Source: JBDRGX01 sp043817485 [NCBI: bacterium]
GTDB lineage: Bacteria; JBDRGX01
Length of the DNA stretch: 53,003 bases
Assembly (NCBI GenBank): GCA_043817485.1
Contig: JBDRGX010000094.1
Coordinates: 1-53,003 of the forward strand
Reading direction: 5' to 3'
Positions within the stretch are counted from its first letter, which is position 1. Each line of letters starts with the position of its first letter. The notes beneath the pieces were generated by a model that had not been told where the DNA came from, made no database searches, and saw only the letters and a list, made by a program, of their open reading frames with translations. The position numbers and the translations under genes were made by a program. Below are positions 1 to 53,003 of the stretch, piece after piece.

Positions 1-178
1 AAAAAATTTTAAATAATTTTCTTTTAAAAATTCCAAATACTACAATTAACAAAATCCCACTAATAAAAATAATTTTTGATAATAAATGTTGTTGAGAAAA
101 TTTATTTAAAAAAATTATTGAAATTAATATTAGTAAAATTCCTAATATTCCTATTGCAAAGAATATATTTTTTTTCAT
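1..178 (-). CDS. N-terminus of a GldG-like ABC transporter accessory protein (partial)
   Basis: An open frame starts at an ATG at 178 and runs off the window edge without a stop (59 codons visible). A GGAGATAAG ribosome binding site lies just before the ATG. The visible residues form two hydrophobic segments (about 5-24 and 34-52) separated by a short polar stretch and followed by a basic run. It starts 5 bases after the permease gene stop, so it is the third gene of an ATPase-permease-X operon. That order matches gldA-gldF-gldG type systems, whose third protein has N-terminal membrane helices and a large periplasmic part. The GldG assignment rests on position and topology only. Confidence 0.5.
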   Translation of the reverse strand, partial: MKKNIFFAIGILGILLILISIIFLNKFSQQHLLSKIIFISGILLIVVFGIFKRKLFKIF

Positions 179-183
179 TTTTC

Positions 184-897
184 TTATCTCCATTTTTTTA
201 GTTCAACTGTTTTAGTAGTAAGATATACAAAAAAACCAGAAAAAGTTAAATAATAAACTACATCTTTAGTATCAATAACTCCTTTTTGAAAATCATCAAA
301 ATGTTCAAGTAGACAAATATATTGAAAAACATTCTTCGTAATTTGACTTTTACTTTCATCAGCTACCCAACCTAAAATCCAAATAAATAAAAGTATTCCA
401 AAAGATAATATTGCTGAAACAATTTGATTTTTAGTAAGAGATGAACAAAAAATTCCAACTGAAATAAATGAAAGTCCTAAAAAAAGAATTCCTATATAAC
501 CAGTAATTAAAGGTCCTTTATCTGGTTCTCCTATAATTAAAAGCCAAATAGGATAAAGAAATGTTAAAAGAATCATTACCATAAATAAAATAAAACAAGC
601 TAATAATTTTCCCATAACTAATTCAAATTCTTTAATTGAAGAAGTCATCAATATTTCAATTGTTCCAGTTTTTTTTTCTTCTGAAAAAAGACGCATTGTT
701 AATATAGGAATAATAAACAAAAGCGTAAAAGTCATATTTCCAAATACATAATTCATACTGCATTCTTGACTATGAAATAAAATAAGAACAAAAAAATATC
801 CAGAAATTAGTAAAAACATTGTAAGAATTGTATATGCTATTGGACTTACAAAATAAATTTTAAGATCTTTCATCATTATATTTAAAATATTTTTCAT
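184..897 (-). CDS. ABC-2 type transporter permease, GldF-like
   Basis: 237-residue integral membrane protein with about six hydrophobic segments. The conserved stretch after the second helix (about residues 64-90, RLFSEEKKTGTIEILMTSS) is the hallmark of ABC-2 permeases of the GldF/NosY kind. Its ATG follows the ATPase stop codon directly, and its ribosome binding site (CAGGAGGCGG) is embedded in the last codons of that gene, so the two are translationally coupled. Exported substrate unknown. In Bacteroidetes GldF supports gliding, but relatives are widespread in non-gliding bacteria, so no motility role is claimed. Confidence 0.8.
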   Translation of the reverse strand: MKNILNIMMKDLKIYFVSPIAYTILTMFLLISGYFFVLILFHSQECSMNYVFGNMTFTLLFIIPILTMRLFSEEKKTGTIEILMTSSIKEFELVMGKLLACFILFMVMILLTFLYPIWLLIIGEPDKGPLITGYIGILFLGLSFISVGIFCSSLTKNQIVSAILSFGILLFIWILGWVADESKSQITKNVFQYICLLEHFDDFQKGVIDTKDVVYYLTFSGFFVYLTTKTVELKKWR

Positions 898-1836
898 TTA
901 AACCGCCTCCTGCATAATAATTTTTAAAAATATCTCTTCTAAACTCACATCCATATATTTTATTTCAAAAATAGAAATATTCTCCTCTACTAATTTTTTT
1001 ACAATTTTATCTCTAATATCTACACCTTTAACACAATCAATAATAAAACTTAATTTTTCATTAGATTTATCTTTTAATTCTACCATAGATATTTCTGGTA
1101 TTGTTTTAAAAATTTCTTTAACTTTATCTTCATCTCCTTTAATTTGAATAAAAATTTGAGAAGATATATTTAATTGTGAAGTTAAATTTTCTGGTGTATC
1201 AATAGCAGCAATAGAGCCCTCATTTATAATAATTACTCTATCACAAGTCATACTTACTTCTGGAAGAATATGAGTACTTAAAATAATTGTATGAGTGCCT
1301 GCTAATGATTTTATAAGATTTCTCATTTCTATGATTTGTTTGGGATCAAGTCCAATGGTTGGTTCATCTAAAATTAAAATTGGTGGATTATGTATAATTG
1401 CTTGAGCAAAACCAACTCTTTGTTTATATCCTTTTGAAAGACGTCCACAAAGTTTTTTTCTTACATCTATTATTCCACATATAGACATTACTTCTTCTAT
1501 TCGAGAATTTATTTTTTTATTATCTACACCTTTTATTTTTCCTATAAATTTCAGATAATCTTGAATACTTATTTCTGGATAAAGAGGAATATTTTCTGGT
1601 AAATATCCAATTTTTTTCCTTATTTCAAAAGAATCTTCTGATATATTTAATCCATCTATTACCACTTCTCCTTCAGTACAAGGCATAAAACATGAAATAA
1701 TTTTCATAGTTGTAGTTTTTCCTGCTCCATTAGGCCCTAAAAAACCAACTATTTCTCCTTTTGCAATTTTAAAAGAAATATTTTTCACTGCTGAAAATTT
1801 ATTATATCGTTTAGTTAAATTTTTTACTTCAATCAT
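898..1836 (-). CDS. ABC transporter ATP-binding protein, GldA-like
   Basis: 312 residues. Walker A GPNGAGKTT is at 34-42, the signature LSKGYKQR at 133-140, Walker B ILILDEP at 153-159 and the switch histidine at 189. The roughly 90 residues after the nucleotide-binding domain form the regulatory-type C-terminal extension usual in GldA/CcmA-like ATPases. A strong ribosome binding site (GAGGAGGGG) precedes the ATG. It is the first gene of the operon with the GldF-like permease, and a sigma70-type promoter lies upstream at 1882-1910. Family call is firm; substrate is not known. Confidence 0.9.
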   Translation of the reverse strand: MIEVKNLTKRYNKFSAVKNISFKIAKGEIVGFLGPNGAGKTTTMKIISCFMPCTEGEVVIDGLNISEDSFEIRKKIGYLPENIPLYPEISIQDYLKFIGKIKGVDNKKINSRIEEVMSICGIIDVRKKLCGRLSKGYKQRVGFAQAIIHNPPILILDEPTIGLDPKQIIEMRNLIKSLAGTHTIILSTHILPEVSMTCDRVIIINEGSIAAIDTPENLTSQLNISSQIFIQIKGDEDKVKEIFKTIPEISMVELKDKSNEKLSFIIDCVKGVDIRDKIVKKLVEENISIFEIKYMDVSLEEIFLKIIMQEAV

Positions 1837-1881
1837 AAATATTCCCCTCCTCTTTATATAAAAAATAACATATTTTTGTTA

Positions 1882-1910
1882 AAAATAATTCAAAAAAACA
1901 ATATTGTCAA
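1882..1910 (-). promoter_or_regulatory. Predicted sigma70-type promoter for the GldA/GldF-like operon
   Basis: On the minus strand a perfect TTGACA (1905-1910) is followed after 17 bases by TATTTT (1882-1887). It lies about 45 bases upstream of the ATPase start codon, and no better match was seen in the gap. Inferred from sequence only. Confidence 0.5.
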
Positions 1911-1992
1911 GAATAATTAATTATTTAAACTAATCAAAATAATTTTTGCTTTATTTTATTTTTTTTCTTAATTTAATGATTTTTTTATTATT

Positions 1993-3882
1993 TTACCATT
2001 TAATTTTAAATTCTACTCCTATTTTTTGATAACTATCATAAAGACTTGATCTCCCGTAATAATTTTCTCCTCCTACATCCCAAGAAGTCATTTTAAAATT
2101 TCTACTTAAATCATTTGGTTTCATATCTACATATTCCAAAACAAGGTTAGAATTAGGAGTTAAATCTATATCTACGCCACAAAGCATTCCTTGTGCTTCT
2201 CCAATATTAGAAATTCGTTTTTTACTTAATTCTGAATGCAAAGCTTTTCCTTGATAATCTGTCTCACCTTTTAATGTTTTTAAATATATTTTTGCCTCAG
2301 TATATTTGTAAATATTAGGATTAGAAATATATTTCAAAACCATATTTCCGACCAAATCTGTTGCTTTATTTTTTCTTTCATAATCATAAATAGGCTTTGA
2401 TTGATTAAAATCTTGAAATAAACTTTCTGAATAAATACCTTTTCCTTGTGATAACAAATTCCATCTTTCTGAAAATTGATAATTTAAAGAAATAACACTT
2501 TTCACATTATTTGTTTTTTGATTTCCACAATAATCAATATCTTCATCTAAATCTACAGAATCTTCTTTTAAAACATCTTTACTTTGTTCTACTTTTGTTA
2601 TTATTCCAGTATCTACATTTTCTAAATTAAAAGAAGATCCATTTAATTTATATTGTCTAATTGAATTTTTATCTTTATTCATTAAATAAAGTTTTTGATT
2701 AAAACCATCTATCCCTAAAAAATCTAAATTATGCAAATTTGGATCATTTTTATCAATTGTATAAATAATTTTATTTTCTATTTTTCCATTTAAAGAAAAA
2801 ACTTGAATTCTTTCAATAATTTTAGTATATTTTTCTGGTGCTATTTCTTGAATTTCATCTACTTTTTTTTCTTCTTTCTCTTGTTTTTTTTCTAAAGTTT
2901 GAAGTCTTGTTTTTAAATTTTTTATTTCATAAACATTTGGTTCAAAAAATCTAAATAACTCCCCTTCTAAAAAATTAATTCCTTTTTCATCAGAAAAAGG
3001 ATGATTTTCAAATTTTTTTTGATATTGTGACATATCTTTTACCAAAATTTCATTATTTAAAGATATGCTAAGATAATAAGGATTTTTAAATTCTGATCCT
3101 GCTAATCCATTTTTACCAAAAGAAAGTAAATATTCTCCATTAGAATTAAATTTTACTATTCTATGATTATTTTTATCTGCAATATAAACATTCCCCTCTA
3201 TGTCTACAACAATATCTTTAGGTGAATCTAATTCTCCATTTCCATCTCCATATTTACCAAAAGTTATTTTTTTTTCTCCATTAAATTTATATTTAGATAT
3301 AGAATTTGCTTCTATATCTAATACATAAATATTTTTTTCTAAATCAACAGCTATTTTAAGTTCTCGAGTATGATTTTTTTTAATTGATAAAGCATATTCT
3401 CCATCATTATCAACAATTATTGATGCTGACTGTAAACCAGATTTTTTAATTGTTATTTCTTCTAAAATAATTGTGCGAATAAATTTTCCTTGAATAGTAA
3501 AAATATGAATACAAGGGACATATTCGTATATTTTAGGATTTGTTGTTACTGGAACAAAATAAGAATTCCAATCAATTACATAAATATTTCCATCTTTATC
3601 TACAGCAATATTTTTAGGAGAATGTAAAGTTACTTGATCAGAAGAAACAATTTCTTTCATAAAAACACCTTGTTCATTCCAAATTTGAATTTTTGCATTT
3701 TGCGTATCTGAAAAAATAATATCTCCTGCACAATTAAACGCCAAATAAATTTCATCACCAAATTTTCCTGCAATAGTTCCTTTCCCTCCAAATTCTCCTA
3801 AAAATTCAATAGAAGATAATCCTAAGGAATAAGAAATCAATACTAATAGAATAAAAAAAATATAAACTAACATTTTTTTCAT
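1993..3882 (-). CDS. Exported NHL-repeat protein with barrel-like C-terminus
   Basis: 629 residues. A signal peptide (basic MKK, hydrophobic core to about residue 21) is followed by NHL propeller repeats, recognisable by strings such as IAVDKDGNIYVID, VVDIEGNVYIADKNNHRIV and GKYGDGNGELDSP. A Lys/Glu-rich coiled-coil-like stretch (about 325-350) interrupts the repeats. From about residue 465 the sequence alternates polar and hydrophobic residues and ends in FKIKW, an aromatic terminus typical of outer-membrane beta-barrels. GGAG lies 11 bases before the ATG. Propeller in the periplasm or at the surface plus a small C-terminal barrel is an inference. It is a paralogue of the next gene upstream; function unknown. 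Confidence 0.75.
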   Translation of the reverse strand: MKKMLVYIFFILLVLISYSLGLSSIEFLGEFGGKGTIAGKFGDEIYLAFNCAGDIIFSDTQNAKIQIWNEQGVFMKEIVSSDQVTLHSPKNIAVDKDGNIYVIDWNSYFVPVTTNPKIYEYVPCIHIFTIQGKFIRTIILEEITIKKSGLQSASIIVDNDGEYALSIKKNHTRELKIAVDLEKNIYVLDIEANSISKYKFNGEKKITFGKYGDGNGELDSPKDIVVDIEGNVYIADKNNHRIVKFNSNGEYLLSFGKNGLAGSEFKNPYYLSISLNNEILVKDMSQYQKKFENHPFSDEKGINFLEGELFRFFEPNVYEIKNLKTRLQTLEKKQEKEEKKVDEIQEIAPEKYTKIIERIQVFSLNGKIENKIIYTIDKNDPNLHNLDFLGIDGFNQKLYLMNKDKNSIRQYKLNGSSFNLENVDTGIITKVEQSKDVLKEDSVDLDEDIDYCGNQKTNNVKSVISLNYQFSERWNLLSQGKGIYSESLFQDFNQSKPIYDYERKNKATDLVGNMVLKYISNPNIYKYTEAKIYLKTLKGETDYQGKALHSELSKKRISNIGEAQGMLCGVDIDLTPNSNLVLEYVDMKPNDLSRNFKMTSWDVGGENYYGRSSLYDSYQKIGVEFKIKW

Positions 3883-3926
3883 TTTTATTTTTACTCCATT
3901 TTATAATTATTTGTTAAAATTAAAAA

Positions 3927-5676
3927 TTAAAAAACTGCTTTTAAGCCCAAAACAATTTTTTTTGATTCTTGTTTAAACCAACTTTTATTTGTTAAATCAC
4001 CAGTTTCATTAATATAAAAATAATTAGAAATATTAGGCATTCCTTGTGTTATTTTCAAAAATAAAGCAAATTTATCAGTTAAATCATAATCAATTTCAGT
4101 TCCATAAAAAAAAACTTCCATTATAAGAATTTAAAAAAACTTTATTTTCTAACCCAGTAATATACATATTTTCACAACTACCACCAAATAAAATTTCAAA
4201 AAACATATATTTTTTTTTATAAGGATTTTGATCTATAGCAATACTTATTCCTAATTTTTCCAACATTACAATATAATCAACTTTTTCAAAAGCATCATAA
4301 TTATACCTGAAATAAATTTCTTGATCAGAATGATTTATTACAAGCCCACGAAAATTCAAATAAATAAATTTAGTTTCATTAATTAAATTAACATTTTCTG
4401 TAAAAATATAATTACTTTTAAAACTTATTCCTATTTTATCTATTACTACATCATTTAATTCCCAATCATATTTATCATCATCATCATACCAATTATCTAT
4501 TTTTTTTTCTATTTTTTCCTTCACACAAAAAAATTTAATACATTTATCTATGTCTTTTAATCCTTCATTAATTCCTTTAATTTTTTTCTTTTCTTTATAA
4601 ACATATTTTTTTATTTTTAAATTTTCTGTATCTAATAAATAAACATTTTTTTTTATATCAATAGATTTAAAAATTAAACTTTTTGTATATTGTTCTGCTA
4701 AATTAATTTTATAAAGATTTTTTTCTTGATATTTTCCCTGAAAATCAAATATTTGAATTCTTCTCATAAGAACTTTATATTTTTTAATTTCGTCTTCTTT
4801 TTCAAAATAAGGATCATCTTTTTTCACAGAAAGATAAGAGTCATATTCTTTTATATATTCTGCTTTATCTATTACAGCAATTTTATTATCAGCCAAAATA
4901 CTCATATAAAAAGGATGAAAAAAATCAGAATTTCTATATCCTTTTTTTCCAAAACAAAAAATTTCTTTTCCTGTTGAAGATAATTTGAATATTTGATGTT
5001 GTTCAGGAACACAAAAATAAATATTTCCTTCATCATCTGCTACCATAGATGTTATTTTTTTATAAGGAGATGAAAAAAATTGTTTAACATTTCCATTCCC
5101 ATCAATTAAATATATTTTTTCTGTATCCCAAACATATAAATTTTCATCTCCAAAAACACAAAAATATATTTCTCTTTTATAATCATTTTCTACAGACAAT
5201 GAAAAATCTTTAGACGCATCTAAAACAATTTTTGCTTCTTTTAAATCAAAAGAAGATGAAAAGGGCTTTAAAAAAATGGTTTTTATTAATTTGCCTTGTG
5301 AAGAGATTTTATGAATACAAATATTATAATTATATACTGCAGTTTTATGATCTTTTGTTAAAAAATATTGATAATCAGAAACATAAATATTTCCTTTTTT
5401 ATCAATAGCAATTTTTTTAGGAAAGTTGAATTGTTCTAATTTAATTTCTGTAAGAAATTTTCCATATTCTGAAAATTGCTGAATACGAGTATTTTGAGTA
5501 TCAACAATATAAATAGAATTTTCTTTATCAAAAGCAAAATATAACTCCTTTCCAAATTTTCCTGAAGTAGTTCCTTTTCCTCCAAATTCTAAAAAAAAAG
5601 AAAGAATATTTTTTGCTTCTAATTTTTGAAAGAAAAAACTTATAAATAAACATAAAATAATTATTTTTCTTTTCAC
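3927..5676 (-). CDS. Second NHL-repeat/barrel protein, interrupted by a frameshift
   Basis: Paralogue of the gene at 1993-3882: signal peptide, then a near-identical opening (LEFGGKGTTSGKFGKE against GEFGGKGTIAGKFGDE) and NHL repeats. The main frame (4096-5676, 526 residues) ends just after a run of nine T on the coding strand (4105-4113). With eight T it would read on through YGTEIDYDLTDKFALFLKI to a stop at 3927, giving a coherent beta-strand-rich end (IVLGLKAVF). One product of about 580 residues is therefore likely intended. The start is GTG at 5676; AAGGAG is 23 bases upstream, too far to be ideal, but the GTG gives the needed basic signal-peptide head. Sequencing error, recent lesion or polymerase slippage could each explain the break. 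Confidence 0.7.
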
Positions 5677-6060
5677 TTTATTTATACTTAAAAAATGTAC
5701 TCCTTTAAATAATTATGTGTTAATTAACAATAAGTTAATGATGTATGTAAAATACATGTAAATTAATTTGTTCTATCTTTAAAATGTGGTTTTTCTATTT
5801 ATAAAATCATTTTCTGAAACTGATTTTTCTGTCACCCATTTTTTCTTTTTTGCCATATTTATTTTTGTTTTATTTTATTGCTTCCCATTCCCTTTGTCAA
5901 GTCTTTTTTGAATTTCCTAAAAATGTGCTTCTGATGATATTCCATAGCCATTTTTTTTTAGTTTATATTCCGGAATTTTTATATAAAATACTCCAAAACT
6001 CATCTAATACCAATTTGCAATCAAAAATAAATATAAGTTATCAATTACTCCCATCAACTA
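5677..6060. other. Non-coding gap between the second NHL gene and tonB
   Basis: No convincing gene on either strand; a 72-codon plus-strand frame (5850-6068) has no ribosome binding site and no recognisable content. The half near the NHL gene is extremely A+T-rich and holds the palindromes GTTAATTAAC and ATGTATGTAAAATACAT, possibly promoter or leader structure. The half near tonB has noticeably more C and G and carries one end of the short repeat family at 6007-6026. Confidence 0.5.
6007..6026 (+). repeat. Single end of a short interspersed repeat family
   Basis: ATACCAATTTGCAATCAAAA closely matches the inverted ends of the element at 48755-48865 (ATACTAATTTGCAATCAAA and ATACCAAGTTACAATCAAA). 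No partner end was found nearby, so this may be a decayed or solo copy. It lies 35 bases after the tonB stop. Confidence 0.45.
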
Positions 6061-6738
6061 TTAATTAAGTTCATAAACTATTGGCAAAATTATTTCTGCC
6101 TTCATAGGTGGTTTTGGAAATGGTGCCACCTTCTTTATGGTCTCTACAGCTTTCTTATCAAGTATATCAAACCCTGATCCTTGTTTTATCCTTATATCTT
6201 CTACAGAGCCATTTTCAAAAATAACAAAAGATACAACAACCCTTCCTATCAACCCCATCCTTCTTGCCACTAATGGATAGGAAAGGTTTTTCATTATTAT
6301 ATCCTTTATATATGCAAAATGCTCCTTAAAATATTTTATTCTTTCCTGCTCTATGGAACCAGTATCAGCCTTTGTAACAGAGTTTTCTGAGTTATTTTGT
6401 ATTTCAGAGGACTCTGTTGTGTGACTTGGTTCATTTTCAATCTTTGGTGATTCAATAACTACCTGCTCATCAAATACTAATGGTGTTACAAGCGAGGTTT
6501 GAAATAGTTTCTGCTTTTCTTCTCCTTTTTTTTCCAAGTGTACTGTCTTTTTCTTGATTATCTTTTCTTGCCTCTTTCTTATTATGACTTCTGATTGCCT
6601 ATCTAGGCATGAATTTTTTTCAATAATAAAATCAATGAAAATAACTTTATTACTCGCAAATATAAAATGACTAACACCAATGATAATAAGTATATGAATA
6701 AAAATTGACCATATAAATGCCTTAATTTGCTCACTCAT
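6061..6738 (-). CDS. tonB: Energy transducer TonB
   Basis: 225 residues from the ATG at 6738, chosen because GGAGAAGAG lies just upstream; a longer frame to 6849 runs into a palindromic repeat and lacks a site. One N-terminal membrane anchor (about 7-30), a charged, Pro-poor linker, then a TonB C-terminal domain (last 80 residues: SYPLVARRMGLIGRVVVSF, then KQGSGFDILDKKAVETIKK and PFPKPP). TonB links inner-membrane proton motive force to outer-membrane receptors; no exbB/exbD or receptor gene is in the window. Two 60-base lines I counted inside it are about 40% G+C, against about 20% in a neighbouring gene, which suggests lateral acquisition. Confidence 0.88.
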   Translation of the reverse strand: MSEQIKAFIWSIFIHILIIIGVSHFIFASNKVIFIDFIIEKNSCLDRQSEVIIRKRQEKIIKKKTVHLEKKGEEKQKLFQTSLVTPLVFDEQVVIESPKIENEPSHTTESSEIQNNSENSVTKADTGSIEQERIKYFKEHFAYIKDIIMKNLSYPLVARRMGLIGRVVVSFVIFENGSVEDIRIKQGSGFDILDKKAVETIKKVAPFPKPPMKAEIILPIVYELN

Positions 6739-6830
6739 TTTCTCTTCTCCGTTTGAAAAATTACCTGTTAGATAACAATAAATTGTATAATAATATCCTT
6801 TTTTCCTTTTAAATATTGAAATGGTGTTTT

Positions 6831-6861
6831 GCCTGCCTGTGCGTAGCACGCAGACAGGTAG
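6831..6861. repeat. G+C-rich palindromic repeat upstream of tonB
   Basis: GCCTGCCTGTGCGT and ACGCAGACAGGTAG face each other around a 3-base centre (AGC), forming an imperfect hairpin. It is strikingly G+C-rich in this background and sits about 95 bases upstream of the tonB start, so it may be an interspersed repeat or a leader structure. No second copy was seen in the window. Confidence 0.55.
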
Positions 6862-6922
6862 TTTAATTTTTTAAGCCTTTTGTTTTGATTATAGTCATCA
6901 ACCATTTTAAAAATCATAATTT

Positions 6923-8377
6923 TTACCAATTATATTCTATCCAAATTTTTACATTTTCACAAGAACTTCTTTTATTATAAAAAGTTTGATTAAAATATCC
7001 ACCTAAAGAATAATTTGAAAAATTAAAAATTATTTCTATATAATATTTTTCTTTTAATTCACCCCATCTAAATTTTTCATCTTGTTTATTTTGAGTAAAT
7101 AATTTAATTTCCCAATTTTTTATTTTATAATTTGTTTTTAAAGTAAATAATTTTTCTGCTAATTCTTTTTTTAAACTACCAATAATTTTTAAATTAGAAA
7201 AAGGCGTATAAATTAAATTTCCATAAAAAATATTTGTTTGTATTTCTTTTACATTTTTTAATTTTGTTTTTATTTCAAATGCGATTTTAGGCGTTATTTT
7301 AGTTAAAAAAGATGATTTTAATTCATGAGAAATAAATTTTGAAAAATGTTGCCAACAATTAAATGAAGTATTTAAAGTAATTTTTGAATTAAAATAATAA
7401 ATTAAATCAATATATATTCCTTCTTCATTTTGATTATCATCTGATGTAAAAGCATTACTAAAAGGATTTACAAAATTTTTATAATTTCTATAAAAATGAA
7501 GTAAATGAAATTTTTCTCTATCAATATCTAATCCAATAATAAAACTTATATTTTGTTTTTTTGTACCTGCAAATTCAGAAAAAAATAAACTATCTCCAAA
7601 CCAAAATTTGTTATAAAATCCTCCAATTTGAAAAGAATTTTTGCTATCTAAATAAGTAAAGCCAAAATTATTTTTTTTAAATTCAAAATTTAAATTCAAA
7701 ACTTTTAATTCATCTTGAGAATAAATAAAAGAAGGAGAAAAAAAACCAAAATTCAATTTATTATAAAGTCCATCAATTTGTGATCCAAAAACTAAATTTT
7801 CTCCAAAACTTACATAAGTTTGTCCTAATGTTATTTTTTTAATATATGAAACATCTTTTATTTGAAAATAACGAATTTTTTCTTTTTCGTTTAAAATAGA
7901 AAAAAATGCTTTTAAATGTTTATCAAAAAGAATATATGTTTTTCCTTTAAATAATGCAATATTTTTAAAAAAATCTTTTTCATATTCAACCTTAATATTA
8001 GTTTTAAAAGCATTTGATATTATTGGAAATACATTTATGAAAGCATCTATTCTTTGATAAACTTCTATTTTAAAATCAGGAATATTTTTTATTTCTTCTT
8101 TTTTTGTGAAATTTCTATTTTTTAATCGATATTCATAAATTTTTTCTATATCTTGTATAAATACATCTGGTATATTTATAAGATTCCAAATATCATCACT
8201 ATTAATATCTATTTTGTTGATTAAAAAATAAAATAATTTTTGATAGGTTTCTTGAGAAATTTCATTATTAAATAAAGCATTTTGTAAATCTTCTTGATCA
8301 GAAATTATAGGATAAAAATTTGCAGTTGAATTTGAAACAAAAAAAAATAAGAAAAAAAGAATAAAATAAAATTTCAT
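6923..8377 (-). CDS. Helix-hairpin-helix protein with predicted outer-membrane beta-barrel
   Basis: 484 residues. A signal peptide (to about residue 19) is followed by a paired helix-hairpin-helix region (about 60-115: NIPDVFIQDIEKIYEYR, then KEEIKNIPDFKIEVYQRID) like ComEA-type DNA-binding domains. The remaining 370 residues are rich in alternating aromatic/polar strands and end in IWIEYNW, a typical barrel C-terminus. Its ATG follows the purE stop after three bases, so it is co-transcribed. Such HhH-plus-barrel proteins occur in Bacteroidetes and some candidate phyla without assigned function; a DNA uptake or surface role is only a guess. Confidence 0.7.
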   Translation of the reverse strand: MKFYFILFFLFFFVSNSTANFYPIISDQEDLQNALFNNEISQETYQKLFYFLINKIDINSDDIWNLINIPDVFIQDIEKIYEYRLKNRNFTKKEEIKNIPDFKIEVYQRIDAFINVFPIISNAFKTNIKVEYEKDFFKNIALFKGKTYILFDKHLKAFFSILNEKEKIRYFQIKDVSYIKKITLGQTYVSFGENLVFGSQIDGLYNKLNFGFFSPSFIYSQDELKVLNLNFEFKKNNFGFTYLDSKNSFQIGGFYNKFWFGDSLFFSEFAGTKKQNISFIIGLDIDREKFHLLHFYRNYKNFVNPFSNAFTSDDNQNEEGIYIDLIYYFNSKITLNTSFNCWQHFSKFISHELKSSFLTKITPKIAFEIKTKLKNVKEIQTNIFYGNLIYTPFSNLKIIGSLKKELAEKLFTLKTNYKIKNWEIKLFTQNKQDEKFRWGELKEKYYIEIIFNFSNYSLGGYFNQTFYNKRSSCENVKIWIEYNW

Positions 8378-8380
8378 TTT

Positions 8381-8908
8381 TTATTTTTGAAGTTCTATAT
8401 ATTTTTTAATTCCTAATCGTGATAATTTCTCTCTTTTTTCTTTTATTTCTTGTTCCATATTTTTGCGGTATTTTTCTATTTTTAAAGAAAATTTTGGATA
8501 ACGAAGTGCTAAAATTTCTATAGCTAATAAAGCTGCGTTTTTTGCTCCATTTACACCAACAGTAGCAACTGGAATTCCATGAGGCATTTGAACAATTGAT
8601 AATAAAGCATCTAATCCATCTAAAAAAGATCCTTTGATAGGAACTCCAATTACTGGACAAATTACTTTAGATGCTATTACTCCTGGCAAAGCTGCTGCAG
8701 CACCAGCTCCAGCAATAATTAAATCTACTCCTATTTCTTTTATAGTTTCAAGATACACAAAAAGTTTTTCTTGATCTCTATGAGCAGAAATTATAGTAAT
8801 GTCAAAATCAATTTTAAACATTTCTAATATTTCAACAGCATCTATCATTACTTTTAAATCAGAATCTGATCCAACAATAATAGAGATTTTTGGTTTTTCT
8901 TTTTTCAT
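8381..8908 (-). CDS. purE: N5-carboxyaminoimidazole ribonucleotide mutase (PurE)
   Basis: 175 residues, class I PurE. The substrate-binding strings SDSDLKVM near the N-terminus, SAHRDQEKL, GAGAAAALPGVIASK and PVIGVPIKG, and the conserved MPHGIPVATVGVNGAKNAA are all present. It converts N5-CAIR to CAIR in purine synthesis in the cytosol. No purK partner lies beside it; instead it sits in a cdsA/uppS operon. AAGGATG precedes the ATG. The last 30 residues form a charged helix beyond the conserved fold. Confidence 0.95.
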   Translation of the reverse strand: MKKEKPKISIIVGSDSDLKVMIDAVEILEMFKIDFDITIISAHRDQEKLFVYLETIKEIGVDLIIAGAGAAAALPGVIASKVICPVIGVPIKGSFLDGLDALLSIVQMPHGIPVATVGVNGAKNAALLAIEILALRYPKFSLKIEKYRKNMEQEIKEKREKLSRLGIKKYIELQK

Positions 8909-8923
8909 AAATTACATCCTTTT

Positions 8924-9697
8924 CTAAAAAAACTTTAGATAATAATATAAACATGGAGCAGCAAAAAGTAAGCTATCTATTACATCTAACATTCCACCAT
9001 GTCCTGGAATAATATTCCCAGAATCTTTAACTTTAAAATTTCTTTTTATAATTGATTCGCTGATATCTCCCATTAACCCAGAAATACTTAAAATTAAACA
9101 TAATAAAATGCAATTATTTAAAAAAATATCAGAATAAAAAAATCGCATAAATAAAAGAAGTAGCATATTTAAAACAATTCCACCAACTACACCTTCAATT
9201 GTTTTTTTAGGACTAATATTAGAAAAAAATTTATGTTTTCCTAAATAAACTCCAGAAAAATAAGCACCTACATCAAATCCCCATGTTCCAATAAATAATA
9301 TTAAAATATATTTAATCCCATCTGGAAACATTCTAATTTTTATAATAAATCCTAACAACATAGAAATATATATTATTCCTAATAAAGATTTCCACAAAGA
9401 ATCAATATTAATTTCATCACTTTTCTGATTTAAATGTAAAATGAAAAATAAAAAAAGACTTAAAAATAAAAATAAAGGGACTATATCTATTTTTACTAAA
9501 TAAAAACAAAATACAAAACTTATTCCTAATATTGTACTTAGAACACTAAAAAGAGATTTATTTTTACTCATTTTATTAAATTCAATTAAACAAATACCAG
9601 CAATTACACTTATCATTAAAGTAAAAAAAAATTCTTTTTGAAGACAAAAAATAAATATAGGAATAAAAATTAAAGTAGATAAAATTCTTTTTAACAT
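8924..9697 (-). CDS. cdsA: Phosphatidate cytidylyltransferase (CdsA)
   Basis: 257-residue polytopic membrane enzyme that makes CDP-diacylglycerol from phosphatidate and CTP. Family hallmarks are SPKKTIEGVVGG at about 160-172 and the signature GLMGDISESIIKRNFKVKD with GHGGMLDVIDS near the C-terminus. Its start overlaps the uppS stop in TAATG, the common uppS-cdsA coupling. About eight hydrophobic segments are visible. Confidence 0.95.
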   Translation of the reverse strand: MLKRILSTLIFIPIFIFCLQKEFFFTLMISVIAGICLIEFNKMSKNKSLFSVLSTILGISFVFCFYLVKIDIVPLFLFLSLFLFFILHLNQKSDEINIDSLWKSLLGIIYISMLLGFIIKIRMFPDGIKYILILFIGTWGFDVGAYFSGVYLGKHKFFSNISPKKTIEGVVGGIVLNMLLLLFMRFFYSDIFLNNCILLCLILSISGLMGDISESIIKRNFKVKDSGNIIPGHGGMLDVIDSLLFAAPCLYYYLKFF

Positions 9698-10428
9698 TAT
9701 ATTTTTCCAAATCGTCTTTTTCGATTTTGATATTCTAATATAGCTTTATAAAATTCTTCTGTTTTAAAATCTGGCCAATAAATAGAAGTAATGTAAATTT
9801 CTGTATAAGCAATTTGCCAAAGTAAAAAATTACTTATTCTTAATTCACCACTTGTACGAATTAAAAGATCTGGATCTGGTAACCCACTTGTACATAAATA
9901 TTTAGAAAACATTGATTCTGTTAATTTTTCTGGATCAACTAAACCATTTTTTATATCACAACTTATTTTTTTTATTGCTTCAAGGATTTCCCATCTTGAA
10001 CTATAACTTAAAGCTATATTTAAAATCATTCCTTTTGCTTTTTGAGTTTCTTTTTCTATTTTATTTATTTCTTTTTGCAAATTTAAAGGCAAAAGCGATA
10101 AATTCCCAAAAACTTGAAGTTTTATATTATTTTTCAAAAGTTCTTTTTTTTCTTTTTGTAAATAAATAGATAAAAAAGACATTAATTTAGTTACTTCAGA
10201 TTTAGGCCTTTGCCAATTTTCTAAAGAAAAAGCATAAAAAGTTAAAACTTTAATTCCTATTTTATGAGATGTTTTAATGATTTCTCTAGTAGAATTTATT
10301 CCTTCTAAATGTCCTTTAGAACGATGAACCCCTTTACTTTGTGCCCATCTACCATTTCCATCCATAATAATAGCTATATGACAAGGCAATTTATTTATAT
10401 CTATATCTTTAAAACAAGTTTTTAACAT
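9697..10428 (-). CDS. uppS: Isoprenyl (undecaprenyl) diphosphate synthase
   Basis: 243 residues, cis-prenyltransferase. The active-site motif HIAIIMDGNGRWAQ (catalytic Asp23) is near the N-terminus, and the substrate strings FYAFSLENWQRP and DLLIRTSGELRISNFLLWQ follow. It makes the C55 lipid carrier for peptidoglycan and lipopolysaccharide from farnesyl and isopentenyl diphosphates. It overlaps cdsA by one base and follows the ferredoxin gene in the same operon. Confidence 0.95.
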   Translation of the reverse strand: MLKTCFKDIDINKLPCHIAIIMDGNGRWAQSKGVHRSKGHLEGINSTREIIKTSHKIGIKVLTFYAFSLENWQRPKSEVTKLMSFLSIYLQKEKKELLKNNIKLQVFGNLSLLPLNLQKEINKIEKETQKAKGMILNIALSYSSRWEILEAIKKISCDIKNGLVDPEKLTESMFSKYLCTSGLPDPDLLIRTSGELRISNFLLWQIAYTEIYITSIYWPDFKTEEFYKAILEYQNRKRRFGKI

Positions 10429-10472
10429 TTTACTTTCAAAAAAAACCTTAATTGAAAATTAATTTTTGAAAT

Positions 10473-10658
10473 TTATTCTTCTATCACAGCTTCTACTGGA
10501 CAAATATCTTTACATTTACCACATTTTTCACCTTTATTTTCTTTGCATAATTCTTGTTTTATAATATATATATCGTTTTCTTCAATAATAGCGTTATTAG
10601 GACATTCATCTACACATGTCCCACAAGAAACACATTCATCTGTAATTTTATAAGCCAT
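10473..10658 (-). CDS. 2[4Fe-4S] clostridial-type ferredoxin
   Basis: 61 residues from the ATG at 10658. GAGGAG (10669-10674) is 10 bases upstream; an ATG 21 bases further out would place that site inside the gene. Two cluster-binding motifs are seen: CVSCGTCVDECP and, after a short insertion, CKENKGEKCGKCKDICP. The wider spacing in the second motif is common in ferredoxins of anaerobes. It is a small cytosolic electron carrier; its partner is not evident from the membrane-lipid genes downstream. It is the first gene of the operon. Confidence 0.92.
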   Translation of the reverse strand: MAYKITDECVSCGTCVDECPNNAIIEENDIYIIKQELCKENKGEKCGKCKDICPVEAVIEE

Positions 10659-10674
10659 TTTTTTAAACTCCTCT

Positions 10675-10687
10675 GACATAAAATGTC
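10675..10687 (-). promoter_or_regulatory. Leader hairpin before the ferredoxin ribosome binding site
   Basis: GACATTTTATGTC on the minus strand is a 5-bp stem with a 3-base loop, directly followed by the GAGGAG site of the ferredoxin gene. An almost identical arrangement occurs at 12390-12402 before the GH4 gene, which makes chance less likely. Confidence 0.4.
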
Positions 10688-10714
10688 TTTCAATTTTAGT
10701 TAAATTAATTTTTT

Positions 10715-10743
10715 ATTTAATTACTATACTTTCATTTTGTCAA
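10715..10743 (-). promoter_or_regulatory. Predicted sigma70-type promoter of the ferredoxin-uppS-cdsA-purE operon
   Basis: On the minus strand TTGACA (10738-10743) and TTAAAT (10715-10720) are separated by 17 bases, about 57 bases before the ferredoxin start. The rest of the gap (to 10964) is plain A/T-rich sequence with no gene. Confidence 0.5.
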
Positions 10744-10964
10744 GAAAAAAAAGTATTTTATTTTAAAAATATTATGAAAAAAAATTCAAATATTCAACAC
10801 AATTTTTTTAACAAATATCCATTACTCAAAAATGATAAAAAAATAAAACTCTGAATTTTTCTTTTCTATTTTACAAAAACAAATTACTTGAAAAAATATA
10901 AAAACAATGCTTTTATTATTTTGTTTTTCATTGAAAACTTTATATTAAATACCAAAATATTAAA

Positions 10965-12377
10965 TTATTTGTTAAATTGTGGTAAAAAATTTTTAGAATT
11001 TATTAATAACTCATTTAACATAGATTCTGCTTTATCTGGAAGAATAGCCATTTCATCAAGCATAAGTGCTTGAAGAGCAAGTTTTTTGTCTCCTTTTACT
11101 CCAGCATCTACCATTATTTCTTGCATTGCTATTGCTTTTTCAAGTAATCCCTTTAATGCTAAAGGTGCTTCCCCTGCATGAATGCCTCTAATACCATGAG
11201 AATCAGTAACTCCTTCTATTTCTAATACTGCTTCAGAAGGAAGATTAGAAACTGCTCCTTTATTTGGAATATTTACAATATAAACATTTCTTCTTCCTAC
11301 TGATATATCTGCTATTAAATTTCCAAGAGATTCTCCAGTTGCCATTTCTTTTTCTAAATCTATTACCAACCCCTTGTTATTTTTCAATTCTTCTATTTTA
11401 CTTGTAAATTCTTTAAAAACCTTATCTAATTCTTCTTTTAAACTCATTTGATGATTATCTTTTTTAACATTATCTTCTAAAGCAAAACAATGTTTAATAT
11501 AAGCTTCCATAATTTCCGGGCCATGAGGAGCCTCTCTAAGTCTATATGGCAATTCTCCATTTTTAAGCTGAGTAAGAAATGGATAAAATTCTATAATATG
11601 GTTATCTGAAGGATATGTTAGTTGATACCCATAAACACTACAAAATTTTTTAAACATAACTTCATTTTCTTTAGGTTGATATAAAGGCATAAGTTCTTTA
11701 ACTCTATCATAAACACTTTTTCCTTTGTGATAAATTTCTGTGAACCAATGGTAATGATTAGTGCCAACCCAAACTATATCAAGTTCTTCCACAGGAATAT
11801 TAAGCAATGCAGATAAAAATCTTTTTCCTTTTTGAACACCATGACACATCCCTACAACTTGCCTTATTTTTGTATATTTATTCATTGCTCTACATAATAT
11901 AGCCATTGGATTTGAATGATTAAATAAAATAACATTCGGACATCTTTTTTCCATTTCTTTGCAAATTTCCATATATATTGGAATACTTCTAAATGCTGTC
12001 ATCATAGCCGCAGGACCACCAGTATCCCCAACAACTTGGAAAATTCCATATTTAGCACATGTTAAAATATCTTTTATATGAACACCTTTAGGATCATGAA
12101 AACCTTGTTTGCCTCCTCCAATCCCACCAATAGAAGAAATAGCAAAATCTGCTCCATCAACTGCTTTAGATAAATCACTTGCAGCTAATGTTTTTAATTT
12201 AACACCCGCTATTTCAGATATTTTTTTGCCATAATCAGCCATAAGTTTTGCTTTATCTAAATTAATATCATAAATCATAACTTCACTATCATTCAAATCT
12301 TTATTTAAAACTAATTCTCTAATCGCATCAATAAAATAATTAGAACCTCCACCTAAACACACTATTTTTTTTCTCAT
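10965..12377 (-). CDS. Glycoside hydrolase family 4 (alpha-glucosidase/alpha-galacturonidase type)
   Basis: 470 residues, cytosolic NAD- and metal-dependent glycosidase. The dinucleotide-binding GGGS is at residues 9-12, the metal/substrate motif FNHSNPM near 150, and MCHGVQKG and VGTNHYHWF follow, as in the AglA/LplD branch of family 4. A strong AGGAGG precedes the ATG. With the tagaturonate epimerase gene nearby, an alpha-galacturonidase acting on pectin fragments is a reasonable inference, but alpha-glucosidases share these motifs. Last gene of the sugar-acid cluster. Confidence 0.85.
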   Translation of the reverse strand: MRKKIVCLGGGSNYFIDAIRELVLNKDLNDSEVMIYDINLDKAKLMADYGKKISEIAGVKLKTLAASDLSKAVDGADFAISSIGGIGGGKQGFHDPKGVHIKDILTCAKYGIFQVVGDTGGPAAMMTAFRSIPIYMEICKEMEKRCPNVILFNHSNPMAILCRAMNKYTKIRQVVGMCHGVQKGKRFLSALLNIPVEELDIVWVGTNHYHWFTEIYHKGKSVYDRVKELMPLYQPKENEVMFKKFCSVYGYQLTYPSDNHIIEFYPFLTQLKNGELPYRLREAPHGPEIMEAYIKHCFALEDNVKKDNHQMSLKEELDKVFKEFTSKIEELKNNKGLVIDLEKEMATGESLGNLIADISVGRRNVYIVNIPNKGAVSNLPSEAVLEIEGVTDSHGIRGIHAGEAPLALKGLLEKAIAMQEIMVDAGVKGDKKLALQALMLDEMAILPDKAESMLNELLINSKNFLPQFNK

Positions 12378-12389
12378 TATAATCCTCCT

Positions 12390-12402
12390 GACATAGAATG
12401 TC
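12390..12402 (-). promoter_or_regulatory. Leader hairpin before the GH4 ribosome binding site
   Basis: GACATTCTATGTC (minus strand) lies between the amidohydrolase stop codon, which it abuts, and the AGGAGG of the GH4 gene. It differs by one loop base from the hairpin at 10675-10687. Confidence 0.4.
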
Positions 12403-13254
12403 TTATTTTATATTTAATATTTTTGCTGCTGTTCCACCTAATACTAATTTTTTTGTTTCTTCGTCTATATCAAATAATCTCATTAAATTATTATAAAACT
12501 CTAATAATACCTCTGGTTTAGGATTATCAGAACCATAAATAATTTTTTTAAAAATATTTTTATTTATTATTTCTTCTGTTGTTCTTAAATTCGGTTGTGC
12601 AGAAACAGAAAATAAAGTTTTCAAAAAAGAAAAAGGCAAGTTTCTTATTGTCCCTCCTGTTAAATCAAAGTAAATATTAGGAACTTTAGTAATTATTTCA
12701 ATTGCCTGCCACATATAACTAATATTCCCTAAATGTGCACCAATTAAAATTAATTCAGGAAATGCTCTTGCTATTGTATCTAAATATATAGGTTGCATTC
12801 TATCACAAGAAATATCTTTATCCCCCATAGGAGAAACCCATCCAGTATGAAAAAGTATAGGCATATTTAATTGAGATGCTTTTTCATAAAAAGAAAAATA
12901 TTCTTTATCATTATAGTTTTTTAAAGGGCATATTAATTTTAACCCTTTAAATCCTTCATCAAATAATTTATTAACAATTTCTGGCTTTTCTCCATCTATG
13001 TCTACATAACCAAAACCTATAAAAAAATCAGGATATCTTTTAAACAAAACTTCTTTTACATCCTCATTTTTCCCTGATTTTAAACTTGTAGTACAACTAA
13101 TACATACTTTTGTTATTCCTAAATCTGAACAATGTTTAACATATTCATCTATTTCCATTTCACTTATAGATAACCCTTTAATTATTACTAACCCTTTAAT
13201 AGGATCTTTTTTAACATCATCTTTTCTTAAATGCGCATGCATATTTATAATCAT
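12403..13254 (-). CDS. Amidohydrolase family metal-dependent hydrolase
   Basis: 283 residues of the amidohydrolase-2 TIM-barrel type. Visible metal ligand motifs are MHAHL (His6, His8) at the N-terminus, FHTGW, GAHLG and the C-terminal YGSDNPKPE. This family includes decarboxylases and lactonases acting on ring or sugar-acid substrates. Standing between the GH4 enzyme and the dehydrogenase, it may act in the same sugar-acid route; the substrate cannot be read from sequence. Confidence 0.8.
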   Translation of the reverse strand: MIINMHAHLRKDDVKKDPIKGLVIIKGLSISEMEIDEYVKHCSDLGITKVCISCTTSLKSGKNEDVKEVLFKRYPDFFIGFGYVDIDGEKPEIVNKLFDEGFKGLKLICPLKNYNDKEYFSFYEKASQLNMPILFHTGWVSPMGDKDISCDRMQPIYLDTIARAFPELILIGAHLGNISYMWQAIEIITKVPNIYFDLTGGTIRNLPFSFLKTLFSVSAQPNLRTTEEIINKNIFKKIIYGSDNPKPEVLLEFYNNLMRLFDIDEETKKLVLGGTAAKILNIK

Positions 13255-13302
13255 TTTAAATTCTCCTAAAATTTTATATCCTAATTTTACTTTTTAGCAG
13301 TA

Positions 13303-13328
13303 AAGGCGAAGCTTTTCAGCCTCGCCTT
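13303..13328. terminator. Hairpin between the dehydrogenase and amidohydrolase genes
   Basis: AAGGCGA (13303-13309) pairs with TCGCCTT (13322-13328) around a 12-base loop. Neither side has a long T run directly after it, so it may be a processing or attenuation hairpin rather than a strong terminator. It lies in the 128-base gap inside the cluster. Confidence 0.4.
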
Positions 13329-13382
13329 CAATTTTATATTCAATGAAATTTACTCACTTTAATATTTTTATACTTATTATTT

Positions 13383-14441
13383 TTAAATCTCTTTTGCTAT
13401 TAAATCTCCTACTTCACTTGTAGAAAAACCCATTTTCCCAGCAGCCATATCTTTTATAATCCCTTTTTCCAATACCTTTATTACAGCATCTTCTACTAAT
13501 TTTGCTGCTTTTTCTTCACCTAAAGTTTCTAACATCATTGCTCCAGCAAGAATAGTAGCAATTGGATTTATTTTATTTTGTCCTTTATATTTAGGAGCAG
13601 AACCATGAATTGGTTCAAACATTGAAACACCAAATGGATTAATATTTCCACCAGCAGCAATGCCCATTCCTCCTTGAATCATCGCTCCTAAATCAGTAAT
13701 AATATCTCCAAACATATTACAAGTTACAATAGTATCAAACCATTCTGGATTTTTAACAAACCACATACAAATAGCATCTACATGAGCATAATCAGCAGTA
13801 ATATCTGAATATTCTTTACTTACTTCATTATAAGCTCTTTGCCAAAGATCATAAGCATAAGTTAAAACATTTGTTTTGCCACAAAGAGTAAGTTTTTTTG
13901 CTTTATTTCTTTTTTGTGCTAAATCAAAAGCGTATCTAATAACTCTTTCTACCCCTTTTCTCGTGCAAACCATTTCTTGTAAAGCTATTTCATCTGGAGT
14001 TCCTTTTTTTAAAAATCCTCCTACTCCTACATACAGCCCTTCAGTATTTTCTCTAACTACTACAAAATCAATATCTTTGGGACCTTTATCTTTAATTGGA
14101 GTATAAACATTGGGATATAATTTTACTGGACGAAGATTTATATATTGATCCATTGCAAATCTAATTTTAAGCAAAAGTCCTTGTTCTAAAATACCTGGCT
14201 TAACTTCTGGATGACCTACAGCTCCTAAATACATAGCATCTGCTTTTTTAAATTCACAAATAGCAGAATCTGGCAATATTTCTCCAGTTTTTAAATATCT
14301 TTCTCCACCAAAATCATAATAAATATAATCTAATTTAAAATTCATTTTCTGACTTACAGTATCAAGAACTTTTATTCCTTCTTTTATTATTTCTTCGCCT
14401 ACACCATCACCAGGAATTACAGCAATTTTATAATTTTTCAT
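13383..14441 (-). CDS. Isocitrate/isopropylmalate dehydrogenase family protein
   Basis: 352 residues from the ATG at 14441 (AGGGGA site just upstream); a 21-codon extension to 14504 looks spurious. Family signs: [11 protein letters not shown] at the N-terminus, [16 protein letters not shown], the lysine region KTNVL, the Asp-rich metal site [12 protein letters not shown] and [13 protein letters not shown] for nucleotide binding. Members oxidatively decarboxylate isopropylmalate, isocitrate, homoisocitrate, malate or tartrate. No leucine or TCA genes adjoin it, while sugar-acid genes do, so a beta-hydroxyacid substrate of that route is possible. Subfamily not decided. Confidence 0.85.
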
Positions 14442-14561
14442 TTTATTATTTCCCCTTTTTTTATCAGATTGTGTTAATTCATTCTCGCAAAAATGAATTG
14501 ACACACTTAAAATTAAAATACCTTGCTGAAAAAATATTTTACAATCTATTATAAAATATTT

Positions 14562-16145
14562 TCATTTTTTAAATGCTTCTATATGTCTACGAATATGAAA
14601 AGATAAAATTTCATAATATTTTTCTTCATTATTTTTTAAAACTTTTAACATTTCATTTTTCAAATAAAAATTTCCATTTTCATTTGAAGCAGTAAGCACT
14701 GACCCAAAAGTAACATGCAATACTTGACGAACATCAAAATTATCAAGTAATTTTACTAATTCATTGTTTTTAATTTTAGATACAGAATTTACTTTATTCA
14801 AATCAGCAGAAACATGATAACTTTTTCTATCATTTTCATAATTTTTAATAGCAAATAACAAAATTTCATTAAAAAGATTTGGCTCTAAAATAGATATTGT
14901 TCTCAATGCCTCTAAATAAGTAGTACCAGCGGTTTTGAAATGTACAGAATCTTCTACTTCTCTTCCAATGCAAGGATAAATACTAAATTTATCAGAAGAC
15001 GAATGAAAACTTAATTTATAAGATCCAAAATATTTTACAACAGATAAATGTTCTTTTAATGATTTTTCAAAAGATTTTATATCTCCAATATAATCTACAC
15101 CTTTTTCAAATTTTCCTATAAATCGAAGTGCTAAACTTAACCATTTAACACCTAATCGTTGTAATTCATTTGCTATAAAAAAATGTTCTAAAATAGTAGT
15201 AGAAAAATCTACTTCATCTACTGAAATTTCAAATTCAAATTCAGATAACAATTTTTTACTACATAAATGATTATAAACAGATAAAATATGAACAAGAGCT
15301 TTTCCATATCTAACAGATATTTTTAAAAAATCCTCTTTATTGAAAGATAAAGAATATCCATTTGGTAAAGAAAAAGTTTTATTTACATATTTTTTTTCTA
15401 ATTCTAAAGGTTTTATTTTTAAAGATTGCCATGGAAGATTAAAATATTTTTTTTCTATTTCTAAAAATTCTATTTCATCAACTTCATTATCTAAATAATC
15501 ACCACTATCCAAAGTATATAAAGTAAAACCAGCTTTTAGACAATAATCTATATCATCAATGGTTTTCAAATGATCTCCATCTGAACCAAATCCTTTTCGA
15601 AATCCTTGTTGAAATACTCCCCACATAGCATCGTCCATTACTTCTACTGCTGTACGACCTGTTCTTTTCATTTCTCTAATTGATTGTTGAGCCAAAATAG
15701 GAAAAAAATCAGTATTATTTACTGCCATTATATGACCTGGAGTAGATATTCCTAATCTATCTCCACATCCTATTGATTTTCCTTTGCCGATTAAACAAGG
15801 AGAAAGAAAAGATAGGTATTTTCGTAAATTAGTAGCATTAATATTATTTAAAGAATATATTTTCCAACAAGCATTTAAAGAAGTTATTTGACCAGATCTA
15901 AAACATTCAGTAAAATCATTTAATAAAAAATTTTTGTCTGCAGTAACTATTATTCCCAAATATTTTTTATTATCTTCTTCATTTTTTCCCATAAAAAAAA
16001 TCATTTCATCTTTAACAACTAAAGAAGAAAAATAAATTTTTAATTTAACTATATCACTAATTTGAAAAGCAATTTTACAAGATAATGTAGGTAATAGTTC
16101 TAATAATCCTTTAGAAAACAATAACGCTTTTAATTCATCCATCAT
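14562..16145 (-). CDS. uxaE: Tagaturonate epimerase family protein (UxaE-like)
   Basis: 527 residues from the third codon-pair ATG (16145), six bases after AGGGA; the first ATG (16151) is only one base from that site. Recognised from IGCGDRLGISTPGHIMAVN, FPILAQQSIREMKRTGRT, DDAMWGVFQQGFRKGFGSD, DHLKTIDDIDYC and KTAGTTYLEALR, characteristic of the Thermotoga-type enzyme that interconverts D-tagaturonate and D-fructuronate during galacturonate breakdown. It begins 20 bases after rpmE, so it may be read from the ribosomal operon. No uxaC, uxuB or kdg genes are in the window, so the pathway here is incomplete. Confidence 0.8.
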   Translation of the reverse strand: MMDELKALLFSKGLLELLPTLSCKIAFQISDIVKLKIYFSSLVVKDEMIFFMGKNEEDNKKYLGIIVTADKNFLLNDFTECFRSGQITSLNACWKIYSLNNINATNLRKYLSFLSPCLIGKGKSIGCGDRLGISTPGHIMAVNNTDFFPILAQQSIREMKRTGRTAVEVMDDAMWGVFQQGFRKGFGSDGDHLKTIDDIDYCLKAGFTLYTLDSGDYLDNEVDEIEFLEIEKKYFNLPWQSLKIKPLELEKKYVNKTFSLPNGYSLSFNKEDFLKISVRYGKALVHILSVYNHLCSKKLLSEFEFEISVDEVDFSTTILEHFFIANELQRLGVKWLSLALRFIGKFEKGVDYIGDIKSFEKSLKEHLSVVKYFGSYKLSFHSSSDKFSIYPCIGREVEDSVHFKTAGTTYLEALRTISILEPNLFNEILLFAIKNYENDRKSYHVSADLNKVNSVSKIKNNELVKLLDNFDVRQVLHVTFGSVLTASNENGNFYLKNEMLKVLKNNEEKYYEILSFHIRRHIEAFKK

Positions 16146-16165
16146 TGTCATTCCCTTTTATAAAA

Positions 16166-16384
16166 TTAAAGTATTTCTTTTTCTTTTACTTTTCTATATT
16201 TTTGTTTAAATTTTTCTACTCTTCCAAAACTATCAATTATTTTTTGTTTTCCAGTAAAAAAAGGATGACAATTTGAACAAATTTCTATACTTAGATCTTG
16301 TTTAGTTGATCCAGTATTATAAACTTTTCCACAAACACATTTAACTGTAATTTGTTGATATTTAGGATGAATATCTTTTTTCAT
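16166..16384 (-). CDS. rpmE: 50S ribosomal protein L31
   Basis: 72 residues, zinc-binding (C+) form with Cys16, Cys18, Cys36 and Cys39 (VKCVCG and [15 protein letters not shown]). It begins at the base following the rplQ stop codon, an unusual attachment of L31 to the end of the alpha operon. Confidence 0.95.
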
Positions 16385-16795
16385 TTATTTATTCTCCTGT
16401 TCAATTTTTTTTTGTAAAACTTCATCTTTTTGTAAAACTTCATCTTTAACTAATTCAATCAAAGACATAGAAGCATTATCTCCTGCACGAAATCCTAAAT
16501 GAATTATTCGTGTATAACCACCATTTCTTTCCTTATATAAAGGAGCTATTTCTGTAAACATTTTTTTCACTAAAGTTCTATTATTTATTTCAGAAAAAAC
16601 TAATCTTCTATGAAAAACATCATCTTTTTTAGATAAAGTAATTAATTTTTCTATAAATCTACTAAAATATTTTGCTTTTGCCGAAGTTGTTTTAATTTTT
16701 CCATATTCGATAAAAGATTTAGACAAATTTCTTAATAAAGCCTGACGATGAGATGTCGTCCTATTTAATTTACCTTGTTGTCTTTTATGACGCAT
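16385..16795 (-). CDS. rplQ: 50S ribosomal protein L17
   Basis: 136 residues. N-terminal MRHKRQQGKLNRTTSHRQAL and the central TSAKAKYFSRFIEKLITL region are diagnostic, as is the conserved NGGYTRIIHLGFRAGDNASM. The C-terminal tail holds a tandem six-residue repeat (DEVLQK twice) encoded by an 18-base direct repeat. It follows rpoA as in the usual alpha operon. Confidence 0.97.
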   Translation of the reverse strand: MRHKRQQGKLNRTTSHRQALLRNLSKSFIEYGKIKTTSAKAKYFSRFIEKLITLSKKDDVFHRRLVFSEINNRTLVKKMFTEIAPLYKERNGGYTRIIHLGFRAGDNASMSLIELVKDEVLQKDEVLQKKIEQENK

Positions 16796-16881
16796 TAAAC
16801 AATCCTCCTAATCTATTAAAAACTTTATGAAACGAATTCTTTTTAATTTTCATCAAAACAAATAATTAAAAAAAATTTTAT

Positions 16882-17916
16882 TTAAAGTTCAGTTTCTTTT
16901 TCTATTTTTTCATTTTTTGTTTTTTCTTTATAAACTTCTTTTTTTATAGTAGAAACTTCCATTCCAAAAGAAAGATTCATTTTTAATAAAATTTTCTTTA
17001 ATTCATCTAATGATCTACGACCAAAATTTTTATATTTTAACATTTCTGCTTCTGTTTTTTTCACTAATTCAAAAATAGTAAATATTTTCGAACTTTTCAA
17101 ACAATTAGCAGAACGTACAGAAAGTTCTAATTGATCTACTTTTTTATTTAAATTTTCTACTTTCTGCATATCTTCTTCACTCATATTTTCTTCCAAAAAT
17201 TCTGTTTCTTCTTCAAAATTAATAAAAATATTCATATAATCTTTAAATATTTTTGCACTAAAAGCCAAAGCATCATCTGGTCGTACACTTCCATTAGTCC
17301 AAATTTCCATAATTAATTTATCATAATCCATTTTTTGTCCTACTCTTGCATTTTCTACACAATAATTTACTCTACGAACAGGTGTAAAAATAGCATCAAT
17401 TGGAATTGTTTCTACAGATATATTTTCTTTTTTTTCGATAGGAACATATCCTCTTCCTAATTCAACAGTCATTTTAATTTTTAATTTTCCACCTTCTTCT
17501 AAAGTAGCTATATGCAAATCTGGATTTAATATTTCAACATTAGCATTTGTTTTAATATCACTTGCTTTAATTTCTTTTTTACCTTCTACATCAAGATAAA
17601 TAGTTTCTGGACCATCAGAATACATTTTTAAAAATAATTCTTTTATATTTAATATTATATAAGAAACATCTTCAACAACAAATGGTAAAGAACAAAATTC
17701 GTGTGTTGCTCCTTCTATCTTAATTGAAGTAACAGCAGCCCCTACTAATGAAGAAAGTAAAATTCTTCTCAATGCATTCCCAATAGTTATTCCATAACCA
17801 CTTTCAAAAGGTTCTCCAATAAATTTTCCATATTGATTAGTTAAACTACTTTTTTCATAATCCAATTTTTTAGGTCTTTCTAAATTTTTCCATTGAATAT
17901 TTTTTAATTCAGACAT
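16882..17916 (-). CDS. rpoA: DNA-directed RNA polymerase subunit alpha
   Basis: 344 residues from the ATG at 17916, which has AAGGGG upstream; a longer frame would overlap rpsD. The N-terminal dimerisation domain (FIGEPFESGYGITIGNALRR, LSSLVGAAVTSIKIEG) assembles polymerase. The C-terminal domain carries the DNA/activator-binding helix-hairpin-helix (ELSVRSANCLK, then LKYKNFGRRSLDEL). Normal length and order. Confidence 0.97.
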   Translation of the reverse strand: MSELKNIQWKNLERPKKLDYEKSSLTNQYGKFIGEPFESGYGITIGNALRRILLSSLVGAAVTSIKIEGATHEFCSLPFVVEDVSYIILNIKELFLKMYSDGPETIYLDVEGKKEIKASDIKTNANVEILNPDLHIATLEEGGKLKIKMTVELGRGYVPIEKKENISVETIPIDAIFTPVRRVNYCVENARVGQKMDYDKLIMEIWTNGSVRPDDALAFSAKIFKDYMNIFINFEEETEFLEENMSEEDMQKVENLNKKVDQLELSVRSANCLKSSKIFTIFELVKKTEAEMLKYKNFGRRSLDELKKILLKMNLSFGMEVSTIKKEVYKEKTKNEKIEKETEL

Positions 17917-17974
17917 ACTTATTATTTTCCCCTTTTCTAAATTTAAGAAGCAATATTTATAATTTATGAAAAAT

Positions 17975-18595
17975 TTACTTCGAATAAAATTCAACTATTA
18001 ATTGAGGATTATAATCTAAAACAATTTCTTCCTTACTAGGAATTTTTAAAACAGATCCAGATAATTTATCTGCAGAAATTTGTAACCAAGCAACAATTTC
18101 TTTTTCGATTTTAGATTGAGTATGTATTCTTACTATATTTTTACTCTTTTCTTTAACTTCAATAACATCTCCTGCTTTAACTAAATATGAAGAAATATTT
18201 ACTTTTCTTTTATTTACCATTATATGATTATGTGAAATTAATTGTTTTCCTGCTGTTCGAGATCCTACAAATCCAAGTCTAAAAACTATATTATCTAACC
18301 TTCTTTCTAAACATAAAACTAAATTATCAATAGTAATACCTTTTTTTCTTTCTGCAAATTTAAAATAATTTTTAAACTGACTTTCTGAAATTCCATAAAT
18401 TATTCTTGCTTTTTGTTTTTCTTTTAATTGTAATTTATATCCTGAAAATCTCATATTTTTAGACTTTCTCATAAAAGTTTTTGGTTTTTGTCTTTCCAAT
18501 GGACATTAACTACTAAAAAAACGACTAACTATCAAAAAAAGTTTTTGTCCTTCTTTTTTACATAATTTACATCTTACTTCCATTAATTTACTCAA
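17975..18595 (-). CDS. rpsD: 30S ribosomal protein S4, interrupted by an in-frame TAA
   Basis: Read from a TTG at 18595 (AAAGGAGG 10 bases upstream), codons 1-29 give MSKLMEVRCKLCKKEGQKLF followed by LIVSRFFSS, aligning position for position with the S4 zinc-knuckle region (Cys9, Cys12, Cys31). Codon 30, lysine in typical S4, is TAA (18506-18508), and position 26, usually Cys, is Phe. The same frame continues through CPLERQKP, LQLKEKQKARIIYGISESQF and the S4 RNA-binding domain to a normal end (QLIVEFYSK). S4 is an essential assembly protein. If the stop is real, a truncated protein would have to start at TTG 18499 or ATG 18472, neither with a good site. A base-calling error or readthrough are the alternatives. 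Confidence 0.85.
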
Positions 18596-18614
18596 AATTA
18601 AATTACCTCCTTTT

Positions 18615-18767
18615 ATACCAAGTCGCATTTAAATGCTAACTGTATGATTTTGTCGTCAACTCCACTTATTTAATACACACAACCGGGACCCTATCGGCGT
18701 ATCAACACAGGCAGATTTGTGTCGCCTCTTGCCCCCCCCCTTTATCATTTTGAATGCAATTTAGTAT
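18615..18767. repeat. MITE-like element with imperfect inverted ends between rpsK and rpsD
   Basis: Left end ATACCAAGTCGCATTTAAAT; right end, read inward, ATACTAAATTGCATTCAAAA. The interior is much richer in G+C than the surroundings, holds a nine-C run (18732-18740) and on the minus strand a hairpin (GGCGACACA with TGTGTTGATACGCC). No gene inside. The right end abuts the rpsK stop codon, and the left end borders the rpsD ribosome binding site. Related ends occur at 46824-46938 and 48755-48865. Confidence 0.65.
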
Positions 18768-19144
18768 TAAACTCTTCTCCTCTTTTTTGGACGACATCCA
18801 TTATGAGGAATTGCAGTTATATCTCTTATTAAAATTACTTTTAAACCTACTCCCTGCAATGATCTTACAGCTGCTTCTCTTCCAGCACCAGGCCCTTTTA
18901 AATGCACCTCTACAAAAGACAATCCTTTATCTACAGCTTTTTTAGCAGCTGTTTCTGCTGCTAATTGAGCAGCAAAAGGAGTACTTTTTTTTGACCCTTT
19001 GAATCCAACTGAACCTGAACTTGCCCAAGAAATACAATTTCCACTAAAATCTGTAATTGTAATAATAGTATTATTAAAAGTTGCTTGTATAAAAACTTTT
19101 CCTCCAAACCCTTTTTTCTTTTGTTGTTGTTTTTCTTCTATCAA
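18767..19144 (-). CDS. rpsK: 30S ribosomal protein S11
   Basis: 125 residues starting at a TTG (19144), six bases after GGAGG; an upstream TTG overlaps that site and is rejected. Diagnostic strings: [53 protein letters not shown] and the C-terminal [13 protein letters not shown]. Its stop codon lies in the end of the adjacent inverted-end element. Confidence 0.96.
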
Positions 19145-19254
19145 AAGACACCTCCACAATAAAATATAAACATTTAAACCTTATTTTTATAAAATTATTA
19201 TTTATTTAATGAAAAACTAATTTTTTAAAATATTTTCATAAATTATTTCTTAAT

Positions 19255-19638
19255 TTATGCTTTTTTCTTTTCTTTAACTTTTCCACCAAGTTTTTTACGA
19301 GGACCTTTTTTAGTTCTTGCATTTGTTTTAGTTCTTTGTCCTCTAGATGGAAGCCCTTTTTTATGTCTTGTTCCACGATAACAATTTATTTCTACTAATC
19401 TTTTAATATCTGCATTAAGTGATAATCTAAGTTCTCCTTCTATTTTATATCCCTTTTCAATAATTTCTCTAAGTTTATTTACTTCTTCTACACTTAGATT
19501 TTTTATTCTTATATCTGGACTTATTTGAGCTTTTTTTAAAATCTCATTAGACAATGTTCTTCCTATTCCATAAATATAAGTAAGTCCTATTATTACCCTT
19601 TTTTCTGCTGGCAAATCTACACCAGAAATTCTTGCCAT
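19255..19638 (-). CDS. rpsM: 30S ribosomal protein S13
   Basis: 127 residues. [34 protein letters not shown] and the rRNA/tRNA-contacting tail [20 protein letters not shown] are typical. First of the rpsM-rpsK-rpsD-rpoA-rplQ group, downstream of rpmJ as usual. Confidence 0.97.
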
Positions 19639-19740
19639 TTATACCTCCATTAAAAATAAAAACCATTAAAAAAACAAATAGCATTTTGTAAAGATATTTA
19701 TTTTTAAGCATATAAAAAACAAATATCTAAAATTAATTAT

Positions 19741-19854
19741 TTATCCTTGTCTTTGTTTATGTTTAGGATTAACACACTTAACTCTAACCACTCCCATTCT
19801 TCTCATCATTTTACATTTACTACATATTTTTTTTATAGAAGCTCTAACTTTCAT
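19741..19854 (-). CDS. rpmJ: 50S ribosomal protein L36
   Basis: 37 residues: [20 protein letters not shown] then [17 protein letters not shown]. Zinc ligands Cys11, Cys14, Cys27 and His32 are intact. It lies between infA and rpsM, the standard position. Confidence 0.96.
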
Positions 19855-19879
19855 AATAATTTCCTTTTTTTAAAAAAAT

Positions 19880-20098
19880 TTATTTAAATCTATAAGTAAT
19901 TCTACCTTTTGTTAAATCATATGGAGATAATTCTATTTTTACTTTATCTCCTTGAATTATTTTAATATAATTCATTCTCATTTTTCCAGAAATATAAGCT
20001 AAAACAATATGTCCATTTGTTAATTTTACTTTAAATGTTGTATTAGGCAACATTTCTATTACTGTACCTTCTATTTCTATTACATCTGCTTTTGACAT
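19880..20098 (-). CDS. infA: Translation initiation factor IF-1
   Basis: 72 residues, a single OB-fold ([53 protein letters not shown]). It blocks the ribosomal A site during initiation. Starts 25 bases after map, in the conserved map-infA-rpmJ order. Confidence 0.97.
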
Positions 20099-20123
20099 TT
20101 ACTAAAACTTTCTCCTTTAATTT

Positions 20124-20873
20124 TTAATCTACTAAACTCAAAATCTGCACTCCATTAGTAGTAAGAACTACTGTATGTTCAAAATGAGCTGATGGATTAT
20201 TATCGCAAGTTACTATTGTCCATTTATCATTTAAAGTTTTTACTTTAAAATTACCCATATTAACCATTGTTTCAATAGCAAGCACCATTCCCGGCAATAA
20301 AATACATCCTTGTCCTTTTATTCCAAAATTTGGAATTTGAGGCTCTTCATGTAAAGACTTACCAATTCCATGTCCAACAAAATCCCTTACTACTGAAAAT
20401 CCATTCATTTCTACATAATTTTGAATAAAAAATGATATATCACCTATTTTATTATTTACTTTTACTTGTTCAATAGCTTTATATAAAGATTGTTCTGCTA
20501 CTTCTACTAATTTTCTTTTTTCTTTATTTACTTCACCAACACAAAAAGTCTTAGCAACATCTCCAAAATATCCATTTAAAAATATCCCGACATCAATACT
20601 TACAATATCATTTTCTTTTATTTTTTTTTTACCAGGAATACCATGAATTACTTCTTCATTAATAGAAATACAAGAACCATAAGGAAATCCTCTGTAACCT
20701 TTAAAAGCTGGAACAGCATTATATTTTTTAATAATATCTTCTATAATTGCATTTAATGCATAAGTTGTTATTCCAACTTCTATATATTTTTCTATTTCTA
20801 AAAGAACTTTTGCTCCAATTGTACTACTCTTTCGAATACAATCAATTTCAAATTCATTTTTCAATAAAATCAT
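20124..20873 (-). CDS. map: Type I methionine aminopeptidase
   Basis: 249 residues from the ATG at 20873 within the last codons of adk; the longer upstream frame would run through adk. Metal ligands appear in SIDVGIFLNGYFGDVAKTF (two Asp), VGHGIGKSLHEEP (His), LAIETMV (Glu) and AHFEHTVVLT (Glu). It removes the initiator methionine after deformylation; def lies about 20 kb away. Confidence 0.95.
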   Translation of the reverse strand: MILLKNEFEIDCIRKSSTIGAKVLLEIEKYIEVGITTYALNAIIEDIIKKYNAVPAFKGYRGFPYGSCISINEEVIHGIPGKKKIKENDIVSIDVGIFLNGYFGDVAKTFCVGEVNKEKRKLVEVAEQSLYKAIEQVKVNNKIGDISFFIQNYVEMNGFSVVRDFVGHGIGKSLHEEPQIPNFGIKGQGCILLPGMVLAIETMVNMGNFKVKTLNDKWTIVTCDNNPSAHFEHTVVLTTNGVQILSLVD

Positions 20874-21519
20874 ATTTGTTCTCAAGGATTTCTTCAAATA
20901 TTTCTTCTTTATCTCTATTTCCATCAATATTCACTAAAATTTTTTCTTTTTCATAATATTCTATCAATGGATTTGTTTCTTTTTCATAAACTATTAATCT
21001 TTGTTTAACTATTTCTTCATTATCATCTTTTCGCTGAATAAGATCTGCTTCACATTTTTCACATTTATTTTGTTTCGAAGGGTTAAAATATAAATTATAT
21101 TGTTCTTTACATTGAGAACAAATTCGTCTTCCAGATAATCGTTTAATTAAAATTTTATTTTCTAATTGAATATTTAACACTTGTTTTAATTGAAAACTAT
21201 ATTCATCTAACATTTTATTAAATTCTTTAACTTGATCCATATTACGAGGAAATCCATCTATAACAAATCCTTTTTCACAATCTTGTTTTTTTATTCTTTT
21301 TTCAACTACAGATGTTATTATTTCATCTGGCACTAAAACACCTGAATTTACATATTGTTCAACTTTTTTACCAAGTTCATCTTTTTCTTTAATAGATTCT
21401 CTTAAAATATTTCCTGTAGAAATATGCGGAATATTATATTTTTTACTTATTAAATCACCTTGTGTACTTTTGCCAGAACCTGGTGCCCCTATAAAAAGAA
21501 ATACTAAAGAATTTTTCAA
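20854..21519 (-). CDS. adk: Adenylate kinase
   Basis: 221 residues, long form. P-loop GAPGSGKST at 12-20, then the AMP-binding ISTGNILR and FVIDGFPRNMDQ. The LID domain carries a zinc site (Cys134, Cys137, Cys153, Cys156). Interconverts ATP+AMP and ADP. Sits between secY and map in the spc operon. Confidence 0.96.
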   Translation of the reverse strand: MKNSLVFLFIGAPGSGKSTQGDLISKKYNIPHISTGNILRESIKEKDELGKKVEQYVNSGVLVPDEIITSVVEKRIKKQDCEKGFVIDGFPRNMDQVKEFNKMLDEYSFQLKQVLNIQLENKILIKRLSGRRICSQCKEQYNLYFNPSKQNKCEKCEADLIQRKDDNEEIVKQRLIVYEKETNPLIEYYEKEKILVNIDGNRDKEEIFEEILENKYDFIEK

Positions 21520-21541
21520 AAAAACCTCTTTTTAAATAAAA

Positions 21542-22927
21542 TTAAAAACCTCTTCTACCTTTAATTGTACCTTTTTTCATAAAACCTTCATAAGATCGAG
21601 ATATTAAATGAGTTTCTATTTGTTGAACCGTATCTAAAGCTACACCTATTACGATAAGAAGAGAAGTTCCTCCAAACCAAAATGGAGCATTAAAGGTACT
21701 AATTAAAACATCTGGCAAAATAGCAATCAAAGCTAAATATATACCACCCATAAAAGTTATTTTTGAAAGAACGCTTTCAATAAAATCTGCTGTTTGTTTT
21801 CCTGGTCTTAATCCCGGAATAAAACCACCATATTTTCTCATATTATCAGAAACATCAGTCGGATTAAAAATTACAGAAGTATAAAAAAAAGAAAAAAATA
21901 CAATTAAACCAGCATAAAAAACATTATATAAAGTAAATACTTGAAATATCTTACATATAATAGTTTCTTTTAAATATGCTGGAAATAAACTAAAAAGACT
22001 ATAAGGAGTACCTGGTGAAACAAAATCTGCTATTTTTTTTACAAAACCAATTTTTACAAATTGAGCTACTGTAGCTGGAAACATTAAAATTGAAGAAGCA
22101 AAAATAACGGGAATAACTCCAGCAGTATTAATTCTAAGAGGTATAAACGAACTCTGCCCTCCATAAATTTTTCTTCCCACTACTCTTTTAGCATATTGAA
22201 CTGGAATTTTACGCATTCCTTGAGTAATGGCTATTACAGCTGCACTTGTTAAAACCATTATTGCTATAATCAAAATTAAAAAGAAAACAGATAATCTTCC
22301 CGTAGAAAGAGCATTTATTGTTCTACCTAAATCTTCTGGCATTTCACAAACAATACCAAAAAATATAATTAAAGAAATACCATTCCCAATTCCTAATTCA
22401 CTAATTCTTTCTCCTAACCACATTAAAAAAGAAGTACCTGTAGTTAAAGTAAGAACTGTCATTAGTCTAAAACTCAAACCAGGATCAGGAACTACTACAT
22501 GACCACTAAAATTTTGAGGATTTTCTAACCATAAACTGATACCATAAGACTGAACAATGCTTAAAAGTATTGTTCCATATCGAGTATATCGTGCAATTTT
22601 CTTTTTACCTTCTGCTCCTTCTTTAGATAATTTTTCTAAATAAGGAACTACTACAGTAAGAAGTTGAAAAATAATTGAAGAACTAATATAAGGCATAATT
22701 CCTAAAGCAAAAATAGTAAGTCTTCTAAGAGATCTACCAGAAAATAAATCAAAAAGTCCTAATAAATTACCTTTTTGTTGAGCAAAAAAATCACCTAATA
22801 CACTACTATTAATTCCAGCTGTAGGAATATGAGAACCTATTCTATAAACAACCATTAACAATAAAGTATAAATTATTTTTTTTCTTAAATCTGAAATTTT
22901 AAAAATATTTGAAAAAGCTTGAAACAT
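21542..22927 (-). CDS. secY: Protein translocase subunit SecY
   Basis: 461 residues with about ten membrane helices. RIGSHIPTAGINSSVLGDFF, the plug region after it, PYISSSIIFQLLTVVVPYLE and the cytoplasmic GMRKIPVQYAKRVVGRKIYG are typical, as is GFIPGLRPGKQTADFIE. Central pore of the Sec channel in the inner membrane; between rplO and adk. Confidence 0.97.
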   Translation of the reverse strand: MFQAFSNIFKISDLRKKIIYTLLLMVVYRIGSHIPTAGINSSVLGDFFAQQKGNLLGLFDLFSGRSLRRLTIFALGIMPYISSSIIFQLLTVVVPYLEKLSKEGAEGKKKIARYTRYGTILLSIVQSYGISLWLENPQNFSGHVVVPDPGLSFRLMTVLTLTTGTSFLMWLGERISELGIGNGISLIIFFGIVCEMPEDLGRTINALSTGRLSVFFLILIIAIMVLTSAAVIAITQGMRKIPVQYAKRVVGRKIYGGQSSFIPLRINTAGVIPVIFASSILMFPATVAQFVKIGFVKKIADFVSPGTPYSLFSLFPAYLKETIICKIFQVFTLYNVFYAGLIVFFSFFYTSVIFNPTDVSDNMRKYGGFIPGLRPGKQTADFIESVLSKITFMGGIYLALIAILPDVLISTFNAPFWFGGTSLLIVIGVALDTVQQIETHLISRSYEGFMKKGTIKGRRGF

Positions 22928-22980
22928 TTTTCTTAAACTCCAAAACTATATAATTTTTTTATTAATTAAATAGCCTTCTT

Positions 22981-23424
22981 TTATATTATTATTTTTCCAC
23001 CAACTGCTTCTATTTTTTCTTTAGCAGATGCACTCATAAAAAAATCTTTCATATTTATATTTAAAGACTTTACGATTTTACCTTTACCTAAAATTTTTAC
23101 TTTTTCTTTTGTATTTTTAACTAATCCTTGTTTAACAAGATTTTCAATGGTTATCATTGATCCATTTTCAAACTTATTTAAACTATCTATATTTAAAATT
23201 CTTATTTTTTTTCTAAATTTATTTGTAAAACCTCTTTTAGGAGTACGTCTTTGTAAAGGCATTTGTCCACCTTCAAATCCTTCATAGAATCGTCCTTTTC
23301 CTCTAGATTTTTGCCCTTTATGTCCACGAGTAGATGTTTTTCCATGTCCAGAAGAACGACCACAACCTAATCTCTTTTTTCTTTTTTTTGAACCTACTGC
23401 AGGTTTTAAATCACTTATTTTCAT
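22981..23424 (-). CDS. rplO: 50S ribosomal protein L15
   Basis: 147 residues. The N-terminal glycine/basic segment (KKRLGCGRSSGHGKTSTRG, HKGQKSRGKG) and the GFEGGQMPLQRRTPKRGFTN motif are diagnostic. Overlaps rpmD by four bases (ATGA). Confidence 0.97.
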   Translation of the reverse strand: MKISDLKPAVGSKKRKKRLGCGRSSGHGKTSTRGHKGQKSRGKGRFYEGFEGGQMPLQRRTPKRGFTNKFRKKIRILNIDSLNKFENGSMITIENLVKQGLVKNTKEKVKILGKGKIVKSLNINMKDFFMSASAKEKIEAVGGKIII

Positions 23425-23603
23425 ATTTTTTCTACCTTTAATAAATAACCTATATGATTAATTACTCCTTGAATTTGAGGAGTATTATTAAAATTTTTTG
23501 TTTTATTTATTTTTGATAAACTTAAAGTTTCTAATATTTTTTTATGTTTTTTATTTACACCTATTTTGCTTTTAACTAAAGTAATTTTTATTTTTTCATT
23601 CAT
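23421..23603 (-). CDS. rpmD: 50S ribosomal protein L30
   Basis: 60 residues, the short bacterial form (ITLVKSKIGVNKKHKKILET, then NTPQIQGVINHIGYLLKV). Positioned between rpsE and rplO as usual. Confidence 0.93.
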   Translation of the reverse strand: MNEKIKITLVKSKIGVNKKHKKILETLSLSKINKTKNFNNTPQIQGVINHIGYLLKVEKI

Positions 23604-23659
23604 TTTTTTCTCTCTATTTTTTTTAATATTTTATATACTTATTCTTAATATGGCTTTAT

Positions 23660-24199
23660 TTAATTTTCTCTTTCTGCTTCCAAATCTTCTTTTCTTTTTA
23701 ATTTTTGCAATGCTAATAAAGTAGCTCTAGCTACATTGCTAGCATTATCAGATCCAAGAGATTTAGCCAAAATATTTTTAATTCCGCCTACTTCCAATAC
23801 AGCTCTTACTGCTCCACCTGCAAGAACACCAGTTCCTGCATATGCTGGTTTTAATAAAACACAAGCAGCTCCAAATTTTCCAACAGATTCATAAGGAATA
23901 GAATTTTCTACTAAAGAAAATTCTATTATATTTTTTTTTGCATCTTGAACAGCTTTTCTAATTGCCACAGAAATTTCAACTGCTTTTCCTGTACCTATTC
24001 CTACACAACCTTTACCATTCCCAACAGATACTAAAACACTAAATCTAAATCTACGACCACCTGTTATTACTTTTGTTACTCTATTTATACTTATAACTCT
24101 TTCTAAAAATTCTTCTTCATTTTTTTGTAGTTCATTCATAGATTCTTTTGCTTTTGCAAAATTTTTTATTCTTTTTTCTTTACTTTCTTTAGTAATCAT
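23660..24199 (-). CDS. rpsE: 30S ribosomal protein S5
   Basis: 179 residues. A charged N-terminal extension precedes the core: ERVISINRVTKVITGGRRFR, VSVGNGKGCVGIGTGKAVE and ARATLLALQKLK. Acts in decoding fidelity with S4 and S12. GAGGT site before the ATG. Confidence 0.97.
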   Translation of the reverse strand: MITKESKEKRIKNFAKAKESMNELQKNEEEFLERVISINRVTKVITGGRRFRFSVLVSVGNGKGCVGIGTGKAVEISVAIRKAVQDAKKNIIEFSLVENSIPYESVGKFGAACVLLKPAYAGTGVLAGGAVRAVLEVGGIKNILAKSLGSDNASNVARATLLALQKLKRKEDLEAEREN

Positions 24200-24220
24200 T
24201 CATACCTCATGCTTTTTAAT

Positions 24221-24565
24221 TTAAAATACTAATCCATTTTTTCTTGCTGCATCAGCTAATGCAGATATTCTTCCATAATAAACATATCCATTTCTATCAA
24301 ACATTACTTCTTTAATCCCTTTTTGCAAAGCATCTTTTGCTACTAATTCTCCAACTTTTTTTGCAGCTTCTATATTCCATCCTTTATTTATATCTTTTTT
24401 GAATTCAGAAGATAAAGAAGATTTTGCAACCAAACTTTTTCCATTTTCATCATTAATAATTTGAGCATAAATATGTTTTTGACTTCTATAAACACATAAT
24501 CTTGGTCTTTCCGATGTTCCTTTAATTCTTTTTTTTGTTCTTATAAGTTTTTTATCTACTTTCAT
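24221..24565 (-). CDS. rplR: 50S ribosomal protein L18
   Basis: 114 residues. RPRLCVYRSQKHIYAQIIND, the VGELVAKDALQKGIKEVMFD segment and the C-terminal RNGYVYYGRISALADAARKN are diagnostic. 5S rRNA binder. Separated from rplF by an unusual insertion of small lipoprotein-like genes (24667-25271). Confidence 0.97.
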   Translation of the reverse strand: MKVDKKLIRTKKRIKGTSERPRLCVYRSQKHIYAQIINDENGKSLVAKSSLSSEFKKDINKGWNIEAAKKVGELVAKDALQKGIKEVMFDRNGYVYYGRISALADAARKNGLVF

Positions 24566-24666
24566 ATAAAAATCCCCTTATTGAAATAATCTTTCATCAA
24601 ATTTATTTTCAACCTGCTAATATTATTGCTTCAAATATTACTACTGGTAATATACTTATATTTCTA

Positions 24667-24750
24667 TTACTTTCTTTCTTCTTCTTGTTTTCCCTTACAA
24701 ACTATTCCATTTAATACTAAAATACCAATTACTACTAAATATTTCTTTAT
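24667..24750 (-). pseudogene. Decayed third copy of the small lipoprotein-like gene
   Basis: The 27 codons read IKKYLVVIGILVLNGIVCKG then KQEEERK and stop, matching the start of the two intact copies upstream. The expected ATG is ATA (24748-24750), the ribosome binding site has lost its GGAG core (GAAGAGAG), two residues are missing from the hydrophobic core, and the acidic tail is cut short. Further traces of the tail follow out of frame down to about 24610. Almost certainly not translated. Confidence 0.8.
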
Positions 24751-24778
24751 CCTAAAAACTCTCTTCTTTTTAACTTAT

Positions 24779-24827
24779 AGAATATATCAGACATTAGATT
24801 TTAAATCTAATGTCTGAGTATTATTCT
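24779..24827. repeat. Long palindrome between lipoprotein-like copies 2 and 3
   Basis: CAGACATTAGATTT (24788-24801) and AAATCTAATGTCTG (24803-24816) form perfect 14-bp arms around one base, flanked by outer AGAATA/TATTCT arms. Could end transcription of copy 2 or protect RNA ends. Confidence 0.7.
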
Positions 24828-24834
24828 ATTTTGT

Positions 24835-24993
24835 TTATTTTTTAACTGGTGCTACTGGAGTTGTTGCTTCTGGTGCTACTGCTTCAGTTGTAACTGCTGG
24901 TTCTTCTATTATTGCTTCTTCTTGTTTTCCTTTACAAGCTATTCCATTTAATACCAATCCTAAAATACCAAGTACTACTAAATATTTCTTCAT
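24835..24993 (-). CDS. Small predicted lipoprotein, copy 2
   Basis: 52 residues: MKKYLVVLGILGLVLNGIAC then KGKQEEAIIEEPAVTTEAVA and a Pro/Ala/Thr tail (PEATTPVAPVKK). The basic head, hydrophobic core and Cys20 look like a lipoprotein signal, though the box (GIAC) is atypical. AAGGAGAG lies 8-9 bases before the ATG. Almost identical to copy 1 for the first 37 codons, so duplication is recent or homogenised. Mature part would be a short acidic, extended peptide of unknown role. Lies inside the spc ribosomal operon. Confidence 0.75.
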   Translation of the reverse strand: MKKYLVVLGILGLVLNGIACKGKQEEAIIEEPAVTTEAVAPEATTPVAPVKK

Positions 24994-25020
24994 CCTAAAA
25001 ACTCTCCTTTTTTTAATTAT

Positions 25021-25060
25021 AGAATAATCATATATTAAATTTAATATATAAAATTATTCT
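25021..25060. repeat. Palindrome between lipoprotein-like copies 1 and 2
   Basis: AGAATAAT and ATTATTCT are outer arms (25021-25028, 25053-25060); the centre ATATATTAAATTTAATATAT is a perfect 20-base palindrome. The same outer AGAATA/TATTCT arms recur in the palindrome at 24779-24827, showing that the duplicated unit includes the hairpin. Confidence 0.7.
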
Positions 25061-25067
25061 TGTTTGT

Positions 25068-25271
25068 TTATTTTTTACCTTTTGTTTCTGTTACTGGTGC
25101 TACTACTTCAGGTGTTATTACTGGTGCTACTACTTCTGAAGTTGTTGCTGGTGCTACTGTTTCAGTTGTAACTGCTGGTTCTTCTATTATTGCTTCTTCT
25201 TGTTTTCCTTTACAAGCTATTCCATTTAATACCAACCCTAAAATACCAAGTACTACTAAATATTTCTTCAT
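25068..25271 (-). CDS. Small predicted lipoprotein, copy 1
   Basis: 67 residues. Same signal-like start and Cys20 as copy 2, followed by a longer tail of VAP-type repeats (TTETVAPATTSEVVAPVITP, EVVAPVTETKGKK). AAGGAG is about 10 bases upstream. The tail resembles the extended Pro/Ala/Val linkers of periplasmic or cell-wall-spanning proteins, but it is very short. The repeats in the tail differ in number from copy 2, suggesting repeat expansion. Function unknown; could be an envelope peptide. Lies between rplF and rplR. Confidence 0.78.
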   Translation of the reverse strand: MKKYLVVLGILGLVLNGIACKGKQEEAIIEEPAVTTETVAPATTSEVVAPVITPEVVAPVTETKGKK

Positions 25272-25300
25272 CCTAAAAAACTCCTTTCTTTTTAATTTAT

Positions 25301-25321
25301 GCAGATTTTACTTTAATCTGC
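25301..25321. repeat. Hairpin between rplF and lipoprotein-like copy 1
   Basis: GCAGATT and AATCTGC are 7-bp arms around a 7-base loop. It lies just before the ribosome binding site of copy 1, as palindromes also precede copies 2 and 3. It may attenuate or end the upstream ribosomal transcript. Confidence 0.55.
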
Positions 25322-25357
25322 TTTTATATAAAATTATAAACATGTAAAAAAAAATTA

Positions 25358-25900
25358 TTATGCAGCTCCAGTTTTCCCAACCTTTCTACGAATTCTTTCA
25401 CCTTTATAAATTATTCCTTTTCCTTTATAAGGTTCTGGTTTTTTTAGTGATTTAATAAAAGCAGATATTTTCCCTACTAATTCTTTATCAATTCCTTCTA
25501 CACAAACAGAAGTTCCTTTTTCTTCAACACTAATTTTTATTCCTAAAGGGATATCTACTTCTACAGGATGAGAAAAACCTAAATTTAAAACTAATTTTTC
25601 TGCCTTAATTTCTGCTTTATATCCTAATCCATTAATTTGAAGATATTTTTTAAAACCAATATTTATTCCTATTATCATATTAATAATTAAAGCTCTATAA
25701 AGTCCATGATATGCTTTATCTTGCTTAGAATCAGATTTTCTTTTCACCCAAATTTTTTCATTTTCTATTTCTATATCTACATGTCCTAAAATATTCCGTT
25801 CTAAACTTCCTTTTAATCCTTGTACAATTACTTTTTCATTTTCTTTAGATACTTTTATTCCAGAAGGAATTTCTATTGGATATTTGCCTAATCTAGACAT
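25358..25900 (-). CDS. rplF: 50S ribosomal protein L6
   Basis: 180 residues from ATG 25900 (AGAGGTG upstream; the protein then begins MSRLGKYPIEIPSGIKV as usual). The repeated L6 fold ends with the signature PEPYKGKGIIYKGERIRRKV. Binds 23S rRNA near the factor site. Confidence 0.97.
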   Translation of the reverse strand: MSRLGKYPIEIPSGIKVSKENEKVIVQGLKGSLERNILGHVDIEIENEKIWVKRKSDSKQDKAYHGLYRALIINMIIGINIGFKKYLQINGLGYKAEIKAEKLVLNLGFSHPVEVDIPLGIKISVEEKGTSVCVEGIDKELVGKISAFIKSLKKPEPYKGKGIIYKGERIRRKVGKTGAA

Positions 25901-25993
25901 TCTCAACACCTCTTTTTAAAACTAATTTTTTACAAAATATTTTTTTAATAAAACTTCTTACATTTTAAATAATTATAACTTAAATATTTTATT

Positions 25994-26398
25994 TTACCAA
26001 ATAGAACAAAGTACTTCTCCCCCAATTTTCATATTTTTTGCTTCTTTATCTGTCATTATTCCACGAGAAGTAGAAACTATAAATATTCCTAATCCACCTA
26101 AAATTCTAGGAATTTTATACCAAGAAAAATATCTTCTTAATCCAGGTTTACTTATTCTTTTTAATCCAGAAATAACACCTTCTCCTTTTTTATTATATTT
26201 CAAATAAACTTTCAAAATTTTCCTTTGAGTATCTTCCATAGTAATTAATTCAAATTCTTTAATAAAACCTGTATTTTTCAAAATTTTAATAATTTCTTGT
26301 TTTATTTTTGAATAAGGAATATTTACATCTTCTTTTTTTACTAAATTAGCATTTCTTATTATAGTAAGAGCATTTGCTATTGGATCTGTCATACACAT
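25994..26398 (-). CDS. rpsH: 30S ribosomal protein S8
   Basis: 134 residues. N-terminus MCMTDPIANALTIIRNANLV matches the family opening; the first ATG lies 11 bases after AAGGAGG, so it is preferred over the second. C-terminal signature SRGIMTDKEAKNMKIGGEVL is intact. Binds 16S rRNA and in other bacteria represses the spc operon. Confidence 0.97.
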   Translation of the reverse strand: MCMTDPIANALTIIRNANLVKKEDVNIPYSKIKQEIIKILKNTGFIKEFELITMEDTQRKILKVYLKYNKKGEGVISGLKRISKPGLRRYFSWYKIPRILGGLGIFIVSTSRGIMTDKEAKNMKIGGEVLCSIW

Positions 26399-26518
26399 AT
26401 TTTACAAAACCTCCTTATGATTTCAAAATCATAAAAAACTATTTTACAAATAATATTTAATTATCTAAATTTTATCAAATCATTTAACTTTTTCTTGCAT
26501 TTTTAACATTATTCAAAA

Positions 26519-26704
26519 TTACCAGCTTGCTTTTACTACTCCTGGAAGTTCACCAAAAGAAGCCATTTCTCTAAAACATATTCGACATAAGTTAAAATCT
26601 CTTAAAAAACCTCTACTTCGTCCACAACGAAAACATCTATTATATTTTCTAACTTTAAATTTAGGTTCTTTATTTGCTTTATTTATTAAACTTTTTTTAG
26701 CCAC
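26519..26704 (-). CDS. rpsN: 30S ribosomal protein S14, zinc type
   Basis: 61 residues with Cys24, Cys27, Cys40 and Cys43 ([20 protein letters not shown]), the short zinc-binding S14Z form. Ends in the usual [11 protein letters not shown]. Between rplE and rpsH. Confidence 0.97.
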
Positions 26705-26743
26705 AAATCCACCTTTCTTTTATAACATCAAATTAAAAAATAG

Positions 26744-27289
26744 TTAATTTATTAATGGCATGCCCATAAACAATAATAAATCTTTTCCTTGGAATTTATC
26801 CTTTGCTGTAGTAGTAATACATACATTCATTCCTTTGATTTTTTTAACTTTTTCATGTTCTATTTCTGGAAATATTATTTGTTCTTTTATTCCAATAGTA
26901 CAATTTCCTTGTTCATCTAAAGAAACAGAAAGTCCTCTGAAATCTCTAATTCTAGGAGTAACTATATTGATAAATCTTTCTAAAAACTCATACATTCTTA
27001 CTCCTCGCAAAGTTACTTTGCAACCAATTGGCATTCCTTCTCGTACATTAAAACCAGCAATTGATTTTTTTGCTCGAGTAATAATTGGTTTTTGTCCACT
27101 TATCAAAGCAAGTTCTTTTACTGCATCATCTAAAATTTTAATATCTGTTTTAGCATCTGCAACACCCATATTAAGTGTAACTTTTTCTACTTTAGGTACT
27201 TGCAATTTATTTTTATAACCATATTTTTCTATCATTGCAGAAACAACTTCATTTTTATATTTATTTTTTAAATCTGGTATTTTATTCAA
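26744..27289 (-). CDS. rplE: 50S ribosomal protein L5
   Basis: 181 residues starting at TTG (27289), six bases after GGAGG. VPKVEKVTLNMGVADAKTD, the KKSIAGFNVREGMPIGCKVT segment and IRDFRGLSVSLDEQGN are diagnostic. Contacts 5S rRNA and P-site tRNA. Confidence 0.97.
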   Translation of the reverse strand: MNKIPDLKNKYKNEVVSAMIEKYGYKNKLQVPKVEKVTLNMGVADAKTDIKILDDAVKELALISGQKPIITRAKKSIAGFNVREGMPIGCKVTLRGVRMYEFLERFINIVTPRIRDFRGLSVSLDEQGNCTIGIKEQIIFPEIEHEKVKKIKGMNVCITTTAKDKFQGKDLLLFMGMPLIN

Positions 27290-27359
27290 ATTATGCCTCC
27301 ACTTTTTTATGGCATTTTAAAGCTGTATAATTTTATATTTTTTGAAAAAATATAAAATA

Positions 27360-27686
27360 TTAAATAACTTCATCACATTTAATACAAACTCTTACGTTTT
27401 TATCTTCTATTTTCTTATGTCGAATTCTTACGGGACGATTACATTTATTACATATTAACATTAAATTTGAAACATGAATAGGAGATTCTTTTTGTATTAT
27501 TCCACCCTTAGGATCTTTTTGAGTTGGCTTTATATGTCGTTTTACAAAATTTATACCTTCTACTACAAATTTATTTTTTTCTCTCAATATAGATAAAATT
27601 TTTCCTTTTTTTCCTTTATCTTTTCCAGTCATTACAAAAACAATATCATTTTTTTTAACATGAAATTTTTTTTGAGATATTTGCAT
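27360..27686 (-). CDS. rplX: 50S ribosomal protein L24
   Basis: 108 residues. KOW-type start (KKNDIVFVMTGKDKGKKGKI) and FVKRHIKPTQKDPKGGIIQK are typical. A C-terminal zinc-ribbon-like pair is present: Cys79/Cys82 and Cys101/Cys104. Confidence 0.96.
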   Translation of the reverse strand: MQISQKKFHVKKNDIVFVMTGKDKGKKGKILSILREKNKFVVEGINFVKRHIKPTQKDPKGGIIQKESPIHVSNLMLICNKCNRPVRIRHKKIEDKNVRVCIKCDEVI

Positions 27687-27742
27687 TTTTTAAACCTTTT
27701 CTTAATTAGCCGTAATAATTATTATTCGGCAATTATATAAAA

Positions 27743-28111
27743 TTAAATTACTTCTGGAGCTAATGAGACTATTTTCATAAAAGCTTTTTCTCTTAATTCT
27801 CTAACAACAGGACCAAATATTCTTGTGCCTTTAGGATTTTGTTGAGCATCAATAATAACTACTGCATTTTCATCAAATCTTATATAAGATCCATCTACTC
27901 TTTTAAATTCTTTTTTTGTTCTTACTATTACTGCTTTAACAACATCACCTTTTTTTATTCCACTTTCTGGCAATACTTCTTTTACTGTAACTACAATAAT
28001 ATCTGCCACATGTGCATATTTTCTGCCACTACCTCCTAATACTTTAATACACATTACTTTTTTAGCACCTGAATTATCAGCAACTTTTAAAATACTTCTT
28101 TCTTGTATCAT
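27743..28111 (-). CDS. rplN: 50S ribosomal protein L14
   Basis: 122 residues. [20 protein letters not shown] and the C-terminal [20 protein letters not shown] are diagnostic. Its start overlaps the rpsQ stop (ATGA), showing coupling. Confidence 0.97.
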
Positions 28112-28350
28112 TTTTCTTCACCCATAATTTCAACCAAACGCCATTTTTTCATTTTACTTAAAGGCCTGGTTTCTTTAATTTTTACTTTATCACCTATTTT
28201 TGCTCTTAAATTTTCATCATGAGCATAAAATTTATTTTTTTTCTTAATAACTTTTTTATATAAAGGATGCGAAACAAGTTTTACTGATTCTACTATTATT
28301 GTTTTATTCATTTTGTTACTTATTACATAACCTATTTTTTCTTTTTGCAT
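28108..28350 (-). CDS. rpsQ: 30S ribosomal protein S17
   Basis: 80 residues from ATG 28350; a TTG 12 bases upstream almost touches the GGAG site and is less likely. OB-fold strings [20 protein letters not shown] and [19 protein letters not shown] are typical. Confidence 0.96.
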
Positions 28351-28410
28351 TTTTTTACACAAACTCCTCTCAATAAAAATCCTTTTTTTATAACTATAAA
28401 AGTATTTTTA

Positions 28411-28611
28411 TTAAATCTTTTTTTTGTTTTGTAATTCACTCATTACTGTTTCTATTCTAGCAATATCTTTTTTATGTAATTTAATCTTTTTTGTATTTTC
28501 CATTTGCCCAATACTTAATTGATATCTTATTTTCATTAAATCATCTTTTAAATTTATTAATCTTTCTTTTAATTCAATTTTTTTCATATTTTTAATTTCT
28601 TCAATTTTCAT
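28411..28611 (-). CDS. rpmC: 50S ribosomal protein L29
   Basis: 66 residues, two-helix protein ([20 protein letters not shown], then [20 protein letters not shown]). Sits at the peptide exit. Overlaps the rplP stop by four bases. Confidence 0.96.
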
Positions 28612-29033
28612 ATTTTTGTTTTCAATCCTTTCCTACTAACAATTTTTGTTTTAATGGGAAGCTTGAAAGAAGCTTTTACTAATGCTTCTTTACACAAATC
28701 TTCATCTGCTCCACCTATTTCAAACATAATCGTTCCTCTTTTTACTACACTCACCCAAAATTCTGGACCACCTTTTCCTTTTCCCATACGCACTTCTAAA
28801 GGTTTTTTACTTACTGGTTTATCTGTAAATATTCTAATCCAAATTTTACCAATTCTTTTTATATGATGTGTCATTGCTATTCTTGCTGATTCAATTTGTT
28901 TTTCAGTAATCCAAGCTGATTCCATTGCTCTTAATCCATATTCACCAAAATCAACATTAATTCTTGTACAAGCTTTTCCTTTTCTTGTACCTCTATGAAC
29001 TTTTCTATATTTTACTTTTTTTGGTATTGCCAC
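28608..29033 (-). CDS. rplP: 50S ribosomal protein L16
   Basis: 141 residues. [20 protein letters not shown], the [20 protein letters not shown] region and [20 protein letters not shown] are diagnostic. Its start lies within the end of rpsC. Confidence 0.97.
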
Positions 29034-29679
29034 TTATAATCTCCTCTTTATCTTTAGAATCTTCTTCTAAACATAACCATACTTTAATTCCCACACAACC
29101 ATAAGTAGTATGAGAAGTTGATATAGCATAATCTATATTTTCTCTAATAGTATGTAAAGGAATTTTTCCTTCTTTATACCACTCTCTACGAGCTATTTCA
29201 GATCCAGCTAATCTTCCAGAACATTGTATTTTTGCTCCTTGAGCACCCATTTGTATAGCAGTTTGAACAGCTTTTTTCATTGCTCGTCTATATGAAATTC
29301 TTTTTTGTATTTGTAAAGCTATATTTTCTGCTACTAAACAAGCATTTAATTCTGGAACTTTTACTTCAATAATATCAACATCAACCTGCTTATTTGTAAT
29401 ATTTAATAAATCTTTAATTAAATTTTCTATTTCAAATCCTTTTTTCCCAATAATAATTCCTGGTCTTGCAGCAAAAATATTTACTTTTACTTTATCTTTA
29501 AATCTTTCTATTTCTATTTTAGAAATTCCAGCATAAAGCATTTTTTTCTTTATAAATTCTCTAATTTTAATATCTTCTTTTAAAAATTCTTTATATTCTT
29601 TTCCTTGAGCAAACCATCTTGATCCCCAATTTTTTCTTTCTATTAATCTAAAACCCATTGGATTAACTTTTTGACCCAT
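29005..29679 (-). CDS. rpsC: 30S ribosomal protein S3
   Basis: 224 residues from ATG 29679 ([20 protein letters not shown]), 12 bases after GAGAGG; a GTG nine bases earlier is too close to that site. The KH motif [17 protein letters not shown] and C-terminal [17 protein letters not shown] are intact. mRNA entry-channel protein. Confidence 0.97.
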
Positions 29680-29680
29680 T

Positions 29681-30034
29681 TTACTCACTTACCTCTCTTT
29701 CGTCACTAATTACTACAGTAATATGACTTGTTCTTTTTCTAATTTTAGTTGCTCTTCCTCTTGGAGCAGATCTCCATCTAAGTGGTTTTAAAATAGGACC
29801 TTCATCTATAGTTACTTTTTTTAAAAATACTTTTTTTTTATCTAATTGTTTAACATCAGCATTTGCTGAAGCAGATTTAATTGTATCAGCAATAAATCGA
29901 GCTGGTTTATTTGGTACAAATTTTAAAATATCTAAAGCTTTTTCAATATCTTTTATTGAATCAATTAAGTCTACTACTCTTCTTGCTTTTTTCGATGAAA
30001 TTCGTATATATTTTTTTATTGCCTTTGCTTCCAA
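29681..30034 (-). CDS. rplV: 50S ribosomal protein L22
   Basis: 117 residues. YIRISSKKARRVVDLI and the beta-hairpin region PRGRATKIRKRTSHITVVI that lines the exit tunnel are diagnostic. Stop codon one base before the rpsC ATG. Confidence 0.97.
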   Translation of the reverse strand: MEAKAIKKYIRISSKKARRVVDLIDSIKDIEKALDILKFVPNKPARFIADTIKSASANADVKQLDKKKVFLKKVTIDEGPILKPLRWRSAPRGRATKIRKRTSHITVVISDEREVSE

Positions 30035-30092
30035 AATATGCCTCCATAATTAAAATCTTGAAATATAAAATTCAATTAATTCTTTAAAATCT

Positions 30093-30404
30093 TTACTTTT
30101 TTACTTCAGATGCACTTTCTTTTTTCTTTTTTTCTTCTTCTCCACCTCTTGCTCCATGTCCTTTAAATTTTCGAGTAGGTGAAAATTCTCCTAATTTATG
30201 TCCTACCATATTTTCTGTTACATAAACAGAAATGAAATTTTTCCCATTATGTACAGCAAAAGTATAACCTATAAATTCTGGTAAAATTGTACATTGTCTT
30301 GCCCATGTTTTAATACTTGTTCTTTCTCCAGATTTGGTTATTTTTTCAACTTTTTTAAATAACTTAATATCTATATAAGGTCCTTTTTTCAAAGATCTTC
30401 CCAT
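30093..30404 (-). CDS. rpsS: 30S ribosomal protein S19
   Basis: 103 residues. [20 protein letters not shown] and the [20 protein letters not shown] signature are typical. A charged tail ([15 protein letters not shown]) extends beyond the usual end. Confidence 0.97.
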
Positions 30405-30412
30405 TTAAAACC

Positions 30413-31246
30413 TCACTTATCATTTCTTCTTTTCAATATATATTGATTAGAAGATTTTTTACGATTTCTTGTTTTATATCCTAAAGTTGGTTTTCCCCAT
30501 GGAGTAACTGGATGAGTTTTTCCAATAGGAGACTTTCCTTCTCCTCCACCATGAGGATGATCACATGGATTCATTGCAACTCCACGTACTGTTGGACGCC
30601 AACCTAACCATCTATTTCTTCCAGCTTTACCTAAAGAAATACTTTCATAATCTACATTCCCAACTTGACCTATTGTTGCATAACAATCTATTGGAACTAA
30701 TCTAATTTCCCCAGAAGGCAATCTTAATTGAGCAAAACCACCTTCTTTATTCATTAATCGAATACTACTTCCAGCACTTCTTCCCATCTGTCCACCTCTC
30801 CCTTTTTTCAATTCTACATTATGAACAATAGTTCCTAAAGGTATATTACGTAATGGCAAAGCATTTCCAATAGATATTTTAACATTTTCTCCAGATACAA
30901 CCATATCACCAACTTTTAAATTAATTGGAGCAATAATATATCTTTTTTCTCCATCTAAATAATTAATTAAAGATATTCTTGAATTTCTATTAGGATCGTA
31001 TTCAATAGATGCAACTTTACCTGGGACATTTAGTTTATCTCTTTTAAAATCTATTATTCTATACATTCTTTTATGTCCACCACCACGATGCCTAATTGTA
31101 ATTCTACCTTGATTATTTCTTCCACCATTTCTTTTCAAAAAAACTAATAATGATTTTTCTGGTTTTACTTTTGATAATCCTTCTCCATCCAATAAAATTT
31201 TAAATCTTTGTCCTGGTGTAGTTGGCTTATATTTTTTTATACCCAT
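30413..31246 (-). CDS. rplB: 50S ribosomal protein L2
   Basis: 277 residues. [20 protein letters not shown], the [20 protein letters not shown] region and [20 protein letters not shown] with the conserved histidine near the peptidyl-transferase centre are intact. Confidence 0.98.
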
Positions 31247-31273
31247 TTATTAACCTCTTTTCTATAATTATTT

Positions 31274-31555
31274 TTAAACACTTCCAAAAAGTTCTATTTT
31301 TTGTTCTCCCTTAAGAGAAACAACTGCTTTTTTCCATTTAGATGTTTTTCCCAATTTAGATCTTACTCTTTTAAATTTTCCTTTTACATGCAAAGTATTT
31401 ACTTTAAATACTTTTACTCCAAATATTCTTTCTATTTCTTTTTTTATTTCTAATTTTTCTGCATCCAAACTTACTTTAAAAATATATTTATTTTCTTTAT
31501 TTCTTAAATTTGTTCCTTTTTCTGTATTTAATGGTTGTATTATAATACTATTCAT
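31274..31555 (-). CDS. rplW: 50S ribosomal protein L23
   Basis: 93 residues. IIQPLNTEKGTNLRNKENKY and VNTLHVKGKFKRVRSKLGKT fit the family; exit-tunnel docking protein. Overlaps the end of rplD by eight bases. Confidence 0.95.
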   Translation of the reverse strand: MNSIIIQPLNTEKGTNLRNKENKYIFKVSLDAEKLEIKKEIERIFGVKVFKVNTLHVKGKFKRVRSKLGKTSKWKKAVVSLKGEQKIELFGSV

Positions 31556-32175
31556 TGTTTAACCACACTTCCAAATTTTCCAGAACTTCTCTGGTAATTA
31601 ATAAATTTTCATATTTTAATATATCATAAATATTGATATTGTTTAACAAAGATAACTTTACATTTTTTATATTTCTACAAGATTTAATTATATTTTCATC
31701 TTTTTGTTGTATAATTATAAAAACAGATTCTTTTAATTTTAAATTAGATAAAATTTCTATAAATTTTTTAGTTTTAGGATAATCAAATTTTATTTCTTCT
31801 ACTATAAATATTTTTTTTTCTCTTAATTTTACAGATAAAGCTGTACAAAAAGCTAATTTTTTTTTTCTTTTTAGGCAAATGATAAGTAAAATTTTTAGTT
31901 CTAGGTCCAAAAGTTACTCCGCCACCTCTCCACAAAGGAGATCTAATACTTCCTACTCGAGCTCTACCTGTACCTTTTTGTCTCCAAGGTTTAATTCCAC
32001 CACCTCTTACTTCTGCTCTTGTTTTTGTATTAGCTGAACCACTTCGTTGATTATTTTGATAATTTACAACAGATTCATGTAAGATAGAAATATTTTCTTT
32101 TGAAGAAAATATTTTATCATTCAATAAAACTTCTCCTACTTTTTCTCCGTTTATATTTAATAAATCACTCTTCAA
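31548..32175 (-). CDS. rplD: 50S ribosomal protein L4, split by a one-base frameshift
   Basis: The N-terminal half reads in one frame from ATG 32175 (SGSANTKTRAEVRGGGIKPW, RQKGTGRARVGSIRSPLWRG, GVTFGPRTKNFTYHLPKK), then meets a run of ten A on the coding strand (31857-31866). The C-terminal half is in the next frame (KLAFCTALSVKLREKKIFIV, FDYPKTKKFIEIL, NINIYDILKYENLLI) to a stop at 31548. With nine A the two halves join into a normal L4 of about 208 residues. L4 is essential, so the extra base is either an error in the sequence or is corrected in the cell, for example by slippage on the A run. Confidence 0.9.
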
Positions 32176-32214
32176 CTTTTACCTCCAAATCTTTCATATC
32201 CTTTAAATCCAATT

Positions 32215-32844
32215 TTATTTTGTATTTTTAACTCTTTTACTAATAACAACATACTGTCCATTTGCTCCTGGAATACCACCTTTTATTATTAATAAATTTT
32301 TTTCTAATTTTATTTTTTGAACAGTTAAATTTTGAACACTTACTTTTTTTCCACCCATTCTTCCAGGAAATCTCTTGCCTTTAAAAACTCTACTAGGATC
32401 TGAAGATGAACCACTTGAACCAGGAGCTCTATGAAACATAGAACCACGAGTGGCTCTTCCACCACGAAAACCATATCTTTTAACTACTCCTGCAAATCCT
32501 TTTCCTTTAGAAATTCCAGAAATATCTACTTTTTCTTTTTCTTCAAAAATATCTACTTTAATTTCATCTCCTACATTAAATTCATCATTTTCTTCAATTT
32601 TAAACTCTTTCAAAATTCTTGTAGGTTCTTGATTTACTTTCTTAAAATGACCCATCCTAGGTTTTGTTACTCTTTTACTTTTCACAAAACCATAACCTAA
32701 TTGAATAGATAAATATCCTTCTTTTCCTGGAGTCTTTTTTTGAACAATTTTATTAGGAAGTACTTCAATTACAGTTACAGGTATCATATTATTATTTTCA
32801 AAAATATTAGTCATAGATATTTTTTTACCTATCAAGCCTATCAA
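32215..32844 (-). CDS. rplC: 50S ribosomal protein L3
   Basis: 209 residues. MIGLIGKKISMTNIFENNNM, VDISGISKGKGFAGVVKRYG and RVFKGKRFPGRMGGKKVSVQ are diagnostic. Early assembly protein near the peptidyl-transferase centre. Confidence 0.97.
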   Translation of the reverse strand: MIGLIGKKISMTNIFENNNMIPVTVIEVLPNKIVQKKTPGKEGYLSIQLGYGFVKSKRVTKPRMGHFKKVNQEPTRILKEFKIEENDEFNVGDEIKVDIFEEKEKVDISGISKGKGFAGVVKRYGFRGGRATRGSMFHRAPGSSGSSSDPSRVFKGKRFPGRMGGKKVSVQNLTVQKIKLEKNLLIIKGGIPGANGQYVVISKRVKNTK

Positions 32845-32910
32845 AACATACCTCCATTAAATTTGTAAAATTATCAAATTTTACAAAAAAATATTTATTT
32901 TCTACAAAAT

Positions 32911-33216
32911 TTACGATTTAATCTCAATATAGACACCTGTAGGAATATCTAATTTCATCAAAGCATCTATTGTTTTTGATTCTGGATCTAAAATTTCAAT
33001 TAATCTTTTATGAACTCGAATTTCAAACTGTTCTCGAGACTTTTTATCTACAAAAGGAGATCTTAACACAGTATATCTTTTTATTTTTGTAGGTAAAGGT
33101 ATCGGTCCAGAAATTACAGATTCTGTTTTTTGAATAGTATCAACTATTTTTTTAACTGATTTATCAAGTAAACTATAATCATAAGCTTTCAAACAAATTT
33201 TAATAATATTTTTCAT
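32911..33216 (-). CDS. rpsJ: 30S ribosomal protein S10
   Basis: 101 residues. [40 protein letters not shown] and [15 protein letters not shown] are typical. First S10-operon gene, directly after tuf in the fused str-S10 arrangement. Confidence 0.97.
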
Positions 33217-33238
33217 TCCTTACATTTCCCTCTTTTTT

Positions 33239-34450
33239 TTATTTTGCTTCTTCTAAAACTTCACTTACAACTCCAGCACCTACAGTATTTCCACCTTCTC
33301 TAATAGCAAATCTCATTTCTTTTTCTAAAGCAATTGGAGTAATTAAGTCTACATCCATTGTAATATTATCACCTGGCATTACCATTTCTACGCCTTGAGG
33401 TAAAATTATATTTCCAGTAACATCTGTTGTTCTAAAATAAAATTGTGGTCTGTATCCAGGGAAAAATGGAGTATGTCTTCCACCTTCTTCTTTAGTCAAC
33501 ACATAAACTTCTGCTTTAAATTTTTTATGAGGAGTTATACTTTTAGGAGCTGCTATCATTTGACCTCTTTCTACATCATCTTTATTAACACCTCTTAATA
33601 ATAATCCAACATTATCTCCAGCTTGAGCTTCATCTAACATTTTTCTAAACATTTCTATACCAGTTACAACTGTTTTCTTTGTTTCCCTTATTCCTACTAC
33701 TTCAACAGCATCTCCTATTTTTACTCTGCCTCTTTCTACTCTACCAGTTACTACTGTTCCTCTTCCAGTAATAGTGAACACATCTTCAACAGACATTAAA
33801 AATGTTTTATCTACATCACGAGGTGGAAGTGGAATAAAATCATCTACTGCATTCATTAAATCAAATATACATTTACATTTTTCACAATCTGCTTTTCCAC
33901 ATCCACAATTCATTGCATTTACAGCACTTCCTCTAATTATTGGTGTTTCATTTCCAGGAAATTTATAATCATTTAAAAGTTCTCTAACTTCTAATTCTAC
34001 TAATTCTAATAATTCTGGATCATCAACCATATCTACTTTATTTAAAAACACTACAAGAAAAGGAACATTAACTTGACGAGCTAATAAAACATGCTCTTTA
34101 GTTTGTGGCATTGGACCATCAGCAGCAGAAACAACTAAAATACCACCATCCATTTGAGCTGCCCCAGTAATCATATTTTTAATATAATCTCTATGCCCTG
34201 GACAATCAACATGAGCATAATGTCTTTTTGCTGTTTCATACTCCACATGACAAATAGCAATAGTTATTCCTCTTTCTCTTTCTTCTGGAGCAGAATCAAT
34301 TTGATCAAAAGCCATTGCTTTTATTTTAGTATTTTGTGAAGATAATACTTTAGTAATAGCACTAGTTAAAGTCGTCTTTCCATGATCAATATGACCTATT
34401 GTCCCTATATTTAAATGTGGTTTTATTCGTTCAAATTTCTCTCTTGCCAT
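33239..34450 (-). CDS. tuf: Elongation factor Tu with a cysteine-rich insertion
   Basis: 403 residues. GTP-binding motifs GHIDHGKT (19-26), DCPGH (82-86) and NKVD (137-140) are intact, as are the three-domain strings [16 protein letters not shown] and [18 protein letters not shown]. At 182-194, between the G5 motif and the PLPPRD linker, where a short acidic helix is usual, stands [13 protein letters not shown]: five cysteines in 13 residues that could bind a metal. Delivers aminoacyl-tRNA to the ribosome. Only one tuf copy is in this window. Confidence 0.97.
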
Positions 34451-34541
34451 TTTTAATGCCTCCTTAAATTTTTATTTTTTCAATATTTTTTTAATTAATT
34501 TTTCTAACAAAATTTAGAAAAAAAATATAGCATATTTTTTT

Positions 34542-36659
34542 TTAGTTGGCAAGTTTTTTATTAAAAAAATTATATCCACCTTGTTTGGAAATAATCTCAT
34601 TTGCCAAATTTTGAGGAATTCTTTCATAACAAAAATATTCCATATTATAACTACCTCTCCCCTGTGTTATCGATCTCAAGGGCGTTGCATAGCTAAATAT
34701 TTCTTTTAAAGGAACTGTTCCTTTTATTATTTGAAAATTATTTTTTGCTTCTAAAGAATCTATTTTTCCTCTTCGTGAATTAAAATCTCCTAAACATTCT
34801 CCTATAAATTCTTGAGGAATATTAATTTCTATTTTCATAATTGGTTCCATTAAAATTGGATTTGCTTTTTTTAAAGCTTCGTGAAAAGCCATTAAAGAAG
34901 CCATTTTAAATGATAAATTAGAAGCATCTTCTTTACGATAAACACCATCAACTAATACTGCGATTATATCGATTAAAGGATACGAAGCAATAATACCAAT
35001 ATTCATACCTTCTTTTATGCCTTCTTCTATATCAATTAAATATTCACTTGGAATAACACCTTTTTTACTTTTGTTCACAAATTTAAAACCTTCTCCTCTT
35101 GCAGCAGGTATTATTTTTAAAGAAACTTGTGCAAAATGTGTTTTGTCTCCTATTTGCTTCATGAAAACACCATCAGCAACAGCTTCCTTTTGAATAGTTT
35201 CTCTATAAGATACTTCTGGCTTTCCTATATTAACACCAATTTTAAATTCTCTTTTTAATCGATCTATTAAAATTTCTAAATGTAATTCTCCCATCCCAGA
35301 AATAATACATTGAGAAGTTTCTTCATTAAATTGTACTTTAAAAGTAGGATCTTCGTTTGCTAATTTTAAAAGACTTTCATCTATTTTTTTTTCATCAGAT
35401 TTTGTTTTTGGTTCAATAGCCACAGAAATTACTGGTTCTGGAAAATGAATTACATCTAACACTATCGGAATATTCAAATCACAAAGAGTATCTCCAGTTG
35501 TAGTTTTTTCTAATCCAACAGTTGATAAAATATCTCCCGTAAAACCTATTTTTATTTCTTCTTTTTTATTTGCATGCATTCTTAAAATTTTTCCAATTCT
35601 TTCTTTACATCGTTGAGTAGCATTATAGACAATACTTCCAACTTTTAAAGTCCCTGAATAAATTCTAAAAAAAGATAATTTTCCCATATAAGGATCTGTA
35701 ATAACTTTAAAAACTACTGCTGAAAAAGAATTTGCATCATCTGGTTTACGTTCTTCTTTTTCTCCATTAAATAATTCACCAACAACAAATGGTTTATCTA
35801 AAGGAGAAGGCAAATAATCTACCACACCATCTATTAAGGGCTGAACTCCTTTGTTTTGTAAAGATGAACCACAAAAAACGGGAATAATTTTATAAAAAAG
35901 TGTCATCCTTCTTATTTCTGCTTTTATTTCTTTTTCATCAATAGGTTTTTTTTCTAAATATTTTTCCATTAATATATCATTATTTTCTACAATTTTTTCT
36001 AAAAGAATATCTCTATGATAATAAGCTATTTCTATTAAATCTTGAGAAATTTCTTCTTCTTTATAATTTAATCCTTTATCATCTATCCAAATTAAACTTT
36101 TCATTTTAATTAAATCCACAACCCCTTTAAAATTGCTTTCATTTCCAATTGGAATTTGAACTGCTAATGCATTTTTATTTAATTTTTTTTGAATTGATTT
36201 AAGCACTTCATAAAAATCTGCTCCCATTCTATCTATTTTATTTACATAAATCATACGCGGAATATTATATTTATCTGCTTGGTGCCAAACAGTTTCAGAT
36301 TGAGGTTCAACTCCTCCTACTCCACAAAATATAACTACAACTCCATCTAAAATTCTAAATGCCCTTTCTACTTCAGCTGTAAAATCAACATGTCCAGGAG
36401 TATCAATTATATTTATACAAAAATTTTTCCAAAAACAAGTAATAGCAGCTAATGTAATTGTAATACCTCTTTCTTGTTCTTGCTCCATCCAATCCATAGT
36501 TGTTGTACCTTCATCTACTTCACCAATTTTGTTAATTTTTCCAGTATAATACAATATTCGTTCTGTTGTAGTTGTTTTTCCAGCATCAATATGAGCACTA
36601 AAACCTATATTTCTTACCATTTCTAAAGGTATTTCTCTTTTTATAATTTCTTGTTTCAA
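34542..36659 (-). CDS. fusA: Elongation factor G
   Basis: 705 residues. G domain motifs [28 protein letters not shown] and NKIDRMG, then domains II-V with the usual [20 protein letters not shown]. Switch I reads [20 protein letters not shown], a slight variant of the common HEGAATMDW form. Drives translocation; between rpsG and tuf in the str operon. About 90 bases separate it from tuf. Confidence 0.97.
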
Positions 36660-36741
36660 ATTATCACTACTACCTTTTAAAAAATAAAATTAATTATTAA
36701 AAAATAATTAATTTTATTTTTCTAATTTTGAAATTTATTTC

Positions 36742-37212
36742 TTACCATTTATAATGAGCAAAAGCTTTATTAGCTGCAGCCATTTTATGAACATCTTCTT
36801 TTTTCTTTAAAGTAGCACCAGTATTATTTATAATATCTAAAAATTCTCCAGCTAATTTAGCAGCCATTCCTCTTTCTCCTCTTTTTTTAGCAAAACCTAT
36901 TATCCATCTAATAACTAAAGAAAGTTGAATATTGGCTGGTACTTCCATAGGTACTTGATAAGTGGCTCCACCTATTCTTCTTGATTTTGTTTGTAATATT
37001 GGTTTTGCCTTATCTATGGCTTGATTAAATATTTCCAAAGGATCTTTATGTGTTTTTTCTTCCACTATTCCAAAAAAATCATAAACTATTCTTTGAGCTA
37101 AAGATTTTTTTCCTTTTTTCATAATAACATTTACAAAATTAGTTACTACTGGACTTTTATATTTAAAATCAGGAATTATTTCCCGTTTACTTATTTTTTT
37201 CTTTCTTGGCAT
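36742..37212 (-). CDS. rpsG: 30S ribosomal protein S7
   Basis: 156 residues. MPRKKKISKREIIPDFKYKS, GGATYQVPMEVPANIQLSLV and MAAANKAFAHYKW are diagnostic. Nucleates 30S head assembly. Confidence 0.97.
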   Translation of the reverse strand: MPRKKKISKREIIPDFKYKSPVVTNFVNVIMKKGKKSLAQRIVYDFFGIVEEKTHKDPLEIFNQAIDKAKPILQTKSRRIGGATYQVPMEVPANIQLSLVIRWIIGFAKKRGERGMAAKLAGEFLDIINNTGATLKKKEDVHKMAAANKAFAHYKW

Positions 37213-37239
37213 TTTATTCTCCTGTAAAAAAATTAAAAT

Positions 37240-37617
37240 TTATTTTTTCTTAGTTTTTTTAGCTCCATATTTTGATCTACTTTTTTTTCTATCTTGAACA
37301 CCCATTGTATCCAAAACTCCTCTTACAATATGATATTTTACTCCAGGCAAATCCTTTACTCTTCCACCTCTAACTAATACAATCGAATGCTCCTGTAAAT
37401 TATGTCCTACTCCTGGAATATAAGCTGTAATTTCTATTCCAGTAGTTAATCGTACTCTTGCAACTTTTCTTAAAGCAGAATTTGGTTTTTTGGGAGTGAC
37501 TGTCCATACACGAGTACAAACACCTTTTCTAAAAGGACATTCTTTTAAAGCTGAAGATTTACTTTTTTTTTCAACTTTTTGCCGACCTGTTCTTATTAAC
37601 TGATTAATCGTTGGCAC
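37240..37617 (-). CDS. rpsL: 30S ribosomal protein S12
   Basis: 125 residues. [40 protein letters not shown] and [20 protein letters not shown] are intact, so no streptomycin-resistance change is seen at the classical lysines. First gene of the long ribosomal block, about 120 bases after a predicted promoter. Confidence 0.97.
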
Positions 37618-37735
37618 TAAATTACCTCCTCTAAAAAATTTTAGAACTATTATAAAATTGAAAATAATTTTATAGTTAATAATAAAATAAATTTTTAAAA
37701 AAACATATTAGAAAATTAAAATTATAAAATTGTCT

Positions 37736-37764
37736 TAATTACTATTCTTTATATTTTTTGTCAA
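37736..37764 (-). promoter_or_regulatory. Possible promoter of the str-S10-spc-alpha block
   Basis: On the minus strand a perfect TTGACA (37759-37764) lies about 140 bases before rpsL, with TAATTA 17 bases further on (37736-37741), a poor -10 match. The remaining leader is A/T-rich without evident structure. Confidence 0.35.
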
Positions 37765-37834
37765 GTTTTAATTAAAATGTAATATAATTTCATATTTTGT
37801 AAAACTTATAATTTCATAAATAATCAAACAAAAA

Positions 37835-39571
37835 TTAATTTAATTTTTGTTTTTCTTTTAATTTTTCAAGTAAATTTTTTAAAGATAATGTATTTAAAAG
37901 ATTTTTCTTTTCTAACCATCCTCTTCGTGCTGTAGCAATTCCAAATTTAATTAAATCTAAATGTGTTTTACAATGTGCATCAGTTCCAATACTAATCATT
38001 ACTTCTTTTTCCTTAGCTCTTTTTAAATAAACATCTTTTAAATCTAATCTTTCTGGAAATGAATTTAATTCTAAAAATGTTTTTGTTTCAAAAGCTACTT
38101 CAAAAATTTTTTCCATATCAATTGCATAAGAATTTCTACTAGATATAAGACGACCTGTTGGATGAGCAATAATATTAACAAATTTATTTTTCATTGCTTG
38201 AACAATTCTATTAGTTATTACTTTTTCTTCTTGTTTAAACCCGTAATGAATAGAAGCAATTACTAAATCTAATTGCGACAATATTTCATCATCATAATCA
38301 AGAGATCCATCTTTTTTAATATTTACTTCTGCCCCAGATAAAACATAAAAAGTTTTATCTTTTTCATTCAAATAATGAATAAATTTAATTTGTTCTAAAA
38401 GCCGTTCTCGAGAAAGTCCATTACCTATTTTATGAGAAGCAGAATGATCACAAATAGCAATATATTCATAACCCATTGCTTTTGCTACAAATACTATTTC
38501 TTCAATTGAAGAAATTCCATCGCTCCAATCAGAATGAATATGTAAATCACCTTTAATATCTTTTTGAGTTATTAATTCAGGTAATTTATTTTTTATAGCT
38601 AAATCAATTTCTTCAGCATTTTCTCTTAATTCTGGAGAAATATAAGAAAGCCCTAAAGCATTAAAAACTTCTTCTTCTGTTTTTCCTGCAATTTTTTCAA
38701 GAGATTTATCAAATAATCCATATTCATTTATTTTTAACCCTTTTTCCTTTGCTAATTTTCTTAAAGAAATATTATGCTGTTTTGATCCAGTAAAATACAT
38801 TAAAGCAGCACCAAAACTCTCTATATCAACTACTCTTAAATCTACTTGTTTATTTTGTTCTATTAAAATACTACTTTTAGTTTTACCTTTAACAAGAATT
38901 TTTATTACATAAGATAAAGAAGTAAAATAATCCATTACTTTTTCTGGATACAAAGAAGCAACTAATATATCTATATCTCCTATAGTTTCCTTCATACGAC
39001 GAAGACTTCCAGCTAAACTAATTTTTTCAATTTCTTTTAGTTTTTGTAAATCTTCTATAATTTTTTCTGCTATAGGTAAAGCTTTCCATAATAATTGTCT
39101 TTTTTGTTGTTGTTTATAAAAACTAATAGCTTTTACAATATTTTCTTCTGTTTTTTCTCCCATACCTGGTAAATCTTTTATTTTATGTTCTTCAAGTGCT
39201 TTTTTTAATTTTTCTAAATTATCTATTCCTAATTTTTCATAAAATAAATTAACTTTTTTAGGACCTAAACCTTCTATTTCTAAAAGATTAGTTATTCCAT
39301 TTGGAATAGAATTTTTTAATTCTTCAAAATATTTAAGATGTCCTGTATTAAGCAATTCTTCTATTTTTTCAGCAATACTTTTTCCTACTCCTGAAATATT
39401 TAATAAACCCTGTATCCCAAAAAATTTATACATAGAAAATATTTCTGTATTTAATTTTTCTATAGAATAAATTACTTTTTGATAAGCTCTTATTTTGAAA
39501 AGATTTTCAGATTGTAATTCCAAAATTTTCACAATATCTTCAAATATAGAAATTATTTCTGTATTTTTCAT
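37835..39571 (-). CDS. polX: Family X DNA polymerase with PHP exonuclease domain (PolX)
   Basis: 578 residues. The N-terminal helix-hairpin-helix region (about 50-150) is followed by the family X catalytic centre AGSLRRMKETIGDIDILVAS, with a third acidic residue in KQVDLRVV. The C-terminal PHP domain (from about 340) has GDLHIHSDWSDG, DHSASHKIG and a late TDAHCKTH, giving 3'-5' exonuclease activity. A base-excision repair enzyme. Overlaps fmt by four bases (ATGA). Confidence 0.95.
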   Translation of the reverse strand: MKNTEIISIFEDIVKILELQSENLFKIRAYQKVIYSIEKLNTEIFSMYKFFGIQGLLNISGVGKSIAEKIEELLNTGHLKYFEELKNSIPNGITNLLEIEGLGPKKVNLFYEKLGIDNLEKLKKALEEHKIKDLPGMGEKTEENIVKAISFYKQQQKRQLLWKALPIAEKIIEDLQKLKEIEKISLAGSLRRMKETIGDIDILVASLYPEKVMDYFTSLSYVIKILVKGKTKSSILIEQNKQVDLRVVDIESFGAALMYFTGSKQHNISLRKLAKEKGLKINEYGLFDKSLEKIAGKTEEEVFNALGLSYISPELRENAEEIDLAIKNKLPELITQKDIKGDLHIHSDWSDGISSIEEIVFVAKAMGYEYIAICDHSASHKIGNGLSRERLLEQIKFIHYLNEKDKTFYVLSGAEVNIKKDGSLDYDDEILSQLDLVIASIHYGFKQEEKVITNRIVQAMKNKFVNIIAHPTGRLISSRNSYAIDMEKIFEVAFETKTFLELNSFPERLDLKDVYLKRAKEKEVMISIGTDAHCKTHLDLIKFGIATARRGWLEKKNLLNTLSLKNLLEKLKEKQKLN

Positions 39572-40491
39572 GCTAACAAATTTCCTGCTTTTAAATGGAC
39601 TCCTTGTGCAAAATCATAAGCTAACATTTTTTTTGCATTTTCCATTTGAACTTCTTTTAATAAAATTAATCCATTTAAAGTATTTACAACAATTCCTTTT
39701 TTTTCAATCTTAATTATTTCTCCAATTTTTCCTAAAAATATTTCTTTATTATAAATTTCTGCTTTTAAAATTTTTAATCGTTTTCCGTTTAAAAAAGTAT
39801 AAGTTCCTGGCCAAGGAAAAAGTCCTCTTATTAAATTATAAATACTGACAACATCTTTATTCCAATCAATTAAACCATTTTCTCTTTTTAATTTAGAAGC
39901 ATAAAAAGATTCTACTGGCTTTTGAATTATTCTTTCAACTTTTCCAGATTCAATTTTTTTAATAGTTTTTAATAAAATCATTGAAGCCATTTTTTTTAAT
40001 TTATCATAAATATCTTCTGCTGTTTCATTTTCTTCTATAAAAATTTTTTCTTGTAAAATAATATCACCAGCATCTATCTCATTTTTTAAAAATATAGTAC
40101 TAACACCTGTTTCTTTTTCTCCATTGATAATTGCCCAATTTATAGGAGCAGATCCTCGATATTTAGGAAGTAAAGAAGCATGAACATTAATACAACCTAA
40201 TAAAGGTAAGTTTAAAATTTCTGAAGAAAGGATTCTAAATGCAACAACAACAATTAAATCTGGTTTTAGTTTTTTAAGTTTTATTTCTATATTTTTTAAT
40301 TTATGATATTGAAATAAAAGAAGGTTATTTTCTAAAGCAATTTTTTTAACTGGTGAATAATTTATTTTATATCCTCTATTTGATAATTTATCTGGTTGAG
40401 TAAAAACACCAATTATTTCAAAATGTTCATTTAATAGCATTTCAAGACAAGGAACAGCAAATTCTGGAGTTCCCATAAAAACTATTTTCAT
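39568..40491 (-). CDS. fmt: Methionyl-tRNA formyltransferase
   Basis: 307 residues. MKIVFMGTPEFAVPCLEML, the HASLLPKYRGSAPINWAIIN active-site region (Asn/His pair) and the SLLPxYRG motif are diagnostic. Formylates initiator tRNA; overlaps def by four bases, the classic def-fmt pair. Confidence 0.96.
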   Translation of the reverse strand: MKIVFMGTPEFAVPCLEMLLNEHFEIIGVFTQPDKLSNRGYKINYSPVKKIALENNLLLFQYHKLKNIEIKLKKLKPDLIVVVAFRILSSEILNLPLLGCINVHASLLPKYRGSAPINWAIINGEKETGVSTIFLKNEIDAGDIILQEKIFIEENETAEDIYDKLKKMASMILLKTIKKIESGKVERIIQKPVESFYASKLKRENGLIDWNKDVVSIYNLIRGLFPWPGTYTFLNGKRLKILKAEIYNKEIFLGKIGEIIKIEKKGIVVNTLNGLILLKEVQMENAKKMLAYDFAQGVHLKAGNLLA

Positions 40492-40994
40492 AAAAAACTT
40501 TTCCTTATTTTTTTCAATTTTGCTTGCAATATTTTTTTTTCAATAAGGGGAAGTTTATCAATAAACAATATTCCATTTAAATGATCTATTTCATGCTGAA
40601 GAACTATAGAAAATAGTTCTTCAGCTTCTATTGTAATTTTTTCTAAATTTTCATTATATGCTGAAATAATAATTTTTTTTGCTCTTTTTATTTCTTTTGT
40701 AATGCCTGGAATACTTAAACAACTTTCTTCAAAAAATATTTCTTCTTCTTTATGTAAAATTTCTGGATTTATTAAAACTAATGCTGAAAATTCTTTTTTT
40801 TTAGAACTAATATCTATAACTACAATTCTTAAAAGTTCTCCTATTTGAGGTGCTGCTAATCCAATTCCATTCACAGAATAAAGAGTTTGAAACATATTTT
40901 CAATCAATTCTTTTATTTTATCATCTATTTTAATTACTGAATGAGATTTTTTTCGCAAAATTAAATCACCGTATTTTCTAATTTTTAAAATCAC
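40488..40994 (-). CDS. def: Peptide deformylase
   Basis: 168 residues. Motif 1 GIGLAAPQIG, motif 2 EESCLSIPG (metal ligand Cys92; Ser stands where Gly is usual in EGCLS) and motif 3 QHEIDH (His134, His138). Removes the formyl group from nascent proteins. Coupled to fmt. Confidence 0.95.
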   Translation of the reverse strand: MILKIRKYGDLILRKKSHSVIKIDDKIKELIENMFQTLYSVNGIGLAAPQIGELLRIVVIDISSKKKEFSALVLINPEILHKEEEIFFEESCLSIPGITKEIKRAKKIIISAYNENLEKITIEAEELFSIVLQHEIDHLNGILFIDKLPLIEKKILQAKLKKIRKSFL

Positions 40995-41036
40995 AAAATA
41001 CCTCTTTTTTTTCTTAATTACACATTTTGCAAAAAT

Positions 41037-43514
41037 TTATAAATCATTAGATTCTTCAATAAATTCTTCAATTTTTTCAGAAGATTCTTCCATTTTTTCA
41101 GTAATCACTAATCTCGTAACATCAATAACACAATCATCTGTTCCTAATTTTATAATTCGAACGCCTTGTGTAACACGACTTATAGTTCTAATTTCTTTTA
41201 CTGACAATCTAATTAAAATACCTTTTGAAGTAACTATCATAAATTCATCGCCTTCAATAACTTCAAGAATTTTTGCTACTTGTCCAATTTTTTCATTAAG
41301 TCGTAAAGTCATAACACCTTTACCACCTCTTCCAATAGTTCTATATTCTGAAAGAGCTGATCGTTTGCCATATCCATTAGTGCTAATTACTAATAAACCT
41401 GCTTCTCTTTTTACAACAATCATTCCAATAACAAAATCTCCAGAATGCAATCTAGTACCAATAACTCCTTGAGATTTTCTACTAACTATGCGAACATTAG
41501 ATTCATTAAATCGAATAGCTTGCCCTAAACTTGTTCCCAATATAATATCCTGAGATCCATTAGTTAAAACAGATTCAACTAATTCATCTTCCTCTTTTAA
41601 TAAAATAGCATCAATTCCATTGCTACGAGGTCTACTATATTCAATTAAATTAGTTTTTTTAACAATTCCTTTTTTTGTTGCCATTATAAGAAAATGTTTA
41701 TCATCAAATTCTTTAATTGGAATAAATGCTTTTATTTTTTCTTCAGAACTTATTTTAATTAAATTAATAATTGCTTTACCTTTAGCAATTCTTGAAACTT
41801 GTGGAATTTCATATACTTTCAACCAATAGCATCTACCTTTATTTGTAAAAAATAAAATGTAATGATGCGTAGAAGCAATAAAAAGATGCTCAACAAAATC
41901 TTCTTCTTTTGTTTCCATTGAAAGAACACCTTTTCCACCTCGTTTTTGTTGACGATAAGTTGTAAGTGGTACTCTTTTTATATATCCTGTATGAGAAATA
42001 GTGATTACAACATCTTCTTCTGCAATTAAATCTTCTATATTCAAATCAGCTTCAGATTTAACAATTTCTGTTCTTCTTTCATCTGCATATTTTGTTTTAA
42101 TTTCTAAAAATTCTTCTTTCATTATTACAAAAACTTTTTTCTCATTTTCTAAAATAAATTTCAATTTTTCAATTTCTTTTAATAAACCTAAATATTCTTC
42201 TTCTAATTTACTTCTTTCTAAAGAAACTAATCTTTGCAATCTCATATCTAAAATAGATTGTACTTGAATTTCACTTAAATTAAATCTTTCATTTAATTTT
42301 TGTTTTGCTTGATTTGTATCTTGAGAAGTTTTTATAATTTTTACTACTTCTTCTATATTATTTAATGCTATTTTTAACCCTTCTAAAATATGGGCTCTTT
42401 TTTCTGCTTTATTTAATTCAAAAAAAGTTCTTTTTATTATTATTTCTTTTCTATATTCTATAAAATAAACTAACATTTCTTTTAAATTCAAAACACGAGC
42501 TTGATTTTTAACTAAACACAACATAATAATCCCAAAACTTGTTTGAAGTTGTGTATGTTTATAAAGTTGATTTAAAATTACTTCTGAAATAATCCCTTTT
42601 TTGATTTCAATAACTATTCGCATTCCTTCTCTATCTGATTCATCTCTAATATCTGAAATCCCTTCTACTTTTTTCTCTCTTACTAAATCAGCAATTTTTT
42701 CAATTAAATTACTTTTATTAACTTGATATGGAATTTCTGTAATAATAATGTTTTCTTTATCGCCTTTTATCTTTTCAATACTTGCCTTAGATTTTAAAAC
42801 AATTACTCCTCTACCTGTTTTATAAGCAGTTACAATTCCTTCTACTCCACAAATAAAAGCACCTGTAGGAAAATCTGGACCTTTAATTATTTTAATAAGA
42901 TCATCTATAGAAATATCTGGATTATCTATACAACTAATTAAACCATCAATTACTTCTCCTAAATTATGAGCAGGAATGTTTGTAGCCATACCAACAGCAA
43001 TTCCAGAAGAACCATTAATTAAAAGATTCGGAATAGCAGTGGGTAAAATTGTTGGCTCTTGCAAAGTATCATCAAAATTATTAACAAATTCAACTGTTTC
43101 TTTATCTATATCACAAAGCATTTCTTCACAAATAGACATCATTTTTACTTCAGTATATCTCATAGCAGCTGGAGCATCTCCATCAACAGAACCAAAATTA
43201 CCTTGTCCCTCAATTAAAGGATATCGAAGTGAAAAATTCTGAACTAATCTTACAATTGTATCATAAACTGCTACATCTCCATGAGGATGATATTTTCCTA
43301 TAACTTCTCCAACCACACGAGCAGATTTTTTATAAGATTTAGAATGCTCCATTCCCAATTCATTCATAGCATAAAGAATTCTTCTATGAACTGGTTTTAA
43401 ACCATCTCTGACATCTGGTAAAGCTCTCCCAACAATAACACTCATAGAATAATCTAAATACGAAGTTTTCATTTTATCTTCAATATAAACTGGAATTATT
43501 TTTTCTCTATTCAT
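41037..43514 (-). CDS. gyrA: DNA gyrase subunit A
   Basis: 825 residues. YSMSVIVGRALPDVRDGLKP, catalytic Tyr120 in AAMRYTE and the C-terminal gyrase box QKRGGKGV identify GyrA rather than ParC. In the quinolone-determining region (HPHGDVAVYDTIV) Val81 occupies the place of Ser83 in E. coli. Ends in an acidic tail (EESSEKIEEFIEESNDL). No gyrB in the window; between dxr and def. Confidence 0.95.
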   Translation of the reverse strand: MNREKIIPVYIEDKMKTSYLDYSMSVIVGRALPDVRDGLKPVHRRILYAMNELGMEHSKSYKKSARVVGEVIGKYHPHGDVAVYDTIVRLVQNFSLRYPLIEGQGNFGSVDGDAPAAMRYTEVKMMSICEEMLCDIDKETVEFVNNFDDTLQEPTILPTAIPNLLINGSSGIAVGMATNIPAHNLGEVIDGLISCIDNPDISIDDLIKIIKGPDFPTGAFICGVEGIVTAYKTGRGVIVLKSKASIEKIKGDKENIIITEIPYQVNKSNLIEKIADLVREKKVEGISDIRDESDREGMRIVIEIKKGIISEVILNQLYKHTQLQTSFGIIMLCLVKNQARVLNLKEMLVYFIEYRKEIIIKRTFFELNKAEKRAHILEGLKIALNNIEEVVKIIKTSQDTNQAKQKLNERFNLSEIQVQSILDMRLQRLVSLERSKLEEEYLGLLKEIEKLKFILENEKKVFVIMKEEFLEIKTKYADERRTEIVKSEADLNIEDLIAEEDVVITISHTGYIKRVPLTTYRQQKRGGKGVLSMETKEEDFVEHLFIASTHHYILFFTNKGRCYWLKVYEIPQVSRIAKGKAIINLIKISSEEKIKAFIPIKEFDDKHFLIMATKKGIVKKTNLIEYSRPRSNGIDAILLKEEDELVESVLTNGSQDIILGTSLGQAIRFNESNVRIVSRKSQGVIGTRLHSGDFVIGMIVVKREAGLLVISTNGYGKRSALSEYRTIGRGGKGVMTLRLNEKIGQVAKILEVIEGDEFMIVTSKGILIRLSVKEIRTISRVTQGVRIIKLGTDDCVIDVTRLVITEKMEESSEKIEEFIEESNDL

Positions 43515-43591
43515 TTATGATTCCTTTCATTATATATATATTTTAAAAATTTAAAAATTCCGAATCAATTACAAAATGACAAAAAATGGTA

Positions 43592-43608
43592 TTTTGCAAT
43601 TTGCAAAA
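43592..43608. repeat. Perfect palindrome between dxr and gyrA
   Basis: TTTTGCAA and TTGCAAAA around one base, in the 114-base gap between the dxr stop and gyrA start. It could be a hairpin at the end of the dxr transcript or an operator for gyrA. Confidence 0.4.
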
Positions 43609-43628
43609 GAATATATTTTTTTACAAAA

Positions 43629-44778
43629 TTATTTTAAACCCAAAATTTCTTCTCTTGTTTTTTTATCTACTTCTAATATTTCTTCTAAACAAGGATTAAA
43701 AATTACTTTATGTTTATCCATTGCTTTTTTAATTAAAATTGGAATTTCCATAAAATTTATTTTTTTTTCTAAAAATAATTTTACTGATATTTCTCCAGAA
43801 GCATTTAATACTACTGGCATAGTACCACCAATTTTAGCTGCTTCATAAGCATAACAAAGACACGGAAATTTATTTAAATCTGGTTTTTTAAAAGTAAGTT
43901 CTGAAATTTCCAATAAATTTAGTTTTTTAAATAAATTTGCTTTTCTTACTTGATCAAAAAGAGCATATTGAATAGGAATTTTCATATCTGGAAAAGATAA
44001 TTGAGCAAACATTGTTCCATCAATATATTCTATTAAAGAATGAATAATACTTTGAGGATGAATAACTACTTTGATTTGTTCTACATCTAAATCAAATAAC
44101 CAATGAGCTTCAATAACCTCTAATCCTTTATTAAGCAAAGTAGCTGAATCAATAGAAATTTTTACACCCATATTCCATTTAGGATGTTTAACAGCATTTT
44201 CTGGTGTTACAGAAAAAAGTTGTTCTTTAGAATAATTTAAAAAAGGACCTCCAGATGCAGTAAGAATAATATTTTTAAGAGCAGTCTTAGATTCTCCTAA
44301 TAAACATTGCATAATAGCACTATGTTCACTATCTATTGGAAAAAACTTAATACCTCTTTTTCTTACTTCATTCATAATTAATTTGCCAGCCATTACTAAA
44401 GTTTCTTTGTTGGCTAAAGCAATATTTTTATTAGCTTTAATAGCTTCAAATGTAGGAATTAATCCCGATGCACCAGAAATTCCAGATATAATTATTTCTG
44501 CTTCTTTAACAGTAGCTACTTGAATTAAACCTTTTAACCCACAAAAAATTTCACATTTAATATTAGTTAATTCTTTTTTTAACAAAAAAGCAGCATTCTC
44601 ATCCATTACAGCAACAAGTTGTGGTTTATATTTTAATATTTGTTTTTTAAGTAAAGAAATATTTTTATTCGTAGTTAAGCCAATAACTTCAAAATCATCT
44701 TCAAATTCATCTATGACAGCCAAGGTATTAAGTCCAATAGAACCAGTAGACCCCAAAATAACTATTTTTTTTTTTCAA
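43629..44778 (-). CDS. dxr: 1-deoxy-D-xylulose 5-phosphate reductoisomerase, start region frameshifted
   Basis: The main frame (to 44756) opens within the nucleotide-binding loop GSTGSIG, too late for a normal protein. Upstream, TTG at 44778, seven bases after AGGA, then eleven A (44765-44775) and ATAGTTATTTTG would encode MKKKIVILGSTGSIG if the run held ten A; with eleven, TGA lies in frame just before the lysines. Motifs NKETLVMAGKL, PIDSEHSAIMQC, SIDSATLLNKGLEVIEAHWL and HPQSIIHSL are intact. Catalyses the committed step of the MEP isoprenoid pathway, feeding uppS. Confidence 0.9.
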
Positions 44779-44821
44779 AATAAAATCCTATTTTTTATTA
44801 TATTTTCTTTTTTTATTATTA

Positions 44822-44920
44822 ACATTTAAAAATATTGACATTTAAAAATATGGTAAAAATATTGACATTTTTTTAAATAAGTTATAATTTTTAATCTATT
44901 TTTTAAAAATGTCAATATAA
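44822..44920. promoter_or_regulatory. Overlapping opposed promoters with repeated TTGACA-bearing motif
   Basis: Between dxr (minus) and the O-antigen gene (plus) the motif AATATTGACATTT occurs twice directly (about 44832-44843 and 44859-44870), with a related ACATTTAAAAATAT before it, and once inverted as AAAAATGTCAATAT (about 44905-44918). Plus strand: TTGACA 44862-44867, TATAAT 44883-44888 (15-base spacer). Minus strand: TTGACA 44910-44915, TAAAAA 44888-44893. The two cores share the same DNA. Confidence 0.55.
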
Positions 44921-44958
44921 AAATATATTACTTATGCATATACAAAAGGAAATAAATT

Positions 44959-46209
44959 ATGAAAAATCAAATTATAAAAATATGTGATGTAATAATAATA
45001 ATTGGATTAATAATATATAGCATTTGTGCTACAACTACTATTTCTGGACAATCAATAGGAATTTCACTTGCTTTTCTTGGATGGATTTTTCGAATGATTA
45101 TTAAAAAAGAATTTGAAATAAAAAATTGTCCTTTTAATAAAATTATTTTTTCATTTTTTATTGCTCTTTTTGTAAGTTGTTTATTTTCTGCAAATATTTC
45201 ACAAAGTTTAAATAAATTAATTTTAATGATTGGTCAAATGCTATTATATTATTTAGTAATTTGTGGAATTAAAACAAAAAAAGTTCTTAAAATTATTCTT
45301 AGTTGTCTTATTATCTCTACTACTTTACAATCTATTTATGTAATTTATCAATATTTCATAAAAACAAATATTTTTTGGAAACAAAACATGCAAAATATTG
45401 AATATCTGAGATGTTCCGGAACTTTAGATTGTGTTAATTCATTAGCAATTGTTTTAGCAATGGTATTGCCTTTATGTCTAATTTTATCATTAGAATCTTC
45501 TTTCAAAAAAAAACAAAAAGCATTTTTAGTAATTTCAAGTTTGCTTATTTTTACATCTCTTATTCTTACTTTAAGTAGAGGAGCATGGATAGGATTTTTT
45601 ATTAGTTTTATCTTTATAATAATTTTAAAAGGGAGAAAATTTTTTATCCCAATTATTAGTTATTCAATTATTCTTGTAATCATCTCTACTATATTTTTTC
45701 CCAAACTAATAATTACAAAAATAAAAAACACTTTAGATCTTTCTTTATGTACTAACAAAACAAGACTTATTTTTTGGCAAGGAGCTCTTACAATGTTGAA
45801 AACTAATCCTATTACAGGTGTTGGATTAGATAGATTTAGAAAAGAATATTATAATAATACAAAATATGAAACTTTAGAAGGAAAAGAATATGGAAAAATA
45901 GAACCAGATTATAAAAGACATTTTCATGCTCATAATAATTTTTTAAATTTTGGAGCAGAATCTGGATTATTAGGATTAGGTTTTTTTGTTTTATTACTTT
46001 TTGTTTTTTTAGAAACTTCTTTTTCTGCATGGAAAAATTATCCTCCATCATCTTGGAAAAAAAATTTAACATTAGGATTATTCTCTGGAATTATTGTTTT
46101 AATAATTCATGGTTTATTTGATTTTAATTTAAAAGCAGAATCTGGACATTTATTTTGGTTTTTAATAGGAATTATTGTTTTAATAAAAGAAAGAATAAAG
46201 GAAAATTAA
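44959..46209 (+). CDS. O-antigen ligase/polymerase family membrane protein
   Basis: 416 residues with about eleven hydrophobic segments. A large periplasmic loop (about 265-330) contains NPITGVGLDRFRKEY and FHAHNNFLNFGAESGLLGL, the hallmark of the Wzy/WaaL family, including the conserved histidines. It joins or polymerises undecaprenyl-linked glycans on lipid A core. An AAAGGAAAT site precedes the ATG. Ligase and polymerase cannot be told apart from sequence. First gene of the plus-strand surface-sugar group. Confidence 0.85.
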   Translation: MKNQIIKICDVIIIIGLIIYSICATTTISGQSIGISLAFLGWIFRMIIKKEFEIKNCPFNKIIFSFFIALFVSCLFSANISQSLNKLILMIGQMLLYYLVICGIKTKKVLKIILSCLIISTTLQSIYVIYQYFIKTNIFWKQNMQNIEYLRCSGTLDCVNSLAIVLAMVLPLCLILSLESSFKKKQKAFLVISSLLIFTSLILTLSRGAWIGFFISFIFIIILKGRKFFIPIISYSIILVIISTIFFPKLIITKIKNTLDLSLCTNKTRLIFWQGALTMLKTNPITGVGLDRFRKEYYNNTKYETLEGKEYGKIEPDYKRHFHAHNNFLNFGAESGLLGLGFFVLLLFVFLETSFSAWKNYPPSSWKKNLTLGLFSGIIVLIIHGLFDFNLKAESGHLFWFLIGIIVLIKERIKEN

Positions 46210-46211
46210 AA

Positions 46212-46799
46212 ATGTCTTCTAAAATTGATTTTGGAGTAGAATTAAATTATCTTACTCCTCGAAAAATAAAAAAATTTGAAACTATGATTGGTGAAAATTC
46301 TATTATTAGAAAAGGAACTATAATTTATGAAAGCACTCTTATTGGAAAAAATTTTGAAACTGGACATAATGTTGTAATTAGAGAAGAAAATCAAATTGGT
46401 GATAATGTAAATATTTGGAATAATTCAGTTATAGATTATGGTTGTAAAATAGGAAACGATGTTAAAATACATTGTAATTGTTATATTGCTCAATATACAG
46501 AAATAGAAAATAATGTTTTTATTGCTCCTGGGACAACTATTGCCAATGATTTACATCCTATTTGTACTAAATGTATGAAAGGTCCTATAATAAAAAAAGG
46601 AGCTAAAATTGGAGTAAATGTTACTATTTTACCTCATGTTATTATTGGAGAATATGCTTTAATTGGAGCTGGTACTGTAGTTACAAAAGATATTCCAGAT
46701 TACGCTATAGCATATGGAAATCCATCTAAAATAGTTGGCAATGTTAAAGATTTAAAATGTAAAAAAGGGTTAAATCCCAATATTTTTCCTTATAGATAA
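46212..46799 (+). CDS. Hexapeptide-repeat acyltransferase (WbpD-like)
   Basis: 195 residues from the ATG at 46212 (AAGGAAAA upstream), three bases after the previous gene. Left-handed beta-helix with many [LIV]G-spaced hexapeptides (GENSIIRKG, IGDNVNIWNN, IGNDVKIHCN, IGVNVTILPHVIIGEYALIG) and the loop FIAPGTTIANDLHP. Followed by a DegT aminotransferase, it resembles WbpD/WlbB, which N-acetylates a 3-amino-sugar nucleotide. That substrate is inferred from context. Confidence 0.8.
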   Translation: MSSKIDFGVELNYLTPRKIKKFETMIGENSIIRKGTIIYESTLIGKNFETGHNVVIREENQIGDNVNIWNNSVIDYGCKIGNDVKIHCNCYIAQYTEIENNVFIAPGTTIANDLHPICTKCMKGPIIKKGAKIGVNVTILPHVIIGEYALIGAGTVVTKDIPDYAIAYGNPSKIVGNVKDLKCKKGLNPNIFPYR

Positions 46800-46823
46800 T
46801 ATTTTAAAAATATTTTATTTATA

Positions 46824-46938
46824 ATACTAAGTTGTATTCAAAATGATGCAAGGAGGAGGCGAGAAGCGTATAAATAATATGTTGGAAAAGCCGCCGTAAC
46901 AAAGCCAACACAATTAGCGTTTGAATACAATTTGGGAT
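46824..46938. repeat. MITE-like element with inverted ends between two sugar genes
   Basis: Left end ATACTAAGTTGTATTCAAAA, right end read inward ATCCCAAATTGTATTCAAAC. The 115-base interior is G+C-richer (AGGAGGAGGCGAGAAGCG, AAGCCGCCG) and holds TTGG/CCAA-type pairing but no gene of useful length. It separates the acyltransferase and aminotransferase genes, which are otherwise in one direction. Confidence 0.65.
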
Positions 46939-46958
46939 AAAATAGGAGATAAATTTTA

Positions 46959-48059
46959 ATGATTCCTTTCGTAGATTTAAAAAAACAATATCAAAGTATA
47001 AAAAATGAAATAGATGAAGCAATTCAAAAAGTTTGTCAAAATACTGATTTTATTTTAGGCAAAGATGTTGAATTATTTGAACAAGAATTTGCTTTATATT
47101 GTGAAACTAAATTTGCTATTGGAGTTGATTCTGGAACTTCTGCTTTAGAATTAGCTTTAAAAGCATTAGATATTGGACATGGTGATGAAGTAATTACATC
47201 TGCAAATACTTTTTTTGCTACTGTTTCTGCTATTGTTGCAACTGGAGCAAAACCTATTTTAATAGATATAAATCCAAAAACTTATAATATGGATCCAATT
47301 TTATTAGATAAATCTATTACTAAAAAAACTAAAGCTATTATTCCTGTTCATTTATATGGACAACCAGCAGATATGGATGAAATAAATTTAATTGCCCGCA
47401 AATATAAATTAAAAGTTGTTGAAGATGCTTGTCAATCACATGGAGCTAAATATAAAGGAAAAAGATGTGGTAGTTTAAGTGATATTGGTTGTTTTAGTTT
47501 TTATCCTGGGAAAAATTTAGGAGCTTATGGAGATGGCGGAGCACTTACTACTAATAATTCCAATATTGCTCAAAAAATTAAAATGCTTCGTAATTATGGA
47601 CAAAAGAAAAAATATCATCATTCAATAATTGGATTTAATCGAAGATTAGATACTATTCAAGCAGCAATTTTAAGAATTAAATTAAAACATTTAGATGAAT
47701 GGAATAAATTAAGAAATCAAAACGCAAAATATTATAATAATTTGTTAAAAAATTTACTTATAGTTCCAGAACAAGAAAAAAATAGAGATCATGTTTTTCA
47801 TTTATATGTAATTAGAACTAAAAAAAGAGATATGCTTCAAGAATATTTAACTCAAAATGAAATTTATACTACAATTCATTATCCTATACCTATTCATTTT
47901 CAAAAAGCATTTTCTTATCTAAATTATCAAAAAGGAAGTTTTCCAATTACTGAAAAATATGCTAAAGAAATTTTATCTTTACCTATGTTTCCAGAATTAA
48001 CACAAAAAGAAATAGAAATAGTTGTAGAAAAAATTAGGAATTTTTATGGAAAAATATAA
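46959..48059 (+). CDS. DegT/DnrJ/EryC1/StrS family sugar aminotransferase
   Basis: 366 residues, PLP-dependent. IPFVDLKKQYQSIKNEID at the start, SGTSALELALKALDIGHGDE, PVHLYGQPADMDEI, EDACQSHGAKYKGKRCG and the PLP lysine in FYPGKNLGAYGDGGAL. Transfers an amino group to a keto-sugar nucleotide; with the acyltransferase next door it likely builds an N-acetylated amino sugar for surface glycan (WbpE-like). TAGGAGAT before the ATG. Confidence 0.9.
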   Translation: MIPFVDLKKQYQSIKNEIDEAIQKVCQNTDFILGKDVELFEQEFALYCETKFAIGVDSGTSALELALKALDIGHGDEVITSANTFFATVSAIVATGAKPILIDINPKTYNMDPILLDKSITKKTKAIIPVHLYGQPADMDEINLIARKYKLKVVEDACQSHGAKYKGKRCGSLSDIGCFSFYPGKNLGAYGDGGALTTNNSNIAQKIKMLRNYGQKKKYHHSIIGFNRRLDTIQAAILRIKLKHLDEWNKLRNQNAKYYNNLLKNLLIVPEQEKNRDHVFHLYVIRTKKRDMLQEYLTQNEIYTTIHYPIPIHFQKAFSYLNYQKGSFPITEKYAKEILSLPMFPELTQKEIEIVVEKIRNFYGKI

Positions 48060-48735
48060 CATTTCTCTTATTATTCCCGCATACAATGAAGAAGGAAATA
48101 TTGCAGAAGCAATTTCTTCTTCTTTAAATATTCTTCAACAAGTAGCTAATGAATATGAAATTATAATTATAAATGATGGAAGTTCTGATAAAACTGAAGA
48201 AATCTCTAATGCTTGGCAAGAAAAAAATCAATATATTAAAATAATTCATTTGTTTTCTAATAAAGGTGTTGGCAATGCTTTAAAAATGGGTTTTAATCAA
48301 GCAAAATATGAACTTATTTTTTGGATTCCCGGAGATAATCAAGTAAAATCTGATGATCTTCCAAAATTTCTAAGTGTTATAGAAAATGCAGATATTGTTG
48401 CTGGTTTTCGAATTAAAAGACAAGATCCATTTATAAGAAAATTTAATGCTAATCTTTATAAAATACTTTTATTTATATTTTTTGGATTAAAAATAAAAGA
48501 TGTTGATTGTAATAAACTTTTTCGCAAAAAAGTATTTGAAAAAATTAAAATTGAATCAACGGGACAATTAATAGATGCTGAAATTTTAATAAAAGCAAAA
48601 AAATTAAAATTTAAAATAAAAGAAATAGGTATTCCACATTATCCTCGCATACAAGGATTTCAAACAGGCGGAAAAATAAAAAATATTTTCAAAGCTTGGT
48701 TAGAACTTATAAAATTATGGAAATATCTTAAATAA
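48046..48735 (+). CDS. Family 2 glycosyltransferase (dolichol-phosphate mannosyltransferase-like)
   Basis: 229 residues. GT-A start SLIIPAYNEEGNIAEAI, IIINDGSSDKTEE and PGDNQVKSDDLPKFL (Asp metal motif), then AGFRIKRQDPFIRKF. A single hydrophobic patch near 135-145; no C-terminal membrane domain, so it is the short DPMS-like type. Starts 14 bases inside the aminotransferase gene, implying coupling. Donor and acceptor unknown; probably transfers a sugar to a polyprenyl phosphate. Confidence 0.88.
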   Translation: MEKYNISLIIPAYNEEGNIAEAISSSLNILQQVANEYEIIIINDGSSDKTEEISNAWQEKNQYIKIIHLFSNKGVGNALKMGFNQAKYELIFWIPGDNQVKSDDLPKFLSVIENADIVAGFRIKRQDPFIRKFNANLYKILLFIFFGLKIKDVDCNKLFRKKVFEKIKIESTGQLIDAEILIKAKKLKFKIKEIGIPHYPRIQGFQTGGKIKNIFKAWLELIKLWKYLK

Positions 48736-48754
48736 AATTATTGTTTTTATACTT

Positions 48755-48865
48755 ATACTAATTTGCAATCAAAGATATAAAAATGATTTTGGATTAAGAA
48801 TATGAGATTCCTCAATCCAAAATCTAAAATTTCATATCATTTTGCTTTTGATTGTAACTTGGTAT
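48755..48865. repeat. MITE-like element with inverted ends and inner palindrome
   Basis: Left end ATACTAATTTGCAATCAAAG, right end read inward ATACCAAGTTACAATCAAAA. Inside, GATTTTGGATT and AATCCAAAATC form perfect 11-bp arms around an 18-base loop. The whole unit can fold into one long hairpin. No coding content. It lies between the glycosyltransferase and ndk genes. Confidence 0.75.
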
Positions 48866-48898
48866 TAATTTTTTAAAAATTTGAAAAAGGAGTTAACG

Positions 48899-49408
48899 AT
48901 GCAAGAATATACTTTTGTTTTAATAAAACCAGATGGATTATTAAAATCACTTACAGGCAATATTTTAACAAAACTTTCAGAAGCAAAACTTAGAATTATT
49001 GCAGCTAAAGTTGTTAAAGTTTCTGATAAATTAGCAAGAGAACATTATAAACATTTAAAAGATGAACCTTTTTTTGAAGATGTAATTAAATATATTCAAG
49101 GAAAAATATATGGGGAAAAAAATTATGAAAGAATATTAGCAATGATTTATGCTGGAAATAATGCTATTAAACTTGTAAGAAATATTGCTGGAAAAACTAA
49201 TCCAGAAGAAGCAGATGCTACTACTATTCGAGGATCTTATGGAAGAATTACTACTAAAGGAGTTTTTGAAAATGTAATCCATTCTTCTGAAAATAAAAAA
49301 GAAGCAGAAAGAGAAATAAAATTATGGTTTGACCCAGATGAAATAACAGAAAAAATATATCCTATTAAAACTATTAAAAAAACAATACAAATAAAAGAAT
49401 GGGCTTAA
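48899..49408 (+). CDS. ndk: Nucleoside diphosphate kinase (extended form)
   Basis: 169 residues from ATG 48899 (AAGGAG six bases upstream; an upstream TTG lies before that site). FVLIKPDGLLKSLTGNI, GKTNPEEADATTIRGSYG and the phospho-histidine motif NVIHSSEN followed by EAEREIKLWF. Usual length is 140-150; the extra residues are an insertion in the middle (about KYIQGKIYGEKNYERI) and a basic C-terminal tail. Balances NTP pools. Converges on the small peptide gene with only four bases between them. Confidence 0.93.
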   Translation: MQEYTFVLIKPDGLLKSLTGNILTKLSEAKLRIIAAKVVKVSDKLAREHYKHLKDEPFFEDVIKYIQGKIYGEKNYERILAMIYAGNNAIKLVRNIAGKTNPEEADATTIRGSYGRITTKGVFENVIHSSENKKEAEREIKLWFDPDEITEKIYPIKTIKKTIQIKEWA

Positions 49409-49412
49409 AATA

Positions 49413-49577
49413 TTAGGAAGTTTGAGGAATAGAATAACATTCAAATAAAACATAAGGACCAGAATCACATTTACCACAAGAAAGAGCTAATGTTTCAAAT
49501 ATTTCTTCAGAATGTATTTCAGGAGAAATATATTCTTTTTTTTTATTTTGATTTTTAAAAATATTTTTTGGTTCCAT
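49413..49577 (-). CDS. Small peptide with leader-like N-terminus and CxxC (possible modified-peptide precursor)
   Basis: 54 residues: MEPKNIFKNQNKKKEYISPE, IHSEEIFETLALSCGKCDSG, PYVLFECYSIPQTS. A GAGGA site lies nine bases before the ATG and a TTGACA/TAATAA promoter lies just upstream, so expression is credible. The charged first 30 residues, the PEIHSEEIFETLAL stretch and a short Cys/Gly-rich end (Cys34, Cys37, Cys47) resemble precursors of ribosomally made modified peptides. A radical SAM gene is the next gene upstream on the same strand. No family is confidently recognised; a small metal-binding protein is the main alternative. Confidence 0.65.
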   Translation of the reverse strand: MEPKNIFKNQNKKKEYISPEIHSEEIFETLALSCGKCDSGPYVLFECYSIPQTS

Positions 49578-49602
49578 TTTTATTTTCCTCTTTTAGTAAA
49601 TA

Positions 49603-49631
49603 TTATTAAATATTTTTATTTATTTTGTCAA
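49603..49631 (-). promoter_or_regulatory. Predicted sigma70-type promoter of the small peptide gene
   Basis: Minus strand TTGACA (49626-49631) and TAATAA (49603-49608), 17 bases apart, about 26 bases before the peptide start and downstream of the radical SAM stop. It implies the peptide can be made independently. Confidence 0.5.
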
Positions 49632-49663
49632 GAAATTTTTTGTGTATTAAAAAAAATTAAATT

Positions 49664-50371
49664 TTATATTCCTCTTAATTTACATTTTCCAACATTAGGA
49701 ACACACATTTTTAAAAGTGCTTCCATTTCTTCTTTTGAATAAGGTTTTATTTTTCTAATTTCTGACCCCATAGCATTTAATGGATTAAATTGTTGTAATA
49801 CAAATTTTTTTGGTGCCATTTTAGATATTTCTTTAATATCATCAAAACTATGAAAAAAAGGTATTACTGTAATTCTAAATTCATAATCTATTTTATTTTG
49901 CAAAAGAATTTTAACACTTTCCATAATTTTATCCAAAGAAAAATCTACACCACCTATTATTTTTTTATAATTTTCTTCTTTAAAAAGTGTTTTTATATCC
50001 ATTGCAATATAATCAACCAATTTATTTTTTATTAGAAATTTTATCATTTCTGGATTACTTCCATTAGTATCTAATTTGATTTTAATTTTTGAAATATTTT
50101 TTTTAATATCTTCAATGAACTGAGGTAATTCAGAATAAATAGTAGGTTCTCCACCGGAAATTACTAACCCATCAATCCAATTCAAATGTTTTTGAAAACT
50201 TTTTTTTACTATTTCCAAAGGAACTAAATCTAATTCTTCTGGATGTAAAACTAAAGTATCAGCATGACAATAAGGACACCTAAAATTACAACCAGGCAAA
50301 AAAATTACTGATGAAATTCTATCATCCCAATCAAGAAATGATGTTTCAATAAATCCCTTAATTTCAATCAT
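49664..50371 (-). CDS. Radical SAM enzyme, anaerobic ribonucleotide reductase activase (NrdG2) type
   Basis: 235 residues. The cluster motif CNFRCPYC (Cys28, Cys32, Cys35) follows the FLPGCN start typical of glycyl-radical activases; GLVISGGEPTIYSELPQFIE and KIKLDTNGSNPEMI complete the SAM-binding fold. The length fits the NrdG2 subfamily that activates class III ribonucleotide reductase. No nrdD is in the window. Because a small cysteine-bearing peptide gene follows, a peptide-modifying role is an alternative, though it has no SPASM-type cysteine extension. Confidence 0.85.
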   Translation of the reverse strand: MIEIKGFIETSFLDWDDRISSVIFLPGCNFRCPYCHADTLVLHPEELDLVPLEIVKKSFQKHLNWIDGLVISGGEPTIYSELPQFIEDIKKNISKIKIKLDTNGSNPEMIKFLIKNKLVDYIAMDIKTLFKEENYKKIIGGVDFSLDKIMESVKILLQNKIDYEFRITVIPFFHSFDDIKEISKMAPKKFVLQQFNPLNAMGSEIRKIKPYSKEEMEALLKMCVPNVGKCKLRGI

Positions 50372-50587
50372 TTTTTATCCTTTCTTTATAAAATATATTT
50401 CAAACTATTCAAAAAACAAGAAAAAAATAAAAAACTATTTATTTGACAAAAAAAAATATTTATAATTTCTTTAAAAAGAATTTTTTATTTTTAAATTATT
50501 AAAATTGCTTTATGAATATAAATAACAATTTAGTGACTAAATTGACACTATCTTTTTTTAATTTGCAAAAAAGAATAATTAAGGAGT

Positions 50588-51823
50588 ATGTTTTTGTATT
50601 TTATCTATAATATGTTTTTAATACTCATTTTCCCAATTTTTCTTTTATATTTTGGAATAAATTTCTTATTTTTTTCACACAACAAAAAATTTATAAAAAA
50701 TCGATTTGGTTTTATTGATATTAAAAGCACAAATTCTATTTTAATTCATGCTATTTCAGCTGGAGAAGTAGTCTCTACTTTTCCTTTAATAAAAGAACTT
50801 CAAAAAAAAACTCATAAAAAAATAATTCTTTCAACTGGAACTAATGCTGGTTTTATATTAGCATCACAAAAATTAGAAAATGTAGAAATAATATTTTTTC
50901 CTTTTGATTTCTGGTGGAGTATAAAAAAAACATTAAAAACAATCAACCCATCTTTAATTATAATTATGGAAGTAGAAATTTGGCCTAATTTATTATTGCT
51001 TGCTCATAAACTAAATATTCCTATTGTCATGATGAATGGACGAATATATAAAAAAGATTTAAAAGCATATAAAAAACTTTCATTCTTTTTTAAAAAAATT
51101 CTTAATTATTTCACTATTTGTGGAATGCAATCAGAAGAAGATAAAAATCGATTAATTGAAATTGGAGCCCCAAAAGAAAAAGTAATATTTTATGGTAATA
51201 CAAAATTTGATTATGATTTACCAGAAAAAGTAATATTTTATGATATAAAAATTCCTTTTAATCAACAAATAATAGTAGCTGGAAGTACTCATAAAGATGA
51301 AGATAAAAAAGTTTTAGAAGTATATAAAAATATTAGATTAAAGTACGAAAATGTTTGTTTAATTATAGCTCCACGACATTTAGATAGAATTGAAACAATA
51401 GAAAAAATTTGTCAAAATCTTAATTTGTCTTTTTGCAAAAGAACAAATATTAAAAAAAATACTCAAGTAATTATTTTAGATACAATAGGAGAATTAGGAA
51501 AAATTTATAGTTTGGCTAATATTGTTTTTATTGGTGGAAGTTTAGTTCCTATTGGTGGACATAATTTAATAGAAGCAGCAATATTTGCTAAACCAATTAT
51601 TTTTGGACATTATATGGAAAATTTCAAAGAATTAAAAAATTTATTTCTTTCTTGTAATGGTGCTATCGAAATACAAAATGTAAAAGAATTAGAACAAAAA
51701 TTCATTTTCTTATTAGAAAACGAAATAGAAAGAAATAAAATAGGAAATAATGCTTACAAAATAATTAAAAAAAATCAAGGAATTACTTTAAAATATATAG
51801 AAATGATAAAACAATGGTTATAA
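50588..51823 (+). CDS. waaA: 3-deoxy-D-manno-octulosonic acid transferase (WaaA/KdtA)
   Basis: 411 residues. An N-terminal membrane anchor, then HAISAGEVVSTFPLIKEL (with the acceptor Glu), EVEIWPNLL, NGRIYKKDLKAYKKL, VAGSTHKDEDKKVLEVY and GGSLVPIGGHNLIEAA are diagnostic. Adds Kdo to lipid A. AAGGAG stands one base before the ATG at 50588; a TTG at 50594 is better spaced (seven bases) and may be the true start. The upstream gap (50372-50587) holds a TTGACA and a rough TAGTG/CACTA palindrome near 50531-50550 but no clear promoter. Confidence 0.93.
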   Translation: MFLYFIYNMFLILIFPIFLLYFGINFLFFSHNKKFIKNRFGFIDIKSTNSILIHAISAGEVVSTFPLIKELQKKTHKKIILSTGTNAGFILASQKLENVEIIFFPFDFWWSIKKTLKTINPSLIIIMEVEIWPNLLLLAHKLNIPIVMMNGRIYKKDLKAYKKLSFFFKKILNYFTICGMQSEEDKNRLIEIGAPKEKVIFYGNTKFDYDLPEKVIFYDIKIPFNQQIIVAGSTHKDEDKKVLEVYKNIRLKYENVCLIIAPRHLDRIETIEKICQNLNLSFCKRTNIKKNTQVIILDTIGELGKIYSLANIVFIGGSLVPIGGHNLIEAAIFAKPIIFGHYMENFKELKNLFLSCNGAIEIQNVKELEQKFIFLLENEIERNKIGNNAYKIIKKNQGITLKYIEMIKQWL

Positions 51824-52692
51824 AATATTTTATTGAATACATACTTTTTAAATTTATTTTCATTTTTGCTAATCTTTTATCATGGAAAGCAACTTATTAT
51901 TTAGGAATAATTTTAGGAAAATGTGTTTATTTTTGCTTACCTTATTGGAAAAAAATTACACATAATAATTTAAAATTTATTTATGGAAGTACTTTGACTC
52001 AAAAAGAAATTATTAAAATGGCTAAAAAAGTATATGAAAATTTTTGTATTGCAGCAGTATATTTTTTAAGAGAAAAAAAAATTAACAAAAAAAATTTAGA
52101 TGAATTTATAGAATTTCAAGGTTTAGAAAATTTAGACAAAGCTCTTAGTCAAAAAAAAGGAGTTATTGTTATTAGTGGCCATTTCGGAAATTGGGAAGTA
52201 ATGGTAAGAGGATTATGTCTAAAAGGTTATCCTATATATGCTCTTTATAGACCTCAAAACAATTATTTTGTTGATAAATGTATAAATAATATAAGAACAT
52301 CTGGTGGAATAAAATTAATTCCTCGAAATAAATCTATTCGTAAAGTATTTTCTTGTATAAAAAATAACCAAATTTTTTATACAATGATGGATCAAAATGT
52401 TATTAAAAATGGTATTTTTGTAGATTTTATGGGACATAGAGCATCAACTGCTATTGGCACTACAATGTTTGCTTTAAAAACACAAGCTTGTGTTTTACCA
52501 ATATTTTCATATCGTTTAAATTATAAAAAATATAAAATAATTATAGGAGAAGAAATTCTATTAGAAAAAACTGGCATTAAAGAAAAAGATATAGAAAAAA
52601 CTACTACTCAATTTACCAAATCTATTGAAGAATTTATTAAAAAAAGTCCGACTGAATGGCTTTGGCTACATCCTCGATGGAAAACACAATAA
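51814..52692 (+). CDS. Lipid A biosynthesis acyltransferase (LpxL/HtrB family)
   Basis: 292 residues. N-terminal membrane segment, then the catalytic HFGNWE (HX4E), YALYRPQNN, MDQNVIKNGIFVDFMGHRAS and the C-terminal PTEWLWLHPRWKT. Adds a secondary acyl chain to Kdo-lipid A at the inner membrane. Overlaps waaA by ten bases, so both are co-translated, matching the order of the pathway. Confidence 0.93.
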   Translation: MVIKYFIEYILFKFIFIFANLLSWKATYYLGIILGKCVYFCLPYWKKITHNNLKFIYGSTLTQKEIIKMAKKVYENFCIAAVYFLREKKINKKNLDEFIEFQGLENLDKALSQKKGVIVISGHFGNWEVMVRGLCLKGYPIYALYRPQNNYFVDKCINNIRTSGGIKLIPRNKSIRKVFSCIKNNQIFYTMMDQNVIKNGIFVDFMGHRASTAIGTTMFALKTQACVLPIFSYRLNYKKYKIIIGEEILLEKTGIKEKDIEKTTTQFTKSIEEFIKKSPTEWLWLHPRWKTQ

Positions 52693-52732
52693 TGAAATTT
52701 GTTGCTAATTAGATTTCTAATATAATTTTAGT

Positions 52733-52774
52733 TTGACAAATTAATCCTTGTGTATATTAAAATTTACTATACAC
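52733..52774 (+). promoter_or_regulatory. Predicted promoter with inverted-repeat operator
   Basis: TTGACA (52733-52738) and TATTAA (52755-52760) are 16 bases apart. GTGTATA (52750-52756) and TATACAC (52768-52774) are perfect arms 11 bases apart that cover the -10 box, a good place for a repressor. Confidence 0.5.
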
Positions 52775-52787
52775 TAAAAGGATTATA

Positions 52788-52841
52788 ATGATAAATATGA
52801 ATAAAATTCTTGCAACTATTATTTACTTAAGTGAAATATAA
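52788..52841 (+). CDS. Possible 17-residue leader peptide
   Basis: MINMNKILATIIYLSEI, preceded by AAGGA with good spacing and by the promoter/operator at 52733-52774. It may be a leader or a chance frame; it is too short to judge. The following lipoprotein gene has a weak ribosome binding site of its own, so coupling is conceivable. Confidence 0.3.
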   Translation: MINMNKILATIIYLSEI

Positions 52842-52862
52842 CAAAAAAAAAAGAATAAAAAA

Positions 52863-53003
52863 ATGGGAAAAAACATCAGAGTTACTAAAATGAATGCTTT
52901 TTACATTATTACAATAGCTATTTGTATTTTTCTAACTACAAGTTGTTGTAACGGAATACAAGAAAGGAAGCAATCTAAAATGAATTATGATCAACAAGAC
53001 ATC
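52863..53003 (+). CDS. N-terminus of a predicted lipoprotein (partial)
   Basis: Open to the window edge (47 codons). MGKNIRVTKMNAFYIITIAI then CIFLTTSCCNGIQERKQSKM. The hydrophobic stretch ending in LTTSC looks like a lipoprotein signal. An internal ATG (52890) gives a more compact signal peptide and may be the real start. Rest of the protein lies outside the window; no family can be named. Confidence 0.5.
   Translation, partial: MGKNIRVTKMNAFYIITIAICIFLTTSCCNGIQERKQSKMNYDQQDI

Follow-up and report, generated by a model that had tools for sequence, protein, structure and literature searches.

The window, by which we mean the whole 53,003-nucleotide stretch of DNA analysed here, carries an open reading frame (ORF) for a 54-residue peptide that follows a radical SAM gene on the same strand. 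This arrangement had been described in the earlier note and is confirmed by the ORF list, which places 86 bases between the two frames. The genes are codirectional and adjacent, in an operon-like arrangement, and plus-strand genes flank the pair: the gene of a nucleoside diphosphate kinase ends at position 49408, and that of a Kdo transferase starts at 50588. Table 1 gives the features of the locus. The window has a G+C content of 25%, and an Rfam scan of it at gathering thresholds gave 0 matches. At 33239-34450 on its minus strand we observed an ORF, presumably EF-Tu-like, with a Cys-rich stretch of 14 residues that may be a lineage mark of the window's organism.

Table 1. Position and basis of the features at the peptide locus.
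Feature	Position	Strand	Basis
Precursor peptide gene, 54 aa and stop	49413..49577	-	ORF; sequence MEPKNIFKNQNKKKEYISPEIHSEEIFETLALSCGKCDSGPYVLFECYSIPQTS
Predicted leader, residues 1-29, FET at its end	49491..49577	-	Putative cleavage, by analogy with LPP (PMC13381572, available text)
Y16-x-x-P19, predicted RRE-binding motif	49521..49532	-	Y and P invariant in the 11-row alignment; Y..P in 45/46 members
Predicted core, LALSCGKCDSGPYVLFECYSIPQTS	49416..49490	-	LALSCG and one further Cys invariant in 11/11 rows; border with leader predicted
C-terminal Ser codon, one of two predicted phosphorylation sites	49416..49418	-	43/46 members end in Ser
Promoter-like site of the peptide gene, TTGACA-18-AATAAT	49602..49631	-	11/12 matches
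GAGG ribosome-binding-like site, ends 9 bases before ATG	49587..49590	-	Read from sequence
Radical SAM gene, NrdG2 type, 235 aa; judged outside the peptide system	49664..50371	-	TIGR02495 score

The peptide had also been credited with its own promoter. The site listed in Table 1 is the top promoter-like site of the region, but the AT-rich stretch in which it lies holds 12 such sites compared to 10.5 ± 3.1 in shuffles, so that their number shows no excess.

A peptide family with a common signature

A scan of genome contigs returned 10 relatives of the window peptide: four from Acidobacteriaceae, one from Granulicella, three from Terriglobia, one from Kofleriaceae and one from an uncultured delta proteobacterium. 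Granulicella belongs to the Acidobacteriota and Kofleriaceae to the Myxococcota. Invariant positions in the resulting 11-row alignment are Y16, P19, residues 27-35 (FETLALSCG), a single Cys beyond these and the C-terminal Ser; part of the identity over FETLALSC is owed to the patterns that seeded the scan. Profile searches of genomes at E ≤ 0.001, the weakest match having E = 9.6e-4, found the peptide in 12 of 140 genomes from the phylum of locus L003 and in 16 of 199 from the phylum of locus L001. Local scanning listed 46 ORFs of the family in 44 sequences, one of which is the window.

Y..P is present in 45 of the 46 members; the exact form Y..P.{7}FET occurs in 23 and a looser form of it in 42. 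All members except L080, L058 and L062 end in Ser (43/46), compared to 56 of 800 open frames of at least 250 aa from the same loci, a reference set in which not every frame is a gene. Because the profile itself holds the final Ser, we counted separately the 24 profile-search matches whose alignment stopped before its last position, and 21 of these end in Ser. Two Cys follow Y..P in 37 members, three in seven and four in two. In two loci, two different short-type precursors stand in tandem (L071, 9087-9419 and 9420-9632; L073, 6363-6695 and 6688-6972).

The window peptide carries the family signature of Y..P.......FE, core Cys and C-terminal Ser, and it is recovered by profiles from which it was left out. 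A profile of 19 relatives found it at E = 9.4e-15 among the 901 ORFs of the window, where the next best ORF had E = 1, and a profile of 25 more distant members found it at E = 1.4e-12, both profiles being not fully independent of the window peptide because their members were found via it or via an alignment holding it. In Pfam and NCBIfam, the window peptide and 10 of the other 45 members had no family match, apart from one chance-level Pfam match at E = 0.089. Viral contigs yielded three pattern matches to the family, none of them confirmed, and the window peptide had no match in plasmids.

The gene cassette beside the relatives

A gene set recurs beside many relatives. Its radical SAM/SPASM enzyme matches PF04055 and PF13186, its PqqD-like protein matches PF05402 and its S24/S26 protease matches PF00717; an HprK-like kinase, a PF14907 nucleotidyltransferase (match at E = 5.5e-58) and a DrrAB-like ABC transporter pair make up the rest. 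With cassette HMMs built from ten of the 43 peptide loci, we found radical SAM matches in 32 loci, HprK-like in 31, PqqD in 23, S24-like in 22, ABC in 12 and nucleotidyltransferase in 10; in the 33 non-seed loci the corresponding counts were 22, 21, 15, 14, 7 and 4. The radical SAM matches share the strand of the peptide and lie no more than 5 kb from it. The control set comprised 20 regions, each of 19 kb, that were picked by hand before scanning; they come from 14 of the genomes with peptide loci, and each shares its contig with such a locus. They gave one weak radical SAM match, one ABC match and 0 for the other four components. Radical SAM and kinase genes occur together in 29 of the 43 loci, and in 18 they are joined by both PqqD and protease. 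Protease, RRE, kinase and NTP transferase are all present in 9 of the 43 (L001, L002, L004, L006, L007, L008, L066, L068 and L069), several loci being short.

A large ORF with FG-GAP/fn3 matches, which may be a partner or a mere neighbour, lies between the radical SAM and peptide genes of L003 (2193-5930) and L009 (1034-5947). In L078, a single peptide is preceded, at about 1600-6740, by a run of two radical SAM and three HprK-like frames.

Residues of the cassette enzymes are strongly conserved. The kinase has His, the Walker Lys and Asp in 33 of 33 sequences, and its second acidic place is occupied by Glu 23 times, by Asp 8 times and by Arg twice; the protease has Ser and His in 21 of 21 and Asp in 20 of 21. 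Each of the three Cys of CxxxCxxC is present in 32 of 32 radical SAM enzymes, which carry further Cys in the SPASM part. The name HprK-like derives from weak matches (HprK_rel_A, 34 bits compared to a cut-off of 200), and the cassette kinase has no Pfam HPr kinase match. Its structural model (pLDDT 87.7) matches PEP carboxykinase folds first and HprK/P from rank 41, at low coverage; the PEP carboxykinase and HprK/P folds are related. For the protease, the best NCBIfam match is an archaeal-type signal peptidase model (42.5 bits, cut-off 51.85), and a poor structural model (pLDDT 63.4) gives weak fold matches to LexA first and then to signal-peptidase-like proteins. The PqqD protein of L008 weakly matches the lasso B1 structures TbiB1, TfuB1 and 9x90 (E = 0.003 to 0.05).

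We also considered a lasso peptide. The motif SGG.DS, which we take to be the PP-loop of a lasso-cyclase-type (asparagine-synthase) enzyme, was found by motif search, with no profile, in 1 of the 43 loci and nowhere in the window, and we rejected the lasso assignment on this count. The sole instance, at L063 7342-8679, perhaps marks a lasso-type cluster with a related precursor.

The earlier note had been undecided between a new precursor family and an unrelated small metal-binding protein. With three Cys in its C-terminal half, the window peptide could indeed be taken for an unrelated metal-binding or redox protein. That reading is weakened because the relatives sit beside the cassette: the peptide matches a family of cassette-linked precursors, most of which (37/46) have two Cys after Y..P and not three, and we now regard it as very improbable. 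The precursor side of the alternative fared better. Radical SAM genes stand in 32 of the 43 loci brought together by the proposed search for related peptides and their neighbours, which is not the picture of a family conserved apart from such enzymes, and a leader-core precursor from a family that the databases have not curated is supported. Judged from sequence, a family of modified-peptide precursors is supported because both the precursors and the cassette resemble the systems for linear polyphosphorylated peptides (LPP) and paeninodin.

The NrdG2 neighbour, orphan precursors and a proposed pathway

Within the 53 kb of the window, no kinase, PqqD, protease or nucleotidyltransferase match was better than E = 0.27. 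The cassette SPASM-type model finds the NrdG2 ORF only (E = 0.0015), and one ABC ATPase, 47 kb from the peptide, matches the ABC model, such proteins being common. We assign family membership independently of adjacent cassette genes because 11 of the relatives' 43 loci also have no radical SAM gene.

The radical SAM protein of the window had been likened to an NrdG2 activase, and its score bears this out: 177.4 bits compared to the TIGR02495 cut-off of 131.15, 46 bits above it, and a Pfam search at E ≤ 1 returned no match to SPASM. The family's own enzyme is of the SPASM type, and the suggestion that the adjacent enzyme modifies the peptide could not be sustained. Such a pair would amount to a two-gene RiPP system in which an NrdG2-type enzyme is the peptide's own maturase, with no RRE, kinase or SPASM enzyme. 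It would fit the shared strand, the 86-base spacing, the enclosure by opposite-strand genes and the want of a cassette in the window, but beyond the NrdG2 score itself it conflicts with the way the two genes are distributed. When the same genomes, which may be incomplete, were searched for both, the draw from the phylum of L001 had the peptide in 16 of 199 genomes and NrdG2 over the cut-off in 23, with one genome shared, and the draw from the phylum of L003 had the peptide in 12 of 140 and NrdG2 in one, with none shared. Thus, 27 of the 28 peptide-bearing genomes of these draws, which come from the phyla of L001 and L003 and need not include the window's own lineage, are without NrdG2 above the cut-off; in the exception, G152, it lies on a separate contig. 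Among 19 peptide-bearing genomes searched, NrdG2 exceeded the cut-off in one, on a different contig from the peptide.

Conversely, a search of the 24 NrdG2 loci with about 1.5 kb of flank gave no match to the peptide family at E ≤ 0.05; a single match, in L127, had E = 0.089. The motif RxCGY, which we take to be of the NrdD type, occurs in 1 of 23 NrdG2 loci, in a short frame of L095, with flanks of 1.5 kb that would miss a downstream nrdD, and no frame of at least 60 aa in the window has it. Five pattern matches to the NrdG2 protein in viral contigs were not confirmed. We rejected NrdG2 as the maturase on the basis of the 27 of 28 peptide genomes without it and the 0 of 24 NrdG2 loci with the peptide; the promoter-like site of the peptide gene also speaks against a two-gene system, which we consider improbable. 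The neighbour is most likely a ribonucleotide-reductase activase unrelated to the peptide, and most likely not the enzyme that modifies it. A link between the two may yet be specific to the window's own group, which the draws need not include.

If the NrdG2 enzyme is set aside, the window copy resembles the 11 loci that have no radical SAM gene. Six of these orphans (L051, L052, L053, L080, L082 and L083) come from genomes that have a radical-SAM-bearing peptide locus elsewhere (G001, G007, G219, G331 and G179). In L057 and L058 a kinase adjoins the peptide and the radical SAM gene is absent; in L071 and L072, HprK-like and radical SAM matches lie 13 to 17 kb off on the same contig; and L079 is at a contig end, with HprK-like matches on another contig of its genome. 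HprK-like matches at E ≤ 1e-5, some of them interrupted by stops, occur in all 10 genomes to which the 11 orphan loci belong. Lone precursors thus recur among the relatives, which suggests maturation in trans, and the window copy is probably an orphan that is matured by a cassette elsewhere in its genome.

An orphan position could also be that of a relic or decoy, in which the precursor has been kept and the enzymes are gone from the organism. One relative, the orphan L080, does extend beyond the usual end into other sequence. The window peptide, however, is intact at both ends, with Y..P, FETLALSCG and the final Ser in place, and its start, ribosome-binding-like and promoter-like sites are intact as well, so that we think decay unlikely. 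With reasonable though not full confidence, we prefer to regard the window peptide as an orphan among the precursors of a RiPP family, expressed from a promoter of its own and dependent on maturation in trans; its NrdG2 neighbour would be unrelated.

By analogy with the LPP and paeninodin systems, the PqqD-like RRE would bind the Y..P motif, the HprK-like kinase would phosphorylate a Ser (the C-terminal one or the one before the core Cys), the nucleotidyltransferase would decorate the phosphate and the protease would cut after FET. Going by its type, the radical SAM/SPASM enzyme would introduce a core bond, with a thioether or carbon link at a conserved Cys as the most likely product. The likely order would be binding by the RRE, then phosphorylation and radical SAM modification, then cleavage by the protease and finally export. 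It is tempting to speculate that the family represents a hybrid class in which a radical SAM modification at a core Cys is combined with a phosphorylated, then nucleotidylated or glycosylated, terminal Ser, and which spans the Acidobacteriota, the Myxococcota and the window's organism, with orphans served in trans; we put the chances of this at about even.

This scheme would place a nameless peptide family in a testable pathway. The signature of Y..P, FE, Cys and final Ser offers a means to recognize orphan precursors which cluster-based mining would miss. The window itself shows that a radical SAM gene next door can be a false lead, and the interest lies in the family and its cassette, not in the neighbour pair.

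Comparison with known systems

A description of a peptide cassette with both radical SAM and HprK-like genes was not found in the titles or abstract openings of the open-licence papers listed by our searches. One of the closest known systems is the SynChlorMet set of NCBIfam, for which we found no paper using the name in the open-licence literature. The kinase-like, PqqD and radical SAM proteins each weakly match one of its models (ScmC, ScmD and ScmE), but the matches are far under the cut-offs; in L004 they reach 38.8 of 125 bits for ScmC, 29.4 of 100 for ScmD and 102.1 of 400 for ScmE.

The likeness to paeninodin-type systems (PadeK, ThcoK, PsmK/PsmN and BsfK) lies in an HprK-like kinase, a discrete B1/RRE and, in some of them, a nucleotidyltransferase, as described in the available text of PMC9266682 and PMC10368454. 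Unlike these systems as described there, the relatives of our peptide have an S24/S26-type protease and a radical SAM enzyme. Paeninodin-type kinases contain His-Lys-Asp-Asp residues, and their target is a C-terminal Ser, a residue with extreme conservation among precursors having such a kinase (PMC9266682, available text); the kinases of our cassette differ in that Glu is commoner than Asp at the second acidic place. Phosphorylation of a C-terminal Ser also appears in the available text of PMC10368454, where BsfK, by contrast, targets Ser3 in a core with a terminal Asp. The C-terminal Ser therefore need not be the phosphorylation site of our family. In the parts of these papers and of the LPP paper available to us, HprK-type phosphorylation and radical SAM/SPASM modification are treated separately; the cassette joins the two.

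The LPP system, described in a 2026 paper on the lpp cluster of Paenibacillus alginolyticus, offers a further close comparison. According to the available text (PMC13381572), the RRE LppB binds YxxP, which is needed for RRE binding, the HprK-like LppK phosphorylates core Ser3, and the signal-peptidase-I-like LppS cuts after the T of the leader end F(-3)E(-2)T(-1); the core set also includes a nucleotidyltransferase and an MsbA-like transporter, with no macrolactam cyclase. Beside the peptide relatives the same kinds of components occur (discrete RRE, HprK-like kinase, signal-peptidase-like protease, nucleotidyltransferase and transporter), the first four of them together in 9 of the 43 loci, and the precursors show the same succession of Y..P and, in 23 of 46 members, FET at the predicted leader end. 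The precursors differ in detail from those in that text. The LPP consensus is YxxPxVLxHQxIxFETxxS, with 15 residues from Y to T compared to 13 in the window peptide, where HQ is absent, and its first core Ser is at position 3 rather than 4. Our family has in addition a conserved core Cys, a C-terminal Ser and a SPASM enzyme in the cassette, and its transporter is DrrAB-like rather than MsbA-like. In the available main text of the LPP paper the term 'radical SAM' occurs 0 times, and LPP are said there to be restricted to Bacillota (PMC13381572). We do not class the family as LPP, on account of its different precursor consensus, a host range other than the one stated for LPP, and the additional radical SAM enzyme. 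Its cassette nevertheless extends an LPP-like enzyme set beyond Bacillota.
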